From Candidatus Nitrosopumilus sp. (lineage in GTDB: Archaea; Thermoproteota; Nitrososphaeria; Nitrososphaerales; Nitrosopumilaceae): 40,758 bases of DNA. Below, one piece after another: positions 1 to 40,758 of the stretch; position 1 is the stretch's first letter; each line of letters begins with the position of its first letter. Location of the stretch: contig JAPFBP010000007.1 of NCBI GenBank assembly GCA_029250275.1, positions 1-40,758 on the forward strand. The letters run 5' to 3'. Under the pieces are notes generated by a model that searched no databases, had not been told where the DNA came from, and saw nothing but the letters and a program-made list of their open reading frames with translations. The translations under genes were made by a program, and so were the position numbers.

Positions 1-48
1 TGATTCTATCATATTCCATTGTTTGTCTGATAATTCTTGATATTTCAT
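1..48 (-). CDS. IS5/IS4-type transposase, N-terminal fragment cut by window edge
   Basis: Only the first 16 codons lie in the window, reading leftward off the edge from an ATG at 48-46. The peptide MKYQELSDKQWNMIES matches the start typical of IS5-group transposases (the L-[ST]-D-x-Q-W-x-x-I segment of the DUF4096 domain). If correct, an insertion sequence begins between this start and the ATP-grasp remnant that ends at 109. No terminal inverted repeat was recognised in the 60 bases between them. The rest of the transposase, including the DDE residues, is outside the window, so whether the element is intact cannot be judged. The call rests on a short but characteristic motif. Confidence 0.55.
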   Translation of the reverse strand, partial: MKYQELSDKQWNMIES

Positions 49-108
49 GGAATGGATTTTGCATCAATACAAATAGATCCAAATGATCTCTATTTTTTTA
101 CTAAATGA

Positions 109-274
109 TCAGTTTTGAGATGAGTTGACAATATCAGCCTTTCCCACATATTCATTAACCTCCAAGACATCTTGATTGATAAAATAATCAAGATTAGTAT
201 TAGCTTCAACGATTACTTTTTTTGATTCTTGCATCAAACAGAAAATCAATCCCAAATGTATTGCGTGGTTTTTC
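109..274 (-). pseudogene. frameshifted C-terminal remnant of an ATP-grasp-like protein
   Basis: Two overlapping minus-strand frames join into one sensible sequence. The first (from 274) reads EKPRNTFGIDFLFDARIKK. The second (to the stop at 111-109) continues VIVEANTNLDYFINQDVLEV and a further 18 residues. The join falls in a run of seven A (T on the plus strand, about 217-223); six A would keep one frame. The pattern G-x-D-x-L-F-D then V-x-V-E-x-N-T-N resembles the metal-binding end of ATP-grasp ligases (RimK/LysX class, where E and N bind Mg). A stop lies just upstream of 274, so the rest of the enzyme is missing. It sits beside the transposase fragment, which suggests disruption by insertion and decay. 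Family assignment is an inference from a short motif. Confidence 0.45.
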
Positions 275-407
275 TCATTTTCTCAGTTATTGGTCGTTTT
301 CCATTCCGAAACAAGTCTGTTGCTTCCTGTTTGGTGAGGATTCTCTTGTTTACCAACAAATGTAGTAGGGCAATCATACGATTATCTTCTTCTAGAGGAT
401 AAGGCAT
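246..407 (-). CDS. 53-aa hypothetical protein coupled to the gene upstream
   Basis: A small basic, helix-rich protein of 53 aa that starts MPYPLEEDNR and ends KTTQYIWD. Its ATG (407-405) overlaps the stop of the preceding gene in a TAATG arrangement, the classic sign of translational coupling, which is the main reason to believe both genes. The central part (LLVNKRILTKQEATDLFRNG) has the feel of a short SHOCT-like helical hairpin, but no family is recognised. Its 3' end overlaps the ATP-grasp remnant in another frame, so it may instead be part of the same decaying region. Function unknown. Confidence 0.45.
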   Translation of the reverse strand: MPYPLEEDNRMIALLHLLVNKRILTKQEATDLFRNGKRPITEKMRKTTQYIWD

Positions 408-649
408 TAAGATACTGTCGTCGTTTTTGTTAGTGTCTTTTCTGGATCGACATGGAGTTCTTGTCCATTTTCCCCGGATCTAAATGAAATTCTTGCACCT
501 TTCTCAAAATGATATGTTTCATGATGTTGGTGACATCCAAACACAAACACTTGGGCTTGAGGTTTGATTGCAAGCCAAGTTAGATGGTAATTGATCACTC
601 CTATAATTTCCCAGTCTTTAGGTTTTGGAATGTGAGTAGTCAAGAGCAC
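407..649 (-). CDS. 80-aa His/Cys-containing protein overlapping znuA-like gene
   Basis: An 80-aa protein whose start (649) lies inside the last codons of the ZnuA-like gene, overlapping it by 10 bases, and whose stop overlaps the next start (TAATG at 409-405). It contains a compact CHQHHETYH cluster in the middle, a plausible metal site, then a charged C-terminal half. No signal peptide or membrane segment is evident. The overlap on both sides argues for a three-gene transcription unit with the zinc-binding protein gene, and the His/Cys cluster fits a metal-related role, but the family is not recognised. The normal partners of ZnuA, an ABC permease and ATPase, are absent here. Confidence 0.5.
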   Translation of the reverse strand: MLLTTHIPKPKDWEIIGVINYHLTWLAIKPQAQVFVFGCHQHHETYHFEKGARISFRSGENGQELHVDPEKTLTKTTTVS

Positions 650-1863
650 TCTAATGCAATTTTGAGGTTATCAATATTTGCTCTCATTTTGTCAAAGTAT
701 GTGGTGTCTGGACTATCATGTTCTGAAAGTGATTCTAATGGACTAAACAACAAAATGTCTCCTCCTAATTCTGATGCTAATCTTTCAGCAAGTTTTGGGT
801 TTCTATTTTCTTCTGTAAAGAAATATTTTATGTCATGATCTTCGGCAAAATGAATTAGTTCTTCAATAGCCTTTGCAGTAACAGGAGTCTCAGGACTGAA
901 CTCCTTGATTACTGTAAGGGTGTGAAGGTTGTATCTCTCTGCAAAATAAGAAAATGCATTGTGGAATGGTACAAACGTGTCCTTTTTACAGCTAGATAAT
1001 TGTTGCCTTATTTCTTGATCCAATGTGTCTAGTTGGTCAGAATAACTTTTAGCATTGCTGTGATAAGTTTCTGAATTTTCAGGATCTGCAGTAGCCATGT
1101 GGATAGCGATATTCATTACCTGTTTTTTAGCCAATAATGGATCAAGCCAAATATGTGGGTCATAATTATGACCAAGTTCTCGTTCTTCTTCATGTACATC
1201 TTCTCCTGAAACTAAATGATGAATTTCTTCTATTCCTTTTGAATCGTCAACATGCCCTTCCTTGATTTCATGTAATAACATTTCAATTTCTTCAATAACA
1301 TTTGCTCCATGTTCATGTCCGTCGCCTTCATGTTCGTGTAATATCTGCCCAATGGATTCAATTGTTTGTAATTCGTTAATGTGGCCAGATTCAAACTCTT
1401 CTATTGTTTTTGAAATGTAATCTAAAAATTCTTCAGTGTGCTCATCATGTTCTTCATTTTGGCTGTGATCATGTTTTTCCCCTCCTAGAAGATCTATTCC
1501 TTTTGAGGAATCAACAAATATCAAATGTGAGAAATCAGGAACGGATTTAATCTCGTCAATGAATGGCTCAAAATCAGCCCCATTGTAAACTAGCATATCG
1601 GCTTTTGTCATCTCAACCATTGTTTTTGGACTCATCGCAAAAGTATGAGGATCCGCATTTGTAGGAAATAATGATCTAACATCAGCAGCATCTCCAGCAA
1701 TATTTTGAGTGAATTGCTGTAATGGATAAAATGTAGTATAAACTAGAAATCTCTTTTCAGAGGAAATAGTTTCATCTTGAGGCATTGTAAATGTCATTAT
1801 CCCCACAAGTGCAATTGTGATTGCAATTATACCTATAATGATTGCAATTTGTGATTTGTTCAT
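640..1863 (-). CDS. znuA: ZnuA-like metal (zinc) ABC transporter substrate-binding protein
   Basis: Lipid/membrane-anchored binding protein of cluster A-I, expected to capture Zn2+ (or Mn2+) outside the membrane. The N-terminus has one hydrophobic segment (about residues 6-27). The family metal ligands are visible: His in NADPHTF (about residue 72), His in YDPHIWLDP (about 236), His in FHNAFSYF (about 300) and the acidic FFTEEN segment. Between residues about 128 and 235 is a long acidic, His-rich loop with many H-x-H and E-H pairs, the loop that in ZnuA distinguishes zinc proteins and may buffer metal; here it is unusually long (about 100 residues). The 407-aa length is above the usual 300-330 for this reason. 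Two small genes follow in overlap. A paired inverted-repeat operator lies just upstream. No permease or ATPase gene is nearby. Confidence 0.88.
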   Translation of the reverse strand: MNKSQIAIIIGIIAITIALVGIMTFTMPQDETISSEKRFLVYTTFYPLQQFTQNIAGDAADVRSLFPTNADPHTFAMSPKTMVEMTKADMLVYNGADFEPFIDEIKSVPDFSHLIFVDSSKGIDLLGGEKHDHSQNEEHDEHTEEFLDYISKTIEEFESGHINELQTIESIGQILHEHEGDGHEHGANVIEEIEMLLHEIKEGHVDDSKGIEEIHHLVSGEDVHEEERELGHNYDPHIWLDPLLAKKQVMNIAIHMATADPENSETYHSNAKSYSDQLDTLDQEIRQQLSSCKKDTFVPFHNAFSYFAERYNLHTLTVIKEFSPETPVTAKAIEELIHFAEDHDIKYFFTEENRNPKLAERLASELGGDILLFSPLESLSEHDSPDTTYFDKMRANIDNLKIALECS

Positions 1864-1878
1864 GCCTGAAATATTTAA

Positions 1879-1967
1879 TTGTTATTAATAAAGTTGTAAA
1901 TTCTTAATAACACTATATATGTCAAAATAAAATTGTTATTAAAAATTATTAAGAAGTTTAATAACAA
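1879..1967. promoter_or_regulatory. double inverted-repeat operator between znuA-like gene and divergent microprotein
   Basis: Four copies of one 10-mer form two identical-geometry palindromes. TTGTTATTAA at 1879-1888 pairs with TTAATAACAC at 1904-1913 (one mismatch), and TTGTTATTAA at 1933-1942 pairs with TTAATAACAA at 1958-1967. The spacer is exactly 15 bases in both cases. An AT-only TATA-like stretch (1913-1920) sits in the gap and would place the znuA transcript start near 1888, inside the first palindrome. This is the layout of a dimeric repressor site; a metal sensor is the natural guess given the gene controlled, but the regulator itself is not in the window. Confidence 0.7.
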
Positions 1968-2027
1968 ATTTTTGCATATTATTAATTGTATGAAATATAA
2001 TAAATACAGAAAACATCAAAAAGACAC

Positions 2028-2123
2028 ATGGCAAAGATTGTAAAATGTCCAAGTTGTGATTGTCATATTGTTCTAAATGATAAGGGACAAAAAGAGTTCT
2101 GTATGAAAGATAATAAGAAATAG
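2028..2123 (+). CDS. 31-aa zinc-knuckle microprotein
   Basis: Starts MAKIVKCPSCDCHIVLNDKG and ends with a Cys and a basic tail (31 aa). The C-x-x-C-x-C-H group plus a later Cys can form a small zinc site. It is transcribed divergently from the ZnuA-like gene, and the second inverted repeat of the shared operator lies about 60 bases upstream, with an AT-rich TATA-like stretch near 1994-2003. That placement suggests joint metal control. The sequence is too short for a family call; reality is supported by the Cys pattern, the clean ATG start and the promoter position. Confidence 0.55.
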   Translation: MAKIVKCPSCDCHIVLNDKGQKEFCMKDNKK

Positions 2124-2167
2124 AACAGTGTAAATGCAATTAAAGATAAAGACAATAAATTAAAAAT

Positions 2168-2833
2168 TCAATAATCATAATCACATAGAGGGCAAACCCA
2201 ACGATCCGGTTCATCAAGTTTTTCTCCACTCTTCCTTCTTAGTTCTAGATATTCATACAAAGATCTAGTTGCTTCAGGAGTTAAGAATCCAAAATATTCC
2301 TCTCTATCTCTTGCATAGAATCTAAGACACTTGCAATCATCTCTTACAGTATCAAGAACGTCTCCGAACTTTAGACCTGTTAGACCTCCAACCCTACAAC
2401 CAGTAGAACTAAAAACTAGAATTACTGCTTTAGTTCTTTTCTTGTTTGTGCAAGATAGCATGGTTTCAATATCTCCTCTCGAATATGCATTGAATCCCGA
2501 AACCTTGACTTTGGCTGGATACATTTTTTTGATTTTGATTTTGTTTAGAACTATGTCATTTAACGCATAGAACAAAAATATCGGAGCTAACCTCATTCCA
2601 AAAGAATTAGGGCTGATTCTATTTTTGAGATATATTGTGTAATCCTCAACTTTTTCTTGAATACTCTTCTGATCTCCTTGTAATAATTGATCATAGTTAT
2701 CAACTTCAATGAATTCCATGAAATATCTCATTCCTCTAGAATAGCCTTCTCTAGTGTGATCGGATTTGATACTTTGTTCAAATATCAATTCACATCTTGG
2801 TTGCTTCAACAATTTGAAATCCTCAAGACACAA
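2168..2833 (-). pseudogene. truncated tyrosine recombinase (integrase)
   Basis: A 221-aa product with the SAM-like core-binding domain (about residues 15-110) and the start of the catalytic domain, including the first catalytic Arg in SSTGCRVGGLTGLKFGD (about residue 145). The H-x-x-R box and the nucleophilic Tyr are missing: the protein stops at CPLCDYDY, roughly 80-100 residues short. The N-terminus is also doubtful, as the only start is a TTG at 2833 and the frame is open upstream to a TAG without an ATG. This looks like a remnant of an integrated element; alternatively it could be a DNA-binding derivative without recombinase activity. No att-like repeat or tRNA was recognised beside it. 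Confidence 0.7.
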
Positions 2834-2922
2834 CGGATAAGGATAGTGACAACGTTTTTCAAAAAATATTGTTTTTTGGTGTTTAATGGACTAAAATTAT
2901 CCACTCGTAAAAGAATAATGTA

Positions 2923-3807
2923 TTATAAATCTCTGAATTTTACCAAATTGTAAAAATATGAAGCATTGGTTTGAACTATGCCTTTTTTGGGGATTTTTTG
3001 CAACCCCACATGATTTGATTCTAGTGCAGCTTGAGCTGCACCTCCAGCAAAACAAAGTGCCCACAAAAAGTCTTTCTCTTTGAGCATGGTACAAGTAAAT
3101 GCTGAACAAAAAATATCACCAATTCCAGTTGTATCGTGAATATGTAGATTAGGCAATGTTATTGAATAAATTTTGTCTTTGACCAATAAAGAAACATTAG
3201 ATTTGTCAGTTAACAACACATATTCTACTCCTTTTTTCTGTAACGCCAACATCATTTCATCATGAGTCCCACTAACAATTTGTTGTGACTCTTCAGGATT
3301 TACCTTTATTGCGTTAACATTAGATAAATCAAGATCAGTTTTTTCCAAGAAAATATTATTTTGAGAATCTTTACGTCTCAAAAATCCCTGAGGGTCAACA
3401 AAAATAAAATTTGAATTACTTTTAATTTTTTTAAATATATCGTCAGATATTTCATGGTAAATTGGATTTACAAGATGAGCATCGGCATCATTTTGAGAGT
3501 AATCAATTGGGTCACATTCATTTTCAAGTTTTAAAGTTCTATCCGAACCAATAATTGAAATAGCAAACTTTGTGGTACTTTTTTGAGATTCTGAATTTAT
3601 AAGATTGATTTTATGTTCATCCAAGTATTGTTTTGGGAAGTCAGGACCAATTTTTGTAAACAAATCTACATTAAATTTGAATTGTCTTGCAGTAATACCA
3701 GAATAACAAGCAGCCCCACCAATTTGTTCATAATTATTCCCATTAATGGTAATAGTGTCAATTGCACAATGAGAGAAAATATTTAGTTTCATTTCTTTGA
3801 TTTTCAA
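2923..3807 (-). CDS. PfkB-family carbohydrate/nucleoside kinase
   Basis: Ribokinase-like kinase that phosphorylates a sugar or nucleoside with ATP in the cytosol. The N-terminal substrate motif is seen in the GGAACYSG segment (about residues 30-37), and the C-terminal PfkB signature as DTTGIGDIFCSAF (about residues 225-237), in which the second Asp is the catalytic base and GIGD forms the anion hole. Length (about 290 aa) is normal. MKLNIFSH at codon 7 is an alternative start. It lies 11 bases downstream of a 35-aa zinc-ribbon gene on the same strand and is probably co-transcribed. The exact substrate cannot be told from sequence. Confidence 0.85.
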   Translation of the reverse strand: MKIKEMKLNIFSHCAIDTITINGNNYEQIGGAACYSGITARQFKFNVDLFTKIGPDFPKQYLDEHKINLINSESQKSTTKFAISIIGSDRTLKLENECDPIDYSQNDADAHLVNPIYHEISDDIFKKIKSNSNFIFVDPQGFLRRKDSQNNIFLEKTDLDLSNVNAIKVNPEESQQIVSGTHDEMMLALQKKGVEYVLLTDKSNVSLLVKDKIYSITLPNLHIHDTTGIGDIFCSAFTCTMLKEKDFLWALCFAGGAAQAALESNHVGLQKIPKKGIVQTNASYFYNLVKFRDL

Positions 3808-3818
3808 TCAATTAAGAT

Positions 3819-3926
3819 TTAGTTTTTTGCATTTTTTTTAGATTTACAATCAGAGCACATTATATCACCACGGATTACCTCTACTTCAACTCCAGATCTA
3901 AAACAAGTATGGCAAAGACCACGCAT
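3819..3926 (-). CDS. 35-aa zinc-ribbon microprotein
   Basis: Starts MRGLCHTCFRSGVEVEVIRG and ends MCSDCKSKKNAKN. Two C-x-x-C pairs 19 residues apart make a minimal zinc ribbon with a basic tail. It is just upstream of the PfkB kinase, 11 bases apart on the same strand, so an operon is likely. The gene is too short for normal gene callers. The paired CxxC spacing and the lack of stop codons across the motif support it. Role unknown; nucleic-acid or protein binding would be usual for such ribbons. Confidence 0.6.
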   Translation of the reverse strand: MRGLCHTCFRSGVEVEVIRGDIMCSDCKSKKNAKN

Positions 3927-4222
3927 GATTATCAATTGAATTTATTAGATCTAGGATTAAAACGTGTGGAATTTTTATCCACAATATAGGTACAAAATAG
4001 CCAAATTTTGGAAAAATCCTACAAGAATATAGCTCAAGAAATGCCTATTTATTTGTTAAATTTCCATTCAACAATAAGCAGTTAATCTCAAATTGTTCCA
4101 AAAAAGGTTCAAGCCACTACGGAATTGAATCTAAAGTACCTTATGCCCTTTTAAAAATTGAAAATATGGAAAGGCATTCAGCGTAAAATGTAAAAAGCCA
4201 CCATCAGAAAAGAAACACAGGA
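3927..4222. other. intergenic region with divergent promoters
   Basis: About 300 bases between the zinc-ribbon/kinase unit and the flavin-binding gene. It is AT-rich and holds no convincing gene on either strand. A short stretch near 4022-4060 (AAGAATATAGCT and following) resembles one near 5147-5175, also non-coding or decayed, so both may be fragments of one lost sequence. The promoters of both flanking genes should be here. Confidence 0.4.
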
Positions 4223-4954
4223 ATGAATTTTGGAGAAAAATCAAAAATCAACTCCAAAGAAAAAATAATAGAATTTTTAAATTCTGAACGTATTGGAAGA
4301 ATTTCTACAATTGATGAAGATGGATTTTCATTTATTACTCCAATGAATTTTGTTTATTATGATGATGCAATCTATATTCATGGATTTCCAAGAGGTGAGA
4401 AATATACAAATATTGAGAGAAATTCAAAGTGTGGATTTGAAGTAGATAAAGAACTTGCATTTTTACCATCTTATTTCTTTGAACCTCCCACCGACGCATC
4501 GCAGACAGATACATTGTATGTTAGTGTTGTAATCAAAGGAATTGCAGAACCCGTTACGGATATTGATGAAAAATCTAATGTATTGAATGCATTCATGGAA
4601 AAAAACCAGATTGAAGGAGGTTACGAAAAATTAACTCCTAACATGGCTACTGTTCGTGGAGTGAAATTACTAAAAATAATTCCAAATGTTATGACGGGTA
4701 AATATAAACTTGGAAAATATTGGAATGAGAAAGAGAAATTAAGGATAGCTACAAGAATTGTAGAAAGATCTGTAAAATTACCAAAACAAACTTTGAAACT
4801 CCTCAATATTGCAGGATTAAGTCAATTAGATGATGAAGCTGCAAAAAATTTAGCTTGGTTGCATGCAATTGAATTAGTAAAAATGATGGGCTATGCTAAT
4901 ACTTCAAAATATCCCATGGTATCATTATCCATGACTGAAGATATTGATTGGTAA
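4223..4954 (+). CDS. pyridoxamine 5'-phosphate oxidase-like flavin-nucleotide-binding protein
   Basis: A 243-aa protein whose first 150 residues form the split beta-barrel of the PNPOx-like / nitroimidazole-resistance (NimA) family that binds FMN or F420. Recognisable parts are the opening 'LNSERIGRISTIDEDG' strand, 'ITPMNFVYYDDAIYIHG', and 'SVVIKGIAEPV' followed by the Pro-rich segment and 'VRGVKLLKIIP'. The C-terminal 90 residues (about 155-243) are a helical extension of unknown role that is not part of the minimal fold. Its substrate is not evident. It stands alone, with its own promoter upstream. Confidence 0.75.
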   Translation: MNFGEKSKINSKEKIIEFLNSERIGRISTIDEDGFSFITPMNFVYYDDAIYIHGFPRGEKYTNIERNSKCGFEVDKELAFLPSYFFEPPTDASQTDTLYVSVVIKGIAEPVTDIDEKSNVLNAFMEKNQIEGGYEKLTPNMATVRGVKLLKIIPNVMTGKYKLGKYWNEKEKLRIATRIVERSVKLPKQTLKLLNIAGLSQLDDEAAKNLAWLHAIELVKMMGYANTSKYPMVSLSMTEDIDW

Positions 4955-5350
4955 GAACCGGAGTCCAGTTCTATTCCCAATTTGGTAGGCGAATCTCCGT
5001 GGAGTCGAACCTATATCGAGTAAATTTATGAATAAACATGATTTAGGGTCAAATTTTGCTTCATGAATAAAGTTTCAATGTCATATTTTATCCAAACAGA
5101 TCTTCTTGTAGATCATATGAATAAGTAGGAATTAGATAATGTGGTCAAGAATATAGCTAAAACAATTCCTACTTAGTGAATAAAAAATTCTTGCTTAACA
5201 AATTTCTAAAAATCCCTCTCCCTAATTCACCTTTTGTGAGCCTGCAAGGTATTTCAATATTGTAGATTTATGGCTTTAACTAATTCTCTCTCTTTTTACT
5301 CTAAAAAATCAATATTACCCGTTATTCACTTCACTAAAAATTGTCAGGGA
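4955..5350. other. gene-poor region with decayed fragments
   Basis: About 400 bases without a convincing intact gene. A small hairpin (CTCC-GT-GGAG) at about 4996-5005 follows the flavin-protein gene and could help termination. Between 5063 and 5176 an open frame is interrupted by one amber codon (listed separately). The remainder to 5350 is AT-rich with no coding signal seen. The next stretch beyond the small Cys-rich gene (5459-5707) is likewise empty apart from short open frames without start codons. Confidence 0.4.
5063..5176 (+). pseudogene. possible small ORF interrupted by an amber codon
   Basis: Reading from ATG at 5063, 21 codons (MNKVSMSYFIQTDLLVDHMN and K) are followed by TAG at 5126-5128. 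The same frame then continues as ELDNVVKNIAKTIPT to a second stop at 5174-5176. Both halves look protein-like (amphipathic helix, few rare residues). The simplest reading is a decayed 37-aa gene; it could also be chance. No Pyl-type recoding machinery is expected in this lineage, so read-through is not proposed. Confidence 0.25.
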
Positions 5351-5458
5351 TTAATTATCTGGGCTAGTCTTAGCCATATCTTTCTCAGCCATACAATAAA
5401 TACAAGCACAATGCCAATGACAACCTAATTGATTTGACTTTGGTATTTTCTTTTTCAT
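5351..5458 (-). CDS. 35-aa Cys/His-rich microprotein (copy 1 of a duplicated pair)
   Basis: Starts MKKKIPKSNQLG and carries CHWHCACIYC, a dense Cys/His cluster suited to binding one zinc or a similar metal, then a polar tail (MAEKDMAKTSPDN). A nearly identical stretch occurs at 34900-35001, in the same orientation, where the start codon is lost. Copy 1 has a proper ATG. The strong conservation of the cluster between copies, with a synonymous Gly change (GGT/GGG), suggests selection on the protein. Function unknown. Confidence 0.6.
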   Translation of the reverse strand: MKKKIPKSNQLGCHWHCACIYCMAEKDMAKTSPDN

Positions 5459-5707
5459 TTCAATTATTTCTTCTCAAGAAAAAATGAGAGTTATCAGGAT
5501 ATAAAATTAGTTTAGAATTAAAATTTGACAAGAAGCGTTTCTAAACACATTTTTTAAGACACTATGAATAGAGATAGAATATTGGATTCAAGAAACAAAA
5601 CAAGAACTTCAGCAACCAATTAATCTCCAAAATTTAAAAAGTATACTGTTTTGTAATGATCTCATCATGATTAATCAATAATTCCCATCTGAAAAATACC
5701 CAAATAT

Positions 5708-6217
5708 CTAAAATCCAATATCAAAATCAAACCCATCATCCCCTATATCTCCACCAGATTCTGTTTCAGCATTAACATCTTGGGGAATATCTTGAGGAGC
5801 AATGAAACTAGTCATAGCCATACCTAGCATACTAAACATCATTGAAAACATTACCATATCTAGAATGCCAAAAAACATCATCTCCTTAAATGAGATTTTG
5901 TTTTCATCCATGTATTTTTTGAGTTTACCTTTGTCACCAGATTTGTATAATTGAGTCATTTGATTCCATTTTCCTTCCAATTCATGAACTCTATACTCTA
6001 ATTCCCTCATACCTTTTTCTGTTGTATCCATTTCAATTCTCTTACCAAACAATCCTTTTTTTTCATTAACAGTGATCAATTTTTTTGACTCTAATTTCTC
6101 AAGAATTTCATTAAGATCCTTTGGAGCGACTTTGGACATCTTTGAAATTTTATCAAATGATTTAATTCCTGATTTGATAATTCCCAACACAATAATGTCT
6201 TGTGGCTCTTCATCCAT
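5708..6217 (-). CDS. winged-helix protein with coiled coil, Met-rich hydrophobic segment and acidic tail
   Basis: A 169-aa protein. Residues about 8-70 form a winged helix-turn-helix (DIIVLGIIKSG, KSFDKISKMSKVAPKDLNEI, then a two-strand wing). Residues 75-105 are helical and charged. Residues about 110-137 form a hydrophobic, Met/Phe-rich segment (MMFFGILDMVMFSMMFSMLG) that could be a membrane anchor or a buried helix. The C-terminus is acidic and ends DDGFDFDIGF. It may be a membrane-tethered transcription regulator or a structural DNA-binding protein. It lies divergent from the S26e gene, with start sites about 120 bases apart. Confidence 0.6.
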   Translation of the reverse strand: MDEEPQDIIVLGIIKSGIKSFDKISKMSKVAPKDLNEILEKLESKKLITVNEKKGLFGKRIEMDTTEKGMRELEYRVHELEGKWNQMTQLYKSGDKGKLKKYMDENKISFKEMMFFGILDMVMFSMMFSMLGMAMTSFIAPQDIPQDVNAETESGGDIGDDGFDFDIGF

Positions 6218-6338
6218 GATGCCAAATTATTAATTGACATTAAAAACATTCTGTAAAACATGAGTTATTTTGTATTACTTTGTGTTGCTACTACTATATC
6301 TAGAACAAGAATATAAGTAGGCAAATTTGCTCATGTTC

Positions 6339-6626
6339 ATGCCACTTAAGCGTGCAAGTAGAGGTCGTACAAAGGGAGGGAAAGGATCCTCAGGTACAGT
6401 ACAATGTACAAACTGTGGGCAAACAGTCCCAAAAGACAAGGCAAAAAAAGTCACCTCTAAACTAAATCTAGTTGAACATACATTAGCAAAAGAATTACGT
6501 GCACAAGGCGCATACATTGCATCACCAACAGTTTTGAAACATTATTGTATTTCATGTGCAATTCACTTTAAAATTCTAAAAATTAGATCTGCAGACAGTA
6601 GAAGAACGCGCGGAAAACTTCGTTAG
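6339..6626 (+). CDS. rps26e: 30S ribosomal protein S26e
   Basis: Small-subunit protein of archaea and eukaryotes that sits at the mRNA exit channel near the 3' end of 16S rRNA. The N-terminus MPLKRASRGRTKGGKGSS is typical and basic. The zinc-binding Cys pairs are present (CTNCG near residue 24 and CISC near residue 74 from this start). Length is about 95 aa. The frame extends to an ATG 12 bases upstream, but MPLKRASRGR is the conserved start, so 6339 is chosen. It is a single gene with its own upstream region. Confidence 0.93.
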   Translation: MPLKRASRGRTKGGKGSSGTVQCTNCGQTVPKDKAKKVTSKLNLVEHTLAKELRAQGAYIASPTVLKHYCISCAIHFKILKIRSADSRRTRGKLR

Positions 6627-6825
6627 AATTATTCTTTAATCTCAAACTTTCAACACCAGTCAAAATATACTCTAATCTTTAATAAAATCAATAATTTCTA
6701 GATTGTTTATCTTTCTAAATAAAATATAGATACATCATTCTTTATGATTTTGATATGATACACAGTAATTCTATGAAAAAAGGATTAAAGATCTGCAGAT
6801 TATTGTAAAAACTAGAATTTAGAAT

Positions 6826-7137
6826 CTAACGATTATTGTTTTCCAAAGTTTGCCCAGGAGTGGAACTAAACCTCTCAATAGTTCTCATTTCATTTTTAGT
6901 AAGAGGTTGAACACCTACACGATAGAGAGGTGTTATTCCATGTCTAACAAGAAGATTACGATAATGCTCGAAAAATAAGCCCAATTCTTGTTGTAACAAC
7001 AAAACATAATCTGCCAATTCTCTAGATTCAGCAATTTTACGTTCATTCCTAAATTTTTCAGATATATCTAGTTGTTCTGTGATCTTTTTTTGTCTATGAT
7101 TAAATTCTCTAACAATTCTTGATTCAAATAATCTCAT
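6826..7137 (-). CDS. 103-aa charged helical hypothetical protein
   Basis: Starts MRLFESRIVREFNHRQKK. A basic and acidic helical protein with a likely coiled coil over residues 10-60 and a C-terminal part containing PLYRVGVQPLTKNEMRTIE. No family recognised, and no signal peptide or membrane segment. Its promoter region (7138-7181) is almost identical to that of the unrelated gene at 33362, which suggests shared control. Probably real, because it has a clean start, good length and that conserved promoter. Confidence 0.6.
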   Translation of the reverse strand: MRLFESRIVREFNHRQKKITEQLDISEKFRNERKIAESRELADYVLLLQQELGLFFEHYRNLLVRHGITPLYRVGVQPLTKNEMRTIERFSSTPGQTLENNNR

Positions 7138-7181
7138 GAATTTTCTATAAAAATTACTAACTTAAGCGTATTGGAGTTTAG
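7138..7181 (-). promoter_or_regulatory. shared promoter block, copy A
   Basis: Read toward the gene, the block is AAACTCCAATACGCTTAAGT then TAGTAATTTTTATAGAAAAT and TC directly before the ATG. The same block stands before the gene at 33362 with only a few changes, and a weaker version before 34019. CGCTTAAGTT is placed about 26 bases before the start region and may be the TATA-equivalent box. Confidence 0.5.
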
Positions 7182-7184
7182 AAT

Positions 7185-7363
7185 TCAATCCACCATATCT
7201 TCTTTCATCTTGTCAAATTCATTTTTAGTGATTTCATCAGATACCAATCTTCTTTCTAACATATTCAAACATCCACACCATGTTTTCCAAACATGTTCTC
7301 AAAGAACTCCTCATTTAGTAGATCATAATGCATTGCGAGGTACCATGAATTATCATTAATCAT
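7185..7363 (-). pseudogene. frameshifted SHOCT-domain small protein
   Basis: From ATG at 7363 the frame reads MINDNSWYLAMHYDLLNEEF and on to FENMFGK, then leaves frame at a run of four A. The frame that follows reads TWCGCLNMLERRLVSDEITK and NEFDKMKEDMVD to the stop at 7187-7185. One extra A would join the two. The second half is a SHOCT-like helical hairpin (L-E-R-R-L-x-S-x-E-I-T-x-x-E-F-x-x-M-K), common as a C-terminal oligomerisation module. Either the gene is broken or one base was lost in the assembly. A further weak SHOCT-like fragment lies at about 7490-7560 without a start. Confidence 0.5.
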
Positions 7364-7624
7364 AATTTCCTCTAACTAAACTAATACAAAAATATAATTA
7401 TTCTAAGACTTTATTCGATTAAGAATATAGTCACGAATAAAGTTTGGAATCTAAGAATTATACTTCATGTACCTTACATTTTTTTGTCGTCACTCTATGT
7501 TTCCTGTCCACACGTTATGTAGGATATCTAATTCGTTTCTAGTGATGCAAAAATTATGAATTATTATATTTAATCATGAACGAGGATTGAATGTAATTTT
7601 TGTACATGTTGCGAAGATGACTTT

Positions 7625-7726
7625 TCATGTCAAATTATTATTGTGGATTTTCTCAATGTGTGTTGACATTTCTTCTTTATTTGCAAATTTTGATTGACAG
7701 TATGGGCATGTACTTTCTTGAGACAT
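7625..7726 (-). CDS. 33-aa single C2H2 zinc-finger microprotein
   Basis: Starts MSQESTCPYCQSKFANKEEM and continues STHIEKIH: C-x-x-C-x12-H-x4-H, a single classic C2H2 finger with almost nothing around it. Such one-finger proteins are known in archaea and may bind DNA or act as adaptors. It stands alone between the SHOCT remnant and the phosphatidyltransferase gene (65 bases from its stop codon), same strand. The exact finger spacing makes the call reasonable despite the length. Confidence 0.65.
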   Translation of the reverse strand: MSQESTCPYCQSKFANKEEMSTHIEKIHNNNLT

Positions 7727-7790
7727 GATTATTTTATCTATATCGATTATTTAACAGCATCTGTATTGTCTGTTCTCAAAAGAATTTAGA

Positions 7791-8384
7791 TTATTCTTTA
7801 ATATTTTTTGTAGTGTAAATCATTCTTTGTATCAAGGTGATTCCAGCAATTATCACTACAATAATCACAGCATAATCCATAAAACCAATAATCCCAATAA
7901 TTGCAATTACCAATAGTCGTTCAGCTCTCTCACCAATGCCAACACCTTGAAGTTTTATGTTAATAATATCAGATTTTGATCTTGCGTAACTTACCAATAG
8001 TGATAGAGTGATTGCAAGTAATACAAGGTATGGTTCTACATATCCACCAACTAGAATTCCCAAAAATATTGCAACTTCAGCAATCTTGTCAAACATTGAA
8101 TCAAGATATTCCCCTTTTTTTGAAGTCTTTCCAGTGACTTTAGCAACCTGACCATCAATCATATCAAAAAATCCTGAAACAAGCAATAATACACCGCCGA
8201 TAATTAATCCAAATTCTATTCCCATTCCATAAACGACAGCAGATAGTAATGCAAAACCTAACCCTACAAAAGTCCAAAAATTAGCAGATAATCCAGTAGA
8301 TGCAAATCCTTTTCCAATCTTTTCCAAAGTAGGTCGAAGAGTATCGCGTAGATTATTTAGCACGTGATACACCCAAAATACCAT
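7791..8384 (-). CDS. CDP-alcohol phosphatidyltransferase (archaeal phospholipid head-group synthase)
   Basis: Integral membrane enzyme that exchanges CMP of CDP-archaeol for an alcohol such as inositol-phosphate, making membrane lipid head groups. The family motif is visible: DMIDGQVAK (about residues 73-81) followed by GEYLDSMFDK (about 91-100), that is D-x2-D-G-x2-A-x(n)-G-x3-D-x3-D, whose four Asp bind two metal ions. The A-R pair usual in the motif is A-K here. About six membrane segments surround it. The length of 197 aa fits the archaetidylinositol-phosphate-synthase branch, which is the likeliest role. Confidence 0.85.
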   Translation of the reverse strand: MVFWVYHVLNNLRDTLRPTLEKIGKGFASTGLSANFWTFVGLGFALLSAVVYGMGIEFGLIIGGVLLLVSGFFDMIDGQVAKVTGKTSKKGEYLDSMFDKIAEVAIFLGILVGGYVEPYLVLLAITLSLLVSYARSKSDIINIKLQGVGIGERAERLLVIAIIGIIGFMDYAVIIVVIIAGITLIQRMIYTTKNIKE

Positions 8385-8597
8385 CTAATAAAGTGAACAG
8401 GAGTGAAAATAAGGCAAAATAGGCTAAAAATATGACAATTAATCAAAAACTAATTTGATTTTATAGAATAGTGATATTTAATGAAAGTATGAAAATAATT
8501 TTGAGATATTAACGAACCTAACACATGTATGATTAATCAGTTTTGGAATGATGTTTACAATATTTATAAAATTAAATCACCAGATTATGAAAAATGC

Positions 8598-9473
8598 CTA
8601 GTTTTTTTGAGAAAGATTGATTGCAATTAAAGTGGAGATAATTTTGGCAGCCAAAGATGCAGTGGAACCATTATCATGATAAGGATTCAATTCTACTATA
8701 TCCACACCAGTTACTTTAGTTTCTTGGAAAGTATGTATCATGTCAAATAGTTCCCTCGAAGTAACTCCTACAGCTTCTGGATTACCCACACCAGGAGCAT
8801 AAGCAGGGTCTAAAACATCAAGATCAAAACTTGAGTAAATTGCATCAAATGTAGAGACATGGTCTTTTAGAAGACTAGGTCCTTTGCCATCTCTAATTTG
8901 TTTATCAGTAATTGTTTTAATTTTATTTTCTGTAAGGAATTCTAATTCTTCTTTAACAAAAGCTCTTGCACCAACATGCAAAATATTTTCAGATCCTCTC
9001 TCCTCAACTATTCTTCTCAAATAAGATGCATGGCTTAGTCTAATGTCTGCAAATTCGTCACGTAAATCATAATGTGCATCAAAAACAACATATCCAGTTT
9101 CTTTTGGAAAACTGGTATACGTACCATATGTAATAGAATGTTCACCACCCAAAATGAACAATTGTCTTTGTTTTGAGACAAGTTCGGTGGTAATTTTTTT
9201 CACCATGTCGACCATTTCAGATGCAACAACTGTGTGACGGGTATTTCCTAAATCTTCAATATGTACGGATTCTAAATCAACTCCAAGTTCAGGATGGAAA
9301 ATTTCAATGTTGTTAAATGAATCGCGAATGGCATCAGGACCAAATCTGCAACCAGGTTTGTAAGAATGAGTAGAATCAAAAGGTATTCCAAAAATTGTTG
9401 CTACAGGCTCGGAATCATCATCAGAGGCAGTAATTAATGGATTATTATTCATGTATAGATCAAGAAAACTCAT
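8598..9473 (-). CDS. speB: agmatinase / ureohydrolase
   Basis: Mn-dependent hydrolase of the arginase family, expected to split agmatine to putrescine and urea in polyamine synthesis. Metal-binding motifs are complete: GGEHS (about residue 108), FDAHYDLR (about 130; the Asp-x-His-x-Asp ligands), SHASYLRR, and SFDLDVLDPAYAPG (about 216-229). Length 291 aa is normal. Its start is 3 bases after the stop of thrS on the same strand, so the two form an operon. Polyamine supply fits with the deoxyhypusine synthase gene further on, which uses spermidine. Agmatinase is preferred over arginase by family context, not proven. Confidence 0.88.
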   Translation of the reverse strand: MSFLDLYMNNNPLITASDDDSEPVATIFGIPFDSTHSYKPGCRFGPDAIRDSFNNIEIFHPELGVDLESVHIEDLGNTRHTVVASEMVDMVKKITTELVSKQRQLFILGGEHSITYGTYTSFPKETGYVVFDAHYDLRDEFADIRLSHASYLRRIVEERGSENILHVGARAFVKEELEFLTENKIKTITDKQIRDGKGPSLLKDHVSTFDAIYSSFDLDVLDPAYAPGVGNPEAVGVTSRELFDMIHTFQETKVTGVDIVELNPYHDNGSTASLAAKIISTLIAINLSQKN

Positions 9474-9476
9474 TTT

Positions 9477-11345
9477 TTACACCATCAGGTTTGGTCTCTT
9501 TGAGAGGTATTTTGGCTGATTCAAACTAGTGAATGGTTTTTCTTTAGTTTGATCTTTAATTTCATTAATAAAATTATCAAATGACAAATCTCTAACATCG
9601 CCAGTTTGTCTATCACGAATACTAAGATTTTGTGAATTGACTTCCTTGTCACCAATTACCAAGATATATCGAATCCATTCTTTTTCAGCTTCGCGAATTC
9701 GTTTTCCAATACTTTCATTTCTATCATCAATGTCAACACGAATATCATTTGCTGAAATTTTATCAGTAAGAGTTTTAGTAAATGCATTAAATTCTTCTTT
9801 GAGAGGAATGATTCTAACTTGTGTAGGAGCTAACCAAAGTGGAAATTGTGGTTTTCGTCCCTCGTAGGAATCTTTTGCAGCTTTTTCTAATAATACATAA
9901 ATTATTCTCTCAATTGCACCGCTAGGAGAATTGTGTAAGATGATTGGATTTTGTTTGGTATTGTTTTCATCAACAAATTCAATTCCATATCGGTCTCCAT
10001 TTTCTACATCTATCTGGTCAGTTGACAAAGCTGATGCTTTTCCAAGCCCATCGATAAAATTAAACTCCCATTTCAATACAAAGTAAAAGAATTTCTCTTT
10101 CCACATTTCAACTAGAACCGGTCGTCCGTGTCTCTCTACTATTTCCTCAATGGAGGATTTATTTTCATTGTAAAAGTCCTCAGTAAATCGAATTGCCATT
10201 TCATAATCAGATTCATCGATTCCAAGTTCTTGAAGTACACTTTGAGAAAGATCAAATCTAATCTTAATTTCATCTATTGCCTGTGGCATATCTTTGCAAA
10301 ATGCATGACAATCAGGCATGGTAAATGCTCTTAATCGCCTTAAACCAACTAATTCACCTGATTGTTCTCGTCTAAAGCTATAACGAGTTAGTTCATAGAG
10401 TTTGTATGGTAAATTCTTGTAAGATAATTGAAATTGATTTGCCATTAAAAATTGTCCAAAACATGCAGCAAATCTCAAAAAGAGTTTTTTGCCTTCAGAG
10501 TCAATATTGTATTGTCTTGCAGGAAATCGATTAAAATAACTAACCATGCTTGGATGTTCTGAATCATACATGATTGGAGTTTCAACTTCATATCCACCGT
10601 ATTCTTTGACTCTATCAGTAACATATCTCTCAATCAAAGATTTGATCAAACGGCCATTAGGATAAAAACGCATATTTCCAGAATCTGATGCAGGTTCATA
10701 ATCAGATATGCCCATTTTTTTCATTAGTGCAACATGTGGTGGTGGTTGGTCTACTTTACGAATTTTTGCAGATTCATATTTTGCCAAAATTTCTAATTTT
10801 GGATATTTTGAAAAATTAAAATCACCAATGTTAGTCATTGTTCCATCAGGGGAAAGTATTTTCCAAAATGAACGAATTTTAGATTCGCCTTTGAGGGCAT
10901 CAGAAGTTAATTCTTCAACAGGTTTTGCATTTAGAGAATCTTTTGTTACAACTTTGAAACTTTCTGCAAGTGGATGTCCCTTTACTTGAATTTTGTAAGA
11001 TTTTGTCCAACCAAATGGAGAATGTGACACTTCAAGTTCTGATGCGCCATCTTCCATCTCTTTTAGTAAATTCATTGCAATTGAAGGCTTTGCAAGATTT
11101 GAACTAAGGTGAGCATAAGGGTAAAGTAATAATTTTTTACATCCAATTTTTTCCATGGATACTTTAATTTGAGATAGCGCGTTTTGTGCCACTGAAGAAT
11201 CATCACCATTCTCCATTGCAACAAATACCACTACTAGTTCTTCTAGCCTTTGAGTTTGGGGATTTTCAATATCCTCTGCGGATTGTATCTCCTTTTTTGT
11301 AGGAGTGTACTCAATGTGATCACAGTGTAGTTGCAATATACGCAT
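9477..11345 (-). CDS. thrS: threonyl-tRNA synthetase, archaeal type
   Basis: Class II aminoacyl-tRNA synthetase that charges tRNA-Thr. The start MRILQLHCDHIEYTPT marks the archaeal N-terminal editing domain (D-aminoacyl-tRNA deacylase-like, about residues 1-140), which replaces the bacterial N2 domain. The catalytic core follows, with motif 2 around YSFRREQSGELVGLRRLRAF (about residue 325), motif 3 near NSPSGAIERIIYVLLE (about 475), and a C-terminal anticodon-binding domain (from about 515). The frame runs 22 codons further upstream, but the conserved start at 11345 is chosen. It is followed 3 bases on by the agmatinase gene. Confidence 0.93.
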   Translation of the reverse strand: MRILQLHCDHIEYTPTKKEIQSAEDIENPQTQRLEELVVVFVAMENGDDSSVAQNALSQIKVSMEKIGCKKLLLYPYAHLSSNLAKPSIAMNLLKEMEDGASELEVSHSPFGWTKSYKIQVKGHPLAESFKVVTKDSLNAKPVEELTSDALKGESKIRSFWKILSPDGTMTNIGDFNFSKYPKLEILAKYESAKIRKVDQPPPHVALMKKMGISDYEPASDSGNMRFYPNGRLIKSLIERYVTDRVKEYGGYEVETPIMYDSEHPSMVSYFNRFPARQYNIDSEGKKLFLRFAACFGQFLMANQFQLSYKNLPYKLYELTRYSFRREQSGELVGLRRLRAFTMPDCHAFCKDMPQAIDEIKIRFDLSQSVLQELGIDESDYEMAIRFTEDFYNENKSSIEEIVERHGRPVLVEMWKEKFFYFVLKWEFNFIDGLGKASALSTDQIDVENGDRYGIEFVDENNTKQNPIILHNSPSGAIERIIYVLLEKAAKDSYEGRKPQFPLWLAPTQVRIIPLKEEFNAFTKTLTDKISANDIRVDIDDRNESIGKRIREAEKEWIRYILVIGDKEVNSQNLSIRDRQTGDVRDLSFDNFINEIKDQTKEKPFTSLNQPKYLSKRPNLMV

Positions 11346-11409
11346 GATTAGGGATGTTAAAATGGGCATAAATATACGATTCTCAAAAAATAGAGACAGC
11401 CTCCAAATC

Positions 11410-11643
11410 ATGAATATTATGAATGGTTCTCAGGTAGAATACGGCATTAAAGGTCTAATGAAATTTATTCAGAATGAGTGTAAATTACTCATGCAAGGTA
11501 AAAAAGATGAACGTCGACATCAGGAATTACTCAAAGAAAAAAAAGAACTAGAAAATAATAGGCCACATGGAATAGATGATATGAGACGATGGAAGCATAC
11601 AATGGGCAAAATTTTACAAGAACTAGAATTATACAACAAATAG
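11410..11643 (+). CDS. 77-aa charged hypothetical protein
   Basis: Starts at MNIMNGSQVEYGIKG (or three codons later at MNGSQ). Lys/Glu-rich, with a likely coiled coil over residues 20-60 (GKKDERRHQELLKEKKELEN). It is divergent from thrS, and a TATA-like AAATATACG at about 11370 would give a transcript start near 11400, which is why the earlier in-frame ATG at 11344 is rejected. No family recognised. Confidence 0.6.
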   Translation: MNIMNGSQVEYGIKGLMKFIQNECKLLMQGKKDERRHQELLKEKKELENNRPHGIDDMRRWKHTMGKILQELELYNK

Positions 11644-11705
11644 TCACTCAAGACACATTTTAGATCTAAATTCAAATGTACTATATTGATAAATCAAAAT
11701 AGACG

Positions 11706-12203
11706 ATGAATCCATCAGATGTTTTTAGAAAAAGAAATCTATCCAAAATTAATTTTGAATATGAAGAACTGATTGGTAGAGATTTATCAGATTCTAATAT
11801 GAAAGGAGTCATTCTAAAAAATAGAGATATTCATAATGCAGATTTTAGTTGTACAGACCTCAGTGGGGCAGATTTGAGTGGAGCCATATTGTTTTATGTT
11901 AAAATGCGAGGGGCAGATTTGCACGGAGCAGATTTATCAAATGCAAAACTATGGGATGCAGAATTGTATGGTGCAGATATGAGAGGAGTAGACATTAGAG
12001 GGGCAGATTTATTTTATACAGACTTGCGAAGTGTTGATTTAAGTGGAGCCAATCTCAGTGGAGTCAATATAAGACATACAAATTTTGAGGGAGCAGTTTT
12101 AGAATCAGTAAATTTTGAGGGAGCAAATTATGACACACATACATTAGATACAATTTCAAAGAACGGAAAAATAGAATTAAAAAAACAAGGAACCCAATGG
12201 TAA
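11706..12203 (+). CDS. pentapeptide-repeat protein
   Basis: A 165-aa protein with about 20 tandem pentapeptides of the A(D/N)LXX type from residue 30 to 145 (for example ADLSGADLSGAI, ADLHGADLSNAK, ADMRGVDIRGAD). These fold as a right-handed quadrilateral beta-helix. Short N- and C-terminal caps flank the repeats. Such proteins in other organisms mimic DNA or act as scaffolds, but no specific role can be given here. The gene lies 62 bases after the preceding small gene on the same strand. The DNA repeats are diverged, so the array is old. Confidence 0.88.
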   Translation: MNPSDVFRKRNLSKINFEYEELIGRDLSDSNMKGVILKNRDIHNADFSCTDLSGADLSGAILFYVKMRGADLHGADLSNAKLWDAELYGADMRGVDIRGADLFYTDLRSVDLSGANLSGVNIRHTNFEGAVLESVNFEGANYDTHTLDTISKNGKIELKKQGTQW

Positions 12204-12253
12204 TGAAATAATTGTAAAAATAAAATAAATTCGTTTAAGGTGTATTGTTAAAA

Positions 12254-12589
12254 TTATTTTAATTTTTCCCTTAACGTAATAATAGAACGCAAAATCAATC
12301 CAGAAATCCCTAAAGTGGATTTGAGAAATTCAGTTACCCTCAAAAGAGAGTTTTCTCCACGAAATCCCTCATCATAAATCATTTCTATAGATCCTCTATC
12401 AGTTTCAACAAAAGAAGTGATTAAAGAAAAAATACCTAATTTTTCATCAGTTTGTTCTGAATAAAGACGTAATTCTACTTTTGAAATTTTGAAATCATCT
12501 TGGACAAAATTTCCAGAGGAGAATAAAATTTCAATAGCGTCAGGAGTCTTATCTACACGTGTAGGATCATGTAAATCTACAATATTCAT
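12254..12589 (-). CDS. 111-aa hypothetical protein
   Basis: Starts MNIVDLHDPTRVDKTPDAIE and looks like a small alpha/beta protein, with strands around residues 35-75 and a C-terminal helix. No family recognised, no signal peptide, no clear membrane segment. It converges on the pentapeptide-repeat gene with 50 bases between stops. The end (SGLILRSIITLREKLK) is mildly hydrophobic. Confidence 0.6.
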   Translation of the reverse strand: MNIVDLHDPTRVDKTPDAIEILFSSGNFVQDDFKISKVELRLYSEQTDEKLGIFSLITSFVETDRGSIEMIYDEGFRGENSLLRVTEFLKSTLGISGLILRSIITLREKLK

Positions 12590-12662
12590 TCTATATTGTT
12601 GAGAATTATTCCTAAATAAGTAATAATATCAACACATGTTACCATCAAAAAAAATTCAATGT

Positions 12663-13041
12663 CTAATCTCGTGTTAGTTTGTCAAATACGCAACAAGCTG
12701 TAAGATCTCCTGTTACATTAACCATAGTTCTAGTCATGTCCAAAATTCTATCTACAGAAATTAATAAAACAATACCAATTGGAGAAATTCCTACTGTGGC
12801 TAGTATTGTAGATAAACCAATTACACCTGCCCCTGGGACTGCAGGAGTTCCGATAGAAGCCAAAAGAGTGGTTATGATGATTATAATTATTGACAACATA
12901 TTCAATTCGATTGAAAATAATTGTAACAAAAATAAGACCGTCATATTTTAGGCCTATACCCACATCATCTCCTGAAATCAATCCTACAGATAGTCCTATG
13001 ATTAAAGAGATTACTACTTGAAGCTACAAGTTTTTGAAAAT
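12663..13041 (-). pseudogene. collapsed remnant of a dicarboxylate/amino-acid:cation symporter (DctA/GltP family)
   Basis: The intact part (from about 12944) matches the C-terminal transport core of this family: LFLLQLFSIELNM, SIGTPAVPGAGVIGLST, and VDRILDMTRTMVNVTGDLTA, where the Asp and Asn ligand residues are kept. Upstream, in another frame, is LQVVISLIIGLSVGLISGDD (to about 13026), which matches the N-terminal first helix, with an in-frame TAG just before it. The roughly 300 residues that normally lie between are gone. So an internal deletion joined the two ends out of frame, and the start was lost. It cannot be a working transporter. Confidence 0.8.
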
Positions 13042-13134
13042 ATAATGTTTAAACGTCAATTAATATACTTAGACTTTTAGCATCCATGAAAAAGAATTAG
13101 ATAGTATTATTTACTGAAAAATTAATTTTTTTAT

Positions 13135-14229
13135 ATGGATCCTCACAAGTTTCACGGTAAAGATATCCCGCACATCAAATTAGATCCAAAAATGAGCATT
13201 GAAGATCTTGTTGATGTTTTTGCAAGTTCAGGATTTAATGGACGACAGTTAGGAGATGCAGCTAAACTATATGCAAAAATGATTAAAGAGGATGCTACAA
13301 TTTGCCTTACAGTTTCAGGTGCAATGACACCTGTAGGGTTTGGAGGGATAATTAAAACACTAATCGAAAGAGGGTTTGTAGATTGGATTGTCACAACAGG
13401 TGCTAATGTGTATCATGAAGATCATTTTGCTTGGGGATTACCTGTCAAACAAGGAAGTTTTGATGTAGATGATATGAAATTGTATGAAAACGAAATTGTT
13501 AGAATCAGAGACGTTTACATTAAATTTAATGAAACATTAGTGGCACAAGATCAATTAATTCAAAAAATGTTTGGAGATGACTTTCCAGACAAGCCGTTTA
13601 CCACGGCAGAGTTTTGTAATTTAATGGGAAAATTGAGCAAAGAAAAAGCAAAATATCCTGAAAAAAGTTTCATAACTGCAGCATATGATTACGATGTTCC
13701 AGTATACATTTCAACAATAAAGGATTCATCATTAGCATTAAATTTAGCAGTTCATAGATTACAAGGTAAAGTATACAATTTGGATTTTGTTAAAGAAATC
13801 ATTGAGCAAGCTGCCATTCTATTTAGTTCTAAAAAGTCAGGAATTTTAGAATTAGGAGGAGGAGTTCCAAAAAATACAGCCCAGCAGACAGGTCCACTGT
13901 TAGATCAAATCCTAAAAAGAAATGTTGGTGGTCAAGATTATATTATTCAAATTACTGATGCTAGACCAGATACAGGTGGATTATCAGGAGCTACTTTACA
14001 AGAAGGAAAAAGTTGGGGTAAAATTCAAGATGCCCATAATGATATGGTTACAGTTTACGCCGATGCTACCATTGCATTTCCAATACTAGCACTTTATGTT
14101 CTCAGTAATCAAAAAAAGAGAAAGCCAAAAAGACTTTACAAAAAATTAGACATATTATACAAAAAACTAAGTGACGATTATTTTAAAAATACACACAAGA
14201 AAATAAAAAAATCTAAGAAGAAAAACTAA
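13135..14229 (+). CDS. dys: deoxyhypusine synthase
   Basis: Transfers the aminobutyl group of spermidine to a lysine of translation factor aIF5A, first step of hypusine formation, NAD-dependent. Diagnostic features are the GGVPKNTAQQTGPL segment and the active-site lysine in GKSWGKI (about residue 290). The DARPDTGGLSGATLQEG stretch precedes it. At 364 aa it is slightly longer than usual because of a Lys-rich tail (about 320-364). The spermidine link fits with the agmatinase gene 4 kb away. Its stop interlocks with that of the convergent zinc protein (CTAA at 14226-14229). Confidence 0.93.
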   Translation: MDPHKFHGKDIPHIKLDPKMSIEDLVDVFASSGFNGRQLGDAAKLYAKMIKEDATICLTVSGAMTPVGFGGIIKTLIERGFVDWIVTTGANVYHEDHFAWGLPVKQGSFDVDDMKLYENEIVRIRDVYIKFNETLVAQDQLIQKMFGDDFPDKPFTTAEFCNLMGKLSKEKAKYPEKSFITAAYDYDVPVYISTIKDSSLALNLAVHRLQGKVYNLDFVKEIIEQAAILFSSKKSGILELGGGVPKNTAQQTGPLLDQILKRNVGGQDYIIQITDARPDTGGLSGATLQEGKSWGKIQDAHNDMVTVYADATIAFPILALYVLSNQKKRKPKRLYKKLDILYKKLSDDYFKNTHKKIKKSKKKN

Positions 14230-14438
14230 AACTTGTCAAATCTAGCACGTTCAAGATCACGATCATCTTTTGATTCTTTCTTGTATTCTTTATAGTGTTC
14301 TTTACAAAGAACTGTCTTTTTGCCAGAAGAATTTACGCGCAGACCCGCAGCTTCAACTTTACTAGCATTAATAGAACGAGCACCATCTTGATCACAGCCT
14401 TCAAAGTTACATTTTGCTCCTTTTGATACTACTCCCAT
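14226..14438 (-). CDS. 70-aa zinc-binding conserved hypothetical protein
   Basis: Starts MGVVSKGAKCNFEGCDQDGA, then has ARSINASKVEAAG, a VLCKEHYKEYKK segment and a very charged end. Two Cys separated by four residues plus a later C-x-x-H give a treble-clef-like zinc site. It converges on deoxyhypusine synthase with a 4-base stop overlap. The compact fold and clean start support it; role unknown. Confidence 0.7.
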   Translation of the reverse strand: MGVVSKGAKCNFEGCDQDGARSINASKVEAAGLRVNSSGKKTVLCKEHYKEYKKESKDDRDLERARFDKF

Positions 14439-14560
14439 AAAGAATAGTATTCAAGATGTTATTTATACTTGAAAATAATTTTTATGTTTGATATTATTAA
14501 TAATGGAGTTTCTATGAAATTGGTTCATCGTTTATAAGAGGAATATTTTTTTCTAAAATC

Positions 14561-14869
14561 ATGGCTGGAGCAAAGAAAACAACAGGTGAAAATAAAGATA
14601 AATCTTCAGGTACCAAGGACACAAAGAAAAAGAAAGACAAAGGCGAGGGGGGACCAAAGAAAGCGGAGATTGTAGTTATTGTAAATGAACAACAAGCATT
14701 GAAAATTATTCAAAATTCCAAAGTTATTACAGTTCAAGATCTTGCAAGACAAACAGGAGTTAAAATTTCTGCAGCAAATGCATTTCTAAAAGAATCTACA
14801 AATAAAGGAATTGTAAAAAGAGTTGGCGGATATTCAGGTCATCATTTGTATCAAGCAGTTTCTTCATAG
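14561..14869 (+). CDS. rps25e: 30S ribosomal protein S25e
   Basis: Archaeal/eukaryotic small-subunit protein. A Lys-rich disordered N-terminus (residues 1-36) is followed by a winged-helix domain with the family stretch VITVQDLARQTGVKISAANAF and the end VKRVGGYSGHHLYQ. 102 aa is normal. The last 19 bases overlap, on the opposite strand, the 3' end of the cyclophilin-like gene. A TATA-like motif lies about 30 bases upstream (TTTATAAG at 14531-14538). Confidence 0.92.
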   Translation: MAGAKKTTGENKDKSSGTKDTKKKKDKGEGGPKKAEIVVIVNEQQALKIIQNSKVITVQDLARQTGVKISAANAFLKESTNKGIVKRVGGYSGHHLYQAVSS

Positions 14870-15237
14870 ATACAAAGAACATCTCCAGGTTTAACATCCT
14901 TTAATGCATCAATATTTTCAGATAATTTTCCTATCAGAGTCATAGTTTTTGTAAATACAGTGTCATTTAAGAAAAAACAAAGACTCCCAGCAGATGGCAA
15001 GAATGCAACATCACCTTTTTTAAATTCAGCTGTAGATCGTTCTATTCCAGAATCTACATTTAATTCAAAATACAAAATACTTTTTCCAAGTAAGTGAACA
15101 TGTCCTTCCAGTGGTAAAGATCTCATTATAGTTCCAACAGTTCTTGGAGATAAGTGTCGTTTTAGATCACATGAAATTTTTGCTTTTCCACGAATTTCTA
15201 AAATCAGCTGTTTTCTAGATACTGAAGATGTACTCAA
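14851..15237 (-). CDS. cyclophilin-like fold protein
   Basis: A 128-aa protein resembling the small cyclophilin-like domain family (TM1367-like), from a central GHVHLLGKSILYFELNV, KKGDVAFLPSAGSLCFFLND and LKDVKPGDVLCIYEE. These lack the catalytic residues of true prolyl isomerases, so the role is uncertain. It begins with a TTG at 15237, placed 26.5 bases from the centre of a palindromic TATA box, so leaderless initiation is likely. Its 3' end overlaps the S25e gene by 19 bases on the other strand. Confidence 0.65.
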   Translation of the reverse strand: MSTSSVSRKQLILEIRGKAKISCDLKRHLSPRTVGTIMRSLPLEGHVHLLGKSILYFELNVDSGIERSTAEFKKGDVAFLPSAGSLCFFLNDTVFTKTMTLIGKLSENIDALKDVKPGDVLCIYEETA

Positions 15238-15259
15238 TTCGCACTTTAAAATGATTAGA

Positions 15260-15267
15260 TTATATAA
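15260..15267. promoter_or_regulatory. palindromic TATA box shared by divergent genes
   Basis: TTATATAA, a perfect palindrome. Its centre (15263.5) is 26.5 bases from the TTG start on the minus strand (15237) and 26.5 bases from an in-frame TTG on the plus strand (15290). Archaeal transcription starts about 26 bases from the TATA centre, so both genes would be leaderless from one box read in both directions. Confidence 0.6.
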
Positions 15268-15289
15268 CGTTTTAAGGAAATTTGCTTAC

Positions 15290-15808
15290 TTGTCTGATAG
15301 TGAAGAATCTCAATTAATGGAATCTCAACAACCTGAAGAAGATGTGGATGCACCAGTTGAAGAAAATGTTGATGCACCAGTTGAAGAAAATGCAGGACTA
15401 AACAAAGCATTAGATACATACAGAAAATTAATCGATAGAAAAGATCTTGTAGAACCATTAACTGAAAAAGAACAAAATAGTTTGGAAAAAAGAATCAAAG
15501 AAATTGAAGAAAGAGAAATTATTGAGAAAATTGAAGAACATGAACCAGTAGAAATTCCATGTGAGAAAAATAAAATTACAATTGGACCACCTACATTAAC
15601 AAGATTTGAAAAAGCAAGAATTATGGGAGCAAGAGCATTACAATTATCATTAGGAGCACCACCATTTATCCCAATTCCAAAAAATGCAAGAATTTCATTA
15701 GATATTTCAATGGAAGAATTGGAACAAAGAGTAATCCCAATTACAATTAGAAGAGTACTTCCTAATGGAGATTATCAAAACATACCAATTGATTATTTTG
15801 AAAAATGA
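15290..15808 (+). CDS. rpoK: DNA-directed RNA polymerase subunit K (Rpb6/omega) with long acidic N-terminus
   Basis: The C-terminal 60 residues carry the conserved Rpb6/RpoK core: LTRFEKARIMGARALQLSLG, then ELEQRVIPITIRRVLPNGDY. This subunit holds the largest polymerase subunits together. The N-terminal half is unusual: acidic, with a repeated DAPVEEN unit (a 24-base direct repeat at about 15346-15393) and a charged helix. Typical archaeal RpoK is under 100 aa. The start is placed at the TTG at 15290 because of the palindromic TATA box 26 bases upstream; ATG at 15317 and at 15251 are alternatives, the latter unlikely because it precedes the TATA box. Confidence 0.88.
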   Translation: MSDSEESQLMESQQPEEDVDAPVEENVDAPVEENAGLNKALDTYRKLIDRKDLVEPLTEKEQNSLEKRIKEIEEREIIEKIEEHEPVEIPCEKNKITIGPPTLTRFEKARIMGARALQLSLGAPPFIPIPKNARISLDISMEELEQRVIPITIRRVLPNGDYQNIPIDYFEK

Positions 15809-15859
15809 ATCAATGGTCGATAAAACTTAAAAGAACATAAAATTTCTATATATTGAATA

Positions 15860-16174
15860 ATGCTCATGGAAGAGACATCTAAACCACATGGTCAAGAACA
15901 GACCGAAAAGTCTGAAGTAGTCACAATACAAATAGGAAATTACCCTGTAATGGAATCTGCCATTGAAGTGTTAACAATACTAGGTAACAAAAAGAAAGTG
16001 ATTTTAAAATCAAAGGGCAGTAATATACCAAACGCTGTTGCAATAGCAAATATCATTACCGAAAAAATGCTCAAAGGAAATTCTCATGTTCAAAAAATTA
16101 ATCTAGACACAGTAGCTGCTGCAGGAATTGGAGATATGACTTCAACAATTGAAATTATTTTAATTAAAACCTAG
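15860..16174 (+). CDS. alba: Alba DNA/RNA-binding chromatin protein
   Basis: Small dimeric nucleic-acid-binding protein that packs archaeal DNA and binds RNA. The fold is recognised from VTIQIGNYPVMESAIEVLTI, then KKVILKSKGSNIPNAVAIAN (the basic loop and helix that contact DNA) and GDMTSTIEIIL at the end. 104 aa with a short polar N-terminal tail. The ATG at 15866 is an alternative start. It interlocks with the convergent HTH gene through a CTAG in which both stops lie (16171-16174). Confidence 0.85.
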   Translation: MLMEETSKPHGQEQTEKSEVVTIQIGNYPVMESAIEVLTILGNKKKVILKSKGSNIPNAVAIANIITEKMLKGNSHVQKINLDTVAAAGIGDMTSTIEIILIKT

Positions 16175-16593
16175 TAAACACTTCCAGGACCTTTAAGAAG
16201 CATATTTTCACATTCTTTGCAAACTTGCTCATCAATGTTTGATTCTAAATTATGATGTATCTCACAGATTAACAAACTTGATTTGATGTAATTGCAGAGC
16301 CCAATAAATTTAGAAAGACTTGATGGTGTATATGCCCTGTCTGAAGAAAGACCATCACATAATTCATCAATCATTATTGCAACTTGTTTTTCTGCTAAAA
16401 GTTTTGCAATCAAAGATGGGTCACCTCTTGTACCCCTAATGTAATTACTAATTGCAGCTTGAGTTACGCCCAACATTTTAGAGATTTCATCTTCTCTAAT
16501 ATTATGATCTTCTGCAAGTTTTTTAGCAAGAATAGCCCGCAATGCAGGAATTAGAGTTTTAGATTCAATTTCAGCAGGAAGTAGCATACCCAT
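16171..16593 (-). CDS. helix-turn-helix transcription regulator
   Basis: A 140-aa protein of the archaeal predicted-regulator group with an N-terminal Cro/C1-type HTH (residues about 12-60: IPALRAILAKKLAEDHNIRE, then SKMLGVTQAAISNYIRGTRG, the recognition helix). The C-terminal part has a Cys/His set (LICEIHHN, EQVCKECE) that may bind metal. Start MGM or two codons later (MLLPAEIES). It could sense metal or redox state through the C-terminal cluster, but that is inference. It converges on Alba with a 4-base stop overlap. Confidence 0.78.
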   Translation of the reverse strand: MGMLLPAEIESKTLIPALRAILAKKLAEDHNIREDEISKMLGVTQAAISNYIRGTRGDPSLIAKLLAEKQVAIMIDELCDGLSSDRAYTPSSLSKFIGLCNYIKSSLLICEIHHNLESNIDEQVCKECENMLLKGPGSVY

Positions 16594-16694
16594 TAGGAAT
16601 TTGATTTAGAATTTAAAGTTTGCAATAAAAATAATTTTCTTCATTTAGTCACATTATGCATATCTATTTTAATTTCTAAATAACATCTAAAATA

Positions 16695-17639
16695 TTGGAA
16701 GAATTTTCTCATAATATCTACAGTGTTTTAGAAAAGTCATGTAATGAATGTAAATCAAACTTAATTTCATTATCAGGCGGATTAGATAGTTCTATAATTG
16801 CACATTTCTTAAAACCAAGAAAACCAAATACAGTGGCAATAATTGCAGAAGATTTTGTATCAACTGACCTTACGTATTGCCAAATGATTTCAAAAAAAAT
16901 GGAATTGCCATTGACTATTTACAATGTTAGAACAGAAGAAATTCTAGAAGCAATAGAAGAAACAATAAAAATTTTAAAAAACTTCAATGATATTGAAATT
17001 CGTAATAATGTTGTAATGTATTTAGCAATTAAATGGGCAAAAGAAAATGGGGAAAAATCAATCATTACAGGGGATGGAGCAGATGAATTATTTGCAGGGT
17101 ATAAGTTCCTGATAAACAAATCAGAAGAAGAATTAACAACAGAAATTAAAAGAATATGTTCAATTATGCATTTTCCCACACAAAAAATAGGAAAAGCATT
17201 AGGGGTAACTATAGAATCACCTTTTCTAAATGAAAATATAATGAAATTATCTGAGAAAATTCCAGTTAGTCTAAAAGTGAAGGAAGAGAATGGAAAAAGA
17301 CATGGAAAGTGGATTTTACGAAAAACATTTGAAAAACACATCCCATATCAAATTGCATGGAGAGAGAAATCACCAATGCAAGAAGGATCAGGAACTGCAG
17401 GGTTGACCAATTTGTTTGATTCAATTATAGGTGAAGAGCAGTTTGTTGAGAAAAAATTGTCAGTGGAGAAAACAGATAGAGTGATCATTAGAAGTAGAGA
17501 ATCAATGCACTATTATGAAATTTTCAAAAAATTATTTGGAATACCTGTAGATTCTAAATCAGATGAAGTATGTCCGTATTGTAAACACCATATAGGAAAA
17601 TCAAAATTTTGTAGAATGTGTGGTGCGTTTCCAATCTAG
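16695..17639 (+). CDS. stand-alone asparagine-synthetase-like ATP pyrophosphatase with C-terminal zinc ribbon
   Basis: Residues about 15-230 are the synthetase domain of the AsnB family: the PP-loop SLSGGLDSSIIAHF (about residues 26-39) binds ATP, and TGDGADELFAGYKF (about 124-137) is the second family signature. The usual N-terminal glutaminase domain is absent, so nitrogen must come from free ammonia or another protein, or the substrate is not Asp. The C-terminus has an extra zinc ribbon, CPYCKHHIGKSKFCRMCG (about 294-311). Together these suggest a modifying enzyme, for example acting on a tRNA or a protein, rather than plain asparagine synthesis. Start is TTG at 16695. Stop interlocks with the YHS gene (CTAG). 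Confidence 0.8.
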   Translation: MEEFSHNIYSVLEKSCNECKSNLISLSGGLDSSIIAHFLKPRKPNTVAIIAEDFVSTDLTYCQMISKKMELPLTIYNVRTEEILEAIEETIKILKNFNDIEIRNNVVMYLAIKWAKENGEKSIITGDGADELFAGYKFLINKSEEELTTEIKRICSIMHFPTQKIGKALGVTIESPFLNENIMKLSEKIPVSLKVKEENGKRHGKWILRKTFEKHIPYQIAWREKSPMQEGSGTAGLTNLFDSIIGEEQFVEKKLSVEKTDRVIIRSRESMHYYEIFKKLFGIPVDSKSDEVCPYCKHHIGKSKFCRMCGAFPI

Positions 17640-17782
17640 ATATTTTTTTTATATTTTCGAGGCTTTTTTAGAAAAATACGTCTACAGCCAGAACAACAAA
17701 AATAGACTTTTTTCCCATCATGATCATGAATCAATGCTAAATCTTCATCAAGTTCAATTCCACATACAGGATCTACTGGCAC
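17636..17782 (-). CDS. 48-aa YHS-domain protein
   Basis: Begins with GTG, reading MPVDPVCGIELDEDLALIHD, then GKKVYFCCSGCRRIF: the YHS/TRASH pattern of one Cys followed by a C-x-x-x(-)C group, a small metal-binding fold linked to heavy-metal handling. A TATA box (CTATAAATA, about 17804-17812, minus strand) lies about 25 bases before the GTG, so it is probably leaderless. Its stop shares CTAG with that of the AsnB-like gene coming from the other side. It is short but complete for the fold. Confidence 0.72.
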   Translation of the reverse strand: MPVDPVCGIELDEDLALIHDHDGKKVYFCCSGCRRIFLKKPRKYKKNI

Positions 17783-18111
17783 AGACTTTCCACTTTTAAA
17801 TTCTATTTATAGATTCATCTTAGGATAAAATGAAGTCAATTTATTGGGGAGGAAATTTACTTTTTATGCTAATGTTCCAGTCACAGATAAGAAATTATAA
17901 ATTTTGAATGTAGTCGAGATACTATTACGTAAAGAAATTATGGATTCATTTCACCAACAATTGAGTTTTTAGTAATTAACCCGATTGCTTTTGCCAATTC
18001 ATAAATTAGTAAATAATTAGAATTCAATTTTTCATTAAAAAATATGTAAACGTCATGTAATTTTATTATTAATTAAGGCGATCATAAAGTTTCAAAGATT
18101 GAAACTAAATG
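17783..18111. other. intergenic region with a possible gene remnant
   Basis: About 330 bases between the YHS gene and the next gene. On the minus strand a frame from about 18056 to the stop at 17938 reads like protein (NEKLNSNYLLIYELAKAIGL and ITKNSIVGEMNP) but has no ATG or GTG. It may start at a TTG and give 29 aa, or be a fragment of a lost gene. Nothing else was seen. Confidence 0.35.
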
Positions 18112-18480
18112 TTATTGTAAATTAATGATTTCAAGAATTTTCTTTGGAAGTGAACCATAATCAGAGTCAGGTTCAGATACGACATACAATATGTCATCAT
18201 TGATTATCACACTAATTGCAAGTGCACGTTGACGAGAAGCCATGGCAAAATTTACCGGGCCAAGTTGTTTATCAAATTCTTTTCTCATTTTTACGCGCAA
18301 TGCTAGTTCCATGAAAATCATTTCGTCATCTTTTTCACTTTCTAAAGGTTCAACATTTTCTTTCATTCCACCTGCAACTAATCTACCTCTTTCATTAATT
18401 ACACCTACAAAACGAATTTTTTGATCAATTGTAAATATTGAATTACAAATTTTTGCATAATCATAAATTTTAGCAGACAA
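18112..18480 (-). CDS. 122-aa thaumarchaeal conserved protein (DUF6659-like)
   Basis: Starts MSAKIYDYAKICNSIFTID and has the alternating strands and helices of a small sensory or roadblock-like fold: IRFVGVINERGRLVAGGMKE, then LALRVKMRKEFDKQLG, and a C-terminal DDILYVVSEPDSDY. It resembles a family found mainly in ammonia-oxidising archaea, remembered as DUF6659, whose role is unknown. No signal peptide or membrane segment. It stands alone on its strand with about 70 bases to the next gene. Confidence 0.65.
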   Translation of the reverse strand: MSAKIYDYAKICNSIFTIDQKIRFVGVINERGRLVAGGMKENVEPLESEKDDEMIFMELALRVKMRKEFDKQLGPVNFAMASRQRALAISVIINDDILYVVSEPDSDYGSLPKKILEIINLQ

Positions 18481-18552
18481 ATTACTTAGTCACACTAAAT
18501 GTCACTTATTTATTATCTTTCTATAAAATTTTGAGGCTAATTATATTAAAAA

Positions 18553-19653
18553 CTATGAAGTTAATTTTTTCACCAATGCAAGAAATTCATTTTCAGACAT
18601 TGGAGGTATTTTCATGATTTCAAGATTTTCTGAAACATGTTCTGTGGATTTTTGTCCCACCAAAGGAGCTAAAACACCAGGTGATGAACGAATAAATTGT
18701 AAAGCACCTAAAGAAGGTTTTAGATTATTGAATTCAGGCATTGCATCAGGAGTAAGTAATTTGCCTTGCATGAAAGGAACACTAGTGAACACTCCAACTC
18801 CTAATCGCATAGCAGCCTCCAAAATAGAAACATTTTCAGTTCCAAGTAGTTGATTTTTTGCAAGTAGTGCTTGATCATAATTCATGTTGTAAGGTAATTG
18901 AATAAATCGAAATCCATGATTTTCACCACCAATTTTTTTAGCCATGTTAACTGTATCTTTAAGTGAAAGATATTGTGGATTATCAAATGGAACCCTAAAA
19001 CATTCCCATGTTGCCATACCATAGAATTTAATTTTTCCTTCATTTCGTTTTTGTTCATATAATTCAAAAACAGATTTTAAATTCTCTAGAAACTTTTCTT
19101 TTGAAACATCCTTTATTTGCCCCTCAACAGCATTATGAAGATACATCAAATCAAGACATTCAAGATCCAAATTTTTCAAACTCCTATCTAATTGATCAGA
19201 AAGATATGATGTAGTCATACAATGATATCCAGATGTGACATCACCTTCTTTGATAACTCCTTTTTGAGAGTATTCTTCTTTTACATATTCCCAAAATCCC
19301 AGTTGGACATCAGCATCATTTGTAACATAGCCATTTTTTGAACTGACAAATATTTGATTTCGATTAATTTTACCATCTTTAACTAGTTCTGCAATTGCCT
19401 TTCCAACGGATCTTTCTGCTTTTTGTGATCTATAGTTTATTGCAGTATCTATAACATTAATTCCAGATTGAATTGATTGTTTAACAGCATTTTTTACCAA
19501 TTCATCAGTTTTTGCATCAGGATCTCCAAGATACGTTCCAATACCAACATTAGAAAGAAAGAGATTTTCAAATTCTTTAAAATTCTCTGAATTTATGCCT
19601 GAATTTTTAGAAAATTCTTGAGTGCCTTCAAAAGTTGCATGGCCTGAAATCAT
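18553..19653 (-). CDS. aldo/keto reductase
   Basis: NADPH-dependent TIM-barrel oxidoreductase of the aldo/keto reductase superfamily. The catalytic set is visible: Asp and Tyr in DTAINYR (about residues 63-69), Lys in VSSKNGY (about 101-107) and His in LMYLHNAV (about 166-173). The early GIGTYLG is the family start of the barrel. At 366 aa it is a little longer than common members, with an insertion after the Lys motif. The substrate is unknown. It runs in the same direction as the prenyltransferase gene 30 bases upstream and may be co-transcribed. Confidence 0.85.
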   Translation of the reverse strand: MISGHATFEGTQEFSKNSGINSENFKEFENLFLSNVGIGTYLGDPDAKTDELVKNAVKQSIQSGINVIDTAINYRSQKAERSVGKAIAELVKDGKINRNQIFVSSKNGYVTNDADVQLGFWEYVKEEYSQKGVIKEGDVTSGYHCMTTSYLSDQLDRSLKNLDLECLDLMYLHNAVEGQIKDVSKEKFLENLKSVFELYEQKRNEGKIKFYGMATWECFRVPFDNPQYLSLKDTVNMAKKIGGENHGFRFIQLPYNMNYDQALLAKNQLLGTENVSILEAAMRLGVGVFTSVPFMQGKLLTPDAMPEFNNLKPSLGALQFIRSSPGVLAPLVGQKSTEHVSENLEIMKIPPMSENEFLALVKKLTS

Positions 19654-19683
19654 ACAGATTCTTTTTAATCGCTAAATTTATGT

Positions 19684-20577
19684 CTAGAGTAAAGATCCAA
19701 GTAAAAAACTAACTACAAACAAAATACCAGTTATCCTACCAAACATCAAAGTTGAATACATGTAAGGTACGAGAGTATCAATAGAGTCATAATTTTTCTG
19801 TAACCCAATTCCTGATTTTACCACTAATGGAATGCTAAGAAAACTAATCATTGAAATTAAAGGGAATAAATTCATCCAAATACCAATTATTATTGCCACA
19901 TATGACACAAGAGGGAAAACCCAAAATAATTTTGCTGCTCTTTGTTTTCCAACAATAATGACCAAGGTTTTCCTACCTTTAGATTTGTCTGCATCATGAT
20001 CTGGAAAAGATACAATAAAAAGCACAAGTGAAGACAACGAGCCTACCACGATTCCAGCAAAAATAGATTCAAATGAAACTGCACCAGATTGAATAAAGAA
20101 AGTTCCGATGACTATCATTGAACCTTTTACTGCAACAAAAAATTCACCCAATCCAGAATCAATAATTTTAGTAGAATAGAAATAGATAGATAAAATTGCA
20201 AATCCAAGAATAATAGCAATGGTAATGCCATCTGTAATTACAAAATATCCTCCAATAATAGTTCCAATTATTAAAAATAAAACTCCTGCACGATATACTG
20301 AAGATGGTTGGAGTAATCCTTCTGGCAATACCCCAGTACCACCACTCATTTTAGTTCGTGTTGTTTTAGTATCAATTCCACGTTTAAAATCCCAAAAATC
20401 ATTTAGCAAATCAACACTAGCATGAAGTGACATCACCCCAGCAAATGTTAGCAAAGCATCAAATGGTTCAATTAAAGAGTTTTGCCACCAATTAAGTGCC
20501 AAGCCTACAGATACCGCAATTATTGATGCAAGTAGGAATCTTACCCTAATTACTCGAAACCAGACAGATAACATCAA
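19684..20577 (-). CDS. UbiA/MenA-family prenyltransferase
   Basis: Polytopic membrane enzyme that attaches a prenyl chain to an aromatic ring. Both Asp-rich motifs are present: NDFWDFKRGID (about residues 58-68) and DHDADKSKGRK (about 187-197), which bind Mg-prenyl-diphosphate. About nine hydrophobic segments. The second motif and the overall layout fit the MenA (1,4-dihydroxy-2-naphthoate) branch, which would make it part of menaquinone synthesis, known in ammonia-oxidising archaea. No other menaquinone gene is nearby. An aldo/keto reductase gene follows. Confidence 0.82.
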   Translation of the reverse strand: MMLSVWFRVIRVRFLLASIIAVSVGLALNWWQNSLIEPFDALLTFAGVMSLHASVDLLNDFWDFKRGIDTKTTRTKMSGGTGVLPEGLLQPSSVYRAGVLFLIIGTIIGGYFVITDGITIAIILGFAILSIYFYSTKIIDSGLGEFFVAVKGSMIVIGTFFIQSGAVSFESIFAGIVVGSLSSLVLFIVSFPDHDADKSKGRKTLVIIVGKQRAAKLFWVFPLVSYVAIIIGIWMNLFPLISMISFLSIPLVVKSGIGLQKNYDSIDTLVPYMYSTLMFGRITGILFVVSFLLGSLL

Positions 20578-20660
20578 AAAGAATACTAGTTTTTCAGTAT
20601 AATATTCATGAGTTTTGATTTTGTCTATTGTTTATATTAAAAATAAATGAAATATGTGTT

Positions 20661-20870
20661 ATGATAATAGGTAAAATTTCAGACAATGAGAAAAAAATCA
20701 AATTTGATACGAATATTCACTGCACCAATTGTGGCAAACAAGTTCCCGGAGGAATAAAAGCAGGTGAAGAATATTCAAAAACAGAAGAATTTAAAATAGA
20801 ATTTGAAGAATTTTTAAAAAAATACCTGTGTGGAATTTGTAGAGATAAAAAAAGACTAGAAAAAAACTAA
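20661..20870 (+). CDS. 69-aa zinc-binding hypothetical protein
   Basis: Start chosen at MIIGKISDNEKKIKFD (20661). Contains CTNCGKQVPGG and later LCGICRDKK, two C-x-x-C pairs 35 residues apart that form a zinc ribbon with a charged helical insert (GEEYSKTEEFKIEFEEFLKK). A longer frame begins 33 bases earlier, inside the likely promoter. Divergent from the prenyltransferase gene. Role unknown. Confidence 0.65.
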   Translation: MIIGKISDNEKKIKFDTNIHCTNCGKQVPGGIKAGEEYSKTEEFKIEFEEFLKKYLCGICRDKKRLEKN

Positions 20871-20893
20871 GAACAAATCACAATATTAACCGA

Positions 20894-21295
20894 TTAAACT
20901 AGGGAGTCATCACTTACTTCAATAGGTTTTCGTCCCATAAAACCAGAGTCCTTCTCATGCCAAAATTTAATTTCAGTTTCACCATATTTCCAACAAAGCC
21001 AGACTTCCTCCTCAAATCGTTTTGAAGGAAAATCCAATAATCCCTGCTCTATACTTTTGACAACGACACCCGTATTTTCCAATAATTCAACAGATTCATA
21101 GAATTGAGTAATTGCAGAATTTAGGCGTTGTTTGAGAGTTACGTATGATTCAAAAGAATTCGTAGTTGATACGCTCATCTGTAATTCCTGTTCTATTTTT
21201 TTAGCTTCAGTATTTTTTGCTAAAGCATACTCAAATTTTTTTATTATATTAGGCAAAGCATAATTTGCCTCATTTGTTGTAAAAAAGGAGAACAT
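20894..21295 (-). CDS. DUF2203 family protein
   Basis: From MFSFFTTNEANYALP onward the protein matches the DUF2203 pattern: an N-terminal (F-T-x-x-E-A-N-x-x-L-P) helix start and a C-terminal block, GLLDFPSKRFEEEVWLCWKY then EIKFWHEKDSGFMGRKPI. The frame is open 25 codons further, but that part is not family-like, so 21295 is taken as start. Length 133 aa is right. The family is small, helical and of unknown function; the conserved Trp, Cys and His residues suggest a ligand or metal site. Confidence 0.8.
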   Translation of the reverse strand: MFSFFTTNEANYALPNIIKKFEYALAKNTEAKKIEQELQMSVSTTNSFESYVTLKQRLNSAITQFYESVELLENTGVVVKSIEQGLLDFPSKRFEEEVWLCWKYGETEIKFWHEKDSGFMGRKPIEVSDDSLV

Positions 21296-21457
21296 CAATA
21301 GTATCCCATAATGAGAGATTAAAAATCTTAGGTGTAAAGGCGACATTATTCTAAATATACCAAATCTCATTACTCTAAAAATAGAATAACATCATCACTA
21401 GAATCGCTAGAAGAAATAGGGGATAAAACAGAAATACGATAGGAGCAAAAAAATAAC

Positions 21458-21601
21458 ATGACCAAGGAAAAAAGTATGAAGCATTTTATAAAATGCACAT
21501 TTTGTGGTAAATCAGATCGAGTAGAATATTTAGGCGGGCTCGATTGGTTTTGTAATAAAAAATGTCATTACAATTATAGACACATGAAAGACAATTCATA
21601 A
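21458..21601 (+). CDS. 47-aa zinc-finger microprotein
   Basis: Starts MTKEKSMKHFIKCTFCGKSD and ends with WFCNKKCHYNYRHMKDNS: C-x-x-C and C-x-x-x-C-H, as in small MYM/TRASH-like treble clefs. The gene has a clean ATG and stop between DUF2203 and the next membrane protein gene. The Cys arrangement makes it credible; role unknown. Confidence 0.6.
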   Translation: MTKEKSMKHFIKCTFCGKSDRVEYLGGLDWFCNKKCHYNYRHMKDNS

Positions 21602-21635
21602 TCTCCAGATAATTGTGAAAAGTAGCATTTAGAAT

Positions 21636-21905
21636 CTAAGGATTTGATTTAGTGGGAGGATTCAATCTTTGTTCCTCTTCAATACGGTCAAAGCATCCTT
21701 CTATTTCATCTAATTGCCCAATGTATTTTTCTCGACACTCTTGTTCAAGATATGTTTTTTGTAGTAGCTGCCATGAAATTTTATCACGTCCATCCCTATC
21801 TATATTATTTTGAGGATTTTCTTGCTGAATTTGAGTAACAACCATTAGAATAATTATAGTAATAGTGACACTTACTACTATCATGATTGGCATTATATGT
21901 TTCAC
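21636..21905 (-). CDS. 89-aa membrane-anchored hypothetical protein
   Basis: One N-terminal membrane segment (residues about 4-24) followed by a polar, mostly acidic domain with two Cys (EQECREKY and EGCFDRIE) 17 residues apart, possibly a disulfide outside the cell. No family recognised. The upstream box AATCTTAAGTTAATAG has the CTTAAGTT element seen in the shared promoter block at 7138-7181. Confidence 0.6.
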   Translation of the reverse strand: MKHIMPIMIVVSVTITIIILMVVTQIQQENPQNNIDRDGRDKISWQLLQKTYLEQECREKYIGQLDEIEGCFDRIEEEQRLNPPTKSNP

Positions 21906-22065
21906 TACAATTCAGATAATTCTATTAACTTAAGATTGTTGTTCTTGTATCAGAATAACTCATGTAATTTATTTATTATAATTTTTACCAATATGGAATA
22001 GTAACATGTCAAAAAATAAAGTATTCCAGATGCAGATTTATTAAGAAAGATTTTAGATGAAATTC

Positions 22066-22344
22066 ATGAGCGAAGATCAATTAGAACAATCAATCATTCA
22101 AGTAATCAACGGAGCTGTATGTACGATTCCTGCATATTTAGATGAAATCAAAGAAAACAAACAAGTGTTAAAAGTAGAAAATGCGCAAGAATTTGTTTAT
22201 GGAATTGTAATTGGAATGGCTTTAGGAATTGGAGGGGCGATATTAAGTGCGCAAAAAGAAACACCAACTGAAGAAGATCAGATGAAAATAAGAGATATCA
22301 TTTACAAGCATATTCCAGAAATAAGAGAAAGAATATTCAATTGA
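22066..22344 (+). CDS. 92-aa hypothetical protein, first gene of a coupled pair
   Basis: Start taken at MSEDQLEQSIIQVINGAVCT; an ATG three codons earlier is possible. A helical protein with a glycine-rich hydrophobic segment in the middle (VYGIVIGMALGIGGAIL, about residues 46-62) that may be a membrane helix. Its stop overlaps the TTG start of the next gene (TTGA at 22341-22344), so the two are translationally coupled. Just upstream, a broken reading stretch (about 22033-22076) looks coding in another frame (PDADLLRKILDEIHERRSI). Confidence 0.6.
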   Translation: MSEDQLEQSIIQVINGAVCTIPAYLDEIKENKQVLKVENAQEFVYGIVIGMALGIGGAILSAQKETPTEEDQMKIRDIIYKHIPEIRERIFN

Positions 22345-22739
22345 TCATATTCAATCAAAAAGAAATAAAGTTTTTAAAAACATTAGAAGAAGCAAGAATT
22401 GCAACATCTCACGATAACATTCCACATGTAAAACCAGTATCATTTGTTAAAATCGACAATGAAATTATTATTACTACAGATTACAACACACGAACTTATA
22501 CCAATATCAAATTAAATCAAAATACAGGAATTGTAATTGACATTTACAAATCAGGAGAGCATAAAGCAATATGCATTCAAGGTAAAACAGAGATTATTGA
22601 AAGTGGGCTTGAATTTCAAAAGTTTTATGAGATTTTTTATAATAAATTTCAATTGGTAAGAAAAGACCCATGGAAAGAAAATGAAGCGCCATTTTTAAAA
22701 ATAATTCCAAAAACAAAAATTAGTTGGGGTTTAGATTAG
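22341..22739 (+). CDS. pyridoxamine 5'-phosphate oxidase-like / F420-dependent reductase family protein
   Basis: A 132-aa split-barrel flavin-binding protein. Features are the first strand (FLKTLEEARIATSHDNIPHV), KPVSFVKIDNEIIITTDYNT, then NTGIVIDIYKSGEHKAICIQ and a C-terminal LKIIPKTKISWGLD. The pattern fits PPOX-class proteins that bind F420 or FMN; F420 is made by this lineage. Start is a TTG that overlaps the stop of the gene before. A second member of the superfamily lies at 4223. Confidence 0.75.
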   Translation: MIIFNQKEIKFLKTLEEARIATSHDNIPHVKPVSFVKIDNEIIITTDYNTRTYTNIKLNQNTGIVIDIYKSGEHKAICIQGKTEIIESGLEFQKFYEIFYNKFQLVRKDPWKENEAPFLKIIPKTKISWGLD

Positions 22740-22773
22740 ATACTGAAATAGATTCATCTATTTTATAAAAAAA

Positions 22774-22881
22774 TTACTTATGACAATTACAATTGCAACT
22801 AGATGGAATGCATCTGTGGGTTAAACAGTCTTTACAACCTTTACTCCTACCACTTTTTACCCTTAACCAGTCTCTATCCAT
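22774..22881 (-). CDS. 35-aa Cys-rich microprotein
   Basis: Starts MDRDWLRVKSGRSKGCKDCL and ends with HRCIPSSCNCNCHK. Seven Cys and two His in 35 residues with a basic first half point to a metal-binding peptide (one or two zinc, or copper). Divergent from the parvulin gene. Short, but the frame is clean and the composition far from random. Confidence 0.55.
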   Translation of the reverse strand: MDRDWLRVKSGRSKGCKDCLTHRCIPSSCNCNCHK

Positions 22882-22941
22882 TTTTCTATTTTTTAAATAA
22901 AATACTAACAAATAAAGACATGAAATAATTTCAACATCGCA

Positions 22942-23220
22942 TTGTCAAATAAAATAAAATGCTCACACATACTAGTGGAAAAGCAATCAGAATCACTAGT
23001 AATTTTACAAAAAATCAAAGCAGGTGAAAAATTTGGAAATTTAGCAAAAGAATTTTCAACAGACAAAGGGAGCGGTAAGAAAGAAGGAAATCTGGGATAT
23101 TTCACAAAAGGTATGATGGTGAAACCATTTGAAGATACAGCATTTAAACTACAGATCGGAGAAATTTCAGAACCAATAAAGACTGAATTTGGATATCACA
23201 TCATCAAAAGGACAGGATAA
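22942..23220 (+). CDS. parvulin-type peptidyl-prolyl cis-trans isomerase
   Basis: A single parvulin domain of 92 aa without signal peptide, so cytosolic, catalysing prolyl bond isomerisation during folding. The family sequence is clear: KCSHILVEKQSES, GEKFGNLAKEFSTD, KKEGNLGYFTKGMM, PFEDTAFKL and GYHIIKRTG. The two His of the fold (HIL and YHII) are present. Single-domain parvulins of this kind are typical of ammonia-oxidising archaea. It starts with a TTG at 22942. Confidence 0.9.
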   Translation: MSNKIKCSHILVEKQSESLVILQKIKAGEKFGNLAKEFSTDKGSGKKEGNLGYFTKGMMVKPFEDTAFKLQIGEISEPIKTEFGYHIIKRTG

Positions 23221-23221
23221 T

Positions 23222-23371
23222 TTATTGTAAAGATTTGGATTCTTGTATTTTATTAAAATCTGCATTAATTTTCTGACTAATTCTTTTAAAATCCTTACGA
23301 ATTTCTTTGGGAAGTTTTTTCTCCTTTTGAAGAAGACCATTCATTTCTTTGGATTCATCAAATATTACCAA
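23222..23371 (-). CDS. 49-aa basic helical hypothetical protein
   Basis: From a TTG at 23371 the protein reads MVIFDESKEMNGLLQKEKKL and continues PKEIRKDFKRISQKI, with high Lys content and helix-forming residues. An internal ATG (MNGLLQ) gives a 40-aa version. Convergent with the parvulin gene, with one base between the stops. No family known; the coding composition is good but the start is uncertain. Confidence 0.5.
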   Translation of the reverse strand: MVIFDESKEMNGLLQKEKKLPKEIRKDFKRISQKINADFNKIQESKSLQ

Positions 23372-23480
23372 TAAAGATTTAGGACAAATATACAGTTTAG
23401 AATATTATTATCAATTTTCACCTTTAAAAAACCAAAATAAAATACACAACGTTTTTTGCAGCCACAGAATAAAAGTAATC

Positions 23481-23753
23481 ATGGTACTCACAAAAGAAAC
23501 ATTAAATGAGATTTTAGAATATTTAGATAAAGTTACTGAAAATTTGGCAAAAGATGCATTTCAAAATTTAGAGATAGAGGGGGGATTTTCAGGTATAGAA
23601 AATTTTCTTCAAAATCAATTTGACATAAGATTAGAAAATTTACTAGTTGCTAAAAAAAGCAGTATTCATCATTTAGAATCAGGAATGAAAAATAGAGTAA
23701 TTCAAAGAAAACAAATAATTTTTGACAGAATATCCAAACAACATAAAAATTAA
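23481..23753 (+). CDS. 90-aa helical hypothetical protein
   Basis: Start chosen at MVLTKETLNEILEYLDKV (23481); the longer frame from 23349 overlaps the neighbouring promoter and is not protein-like. All-helical, with LAKDAFQNLEIEGGFSG in the middle and a basic end (MKNRVIQRKQIIFDRISKQH). No family recognised. Its stop interlocks with that of the helicase gene (TTAA at 23750-23753). Confidence 0.6.
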   Translation: MVLTKETLNEILEYLDKVTENLAKDAFQNLEIEGGFSGIENFLQNQFDIRLENLLVAKKSSIHHLESGMKNRVIQRKQIIFDRISKQHKN

Positions 23754-25258
23754 AGAAATGCATCTAATCCTTGTTTTTGAGATTTAATTTCTCGATTGTT
23801 TTCTAAAACTTTAGTCATTTTTTCACCCATAGATTTTGCTGCAGTTATTTTTCGTTTTCCAATCCAATAATATGTCTCATCAATAGTATTTTTAGCAATC
23901 AAAACTACTAGTTTACCAGTATCTTTTCTACCAGTTCGCCCTCTTCGTTGGATGAATCTTACAGAACTTGGAACATTGTCATAGAAAATAACCTGATTAA
24001 CCTCAGCAATATCAAGTCCCTCTTCTCCAACACGAGTGGCAACTAGAACTCTAAAAAGACCATCCCTAAAATTCTGTACAGTTTCAATCTGTTTTTTCTG
24101 TTTTAATCCAGCATCACCAGCCTTTCCAATTAAAATGCCTGCAGAAATACCCAATTCTGTAAGTTTGTTGTAAATTAGATCAACAGAATCCCTATAGCTA
24201 GTAAAGATGAGTACTTTTCCCGGAACAGATTCAATTATTTCTTTGAGTTTAGGAATCTTTGAATGCTCAATACCACGAGATTGAGATTCATTTGCCAATT
24301 GGATTGCCTTAGTAAAGTTTGGATCAATTTCAAATAATTCTTTAACACCAACACCTTTTTTGACTTTTGCACGCTCACAGAATTTTAGAAAAGGAGTAAT
24401 CCCATGAGCTTCAAGCATATTCAGAGCATAGTGAATTCTGATTGCGGTGAATAATGGTTTTGCAGAACGTCTATTCTGATTTAATACAAATTGTCTAATC
24501 CTAAGTAGAGCAGAAAGAGATTGTTGTTCAGCCAAACGAATTCCATTTTTTCTCAAAGTATCATATCGTTCATCTAATGCTAATTTCAATAATTTTTGGA
24601 TGGATTTTAATTCAGGAGGAAGTTCTACGTAAATCCATTCAGTATTTGTTTCATGAGTGTATGGCTTTACGTCAGGACTATCTTCAGTACGTTCTGCAAC
24701 ACTAGAGATTCGAAGTTTTGTCAAAATTTCAGTTGCTTTGTCTTTCTCACTGGGTAATGTAGCAGTCATTCCAACAAGTCTTGCAGATGAAGTCTCAAAA
24801 CGCTCAGCAATTCCAGAATATGCATAATCACCTACAGTTCTATGTACCTCATCAAACACTACAAGAGCGAATTGTTCTGGAGTTACTATACCTCGGATTA
24901 AATCGTTTCGAGTAATTTCAGGAGTTGCACAAACAATGCTATTATTCCAAAGTTTAGTCCTCTTTGGAATTGTATCCTCTCCAGTAATCAGAGAAATGTC
25001 ATCAAGAGTAAGATTGTTTTTTAAAAAATCATAATGCTGATTTACCAGAACTCTGGTTGGTGCCAAAAACAAAATACCACCAGTTCCTTTTGACAAATAT
25101 TCAGCAATGACATGTAGTGCAACTGCAGTTTTTCCAAGACCAGTAGGTAAAACTACAATACAATTTTCTTTAATAGCCTGATTTGCCAAATTTACCTGAT
25201 AATCTCGTTTCTCAATAGAGTTTTTTTTCACATATTTTTTATCTACAAAATCAGTCAT
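23750..25258 (-). CDS. Hef/FANCM-like superfamily-2 DNA helicase
   Basis: A 502-aa helicase of the Hef branch, expected to act on stalled replication forks. Motif I is VLPTGLGKT (residues 36-44), motif II is the DEVH box in VVFDEVHR (about 137), motif III SAT-equivalent is MTATLP, and motif VI is QRRGRTGR (about 437). The XPF-type nuclease domain of euryarchaeal Hef is absent, as in other ammonia-oxidising archaea. The C-terminus QKQGLDAFL is a PCNA-binding (PIP) box. It is divergent from dCMP deaminase and DNA polymerase B, whose end also has a PIP box. Confidence 0.88.
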   Translation of the reverse strand: MTDFVDKKYVKKNSIEKRDYQVNLANQAIKENCIVVLPTGLGKTAVALHVIAEYLSKGTGGILFLAPTRVLVNQHYDFLKNNLTLDDISLITGEDTIPKRTKLWNNSIVCATPEITRNDLIRGIVTPEQFALVVFDEVHRTVGDYAYSGIAERFETSSARLVGMTATLPSEKDKATEILTKLRISSVAERTEDSPDVKPYTHETNTEWIYVELPPELKSIQKLLKLALDERYDTLRKNGIRLAEQQSLSALLRIRQFVLNQNRRSAKPLFTAIRIHYALNMLEAHGITPFLKFCERAKVKKGVGVKELFEIDPNFTKAIQLANESQSRGIEHSKIPKLKEIIESVPGKVLIFTSYRDSVDLIYNKLTELGISAGILIGKAGDAGLKQKKQIETVQNFRDGLFRVLVATRVGEEGLDIAEVNQVIFYDNVPSSVRFIQRRGRTGRKDTGKLVVLIAKNTIDETYYWIGKRKITAAKSMGEKMTKVLENNREIKSQKQGLDAFL

Positions 25259-25388
25259 CAGATAAAGAAAGATCGTAATTTATCGATTTTATGCTTTCGT
25301 ATAGTAACTTACTACGCCATAGTCGCTTTTCTTTCGATGATACTTCAAAATTTAGAATACTGATCGCATTTGTAATTCTAACTAGCGT

Positions 25389-25400
25389 GATCCATATATT
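25389..25400 (+). promoter_or_regulatory. TATA box for dCMP deaminase gene
   Basis: CCATATATTG, centred near 25395, is about 27 bases before the GTG start at 25422, so that transcript should be leaderless. The box is nearly symmetric (CAATATATGG on the other strand) and could also serve the helicase side, where an ATG at 25370 opens only a 5-codon frame (MRSVF) before the helicase gene. Confidence 0.5.
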
Positions 25401-25421
25401 GAACAGACAGACAGGAATCCT

Positions 25422-25949
25422 GTGAGTAATTCTTTTGATAGGCCAGATTGGGATGAATATTTCATGCTCCAAGCAGAACTTGCTAAACTTCGTTCAAACT
25501 GTATGACAAGACAAGTGGGCGCAGTAATTGTTAGAAACCACAGACAATTAGCTACAGGGTATAACGGAACCCCACCAGGAATCAAAAATTGTTTTGAAGG
25601 AGGATGTAAAAGATGCCAACTCAGAATGGAGGGGAAAATTGAATCAGGTGCATCGCTTGACAGATGTCTGTGTAATCATGCGGAAGCTAACGCCATCATG
25701 CATTGTGCGATTTTAGGAATTGAAGCTGGAATAGCAGGAGCCATCATATACACGACATTTGTTCCATGCCTAGAATGCACAAAAATGGCAATAACTATCG
25801 GAATTAAAAAATTTGTTTGTCTTGATGCATATCCAGAAACAGATTATGATTTGTTAAAAGAGGCAGGAGTAGAAGTTGTACATTTAGATAAAAATAAAAT
25901 TGTAAAATGGGCAAAGGCCCTAGTAAGTAAATACGAGAATTCTGTGTGA
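25422..25949 (+). CDS. deoxycytidylate (dCMP) deaminase
   Basis: Zinc enzyme that turns dCMP into dUMP to supply thymidylate. Catalytic motifs are CNHAEANAIMH (about residues 86-96; His ligand and Glu proton donor) and VPCLECTKMAI (about 116-126; two Cys ligands). The start motif RPDWDEYFMLQAELAKLRSN is typical. 175 aa is in the normal range. GTG start, leaderless by promoter position. DNA polymerase B begins 4 bases after its stop, so nucleotide supply and replication are in one operon. Confidence 0.9.
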   Translation: MSNSFDRPDWDEYFMLQAELAKLRSNCMTRQVGAVIVRNHRQLATGYNGTPPGIKNCFEGGCKRCQLRMEGKIESGASLDRCLCNHAEANAIMHCAILGIEAGIAGAIIYTTFVPCLECTKMAITIGIKKFVCLDAYPETDYDLLKEAGVEVVHLDKNKIVKWAKALVSKYENSV

Positions 25950-25953
25950 GAAA

Positions 25954-28509
25954 ATGCAAGTAAACATAGGAGAAAGTAAAAGAATTGAATCAATGTTGCC
26001 ATCAATGCTGGTGTCAGCTACATATGACAACATATCAAAATCAATAGTTTTAAAATTCTATGAACCAAAATCTAAAGAATTAATTTTGTGGCATGATGAA
26101 ACAAGTCATAAACCATATTGTTATTCAAGACTATCACCAGATGAATTAGATTTTCTTCAAGAAAGAACAGATATACTTGAAATCAAACAAATTAAAAAAT
26201 ACGATTTACTAAAGGATGAAGAAATTCAAATGTCACAAATAATTGCAGACAACCCATTATCCATAGGGGGGAATTTTGGAGAAAGCATCAAAAATCAAAT
26301 TGAAACGTGGGAATCAGATCTCAAATATTATGAAAGTTATCTTTACGATAGAGGATTAATAGTTGGAAGATATTACGAAGTAAAAAATGGAAAAATAGAA
26401 CCATATGATTTAGAAATTTCTAACGAAGTAAAACTTGCACTAAAAAGTTTGTTGTGGGATAAAGTAGATAGTGAAAGCATGGTAGATGCAGAAGAATTTA
26501 AAATATTTATTTCAGAATGGGCAGATTTACTAAATCAACCTATTCCAAGAATAAAAAGACTTAGTGTAGATATTGAAGTTGAAGCAGTAATCGGAAGAAT
26601 CCCAGACCCAAAACTTGCAGAAAAGAAAGTTACAGCCATAGGCCTAAAAGGATCAGATGGATTTGATCAAATTTTTGTACTCAAAACAGAAGGAACTGAG
26701 GAAGGAACAAACGAATTAGAACCAACCATCAAGATAAAATTCTATGATTTATCAGATGAGAGAAAAATGATAGAAGATGCATTTGAAATAATCAAGACAT
26801 TCCCATTTGTTCTAACATACAACGGAGATGAATTTGATTTACCATATCTTTACAACAGAGCAGAAAGATTAGGAGTAAAAAATTCAGAAAACCCATTTTA
26901 TATGATGAGAGATTCTGCAACGCTCAAAGAAGGAGTTCATCTAGACTTGTACAAAGTTCTTTCAAACAGATCATTTCAAATTTATGCTTTCAGTCAAAAG
27001 TATACAGATTTTTCTCTGAATAGTGTTTCAAAAGCACTACTAGGAAAAGAAAAGATCGACTATGGATTAGAGTTTGATGAATTATCACTATACCAAACTG
27101 CAAATTATTGTTACAATGATGCTCTACTAACATACGAACTCAGCAGTTTCAACAAAGATTTGTTGATGGATTTGCTTGTAATCATTGCAAGAATTGGAAG
27201 GTTACCAATTGATGATGTTGCCAGATTGGGAGTATCTCAGTGGATTAGGAGTTTATTGTATTTTGAGCATAGACGAAGAAATTGCTTAATTCCAAAACGT
27301 GAAGAATTGCAAAGTAGATCAGAGGGGGTTATGTCTAATGCCGTAATTAAAGACAAAAAATACAGAGGAGGATTAGTTGTAGAACCAAAAGAAGGAATTC
27401 ATTTTGATGTAGTTGTCATGGATTTTGCAAGTCTGTATCCGAGTATCATCAAAGTTAGAAATTTATCATATGAGACAGTAAGGTGCACTCACGAAGAATG
27501 TAAAAAAAATACAATTCCAGGAACCAATCATTGGGCATGTACAAAGAAAAATGGTTTAACATCATTAATTATTGGATCATTGCGAGATTTGAGAGTAAAC
27601 TACTACAAGAGTTTATCAAAAAAAGAAACACTAACTGATGATCAAAGACAACAATACACAGTAGTTAGTCAAGCACTCAAAGTGATTCTAAATGCCAGTT
27701 ATGGGGTAATGGGTGCTGAAATATTTCCACTGTATTTCCTACCAGTAGCAGAAGCAACAACAGCAATTGGCAGACATACAATTTTAGAGACAATCAAAAA
27801 ATGTGAGGCAACAGGAATTGAAGTCTTGTATGGAGATACAGATTCATTATTTCTGAAAAAACCAACCCCAGAGCAAATCAAAATTGTAATAGAGCAAGCA
27901 AAAAAAGATCATGGGGTAGATTTGGAGATTGACAAGACATACAGATATTGTGTACTTAGTAATAGAAAGAAAAACTATCTTGGTGTAACAAAGTCAGGCA
28001 AAGTAGATGTTAAAGGATTAACAGGTAAAAAGTCACATACACCTGCATTTATCAAAAATTTATTTTATGAATTAGTAGACATATTATCCAAAGTTCAAAC
28101 AATGGATGACTTTGTTAAAGCAAAAATAGACATTGCAGAAAAAATTTCAATATGTGGAAAAAAAGTAGAAGCCAAAGAAATTCCGTTAGAAGATTTAACA
28201 TTCAATGTAATGCTTAGTAAAGCCCCTTCAGAATATGTAAAAACAATTCCTCAACACATTAGGGCAGCAAAACAACTAGAATCAATTAGAGAAATAAAAA
28301 AAGGGGATAAAATTTCATTTATTAAAATTTTAAACAAACCAGGAGTAAAACCTGTAGAGTTGGCAAAAAAAGAAGAAATTGATTCTAAAAAATATATGGA
28401 ATTTATGGAGGCAACATTGGAACAAATCACATCATCAATGGATTTAGATTTTGATACAATGTTAGGAAAACCAAAACAAACGGGGCTAGACGAATTCTTT
28501 TGGAGTTGA
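25954..28509 (+). CDS. polB: family-B DNA polymerase
   Basis: Replicative DNA polymerase of 851 aa with proofreading exonuclease. The exonuclease motifs are SVDIEVEAV (about residue 207) and LTYNGDEFDLPYLYNRA (about 290). Polymerase motif A is DFASLYPSI (about 489), motif B KVILNASYGVMG (about 574) and motif C YGDTDSLF (about 626). The C-terminus KQTGLDEFFWS is a PCNA-interacting box. Length fits an archaeal PolB. It follows dCMP deaminase in an operon and is followed by the SemiSWEET gene 8 bases later. Confidence 0.94.
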   Translation: MQVNIGESKRIESMLPSMLVSATYDNISKSIVLKFYEPKSKELILWHDETSHKPYCYSRLSPDELDFLQERTDILEIKQIKKYDLLKDEEIQMSQIIADNPLSIGGNFGESIKNQIETWESDLKYYESYLYDRGLIVGRYYEVKNGKIEPYDLEISNEVKLALKSLLWDKVDSESMVDAEEFKIFISEWADLLNQPIPRIKRLSVDIEVEAVIGRIPDPKLAEKKVTAIGLKGSDGFDQIFVLKTEGTEEGTNELEPTIKIKFYDLSDERKMIEDAFEIIKTFPFVLTYNGDEFDLPYLYNRAERLGVKNSENPFYMMRDSATLKEGVHLDLYKVLSNRSFQIYAFSQKYTDFSLNSVSKALLGKEKIDYGLEFDELSLYQTANYCYNDALLTYELSSFNKDLLMDLLVIIARIGRLPIDDVARLGVSQWIRSLLYFEHRRRNCLIPKREELQSRSEGVMSNAVIKDKKYRGGLVVEPKEGIHFDVVVMDFASLYPSIIKVRNLSYETVRCTHEECKKNTIPGTNHWACTKKNGLTSLIIGSLRDLRVNYYKSLSKKETLTDDQRQQYTVVSQALKVILNASYGVMGAEIFPLYFLPVAEATTAIGRHTILETIKKCEATGIEVLYGDTDSLFLKKPTPEQIKIVIEQAKKDHGVDLEIDKTYRYCVLSNRKKNYLGVTKSGKVDVKGLTGKKSHTPAFIKNLFYELVDILSKVQTMDDFVKAKIDIAEKISICGKKVEAKEIPLEDLTFNVMLSKAPSEYVKTIPQHIRAAKQLESIREIKKGDKISFIKILNKPGVKPVELAKKEEIDSKKYMEFMEATLEQITSSMDLDFDTMLGKPKQTGLDEFFWS

Positions 28510-28517
28510 TATGAATC

Positions 28518-28808
28518 ATGGAAGTTGATGGAACATTATTAACAATTCTAGGCATAACAGCAGGAATCTTAATTCTTACAGGATGGGTAGAGCAAATTTA
28601 CAATGGATATAAAACAAAAATGCTAAAAGATATTTCAAAATTTCTCACGATCTTTATAGCTGCAGGATCAATTTTGTGGTTAATTTATGGAATTATCGTA
28701 TCAGATATATTTATCATAGGCACAAACATCGCAGGAATAATTCTAATGATAATTGTATTTACAATGAAAAAACGATATGATAAACTATCAAAATTAAAAC
28801 AATCTTAA
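28518..28808 (+). CDS. SemiSWEET (PQ-loop) membrane transporter
   Basis: A 96-aa protein with three membrane helices: residues about 5-24, 40-59 and 66-85. The sequence fits the SemiSWEET half-transporter, which works as a dimer and moves sugars or similar small molecules (GWVEQIYNGYKTKMLKDIS has the start of the loop after helix 1). The usual proline of the PQ motif is not seen in helix 1. It is 8 bases after polB, probably by read-through. Transported substrate unknown. Confidence 0.8.
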   Translation: MEVDGTLLTILGITAGILILTGWVEQIYNGYKTKMLKDISKFLTIFIAAGSILWLIYGIIVSDIFIIGTNIAGIILMIIVFTMKKRYDKLSKLKQS

Positions 28809-28846
28809 TCAAGAATTAAATACGTTATAGAAAATTTTAAAGAGAG

Positions 28847-29503
28847 ATGTTCGTAATTAATTGTAAAAACTATGAAGAAATTGCAGGAGGCAACATTGTC
28901 AAATTCGTAAAAATAGTAGAAAGAATTTCTAAAAAATATAAAATAAAAATTGCAATTGCACCACCACAGCACCTAATAGGATTAGTATCAAATAGTACAA
29001 TTCCAATTTTAGCTCAACATATTGATGATTCTAAAGTTGGAAGTACGACAGGTTTTGTAATTCCAGAATTATTAAAAAAATCAAAAGTTAAAGGATCGTT
29101 AATCAATCACAGTGAACATAGAATTTCAAGTAAAGAAATTGAAAAACTAGTTTTAAAATTAAAAGAATTGAAAATGATATCTATTTTATGTGTAAAAGAT
29201 GTGGCCGAGGTAAAAAAATATGTAAAACTAAATCCAGATTACATTGCAATTGAGCCTCCAGAATTAATTGGATCAGGTAAAGCAGTATCTAAAGAAAAAC
29301 CAGATCTTATTTTAAAAGCTGCAGATGCCATAAAAAATGCAAAAAATAGTACAAAACTACTTTGTGGTGCAGGAATAGTTTCAGGAGAAGATGTTTCAAA
29401 AGCAATAGAATTAGGATCTGACGGAATACTCGTTGCAAGTGGAATTATCAAAGCAAATGACTGGAATAAAATAATAAATGATTTTGCCAAATCAATGGTT
29501 TAA
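28847..29503 (+). CDS. tpiA: triosephosphate isomerase, archaeal short type
   Basis: Glycolytic/gluconeogenic enzyme interconverting dihydroxyacetone phosphate and glyceraldehyde 3-phosphate. Active-site features are Lys in VINCKNYEE (residue 7), His in LINHSEHR (about 88-91) and Glu in YIAIEPPELIG (about 135). The phosphate loop is LLCGAGIVSGEDV (about 175). 218 aa agrees with the shorter tetrameric archaeal form. It is 33 bases before ppdK on the same strand, which joins two gluconeogenic enzymes in one unit. Confidence 0.93.
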   Translation: MFVINCKNYEEIAGGNIVKFVKIVERISKKYKIKIAIAPPQHLIGLVSNSTIPILAQHIDDSKVGSTTGFVIPELLKKSKVKGSLINHSEHRISSKEIEKLVLKLKELKMISILCVKDVAEVKKYVKLNPDYIAIEPPELIGSGKAVSKEKPDLILKAADAIKNAKNSTKLLCGAGIVSGEDVSKAIELGSDGILVASGIIKANDWNKIINDFAKSMV

Positions 29504-29536
29504 TACCCCCTTTCTAAGATTGGATAATCGTAAAAA

Positions 29537-32353
29537 ATGAAACAAGTTTATTTTTATGATGAAGGAGACGGTAAAAATAAGAAGCTTCTAGGCGGTAAAG
29601 GGGCAGGTCTGTGTGAAATGACCAGAATAAAACTACCAGTTCCACCTGGATTTACAATTACTACAGAAGTGTGTAAGAATTACTATGAAAATAATAAAAA
29701 ATTGCCAAATACACTCATGGTAGAAGTAAAAAAGAATATTGCAAAAATAGAGAAAAAGACAGGTAAAACATGGAATTCTAAATCAAACCCATTACTAGTT
29801 TCAGTCAGATCAGGGGCAGCCATTTCAATGCCAGGAATGATGGACACTATTTTGAATTTAGGATTAAATGATGAAACGGTGTTAGGACTTGCTGAAAAAA
29901 GTAAGAATCCAAGATTTGCCTGGGATTCCTATAGAAGATTTGTTCAATTATTTGGTAAGGTAGTATTTGAAGTAAATGACAGTAAATTTGATGAGGTGTT
30001 AGAAGCAGCAAAGAAAAAACAAAACGTTGAAGGAGATAGTGATTTGAACGAACAATCACTAAGAGAAATTGTATCTCAATACAAGCAAATTTGTGATAAC
30101 CATACAGGAAGAAAATTTCCAACAGACCCAACTGAACAAGTTGAACTTGCAATTAAAGCAGTGTTTGGTAGCTGGATGGGAGAAAGAGCAATCATATACA
30201 GAGAGAGAAACAACATTACAAAAAATATAGCAGATGGAACTGCCGTAAATATTGTATCAATGGTATTTGGAAACATGGGAGATGACTGTGCCACAGGTGT
30301 TGTATTTACAAGAAATCCAGGAGATGGAACACGTAAAATTTATGGTGAATATTTAATTAATGCTCAAGGCGAAGATATAGTTGCAGGAGTAAGAACTGGA
30401 AAACAAGTAGATGATATGAAAATAGACCTTCCAGAATCATACAAACAATTAGCAGAAACATGTGAAAGACTAGAAAAACACTACAAAGAGCCACAAGATA
30501 TTGAATTTACTATTGAACAGGGAAAATTTTACTTGTTGCAAACAAGAAATGCAAAGATGAATGCAGTTGGAATGGTAAAAACATCAATTGACATGGTTAA
30601 TGAGAAATTAATTGATCGAAATAAAGCAATTACAAGACTGGATGCAGAACAATTAGAACAATTATTACACAAAAGAATGGATCCTGATGAAATTAAGAAC
30701 TTTACATTATTTGTTAAAGGAATAGCTGCATCACCTGGAGCAGCAAGTGGAATTGCAGTGTTAGATGTTAAAAGAGCAACTGAAATTGGTAAGAACGGTG
30801 CCAAAGTAATTCTAATCAGAGAAGAAACAAAACCAGAAGATGTTCCAGCTTTCTTTGAATCTGTAGGAATTCTAACAAGCAGAGGCGGTAAAACATCTCA
30901 TGCAGCAGTAGTAGCTAGAGGAATGGGCAAGCCATGTATCGTTGGATGTTCTAATTTAAAAATTGATTTAGATAATAAACAATGTAGTGTAGATGGAAAA
31001 GTTGTACGTGAAGGTGACGCAATTACAATTGATGGTAGTTCCGGAAGTGTATACATTGGAGATATTCCAACTATAGAACCAAAAGTAAACGAAGACTTTA
31101 AACAAATTCTAGAATGGTCACAAAAAGCAAAGAAGATTGGGATTAGAGCAAATGCAGACACTCCTGAAGGTGCAAAACTTGCAAGAGAATTTGGAGGTCA
31201 AGGAATTGGATTGTGTAGAACTGAAAGAATGTTCAATGGAAGTGATAGAATTAATCTATTTGTAGATATGATTATGGCTGAAAATATAGACGAACGAAAT
31301 AAGATTCTCCAAAAATTAGGAGAATTACAAAAAAGTGACTTTATAGAAATTCTACAAGCTATGGAAGGTTATGAAGTTACAATTAGATTGTTAGATCCAC
31401 CATTACATGAATTCTTACCAAATCCTGAAGAATTGTCAGAGAAAATCCGCAAATTAGAATTACAGAATGCAACAAGTGAAATTGCAGAAGCAAAAATTGT
31501 TCTAAAAAGAGCAAGGGAACTTGCAGAGGTTAATCCAATGATGGGTCATAGAGGAGTTAGAGTTGGAATTACATATCCAGAAATATATGAAATGCAAATT
31601 CGAGCAGTCTTTGAAGCATTAGTAGAACTAACAAAGAAGAATGTTAAAGCACATCCTCAAATAATGATTCCACAAATTAGTAGTATTGCAGAATTAAACT
31701 ATATTAAGAAAATTTATGACAGAATCAAAAAAGAATCAGAATCTCAACACAATATGAAATTAAACATTAACTTTGGAACTATGATAGAAGTTGTAAGAGC
31801 CGCATTAACTGCAAATGAACTTGCAACTACTGCAGAATTCTTTAGTTTTGGTACAAACGACTTGACCCAAGGAACATTTAGTTTTAGTAGAGAAGATGTC
31901 GAAGGAAAATTCCTCCCAGAATATATGGAAAAAGAAATACTAGAAAGAAACCCATTCCAATCTATCGATGTAAATGGTGTAGGTAGTTTAATAAAAATGG
32001 GTCTTGCAGCAGGCAGAGAATTACGACCAAACATGGAAGTTGGCATATGCGGAGAACATGGGGGAGATCCAAATTCTATTAAATTCTGTCATAGTGTAGG
32101 ACTAAGTTATGTAAGTGCATCACCACACAGAATTCCCATCGCCATAGTTGCAGCAGCACAAGCAGCAATCGAACAACCAACAAAGGTAAAAGCTAAATCA
32201 AAATCAAAGGTAAAAGCTAAATCAAAATCAAAGGTAAAAGCTAAATCAAAATCAAAGGTAAAAGCTAAATCAAAATCAAAGGTAAAAGCTAAATCAAAAT
32301 CAAAGGTAAAAGATAAATCAAAGGTAAAAGATAAATCTAGAAGAAATAAATAA
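29537..32353 (+). CDS. ppdK: pyruvate, phosphate dikinase with lysine-rich repeat tail
   Basis: Makes phosphoenolpyruvate from pyruvate, ATP and phosphate; key gluconeogenic entry point for carbon fixed by the 3HP/4HB cycle. The N-terminal ATP-grasp part starts KKLLGGKGAGLCEMTRI. The phosphohistidine is in GGKTSHAAVVARGMGKP (His455), and the PEP/pyruvate barrel contains the catalytic Cys in VGICGEHGG (about 838). At 938 aa it exceeds the usual 870-900 because of a tail from residue about 883 made of KVKAKSKS repeats, coded by a 24-base minisatellite. The tail is histone-H1-like in composition and unlikely to be part of the catalytic fold. Confidence 0.95.
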   Translation: MKQVYFYDEGDGKNKKLLGGKGAGLCEMTRIKLPVPPGFTITTEVCKNYYENNKKLPNTLMVEVKKNIAKIEKKTGKTWNSKSNPLLVSVRSGAAISMPGMMDTILNLGLNDETVLGLAEKSKNPRFAWDSYRRFVQLFGKVVFEVNDSKFDEVLEAAKKKQNVEGDSDLNEQSLREIVSQYKQICDNHTGRKFPTDPTEQVELAIKAVFGSWMGERAIIYRERNNITKNIADGTAVNIVSMVFGNMGDDCATGVVFTRNPGDGTRKIYGEYLINAQGEDIVAGVRTGKQVDDMKIDLPESYKQLAETCERLEKHYKEPQDIEFTIEQGKFYLLQTRNAKMNAVGMVKTSIDMVNEKLIDRNKAITRLDAEQLEQLLHKRMDPDEIKNFTLFVKGIAASPGAASGIAVLDVKRATEIGKNGAKVILIREETKPEDVPAFFESVGILTSRGGKTSHAAVVARGMGKPCIVGCSNLKIDLDNKQCSVDGKVVREGDAITIDGSSGSVYIGDIPTIEPKVNEDFKQILEWSQKAKKIGIRANADTPEGAKLAREFGGQGIGLCRTERMFNGSDRINLFVDMIMAENIDERNKILQKLGELQKSDFIEILQAMEGYEVTIRLLDPPLHEFLPNPEELSEKIRKLELQNATSEIAEAKIVLKRARELAEVNPMMGHRGVRVGITYPEIYEMQIRAVFEALVELTKKNVKAHPQIMIPQISSIAELNYIKKIYDRIKKESESQHNMKLNINFGTMIEVVRAALTANELATTAEFFSFGTNDLTQGTFSFSREDVEGKFLPEYMEKEILERNPFQSIDVNGVGSLIKMGLAAGRELRPNMEVGICGEHGGDPNSIKFCHSVGLSYVSASPHRIPIAIVAAAQAAIEQPTKVKAKSKSKVKAKSKSKVKAKSKSKVKAKSKSKVKAKSKSKVKDKSKVKDKSRRNK
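32183..32338 (+). repeat. minisatellite: 5 x 24 bp plus 2 x 18 bp units
   Basis: Five identical 24-base units (AAGGTAAAAGCTAAATCAAA then ATCA) from 32183 to 32302, each coding KVKAKSKS in frame, followed by two 18-base units (32303-32338) coding KVKDKS. The exact identity of the units points to recent expansion by slippage or recombination. Copy number probably differs between strains. Confidence 0.92.
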
Positions 32354-32468
32354 TTACTCTAATCAACCATAAAAAAACCCAAAATTTAGTAAAAATAGTA
32401 TAAAATGTAACAATATCAAACTTGAAAATTACAACATTGTCAATATCTGCTATAATCAACTATAGAAC

Positions 32469-32624
32469 GTGGGATTTACTAAAATTTGTCCAGGGTGTAG
32501 ACAGACCTATTTGTCACTTGTTGCATATATGTCCCATATCAAAAATAACCACAATAAAGAATCTCCAGAATTATTTGTAAAAGAAAGTGGTGAATTGAAA
32601 TGGACATTTAGAAGCGATGACTAA
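32469..32624 (+). CDS. 51-aa C2H2-type zinc-finger microprotein
   Basis: From a GTG at 32469: MGFTKICPGCRQTYLSLVAY and MSHIKNNH, that is C-x-x-C-x12-H-x4-H, then an acidic stretch and WTFRSDD. Single-finger protein like the one at 7625, with identical finger spacing. It ends 6 bases before the HTH-CBS regulator gene on the same strand and is probably in an operon with it. Role unknown; DNA binding is possible. Confidence 0.62.
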   Translation: MGFTKICPGCRQTYLSLVAYMSHIKNNHNKESPELFVKESGELKWTFRSDD

Positions 32625-32630
32625 GGTATA

Positions 32631-33239
32631 ATGATTTCTAAAAATAAATTTTTAAATCAATCAAAATCATCTCAAAATGGATTGTTACCAAGAATTGATT
32701 CAATAAAGCAAATTAGGCAAAAAATCGGCATTACGCAAAAAAAACTTGGCGCCATGACAGGAGTTAGTACTTCAATGATAAATCAAATTGAATCAGGTAG
32801 AAGTCAACCAAGTTATAATACAGCTAAAAAAATTTTTGAGAGCCTTGCAAAACTAGAAGGAGAGTCGTCTTCTCACACAGCGGGGGATTTTTGTAGTCAG
32901 GATATCGTAAAGCTAAAACCAACAAATACACTTCACGATGCAATTAAAAAAATGCATGAATTATCAATTAGCCAAATCCCTGTTTTTGATAATTTAGAAG
33001 TAGTAGGGTTAATTTCAGAAGATGGAATTGTAAAACATCTAGCTGATTTAGGCCAAACAGATTTGAAAAAAGCAACGCTTGCAGACACCATGGATCCAGT
33101 TCCACCAATAGTAGATTTTGACACCCCTGCAAATGTTTTAGTTCCTTTGATAAGATATTCCAAATGCATTCTAGTTTCTAAAAAATTAAAAATTATAGGA
33201 ATCATAACAGCTTCAGATACTTTGAAAATGATGGAATGA
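32631..33239 (+). CDS. HTH-CBS domain transcription regulator
   Basis: An XRE-type helix-turn-helix at residues about 22-75 (IRQKIGITQKKLGAMTGVST, then MINQIESGRSQPS, the recognition helix) is joined to a pair of CBS motifs (about 88-200). CBS pairs bind adenine nucleotides, so the protein may sense energy charge (AMP/ATP). A regulator of this layout downstream of the ATP/AMP-linked pyruvate phosphate dikinase makes that enzyme or its pathway a sensible target, but this is inference. 202 aa. A C2H2 microprotein gene precedes it by 6 bases. Confidence 0.85.
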   Translation: MISKNKFLNQSKSSQNGLLPRIDSIKQIRQKIGITQKKLGAMTGVSTSMINQIESGRSQPSYNTAKKIFESLAKLEGESSSHTAGDFCSQDIVKLKPTNTLHDAIKKMHELSISQIPVFDNLEVVGLISEDGIVKHLADLGQTDLKKATLADTMDPVPPIVDFDTPANVLVPLIRYSKCILVSKKLKIIGIITASDTLKMME

Positions 33240-33317
33240 GTAGCTTACACCATTGATCATAGTAACAATGCCTACCTAATTGTCAGAGATGATGCATAGT
33301 CAAAACATACAAAAAAT

Positions 33318-33361
33318 CCAAACTCCAATACGCTTAAGTTTAAAATTTTTGTAGAGAATTC
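33318..33361 (+). promoter_or_regulatory. shared promoter block, copy B
   Basis: CCAAACTCCAATACGCTTAA then GTTTAAAATTTTTGTAGAGA and ATTC immediately before the ATG at 33362. It matches the block before the gene starting at 7137 with only a few differences over about 43 bases. Confidence 0.55.
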
Positions 33362-33967
33362 ATGACAAGTTTTGACGACGGTAAGAAATCAGCCATGGTA
33401 TTTCTTAGTGATTTAAAAGACGATAAACTGATTTGTTGGAATCGAGTATCGTTAGAGGATGAAGAATTTTATGCTAATTTTCTTAATTTCAAAAAAGACT
33501 TTGAATCAGTTTTTACAAAAATAGAGTTAGACAGTAAAAATATAACAGATAAAGAAAAATTAAGACAAAATATAGTTTTCATGATTTATGTAAGATACAA
33601 TTATGTCGTATCCCATCTTGAAATTATTAACAAACTTTTAAAATTAATGATATGTAAAAAACCTAAACTAGAATACAAAAAACAAACTACATTACCTCAA
33701 CTGATTAGTATGATTTGTGATAATCTCGGACATAGTGAAAACTGGAGTGAAAGGACTAAAGAAACATTCCATCCCAAGTTTAAAAATGCAATAGCACATC
33801 ATATTTTTCTAATAACCGAAGACGGAATAACAATTTATCCAGATGATATTAAAAAGAAAGAAACATACGACATTTTTGCATTACAAGAACTTAACGCATA
33901 TGTGCAAGGACTACTTTCAGGATTTGTAGAATTTACAAACAATGAGAAAGCAGAACATGGTATTTAG
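33362..33967 (+). CDS. 201-aa hypothetical protein
   Basis: Starts MTSFDDGKKSAMVFLSDLKD. Mostly helical, no signal peptide or membrane segment. A middle part (VFMIYVRYNYVVSHLEIINK) and a region with HPKFKNAIAHHIFLITEDGI may form a ligand site, but no family is recognised. It shares its promoter block with the gene at 6826-7137 and, less closely, with the next gene. Confidence 0.65.
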   Translation: MTSFDDGKKSAMVFLSDLKDDKLICWNRVSLEDEEFYANFLNFKKDFESVFTKIELDSKNITDKEKLRQNIVFMIYVRYNYVVSHLEIINKLLKLMICKKPKLEYKKQTTLPQLISMICDNLGHSENWSERTKETFHPKFKNAIAHHIFLITEDGITIYPDDIKKKETYDIFALQELNAYVQGLLSGFVEFTNNEKAEHGI

Positions 33968-33970
33968 ATT

Positions 33971-34018
33971 CTAAACCCCAATAAGATTAAGTTCAATATT
34001 ATTGCAGAAAATTTGTAA
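33971..34018 (+). promoter_or_regulatory. shared promoter block, copy C (diverged)
   Basis: CTAAACCCCAATAAGATTAA then GTTCAATATTATTGCAGAAA and ATTTGTAA before the ATG at 34019. It keeps the CTAAAC-CCAATA-TTAAGTT and GCAGAAAATT framework of copies A and B. Confidence 0.4.
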
Positions 34019-34240
34019 ATGGAAGAATTGGTAAAAAAAGTTAATTTTCTTAATCAAGAGATAGAATCTTTAGTGGGTCAATTGACATTGTTAAAACATG
34101 AATGTCTAAGATTAACCAATAGTAAGGAAAAAATAAAACTTGAAAATCATGTTGGAGAAATAATAGAGAAAATTACAGCATGTGATAAAAAACGTGAAAA
34201 ATTATTACGAGAAATAGAAAAATTAGCAAATAGTCAATAA
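34019..34240 (+). CDS. 73-aa coiled-coil protein
   Basis: Starts MEELVKKVNFLNQEIESLVG and has heptad-like spacing through almost its whole length, with a Leu/Ile stripe and many charged residues. Two Cys (KHECLRL and TACDKKRE) may bind metal or cross-link. It should form a dimeric coiled coil; no family recognised. It directly follows the 33362 gene, behind its own version of the shared promoter. Confidence 0.65.
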   Translation: MEELVKKVNFLNQEIESLVGQLTLLKHECLRLTNSKEKIKLENHVGEIIEKITACDKKREKLLREIEKLANSQ

Positions 34241-34272
34241 CTATTTCAATCCCAAAAATTCTTGAATTATCT

Positions 34273-34452
34273 TCAAACACTTACCAATGAATCGGAAGCA
34301 TTGCACTGACCGCACTTTGTACTCTTACTCCATTTCTCAACTGTCTTTCCTTGAGAAATTTTTACTACCGTTACACGATTGCATCCAGTACACTTTGCTT
34401 TGGCTGAATAATTTCCTGTGTTGTCTCCCACAAACAAATCCTTGAATCCCAT
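34273..34452 (-). CDS. 59-aa zinc-ribbon protein
   Basis: Starts MGFKDLFVGDNTGNYSAKAK and contains CTGCNRVTVVKISQG and KSTKCGQCNAS: two C-x-x-C pairs 23 residues apart, a clear zinc ribbon on a beta-hairpin. Convergent with the coiled-coil gene, with 32 bases between. Its role is unknown, though the fold is common in transcription and translation accessory proteins. Confidence 0.68.
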   Translation of the reverse strand: MGFKDLFVGDNTGNYSAKAKCTGCNRVTVVKISQGKTVEKWSKSTKCGQCNASDSLVSV

Positions 34453-34638
34453 AACACGATTAATTTCATTGCTAATATTTGATGGTTAATTAAAATTTTA
34501 CTAAAAAATATTATTCAATAATCACATTCTAATTTTAGACGTAAAAAATTAACATAATTAGGCTAATTAATATTAAAATAAAAAATAATATTTGAAAAGA
34601 ATCAAGTTTAAAATTAATTAAACGAAACTAACTTACAT

Positions 34639-34767
34639 CTACTTTTTGTTCTTTGGTAAACATTCTTTACAATATACTGGTCTGCCTTCTTTTGGTTCAA
34701 AAGGAACCTCAGAATCTTTTCCACAGTCTGAACAAGTACATTTGTACATTTTTCTGTCTTCTGACAT
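34639..34767 (-). CDS. 42-aa CxxC zinc-ribbon protein (CxxC-CxxCG type)
   Basis: Starts MSEDRKMYKCTCSDCGKDSE and continues VPFEPKEGRPVYCKECLPKN. The pattern C-x-D-C-G-K-x-x-x-V-P-F-x-P-x-x-G-R-P-V-Y-C-x-x-C is a widespread small zinc ribbon seen in archaea and bacteria as a free protein or as a tail of larger ones. The match is strong despite the length. Role unknown, probably nucleic-acid or RNA-polymerase related. Confidence 0.78.
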   Translation of the reverse strand: MSEDRKMYKCTCSDCGKDSEVPFEPKEGRPVYCKECLPKNKK

Positions 34768-34899
34768 AATACACATGAATTTCCGCTCTATAATAACAAG
34801 CGTATTCAATTAAATGAGTATTGTTTAGTTAGATTATTCTTTAGGATTGGTAAAGTTAAACGAGCTTACCTTACATTGTAAATAATAAAAAAGAACCCT

Positions 34900-35001
34900 C
34901 TATTCAGATTTAGTTTCCATATTTCTCTCATCCATACAATAAATACAAGCACAATGCCAATGACACCCTAATTGATTTGACTTTGGTACTTTCTTTTTCT
35001 G
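34900..35001 (-). pseudogene. second copy of the CHWHCACIYC microprotein without start codon
   Basis: In the same frame as the gene at 5351-5458, this copy reads QKKKVPKSNQLG, then CHWHCACIYC and a different tail MDERNMETKSE. About 70 bases are nearly identical to copy 1. The ATG of copy 1 is replaced by CAG, and a TGA lies three codons further up, so no normal start remains. It could be a pseudogene, or be read from an unusual start. Confidence 0.6.
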
Positions 35002-35272
35002 CGCGAATCACTCAAGTGAGAAATAGTTGTCAAAGTATCAATCTGTCACGGGGCGCGCGAAAGAGGTCTCAAAGAAACATGAAAATGACAGAAAATGCTC
35101 GTTATACTCTAATTTGTGCATAATGAATGCTAAATCTTGTTTGATCTGTCTTGTTCTCTCATTTATGTTCAAAATGATTAGTAAAACATTGCATAATAGC
35201 ACATTTGATGAAAATTGACATTTAGTGTTACAATAATATGTTAACGAGTTTATTTTATTATAAAAAAAGAAA
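35002..35272. other. intergenic region with a doubtful Cys-containing frame
   Basis: A 270-base stretch. A plus-strand frame from a TTG at 35027 to 35218 (MSKYQSVTGRAKEVSKKHEN and on, with CSLYSNLC and CLICL) could give 63 aa, but there is no clear promoter and the second half is loose. It contains a short GC-rich spot, CACGGGGCGCGCG at about 35047-35059, out of keeping with the AT-rich surroundings. Confidence 0.3.
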
Positions 35273-36160
35273 TTATTGAGTCCAACCATAACTCATTAAT
35301 TTTTGAACGCTAGTTGATTTTACACAAGCTGGATTTCCAGAAGATTTGAAGACAAGTTCCATTGAAGATTTACATTGAACATCATTTGGTTCAACTCCTT
35401 CTTTGATCTGTTTCAAAGGAGGTAAACTTGCAAGATATACCTCTTCATGTTCTGATGTAACGGATTGAATTCCAGATAACTCCTCAAATTCATAAATTAC
35501 TGCATCTATGGAATCTGCTACATCTGTAGGATCTGCTCGGATGTCAAAATTAGACCATACTTGTTCATAGTATTCGTTGATTCGTTTTGAATCAACTGGA
35601 TCTATGCCATCAATAGTGCCAAAGATTTGTTGAGACTGCCAAATGAATGCAGACCCATCTTGGAACTCTGCTATCTCTTCGATGATTCCATTAACAATTG
35701 CTTCTTTGTATTCAACTTTTGAAGTCTCAAGAAGTTGGTTGATTAATTGCATTTTAAATTCAGATTCATTACTTAATTCGTAACCAACTACAATTTCTCG
35801 TGCTTCTTGAATAATCTTCTTTGCATCATCAATTACTAGTTGAGCTTGCTCTCGATTTACATCTGTACTTGCTTTGTCTTTTAACTCCAATAATGTATTT
35901 TGGAGTTTTTGATCAAAGTCCGGATTACTTTCAAGATATCCACTCATTGTCCCATACAATTCAGAGATTGGATGTGTTGCATGAACTATAGCTAATTCTG
36001 CATTCCTTTCATCAAGATTCATTTCTAATGCCCAAAAATGACCTAATGTTTCTTCCAAAGTACCTGCAAATTCTATTTTTTCATTTCTTTCTAAATCTGC
36101 AAAAGCGATTGGGGTACTAAGAATAATCATAGTCAAAATTCCCATCATGATTTTATTCAT
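35273..36160 (-). CDS. secreted helical protein with thaumarchaeal C-terminal Cys motif
   Basis: A Sec signal peptide (residues 1-21, MNKIMMGILTMIILSTPIAF, cut after A-F-A) is followed by a mostly helical acidic domain of about 215 residues. The C-terminus (about 245-295) has a motif seen on many exported proteins of ammonia-oxidising archaea: PPLKQIKEGVEPNDVQC, LVFKSSGNPACVKS and LMSYGWTQ, with two Cys probably forming a disulfide. The helical part begins HPISELYGTMSGYLES and faintly resembles the extracellular helix bundle of iron permeases; not firm. Expected at the cell surface or pseudoperiplasm. Confidence 0.75.
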   Translation of the reverse strand: MNKIMMGILTMIILSTPIAFADLERNEKIEFAGTLEETLGHFWALEMNLDERNAELAIVHATHPISELYGTMSGYLESNPDFDQKLQNTLLELKDKASTDVNREQAQLVIDDAKKIIQEAREIVVGYELSNESEFKMQLINQLLETSKVEYKEAIVNGIIEEIAEFQDGSAFIWQSQQIFGTIDGIDPVDSKRINEYYEQVWSNFDIRADPTDVADSIDAVIYEFEELSGIQSVTSEHEEVYLASLPPLKQIKEGVEPNDVQCKSSMELVFKSSGNPACVKSTSVQKLMSYGWTQ

Positions 36161-36257
36161 TTTTTGTAATAATTTTCACTGTTGTTTAAAACTTCAAATG
36201 GTTCTAAGATCAGATTACATGATTCTAGAATGAGTGGATAAACTTGTTTTAGGTAAT

Positions 36258-36656
36258 TCACGCTTTAGGATGAGAACAAAGTTCTGCCAATACACCGTGT
36301 AATGATTTTGGATGAATAAAAGTAACTTTAGTTCCAGCAGAACCAGGTCTAATTTTTCCCAAAAATTGTATTCCGCAACCCTCCATTCGTTCAACTTCAC
36401 CTTCAATATTGTCAGTGTCTAATGCCATGTGATGTAATCCTTGTCCTTTTTTATCAAGAAATTTTTTAATTGGGCTTTCATCATTTGTTGGCTGCATTAA
36501 TTCTATACGAGCATTTTCTAGATGTAATATTGCAATTTTAACGCCTTCAGATTCTACTGTTTCAAATTCTACATCGTCAACACCTAGAGCTTGCTGATAA
36601 ATTTTAGCAGATTCTTCAACATCATTTACTGCAATTGCAATATGATCAATTTTCAT
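36258..36656 (-). CDS. mce: methylmalonyl-CoA epimerase
   Basis: Glyoxalase-fold enzyme interconverting (R)- and (S)-methylmalonyl-CoA, needed in the 3-hydroxypropionate/4-hydroxybutyrate cycle. Features are KIDHIAIAVNDVEESAKIYQ at the start (metal His4), GLHHMALDTDNIEGEV (about 78-93) and GTKVTFIHPKSLHGVLAEL at the end (metal Glu). 132 aa is standard. Its pathway partner, methylmalonyl-CoA mutase, ends at 40630, about 4 kb away on the same strand. Confidence 0.92.
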   Translation of the reverse strand: MKIDHIAIAVNDVEESAKIYQQALGVDDVEFETVESEGVKIAILHLENARIELMQPTNDESPIKKFLDKKGQGLHHMALDTDNIEGEVERMEGCGIQFLGKIRPGSAGTKVTFIHPKSLHGVLAELCSHPKA

Positions 36657-36789
36657 CTAAAAGACCTCATCAATTTACAGTATTAATGGATTTATTTTAT
36701 TTGAATTATAAAAAATAATCAAAATTTTATTTCATGACTAGATCATTACATGGGTTTTATTAAGGGTGGAATGATATTATTACTCCAAG

Positions 36790-37608
36790 ATGGATGAATT
36801 AAAAGTAAAAAAAGATTTTACAGATATTTACACGCAAGATTCTCCACATGAATATCTAAAAGAAATGGACAGATTGGAATATTCCATATCAGATTCTACA
36901 AAACCATTATACAACTCCATCATAGAAGAACTGGAAGAGACATTATCTAGACCCGTTAATGTTTTAGATTTGGGAAGTTCGTACGGTATCAACTCTTCAT
37001 TAATGAAATATGATTTAACAATGTCAGAATTGAACAATTTCTTTTTAAATGGAACTGAACCTACAAAACAAGAGACTAAACAATTCTACGAAGAATGCAC
37101 AAGTAATGACAACATAAATTTCTATCAGATAGACATCTCAGAAGAGGCTCTGAAATTCTCTGAGGAGATGAATTTGTGTGTGAGAGGCATGAATGTTGAT
37201 CTTGAAGCTGAAAAATTAAATTTACTAGGATCATTACCGAAAATGGACATAGTTATTGCAACTGGTTGTATTGGTTATATCGGATACAAGGCATTTTTAA
37301 ATCTACTAAAAGTAATTAAAAATAGACAATCCAATTCAAATGAATCTGAAACAGAATATACCGCTCCAATCTTTGCATTCTCTGTTCTTAGAATGTTTGA
37401 TATGAAGGACATTGAAGAGGTTTTTGAAATATATGATTACTCTATTGTAAAAAGCGATATGAAACCAATACGTCAAAGAAATTTTTCTGATCCTAAAGAA
37501 AAAGCACAAACTGTTTCTCTATTACATGGTATGGGAATTAATACTAAAAAGTATGAAGACGATGGTAATTTCTATGCCGATTTTTATATTGCAAAATCCA
37601 AAAATTAG
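36790..37608 (+). CDS. class I SAM-dependent methyltransferase-like protein
   Basis: A 272-aa Rossmann-fold protein with the SAM-binding motif I VLDLGSSYGINSSLM (about residues 57-71), an acidic motif II in FYQIDISEEAL, and KMDIVIATGCIGYIGYKAF as the post-II strand. A 50-residue insertion follows motif I. The N-terminal SPHEYLKEM and the end YEDDGNFYADFYIAKSK are not family-typical. Target unknown. It converges on the MFS gene with 21 bases between stops; the two could act together on a secreted small molecule, which is speculative. Confidence 0.72.
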   Translation: MDELKVKKDFTDIYTQDSPHEYLKEMDRLEYSISDSTKPLYNSIIEELEETLSRPVNVLDLGSSYGINSSLMKYDLTMSELNNFFLNGTEPTKQETKQFYEECTSNDNINFYQIDISEEALKFSEEMNLCVRGMNVDLEAEKLNLLGSLPKMDIVIATGCIGYIGYKAFLNLLKVIKNRQSNSNESETEYTAPIFAFSVLRMFDMKDIEEVFEIYDYSIVKSDMKPIRQRNFSDPKEKAQTVSLLHGMGINTKKYEDDGNFYADFYIAKSKN

Positions 37609-37629
37609 TAAGACAACATCGTCCTTAAT

Positions 37630-38919
37630 TTACCCAATGGCCTTATGCGACAATACGTATTTTAAATAAAATCTAAACATTAGAAGAGATAATAGTATCA
37701 AAACTACTGCAACACCAAAAGAAACAGAGTAACTTAATGCATTTGCAATAAATCCAGCAGTCAAAGAACCTAACAATAAACCTAGTCCAATCATAAAGCT
37801 ATTCACACCCAAGTATGTTCCTTCAAATCCTCGTGGAATGGCTTTGAACAAAATCAATGAATTTGCAGTACTGTATATTGAAAATGCTGTAACCAACAAA
37901 CATGAAGATATTACTGCCGTAACAAATGATTCTGCGCCCATCATCTGAGGGAAAATAACGATAGTAATTAAAATTCCTAGCACTCGTGGAATATATGCTA
38001 GCTGTGTAGCACGTTCTTCAGAAATTTTTGCAATTAGTTTAGGAACTAGAAAAAATATTGCAAGTAATGTTATGGTTTGAAACATGTACACTAGAAAAAC
38101 TTGAGAATCAGTAAAATCATATTTCTTTAAGAATGGAATAAATGCAGTAAAGTAAATGTTACTGCCAAAATAAAATAAAAAATTTGCAAAAAATAAAATT
38201 CCAATCTCATGTGAAACTTTACCTTTAAAAATTGAAATTATATGTCTGAAATCATAAATTTTTGGAACTTTGTGATATACAACTTGAAAGTGATATCGGT
38301 TATAGTTGAAAATATGTTTTAGACCATGAATTGAATGCACAAGTGTCTCTCTTTCAATAAAGCTCTTCCGCTCTACTGGCATGCTCAGTATTACAGCAAT
38401 AGTGCTTGATATAGCACAAAAAATAAAGTATGGTCTAAGATCAAAAAATGAATCCCACAATACACCCACAAGGAATGCTAAAAGACTACCAAAGCTTGCA
38501 ATAATTGAAACCCTTGAAAACAGAACACCCCATTGGTTATTTGTAACAGATTCCATAACTAAAATATGAGTTACAGGATTTTTTCCAATTATAAAAAATC
38601 CCAGAATTGCGGAAAGAATGAAAACAAAATTAATTTCAGATACAAAATACATAGCCAAGCTAGTTACAGCAATTACAGAAAAACAAATTATCAAAATTCC
38701 TTTCTTTATTTGATATCTATCAATAATTTTACCCCAAAAAATAGCGCCTAATGAAGCAAACCCATAATGCAGTCCAATTACGATCCCAACATCTGTCACA
38801 TTTCCTCCAAGAAATAAAACAAACAAAGGAATTGCAATGTGTAAACCTTCAGCAGTAATGCTGGATGGCATTATGAAGAGCATCCACTTTTTCTTGTTGG
38901 AAATCATACGATCATTCAT
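37630..38919 (-). CDS. major facilitator superfamily transporter
   Basis: A 429-aa protein with about 12 hydrophobic segments split into two halves by a charged loop (about residues 178-225, ERKSFIERETLVHSIHGLKH). The loop after helix 2 has the MFS motif A remnant FWGKIIDRYQIKKG (about 60-73). Sequence type is that of drug or small-molecule exporters, substrate unknown. It stands alone on its strand. Confidence 0.85.
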   Translation of the reverse strand: MNDRMISNKKKWMLFIMPSSITAEGLHIAIPLFVLFLGGNVTDVGIVIGLHYGFASLGAIFWGKIIDRYQIKKGILIICFSVIAVTSLAMYFVSEINFVFILSAILGFFIIGKNPVTHILVMESVTNNQWGVLFSRVSIIASFGSLLAFLVGVLWDSFFDLRPYFIFCAISSTIAVILSMPVERKSFIERETLVHSIHGLKHIFNYNRYHFQVVYHKVPKIYDFRHIISIFKGKVSHEIGILFFANFLFYFGSNIYFTAFIPFLKKYDFTDSQVFLVYMFQTITLLAIFFLVPKLIAKISEERATQLAYIPRVLGILITIVIFPQMMGAESFVTAVISSCLLVTAFSIYSTANSLILFKAIPRGFEGTYLGVNSFMIGLGLLLGSLTAGFIANALSYSVSFGVAVVLILLSLLMFRFYLKYVLSHKAIG

Positions 38920-39130
38920 TTGAACTGAAAGATTGTTTTTGATATTAGCTAGTCAACTTTATACCACCAACAAACAATGATTTGTCTAGCAAGAGTAGAA
39001 TAAACAAAGAGATTTTAAAATATTACAAGTTCGATTCTAAAAAGACTTGAACCATTTTTTGAGGATAATTTTGGATTCATTTCATAGAATAAATTTTAAT
39101 TCAGTGTACTTTTGAAAATAAATTCATGAA

Positions 39131-39388
39131 ATGTCTAAGGGATTAGTTCCAGAGGTAAATTATTTAGAAGAAGCAGATGATATTGACGGTAAGAGTGGAG
39201 GTATCTGGACTACAAGTGAAGATGTTTGTATTTACAAAGGGATTCCACCATTTAATCATAATTTAGAATATGGTGAAATGCTGGTATCTAAAGCCACACA
39301 CATAATTCCAAATCACAGTGGAATGAAAGTAAAAGAGATGTACATCCATGGAATACGTAGTGAGATTTACAGTTGGCTTTCTCTTTGA
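39131..39388 (+). CDS. 85-aa hypothetical protein
   Basis: Starts MSKGLVPEVNYLEEADDIDG and reads as a small alpha/beta protein (SGGIWTTSEDVCIYKGIPPF, VKEMYIHGIRSEIYSWLSL). No family recognised, no signal peptide. It lies in the AT-rich gap between the MFS gene and the J-domain unit. Confidence 0.5.
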   Translation: MSKGLVPEVNYLEEADDIDGKSGGIWTTSEDVCIYKGIPPFNHNLEYGEMLVSKATHIIPNHSGMKVKEMYIHGIRSEIYSWLSL

Positions 39389-39472
39389 GGAAAAACTGGA
39401 ATTAAAATAGGTCAAAACTTGAAGTAGTTGACTAGGATAAGATTGTGTTTTGTTATCGTATATTTGAGGACG

Positions 39473-39691
39473 TCATGCAAACTTGTCATCTTGAACTATT
39501 AGCGTTTCATCAATTCTGAGAATTTTACCAATTCTTCCTGATAGAGTTAACAGAACATCATCTGATTGAAACTCAAAGGCATAATCAAAGTCGAATGGAT
39601 GTTCTCTCTTGCAAATTCAACGTCTTCTTCTTTATCTTTAATTTATTCAATAGATACTCATCTATTTTGAGATTTTAGTATCTATCTTCAT
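39473..39691 (-). pseudogene. frameshifted gene coupled to the J-domain/TPR gene
   Basis: Its ATG (39691-39689) overlaps the stop of the J-domain gene as TGATG. The reading begins MKIDTKISK, then needs three single-base gains to stay open: after TCAAAA (gives IDEYLLNKLK), in TTAAAG (gives DKEEDVEFAR), and in GAGAGA (gives EHPFDFDYAFEFQSDDVLLT). It then runs LSGRIGKILRIDETLIVQDD and KFA to the stop at 39475-39473. The pieces join into one plausible protein of about 72 aa with no known family. Decay or assembly error are both possible; the coupling shows it was once a real gene. Confidence 0.5.
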
Positions 39692-40392
39692 CAACTGCCA
39701 TATCCCAATTCTCTAGATCTGGCATAACATTTCTTTGCCTCATCGTCGTTACCAAGAAAGTTTAGTGAATTACCTTTGTTATTCCATGCATCCGCATCCC
39801 TAGGATCAATTTTGATTGCTTGATCGTAGGATATTATTGCTTCATCGTATTTGCCAAGAAAGTTTAGTGAATTACCTTTGTTATTCCATGCATCCGCATC
39901 CCTAGGATCAATTTTGATTGCTTGATCGTAGGATATTATTGCTTCATCGTATTTGCCAAGAAAATATAGTGCAAGAGCTTTGTTATTCCATACAACTGGA
40001 TTATTAGGATCAATTTTGATTGCTTGATCGTAACACGTAATTGCTTCATCATATTTGTCAAGAAAATATAGTGCACCGCCTTTGTTACGCCACCCCCATG
40101 CATCATTAGAATCAAACTCATCTCCTCTTTGTGCCCCTTGAAAAATATCAGCACTAGAATATCTACCATCAACACCAGTATGACCATGTTGATCATAGAC
40201 CTGTTTTTTATCAGGGTTTGAAATAACCGCATATGCTTCAGAAATTTCTTTAAAATGTTCTCCAGCATCTAAATATTGATTACGGTCAGGATGGAATTTT
40301 AATGCTAATTTTCTATACTGCTGTTTGACTTCATAATGAGAAGATGTTTTTGTGACACCTAAAACATCATAATAATCGCGTTTTGCAGACAT
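39691..40392 (-). CDS. J-domain protein with C-terminal TPR array
   Basis: Residues 1-72 are a complete J domain with the HPD motif at 34-36 (LKFHPDRNQ) and the end [15 protein letters not shown], so it should stimulate an Hsp70 (DnaK). The Gly/Phe-rich and zinc-finger parts of true DnaJ are missing. Instead, residues about 97-233 hold four TPR units of the type [20 protein letters not shown]. Two of the TPRs are coded by exactly the same 102 bases (39752-39853 and 39854-39955). A J-TPR order is the reverse of eukaryotic DNAJC3/C7. Likely a specialised co-chaperone that binds clients through the TPRs. Confidence 0.88.
39752..39955 (-). repeat. perfect 102-bp tandem duplication inside TPR array
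   Basis: Two adjacent 102-base copies (39752-39853 and 39854-39955) appear identical base for base. Each codes one 34-residue TPR unit, so the reading frame is kept. Neighbouring TPR units are similar only at protein level, so this duplication is recent. Confidence 0.9.
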
Positions 40393-40629
40393 GAATCATA
40401 CGTTGATCATAATTATTGTATAAATGATTGAATTAGAAATTTAGATGATTTTTGTTTCATTAGTTAAAGATGTCCCCCCAGACTTTTTCTTCCAAAATTA
40501 AAAAGGTTAAAGGACGAACCAACAACAGCTGAAAAAATTAGTCGTAAAACTTGAGATCGCTGAAGTTTAAAATCACTACCCAATGAAATCTCAGTATAAT
40601 CTTGAAAATAAAATCATGAAAAGGTGTAA
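40393..40629. other. intergenic region between J-domain gene and mutase 3' end
   Basis: Nothing clearly coding is seen. A plus-strand frame of 20 codons (MSPQTFSSKIKKVKGRTNNS from about 40470) is too short to judge. The promoter of the J-domain unit should lie near 40410-40440, where TTGTATAAATG is a likely TATA box. Confidence 0.35.
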
Positions 40630-40758
40630 TTAAAAGACCTCTTTTGGACGATATTCACCAAACACTTCTCGTAAAGTATTACTGATTTCACCAGTTGTAG
40701 CAAATGCTTTAGCTGCTGTTACAATGTAAGGCATAAGATTTTCTTTAGTATCAGCTGC
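40630..40758 (-). CDS. methylmalonyl-CoA mutase large subunit, C-terminal fragment
   Basis: The last 42 codons of a gene that enters from the right edge. The residues [20 protein letters not shown] then [20 protein letters not shown] match the end of the substrate-binding (N-terminal type) subunit of B12-dependent methylmalonyl-CoA mutase: T-x-N-L-M-P-x-I, [12 protein letters not shown]. In this lineage the enzyme converts methylmalonyl-CoA to succinyl-CoA in the 3HP/4HB cycle, linking it to the epimerase gene at 36258-36656. The catalytic part lies outside the window. Confidence 0.85.

Follow-up and report, generated by a model that had tools for sequence, protein, structure and literature searches.

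Comparative sequence analysis indicates that two inverted repeats upstream of a znuA-type gene in Candidatus Nitrosopumilus sp. (contig JAPFBP010000007.1; the whole 40,758-nucleotide stretch analyzed is called the window here) form a real and widely conserved control switch in ammonia-oxidizing archaea, and it strongly supports their assignment as a metal-uptake operator. We consider it likely that these dyads are the autoregulated operator of a NikR-family metal sensor, specific to ammonia-oxidizing archaea, that represses zinc uptake.

The array consists of two dyads, neither of which is assigned to a strand. Dyad 1, proximal to znuA, spans 1879 to 1913 and reads TTGTTATTAA-N15-TTAATAACAC, with the core TTATTAA-N15-TTAATAA at 1882 to 1910; dyad 2 (1933 to 1967; core at 1936 to 1964) lies 54 bp farther upstream of znuA and is a perfect TTGTTATTAA-N15-TTAATAACAA. 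The 10-15-10 geometry and the 54-base offset of the pairs had been described correctly in a sequence-only reading of the window. That reading had also claimed four perfect arms, which is true of three (1879 to 1888 and 1933 to 1942 on the plus strand, and 1958 to 1967 on the minus strand, all TTGTTATTAA), while the arm at 1904 to 1913 on the minus strand, GTGTTATTAA, carries one mismatch. The two copies of the conserved core stand on either side of a conserved TATATA element (1913 to 1921, minus strand), the likely TATA box of znuA; a second candidate for that role is TTTACA inside dyad 1. The intergenic region that bears the dyads is 164 bp long and 84% A+T, and it separates znuA1 on the minus strand from a divergent microprotein gene on the plus strand. 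The znuA1 ATG occupies 1863 to 1861, and about 16 bp separate it from the outermost arm, which starts upstream at 1879; the array thus overlaps the likely core promoter of znuA1, as had been claimed, but not the start codon.

The znuA1 gene (640 to 1863, minus strand) encodes a 407-aa substrate-binding protein of a metal (zinc-type) ABC transporter, which matched the Pfam ZnuA family (PF01297) with 262.7 bits and contains a long His/Glu/Asp-rich insert; its best NCBIfam matches, AztC/AdcA, fell below the cut-offs. On the other side, the gene at 2028 to 2123 (plus strand) encodes a 31-aa Cys-rich microprotein, MAKIVKCPSCDCHIVLNDKGQKEFCMKDNKK (KCPSCDCHI...EFC), which has homologues at eight other loci and no match in Pfam or NCBIfam. 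Across the nine versions, differences at codon positions 1, 2, and 3 numbered 100, 16, and 234, indicative of a real gene under coding constraint. The microprotein gene adjoins znuA1 in the nine loci examined; it is possible that it is a second target of the operator, co-controlled with znuA1, and that its product is a zinc-linked small protein. An ORF beside znuA1 (2168 to 2833, minus strand) resembles a tyrosine recombinase/integrase, with no Pfam match, and a similar integrase-like ORF was seen near znuA1 at locus L042, so the DNA around this znuA1 copy may be mobile or variable.

To gauge chance occurrence, 20,000 sequences were simulated with a Markov model fitted to the intergenic region (84% A+T). 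A single exact 7-15-7 dyad turned up in 0.04 to 0.12% of them and two exact dyads in none. The host genome assembly (1.48 Mb, 99% complete, from an ammonia-oxidizing archaeon whose close relatives are Nitrosopumilus) was then scanned by pattern and profile searches. With up to one mismatch, the 10-15-10 pattern occurred in this array only, and the 7-15-7 core gave five matches, all upstream of three znuA paralogues: two at znuA1, one on contig C13 between znuA2 and a divergent gene, and two upstream of a third znuA on contig C28. The third paralogue (L080, G000:C28:1-400) ends at the contig edge, and the two dyads upstream of it each have one mismatch. The profile was built from sites in related genomes together with the window itself, and 150 of 3260 first-look candidates were scored; using sequence alone, it placed the three exact sites first (E values of 2.6e-6, 1.3e-4, and 2.2e-3), the next candidate being at 0.17. 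A reversed-pattern control gave 24 matches in this genome compared to five for the core, which we do not read as avoidance, since this control probably over-counts in AT-rich DNA, where TTAA-type words are rarer than AATT-type words. Simulation and genome-wide rarity agree with the original view that the array is unlikely to arise by chance even in AT-rich DNA, and together they rule out chance AT-rich repeats; the search for the pattern ahead of metal genes that had been proposed at the same time returned a znuA paralogue downstream of every match.

Conservation was surveyed in 60 genomes of the genus. Exact 7-15-7 cores numbered 64 and were spread over 49 of the 60 genomes (15 matches for the reversed control), and 53 of them lay at most 200 bp upstream of a znuA match. 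Of the 11 others, three stood between a NikR-like gene and a znuC-type operon (G006, G024, and G048), and another, in G035, had the regulator gene on one side and a truncated znuA on the other. In G024, a tandem pair preceded a COG0523/CobW gene that is divergent from cbtA, and a further core lay next to an 83-aa ORF. The last four were apparently unrelated. The dyad upstream of the 83-aa ORF (L116 7137; G024:C1:91636) is about 4.7 kb from the regulator gene. In the promoters of znuA1 orthologues, both dyads and the TATATA box are kept, with a spacing of 54 to 66 bp and variable flanks and spacer, and TATATA precedes dyad 1 by 3 to 6 bp in most of the aligned promoters. Beyond the genus, at L204 to L209 and L214, which represent several other genera and another family of the order, the regulator gene and znuA likewise have an exact dyad between them. 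At distant loci, the dyad is weaker, with one mismatch at L217 and two at L213, and at two distant loci of the Nitrososphaeria (L218 and L220) the regulator gene was present and no clear 7-15-7 dyad was recognized. In its own genome the pattern occurs at znu-type promoters only, and it is conserved upstream of znuA orthologues across the genus and beyond, so that the reading survived the refutation proposed for it, namely background occurrence all over the genome or lack of conservation upstream of znuA.

These data bear directly on the possibility that no dedicated regulator exists and that the dyads are features of the DNA alone, such as AT-rich promoter repeats or hairpins involved in transcription or termination. 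The composition of the region and the TATA-like elements inside and between the dyads are what such features might look like; against this, the arms and the 15-bp spacing are exactly conserved across genera while flanks and spacer vary, and the dyads are placed exclusively at metal-gene promoters. We regard this explanation as very improbable.

The C13 site points to a candidate regulator. There, the dyad separates znuA2, which is followed by genes for an ABC ATPase and a permease, from a divergent gene (G000:C13:84303-84686) for a 127-aa NikR-like RHH protein. Its N terminus matched Pfam RHH_1 (25.8 bits; cut-off, 20.5), the only such match in this genome, and its C terminus matched NikR_C, the ACT-like metal-binding and tetramerization domain (47.8 bits; cut-off, 22). 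The closest solved structures by sequence are NikR, and a Foldseek search with a predicted model of moderate confidence (pLDDT of 62) returned only NikR among the top matches. In relatives, the regulator gene is often the direct divergent neighbor of a znuA1-like gene, with the dyads in between, and sampling of 56 genomes across the order recovered it in 55. Among the 60 genus genomes, 50 had both the regulator and ZnuA, four had ZnuA only, six had neither (several of these being incomplete), and none had the regulator only (Fisher's test, p = 4e-6, or 0.004 for the 38 better genomes); the linked genes often share one locus, so they could be lost together without a regulatory link. Two of the ZnuA-only genomes (G029 and G056) are incomplete, and in G005 znuA lies near a contig end. 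In the fourth, G009 (L008, G009:C1 near 1210780), the regulator gene stops after about 14 codons beside an intact znuA and dyad, a truncation that could be decay or an assembly error.

A regulator of the Fur, DtxR, or ArsR type had been suggested for the array, a suggestion that is not supported by these findings, which among the three families cover DtxR-type genes. In this alternative, a DtxR/MntR/ZntR-type repressor would use the dyads as its operators: this genome encodes four DtxR-type proteins, and in methanogens a DtxR-like protein, ZntR, is predicted to regulate znuABC, as in Methanosarcina (PMC2770081). The four genes lie at other loci, however, and no 7-15-7 dyad was found around them at up to two mismatches. 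They do not co-vary with the dyad either, as DtxR genes persist in genomes without znuA, the NikR-like gene, or conserved dyads, and at the dyad loci examined a DtxR gene was never seen as the divergent neighbor, a position repeatedly taken by the NikR-like gene. Moreover, a tetramer of the NikR type suits half-sites 22 bp apart better than one DtxR dimer would. We therefore rejected DtxR as the regulator and hold this alternative to be unlikely. ZntR resembles the system proposed here in being an archaeal regulator predicted for znuABC and COG0523 genes, and differs in protein family, in motif, and in that the prediction comes from methanogens.

The comparison with NikR is closer. Domain order and predicted fold are shared with the NikR proteins represented by E. 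coli (nikABCDE), H. pylori (ureA), and P. horikoshii (2bj1), and an inverted-repeat operator with half-site centers 22 bp apart and the proposed control of a metal-uptake transporter are also common to both. The E. coli NikR operator, GTATGA-N16-TCATAC, has this same separation (PMC7055735), the NikR-type operator of delta-proteobacteria, 7-N13/14-7, is close to 7-15-7 (PMC545781), and H. pylori NikR also binds an AT-rich TTATTA-type half-site (PMC9860126). The present system differs in its target, which is of the znuA/znuABC type rather than nikABCDE or nikMNQO, in its TTATTAA half-site, in the position of the operator beside the regulator's own gene, and in the double operators around the TATA box at znuA1. 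The protein also scored below the cut-offs of curated NCBIfam NikR models (82, 69.5, 64.2, and 57.1 bits against 111, 83, 105, and 175, respectively).

The metal site sets it apart as well. Canonical NikR uses a His3Cys ligand set, which in H. pylori consists of His88, His99, His101, and Cys107, giving the motif HxH-x5-C (PMC9860126); the E. coli ligands used for comparison are H76, H87, H89, and C95 (HxH-x5-C), and the E. coli row of our alignment matches the sequence in the PDB. Every one of the 58 homologues, all taken from the retrieved loci, has HxH-x7-C in place of this motif, with His74, His83, His85, and Cys93 invariant; His74 is replaced in two distant members of the order (L211 and L214). 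Three of the four NikR ligands align with residues of the regulator (H74, H85, and C93), the His at 83 is new, and the position of NikR H89 is taken by Lys in 57 of the 58 and by Arg in one, which leaves the His3Cys set incomplete. Since the stretch running from the first His to the Cys is as long as that of canonical NikR, the simplest reading is that the protein gave up one ligand and acquired a new one, two positions ahead of the His it retains; the gapped alignment to H. pylori NikR would also allow a compensating two-residue shift, an ambiguity of the alignment. Given these ligand differences and the NCBIfam scores, we filed the protein as a NikR-family variant and not as NikR. Outside the order, the canonical HxH-x5-C form was found at L221 (G079) and L222 (G060), where the divergent neighbor of these class-level homologues is not znuA but a large membrane ORF similar to a P-type metal ATPase. 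In G105, a second, canonical NikR paralogue (HxH-x5-C; L215, G105:C1:265000-269300) adjoins an ABC ATPase and an ABC-3-type permease, and the HxH-x7-C form is also present, next to znuA.

The altered ligands and the nature of the targets also bear on which metal is sensed. If the dyads are the operator of the NikR-like protein, the metal sensed, and carried by the ZnuA-type transporter, might still be nickel, or else cobalt or manganese. Mn or other metals can be the cargo of ZnuA-family proteins. The NikR_C domain, the three aligned ligands, the canonical paralogue of G105 beside its ABC-3-type transporter, and the occurrence of cbtA, annotated as a probable cobalt transporter subunit, with the COG0523 gene among the G024 targets are all in keeping with this. 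The change to HxH-x7-C with Lys at the H89 position argues otherwise, and we favor zinc because the targets are ZnuA-type proteins, one with a His-rich insert typical of zinc, and COG0523 genes, which are common members of Zur regulons (PMC2770081). On this linkage to ZnuA and COG0523, zinc is the probable metal, and we give another metal a minor, though not negligible, chance. Dyads upstream of a COG0523/CobW gene were present in two of the 60 genomes, at L117 (G024:C11:100034-100094) and at L177 (G034), the site of the G034 homologue being similar with a 14-bp spacer. We accordingly did not retain COG0523 as a general target; with its dyads, it is possibly an accessory unit of a zinc or cobalt regulon.

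For the NikR-like protein as a zinc-responsive repressor, we infer the following scheme. Metal loading of the C-terminal domain would, as assumed from the NikR precedent, favor DNA binding. With half-site centers 22 bp apart, about two helical turns, as in the E. coli NikR operator, the natural model by analogy is one tetramer per putative operator dyad, with one RHH dimer on each half-site. An offset of 54 bp corresponds to roughly five helical turns, so that both znuA1 sites would face nearly the same side of the DNA. At znuA1, dyad 1 would cover the presumed initiation region, with TATATA between the dyads, and occupancy should block TBP/TFB or the polymerase, so that bound protein over the TATA and initiation region would turn high-affinity uptake off when metal, most likely zinc, is sufficient. 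The single dyad of znuA2-type promoters, which has TTTATA at its center and also adjoins the regulator gene, would act likewise; the position of the dyad beside that gene suggests autoregulation. Like a Zur box, the operator overlaps the promoters of znuA(BC)-type genes and, in two genomes, that of a COG0523 gene; unlike Zur, the candidate regulator is an RHH/NikR_C protein without the Fur-family fold, and Zur boxes are compact palindromes, unlike the 7-15-7 operator.

According to a 2009 survey, the archaeal genomes sequenced by then were without a recognizable Zur (PMC2770081), and for Nitrososphaera viennensis under copper limitation, the transcriptome report mentions zinc/iron permeases alone. 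We found no paper on zinc regulation or a NikR regulon in ammonia-oxidizing archaea in a search that covered mainly openly accessible literature, and an earlier prediction in a regulon database is possible. Ammonia-oxidizing archaea are among the most abundant nitrifiers, often in metal-poor ocean water. If our interpretation is true, the NikR-like protein would supply the missing zinc regulator of the ammonia-oxidizing archaea of the ocean, and it becomes possible to name an operator, a candidate regulator, and a small regulon, all present almost throughout the order and open to direct testing. The odds somewhat favor the broader proposal that nearly all ammonia-oxidizing archaea keep zinc uptake under a NikR-derived sensor with remodeled ligands (a new invariant His, and H89 lost), an analogue of Zur with its own 7-15-7 operator. 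Such a sensor would be a natural example of how ligand set and target can both change inside one family of metal sensors, and the regulon of the znuA operator could serve as a marker of zinc stress readable in environmental transcriptomes.
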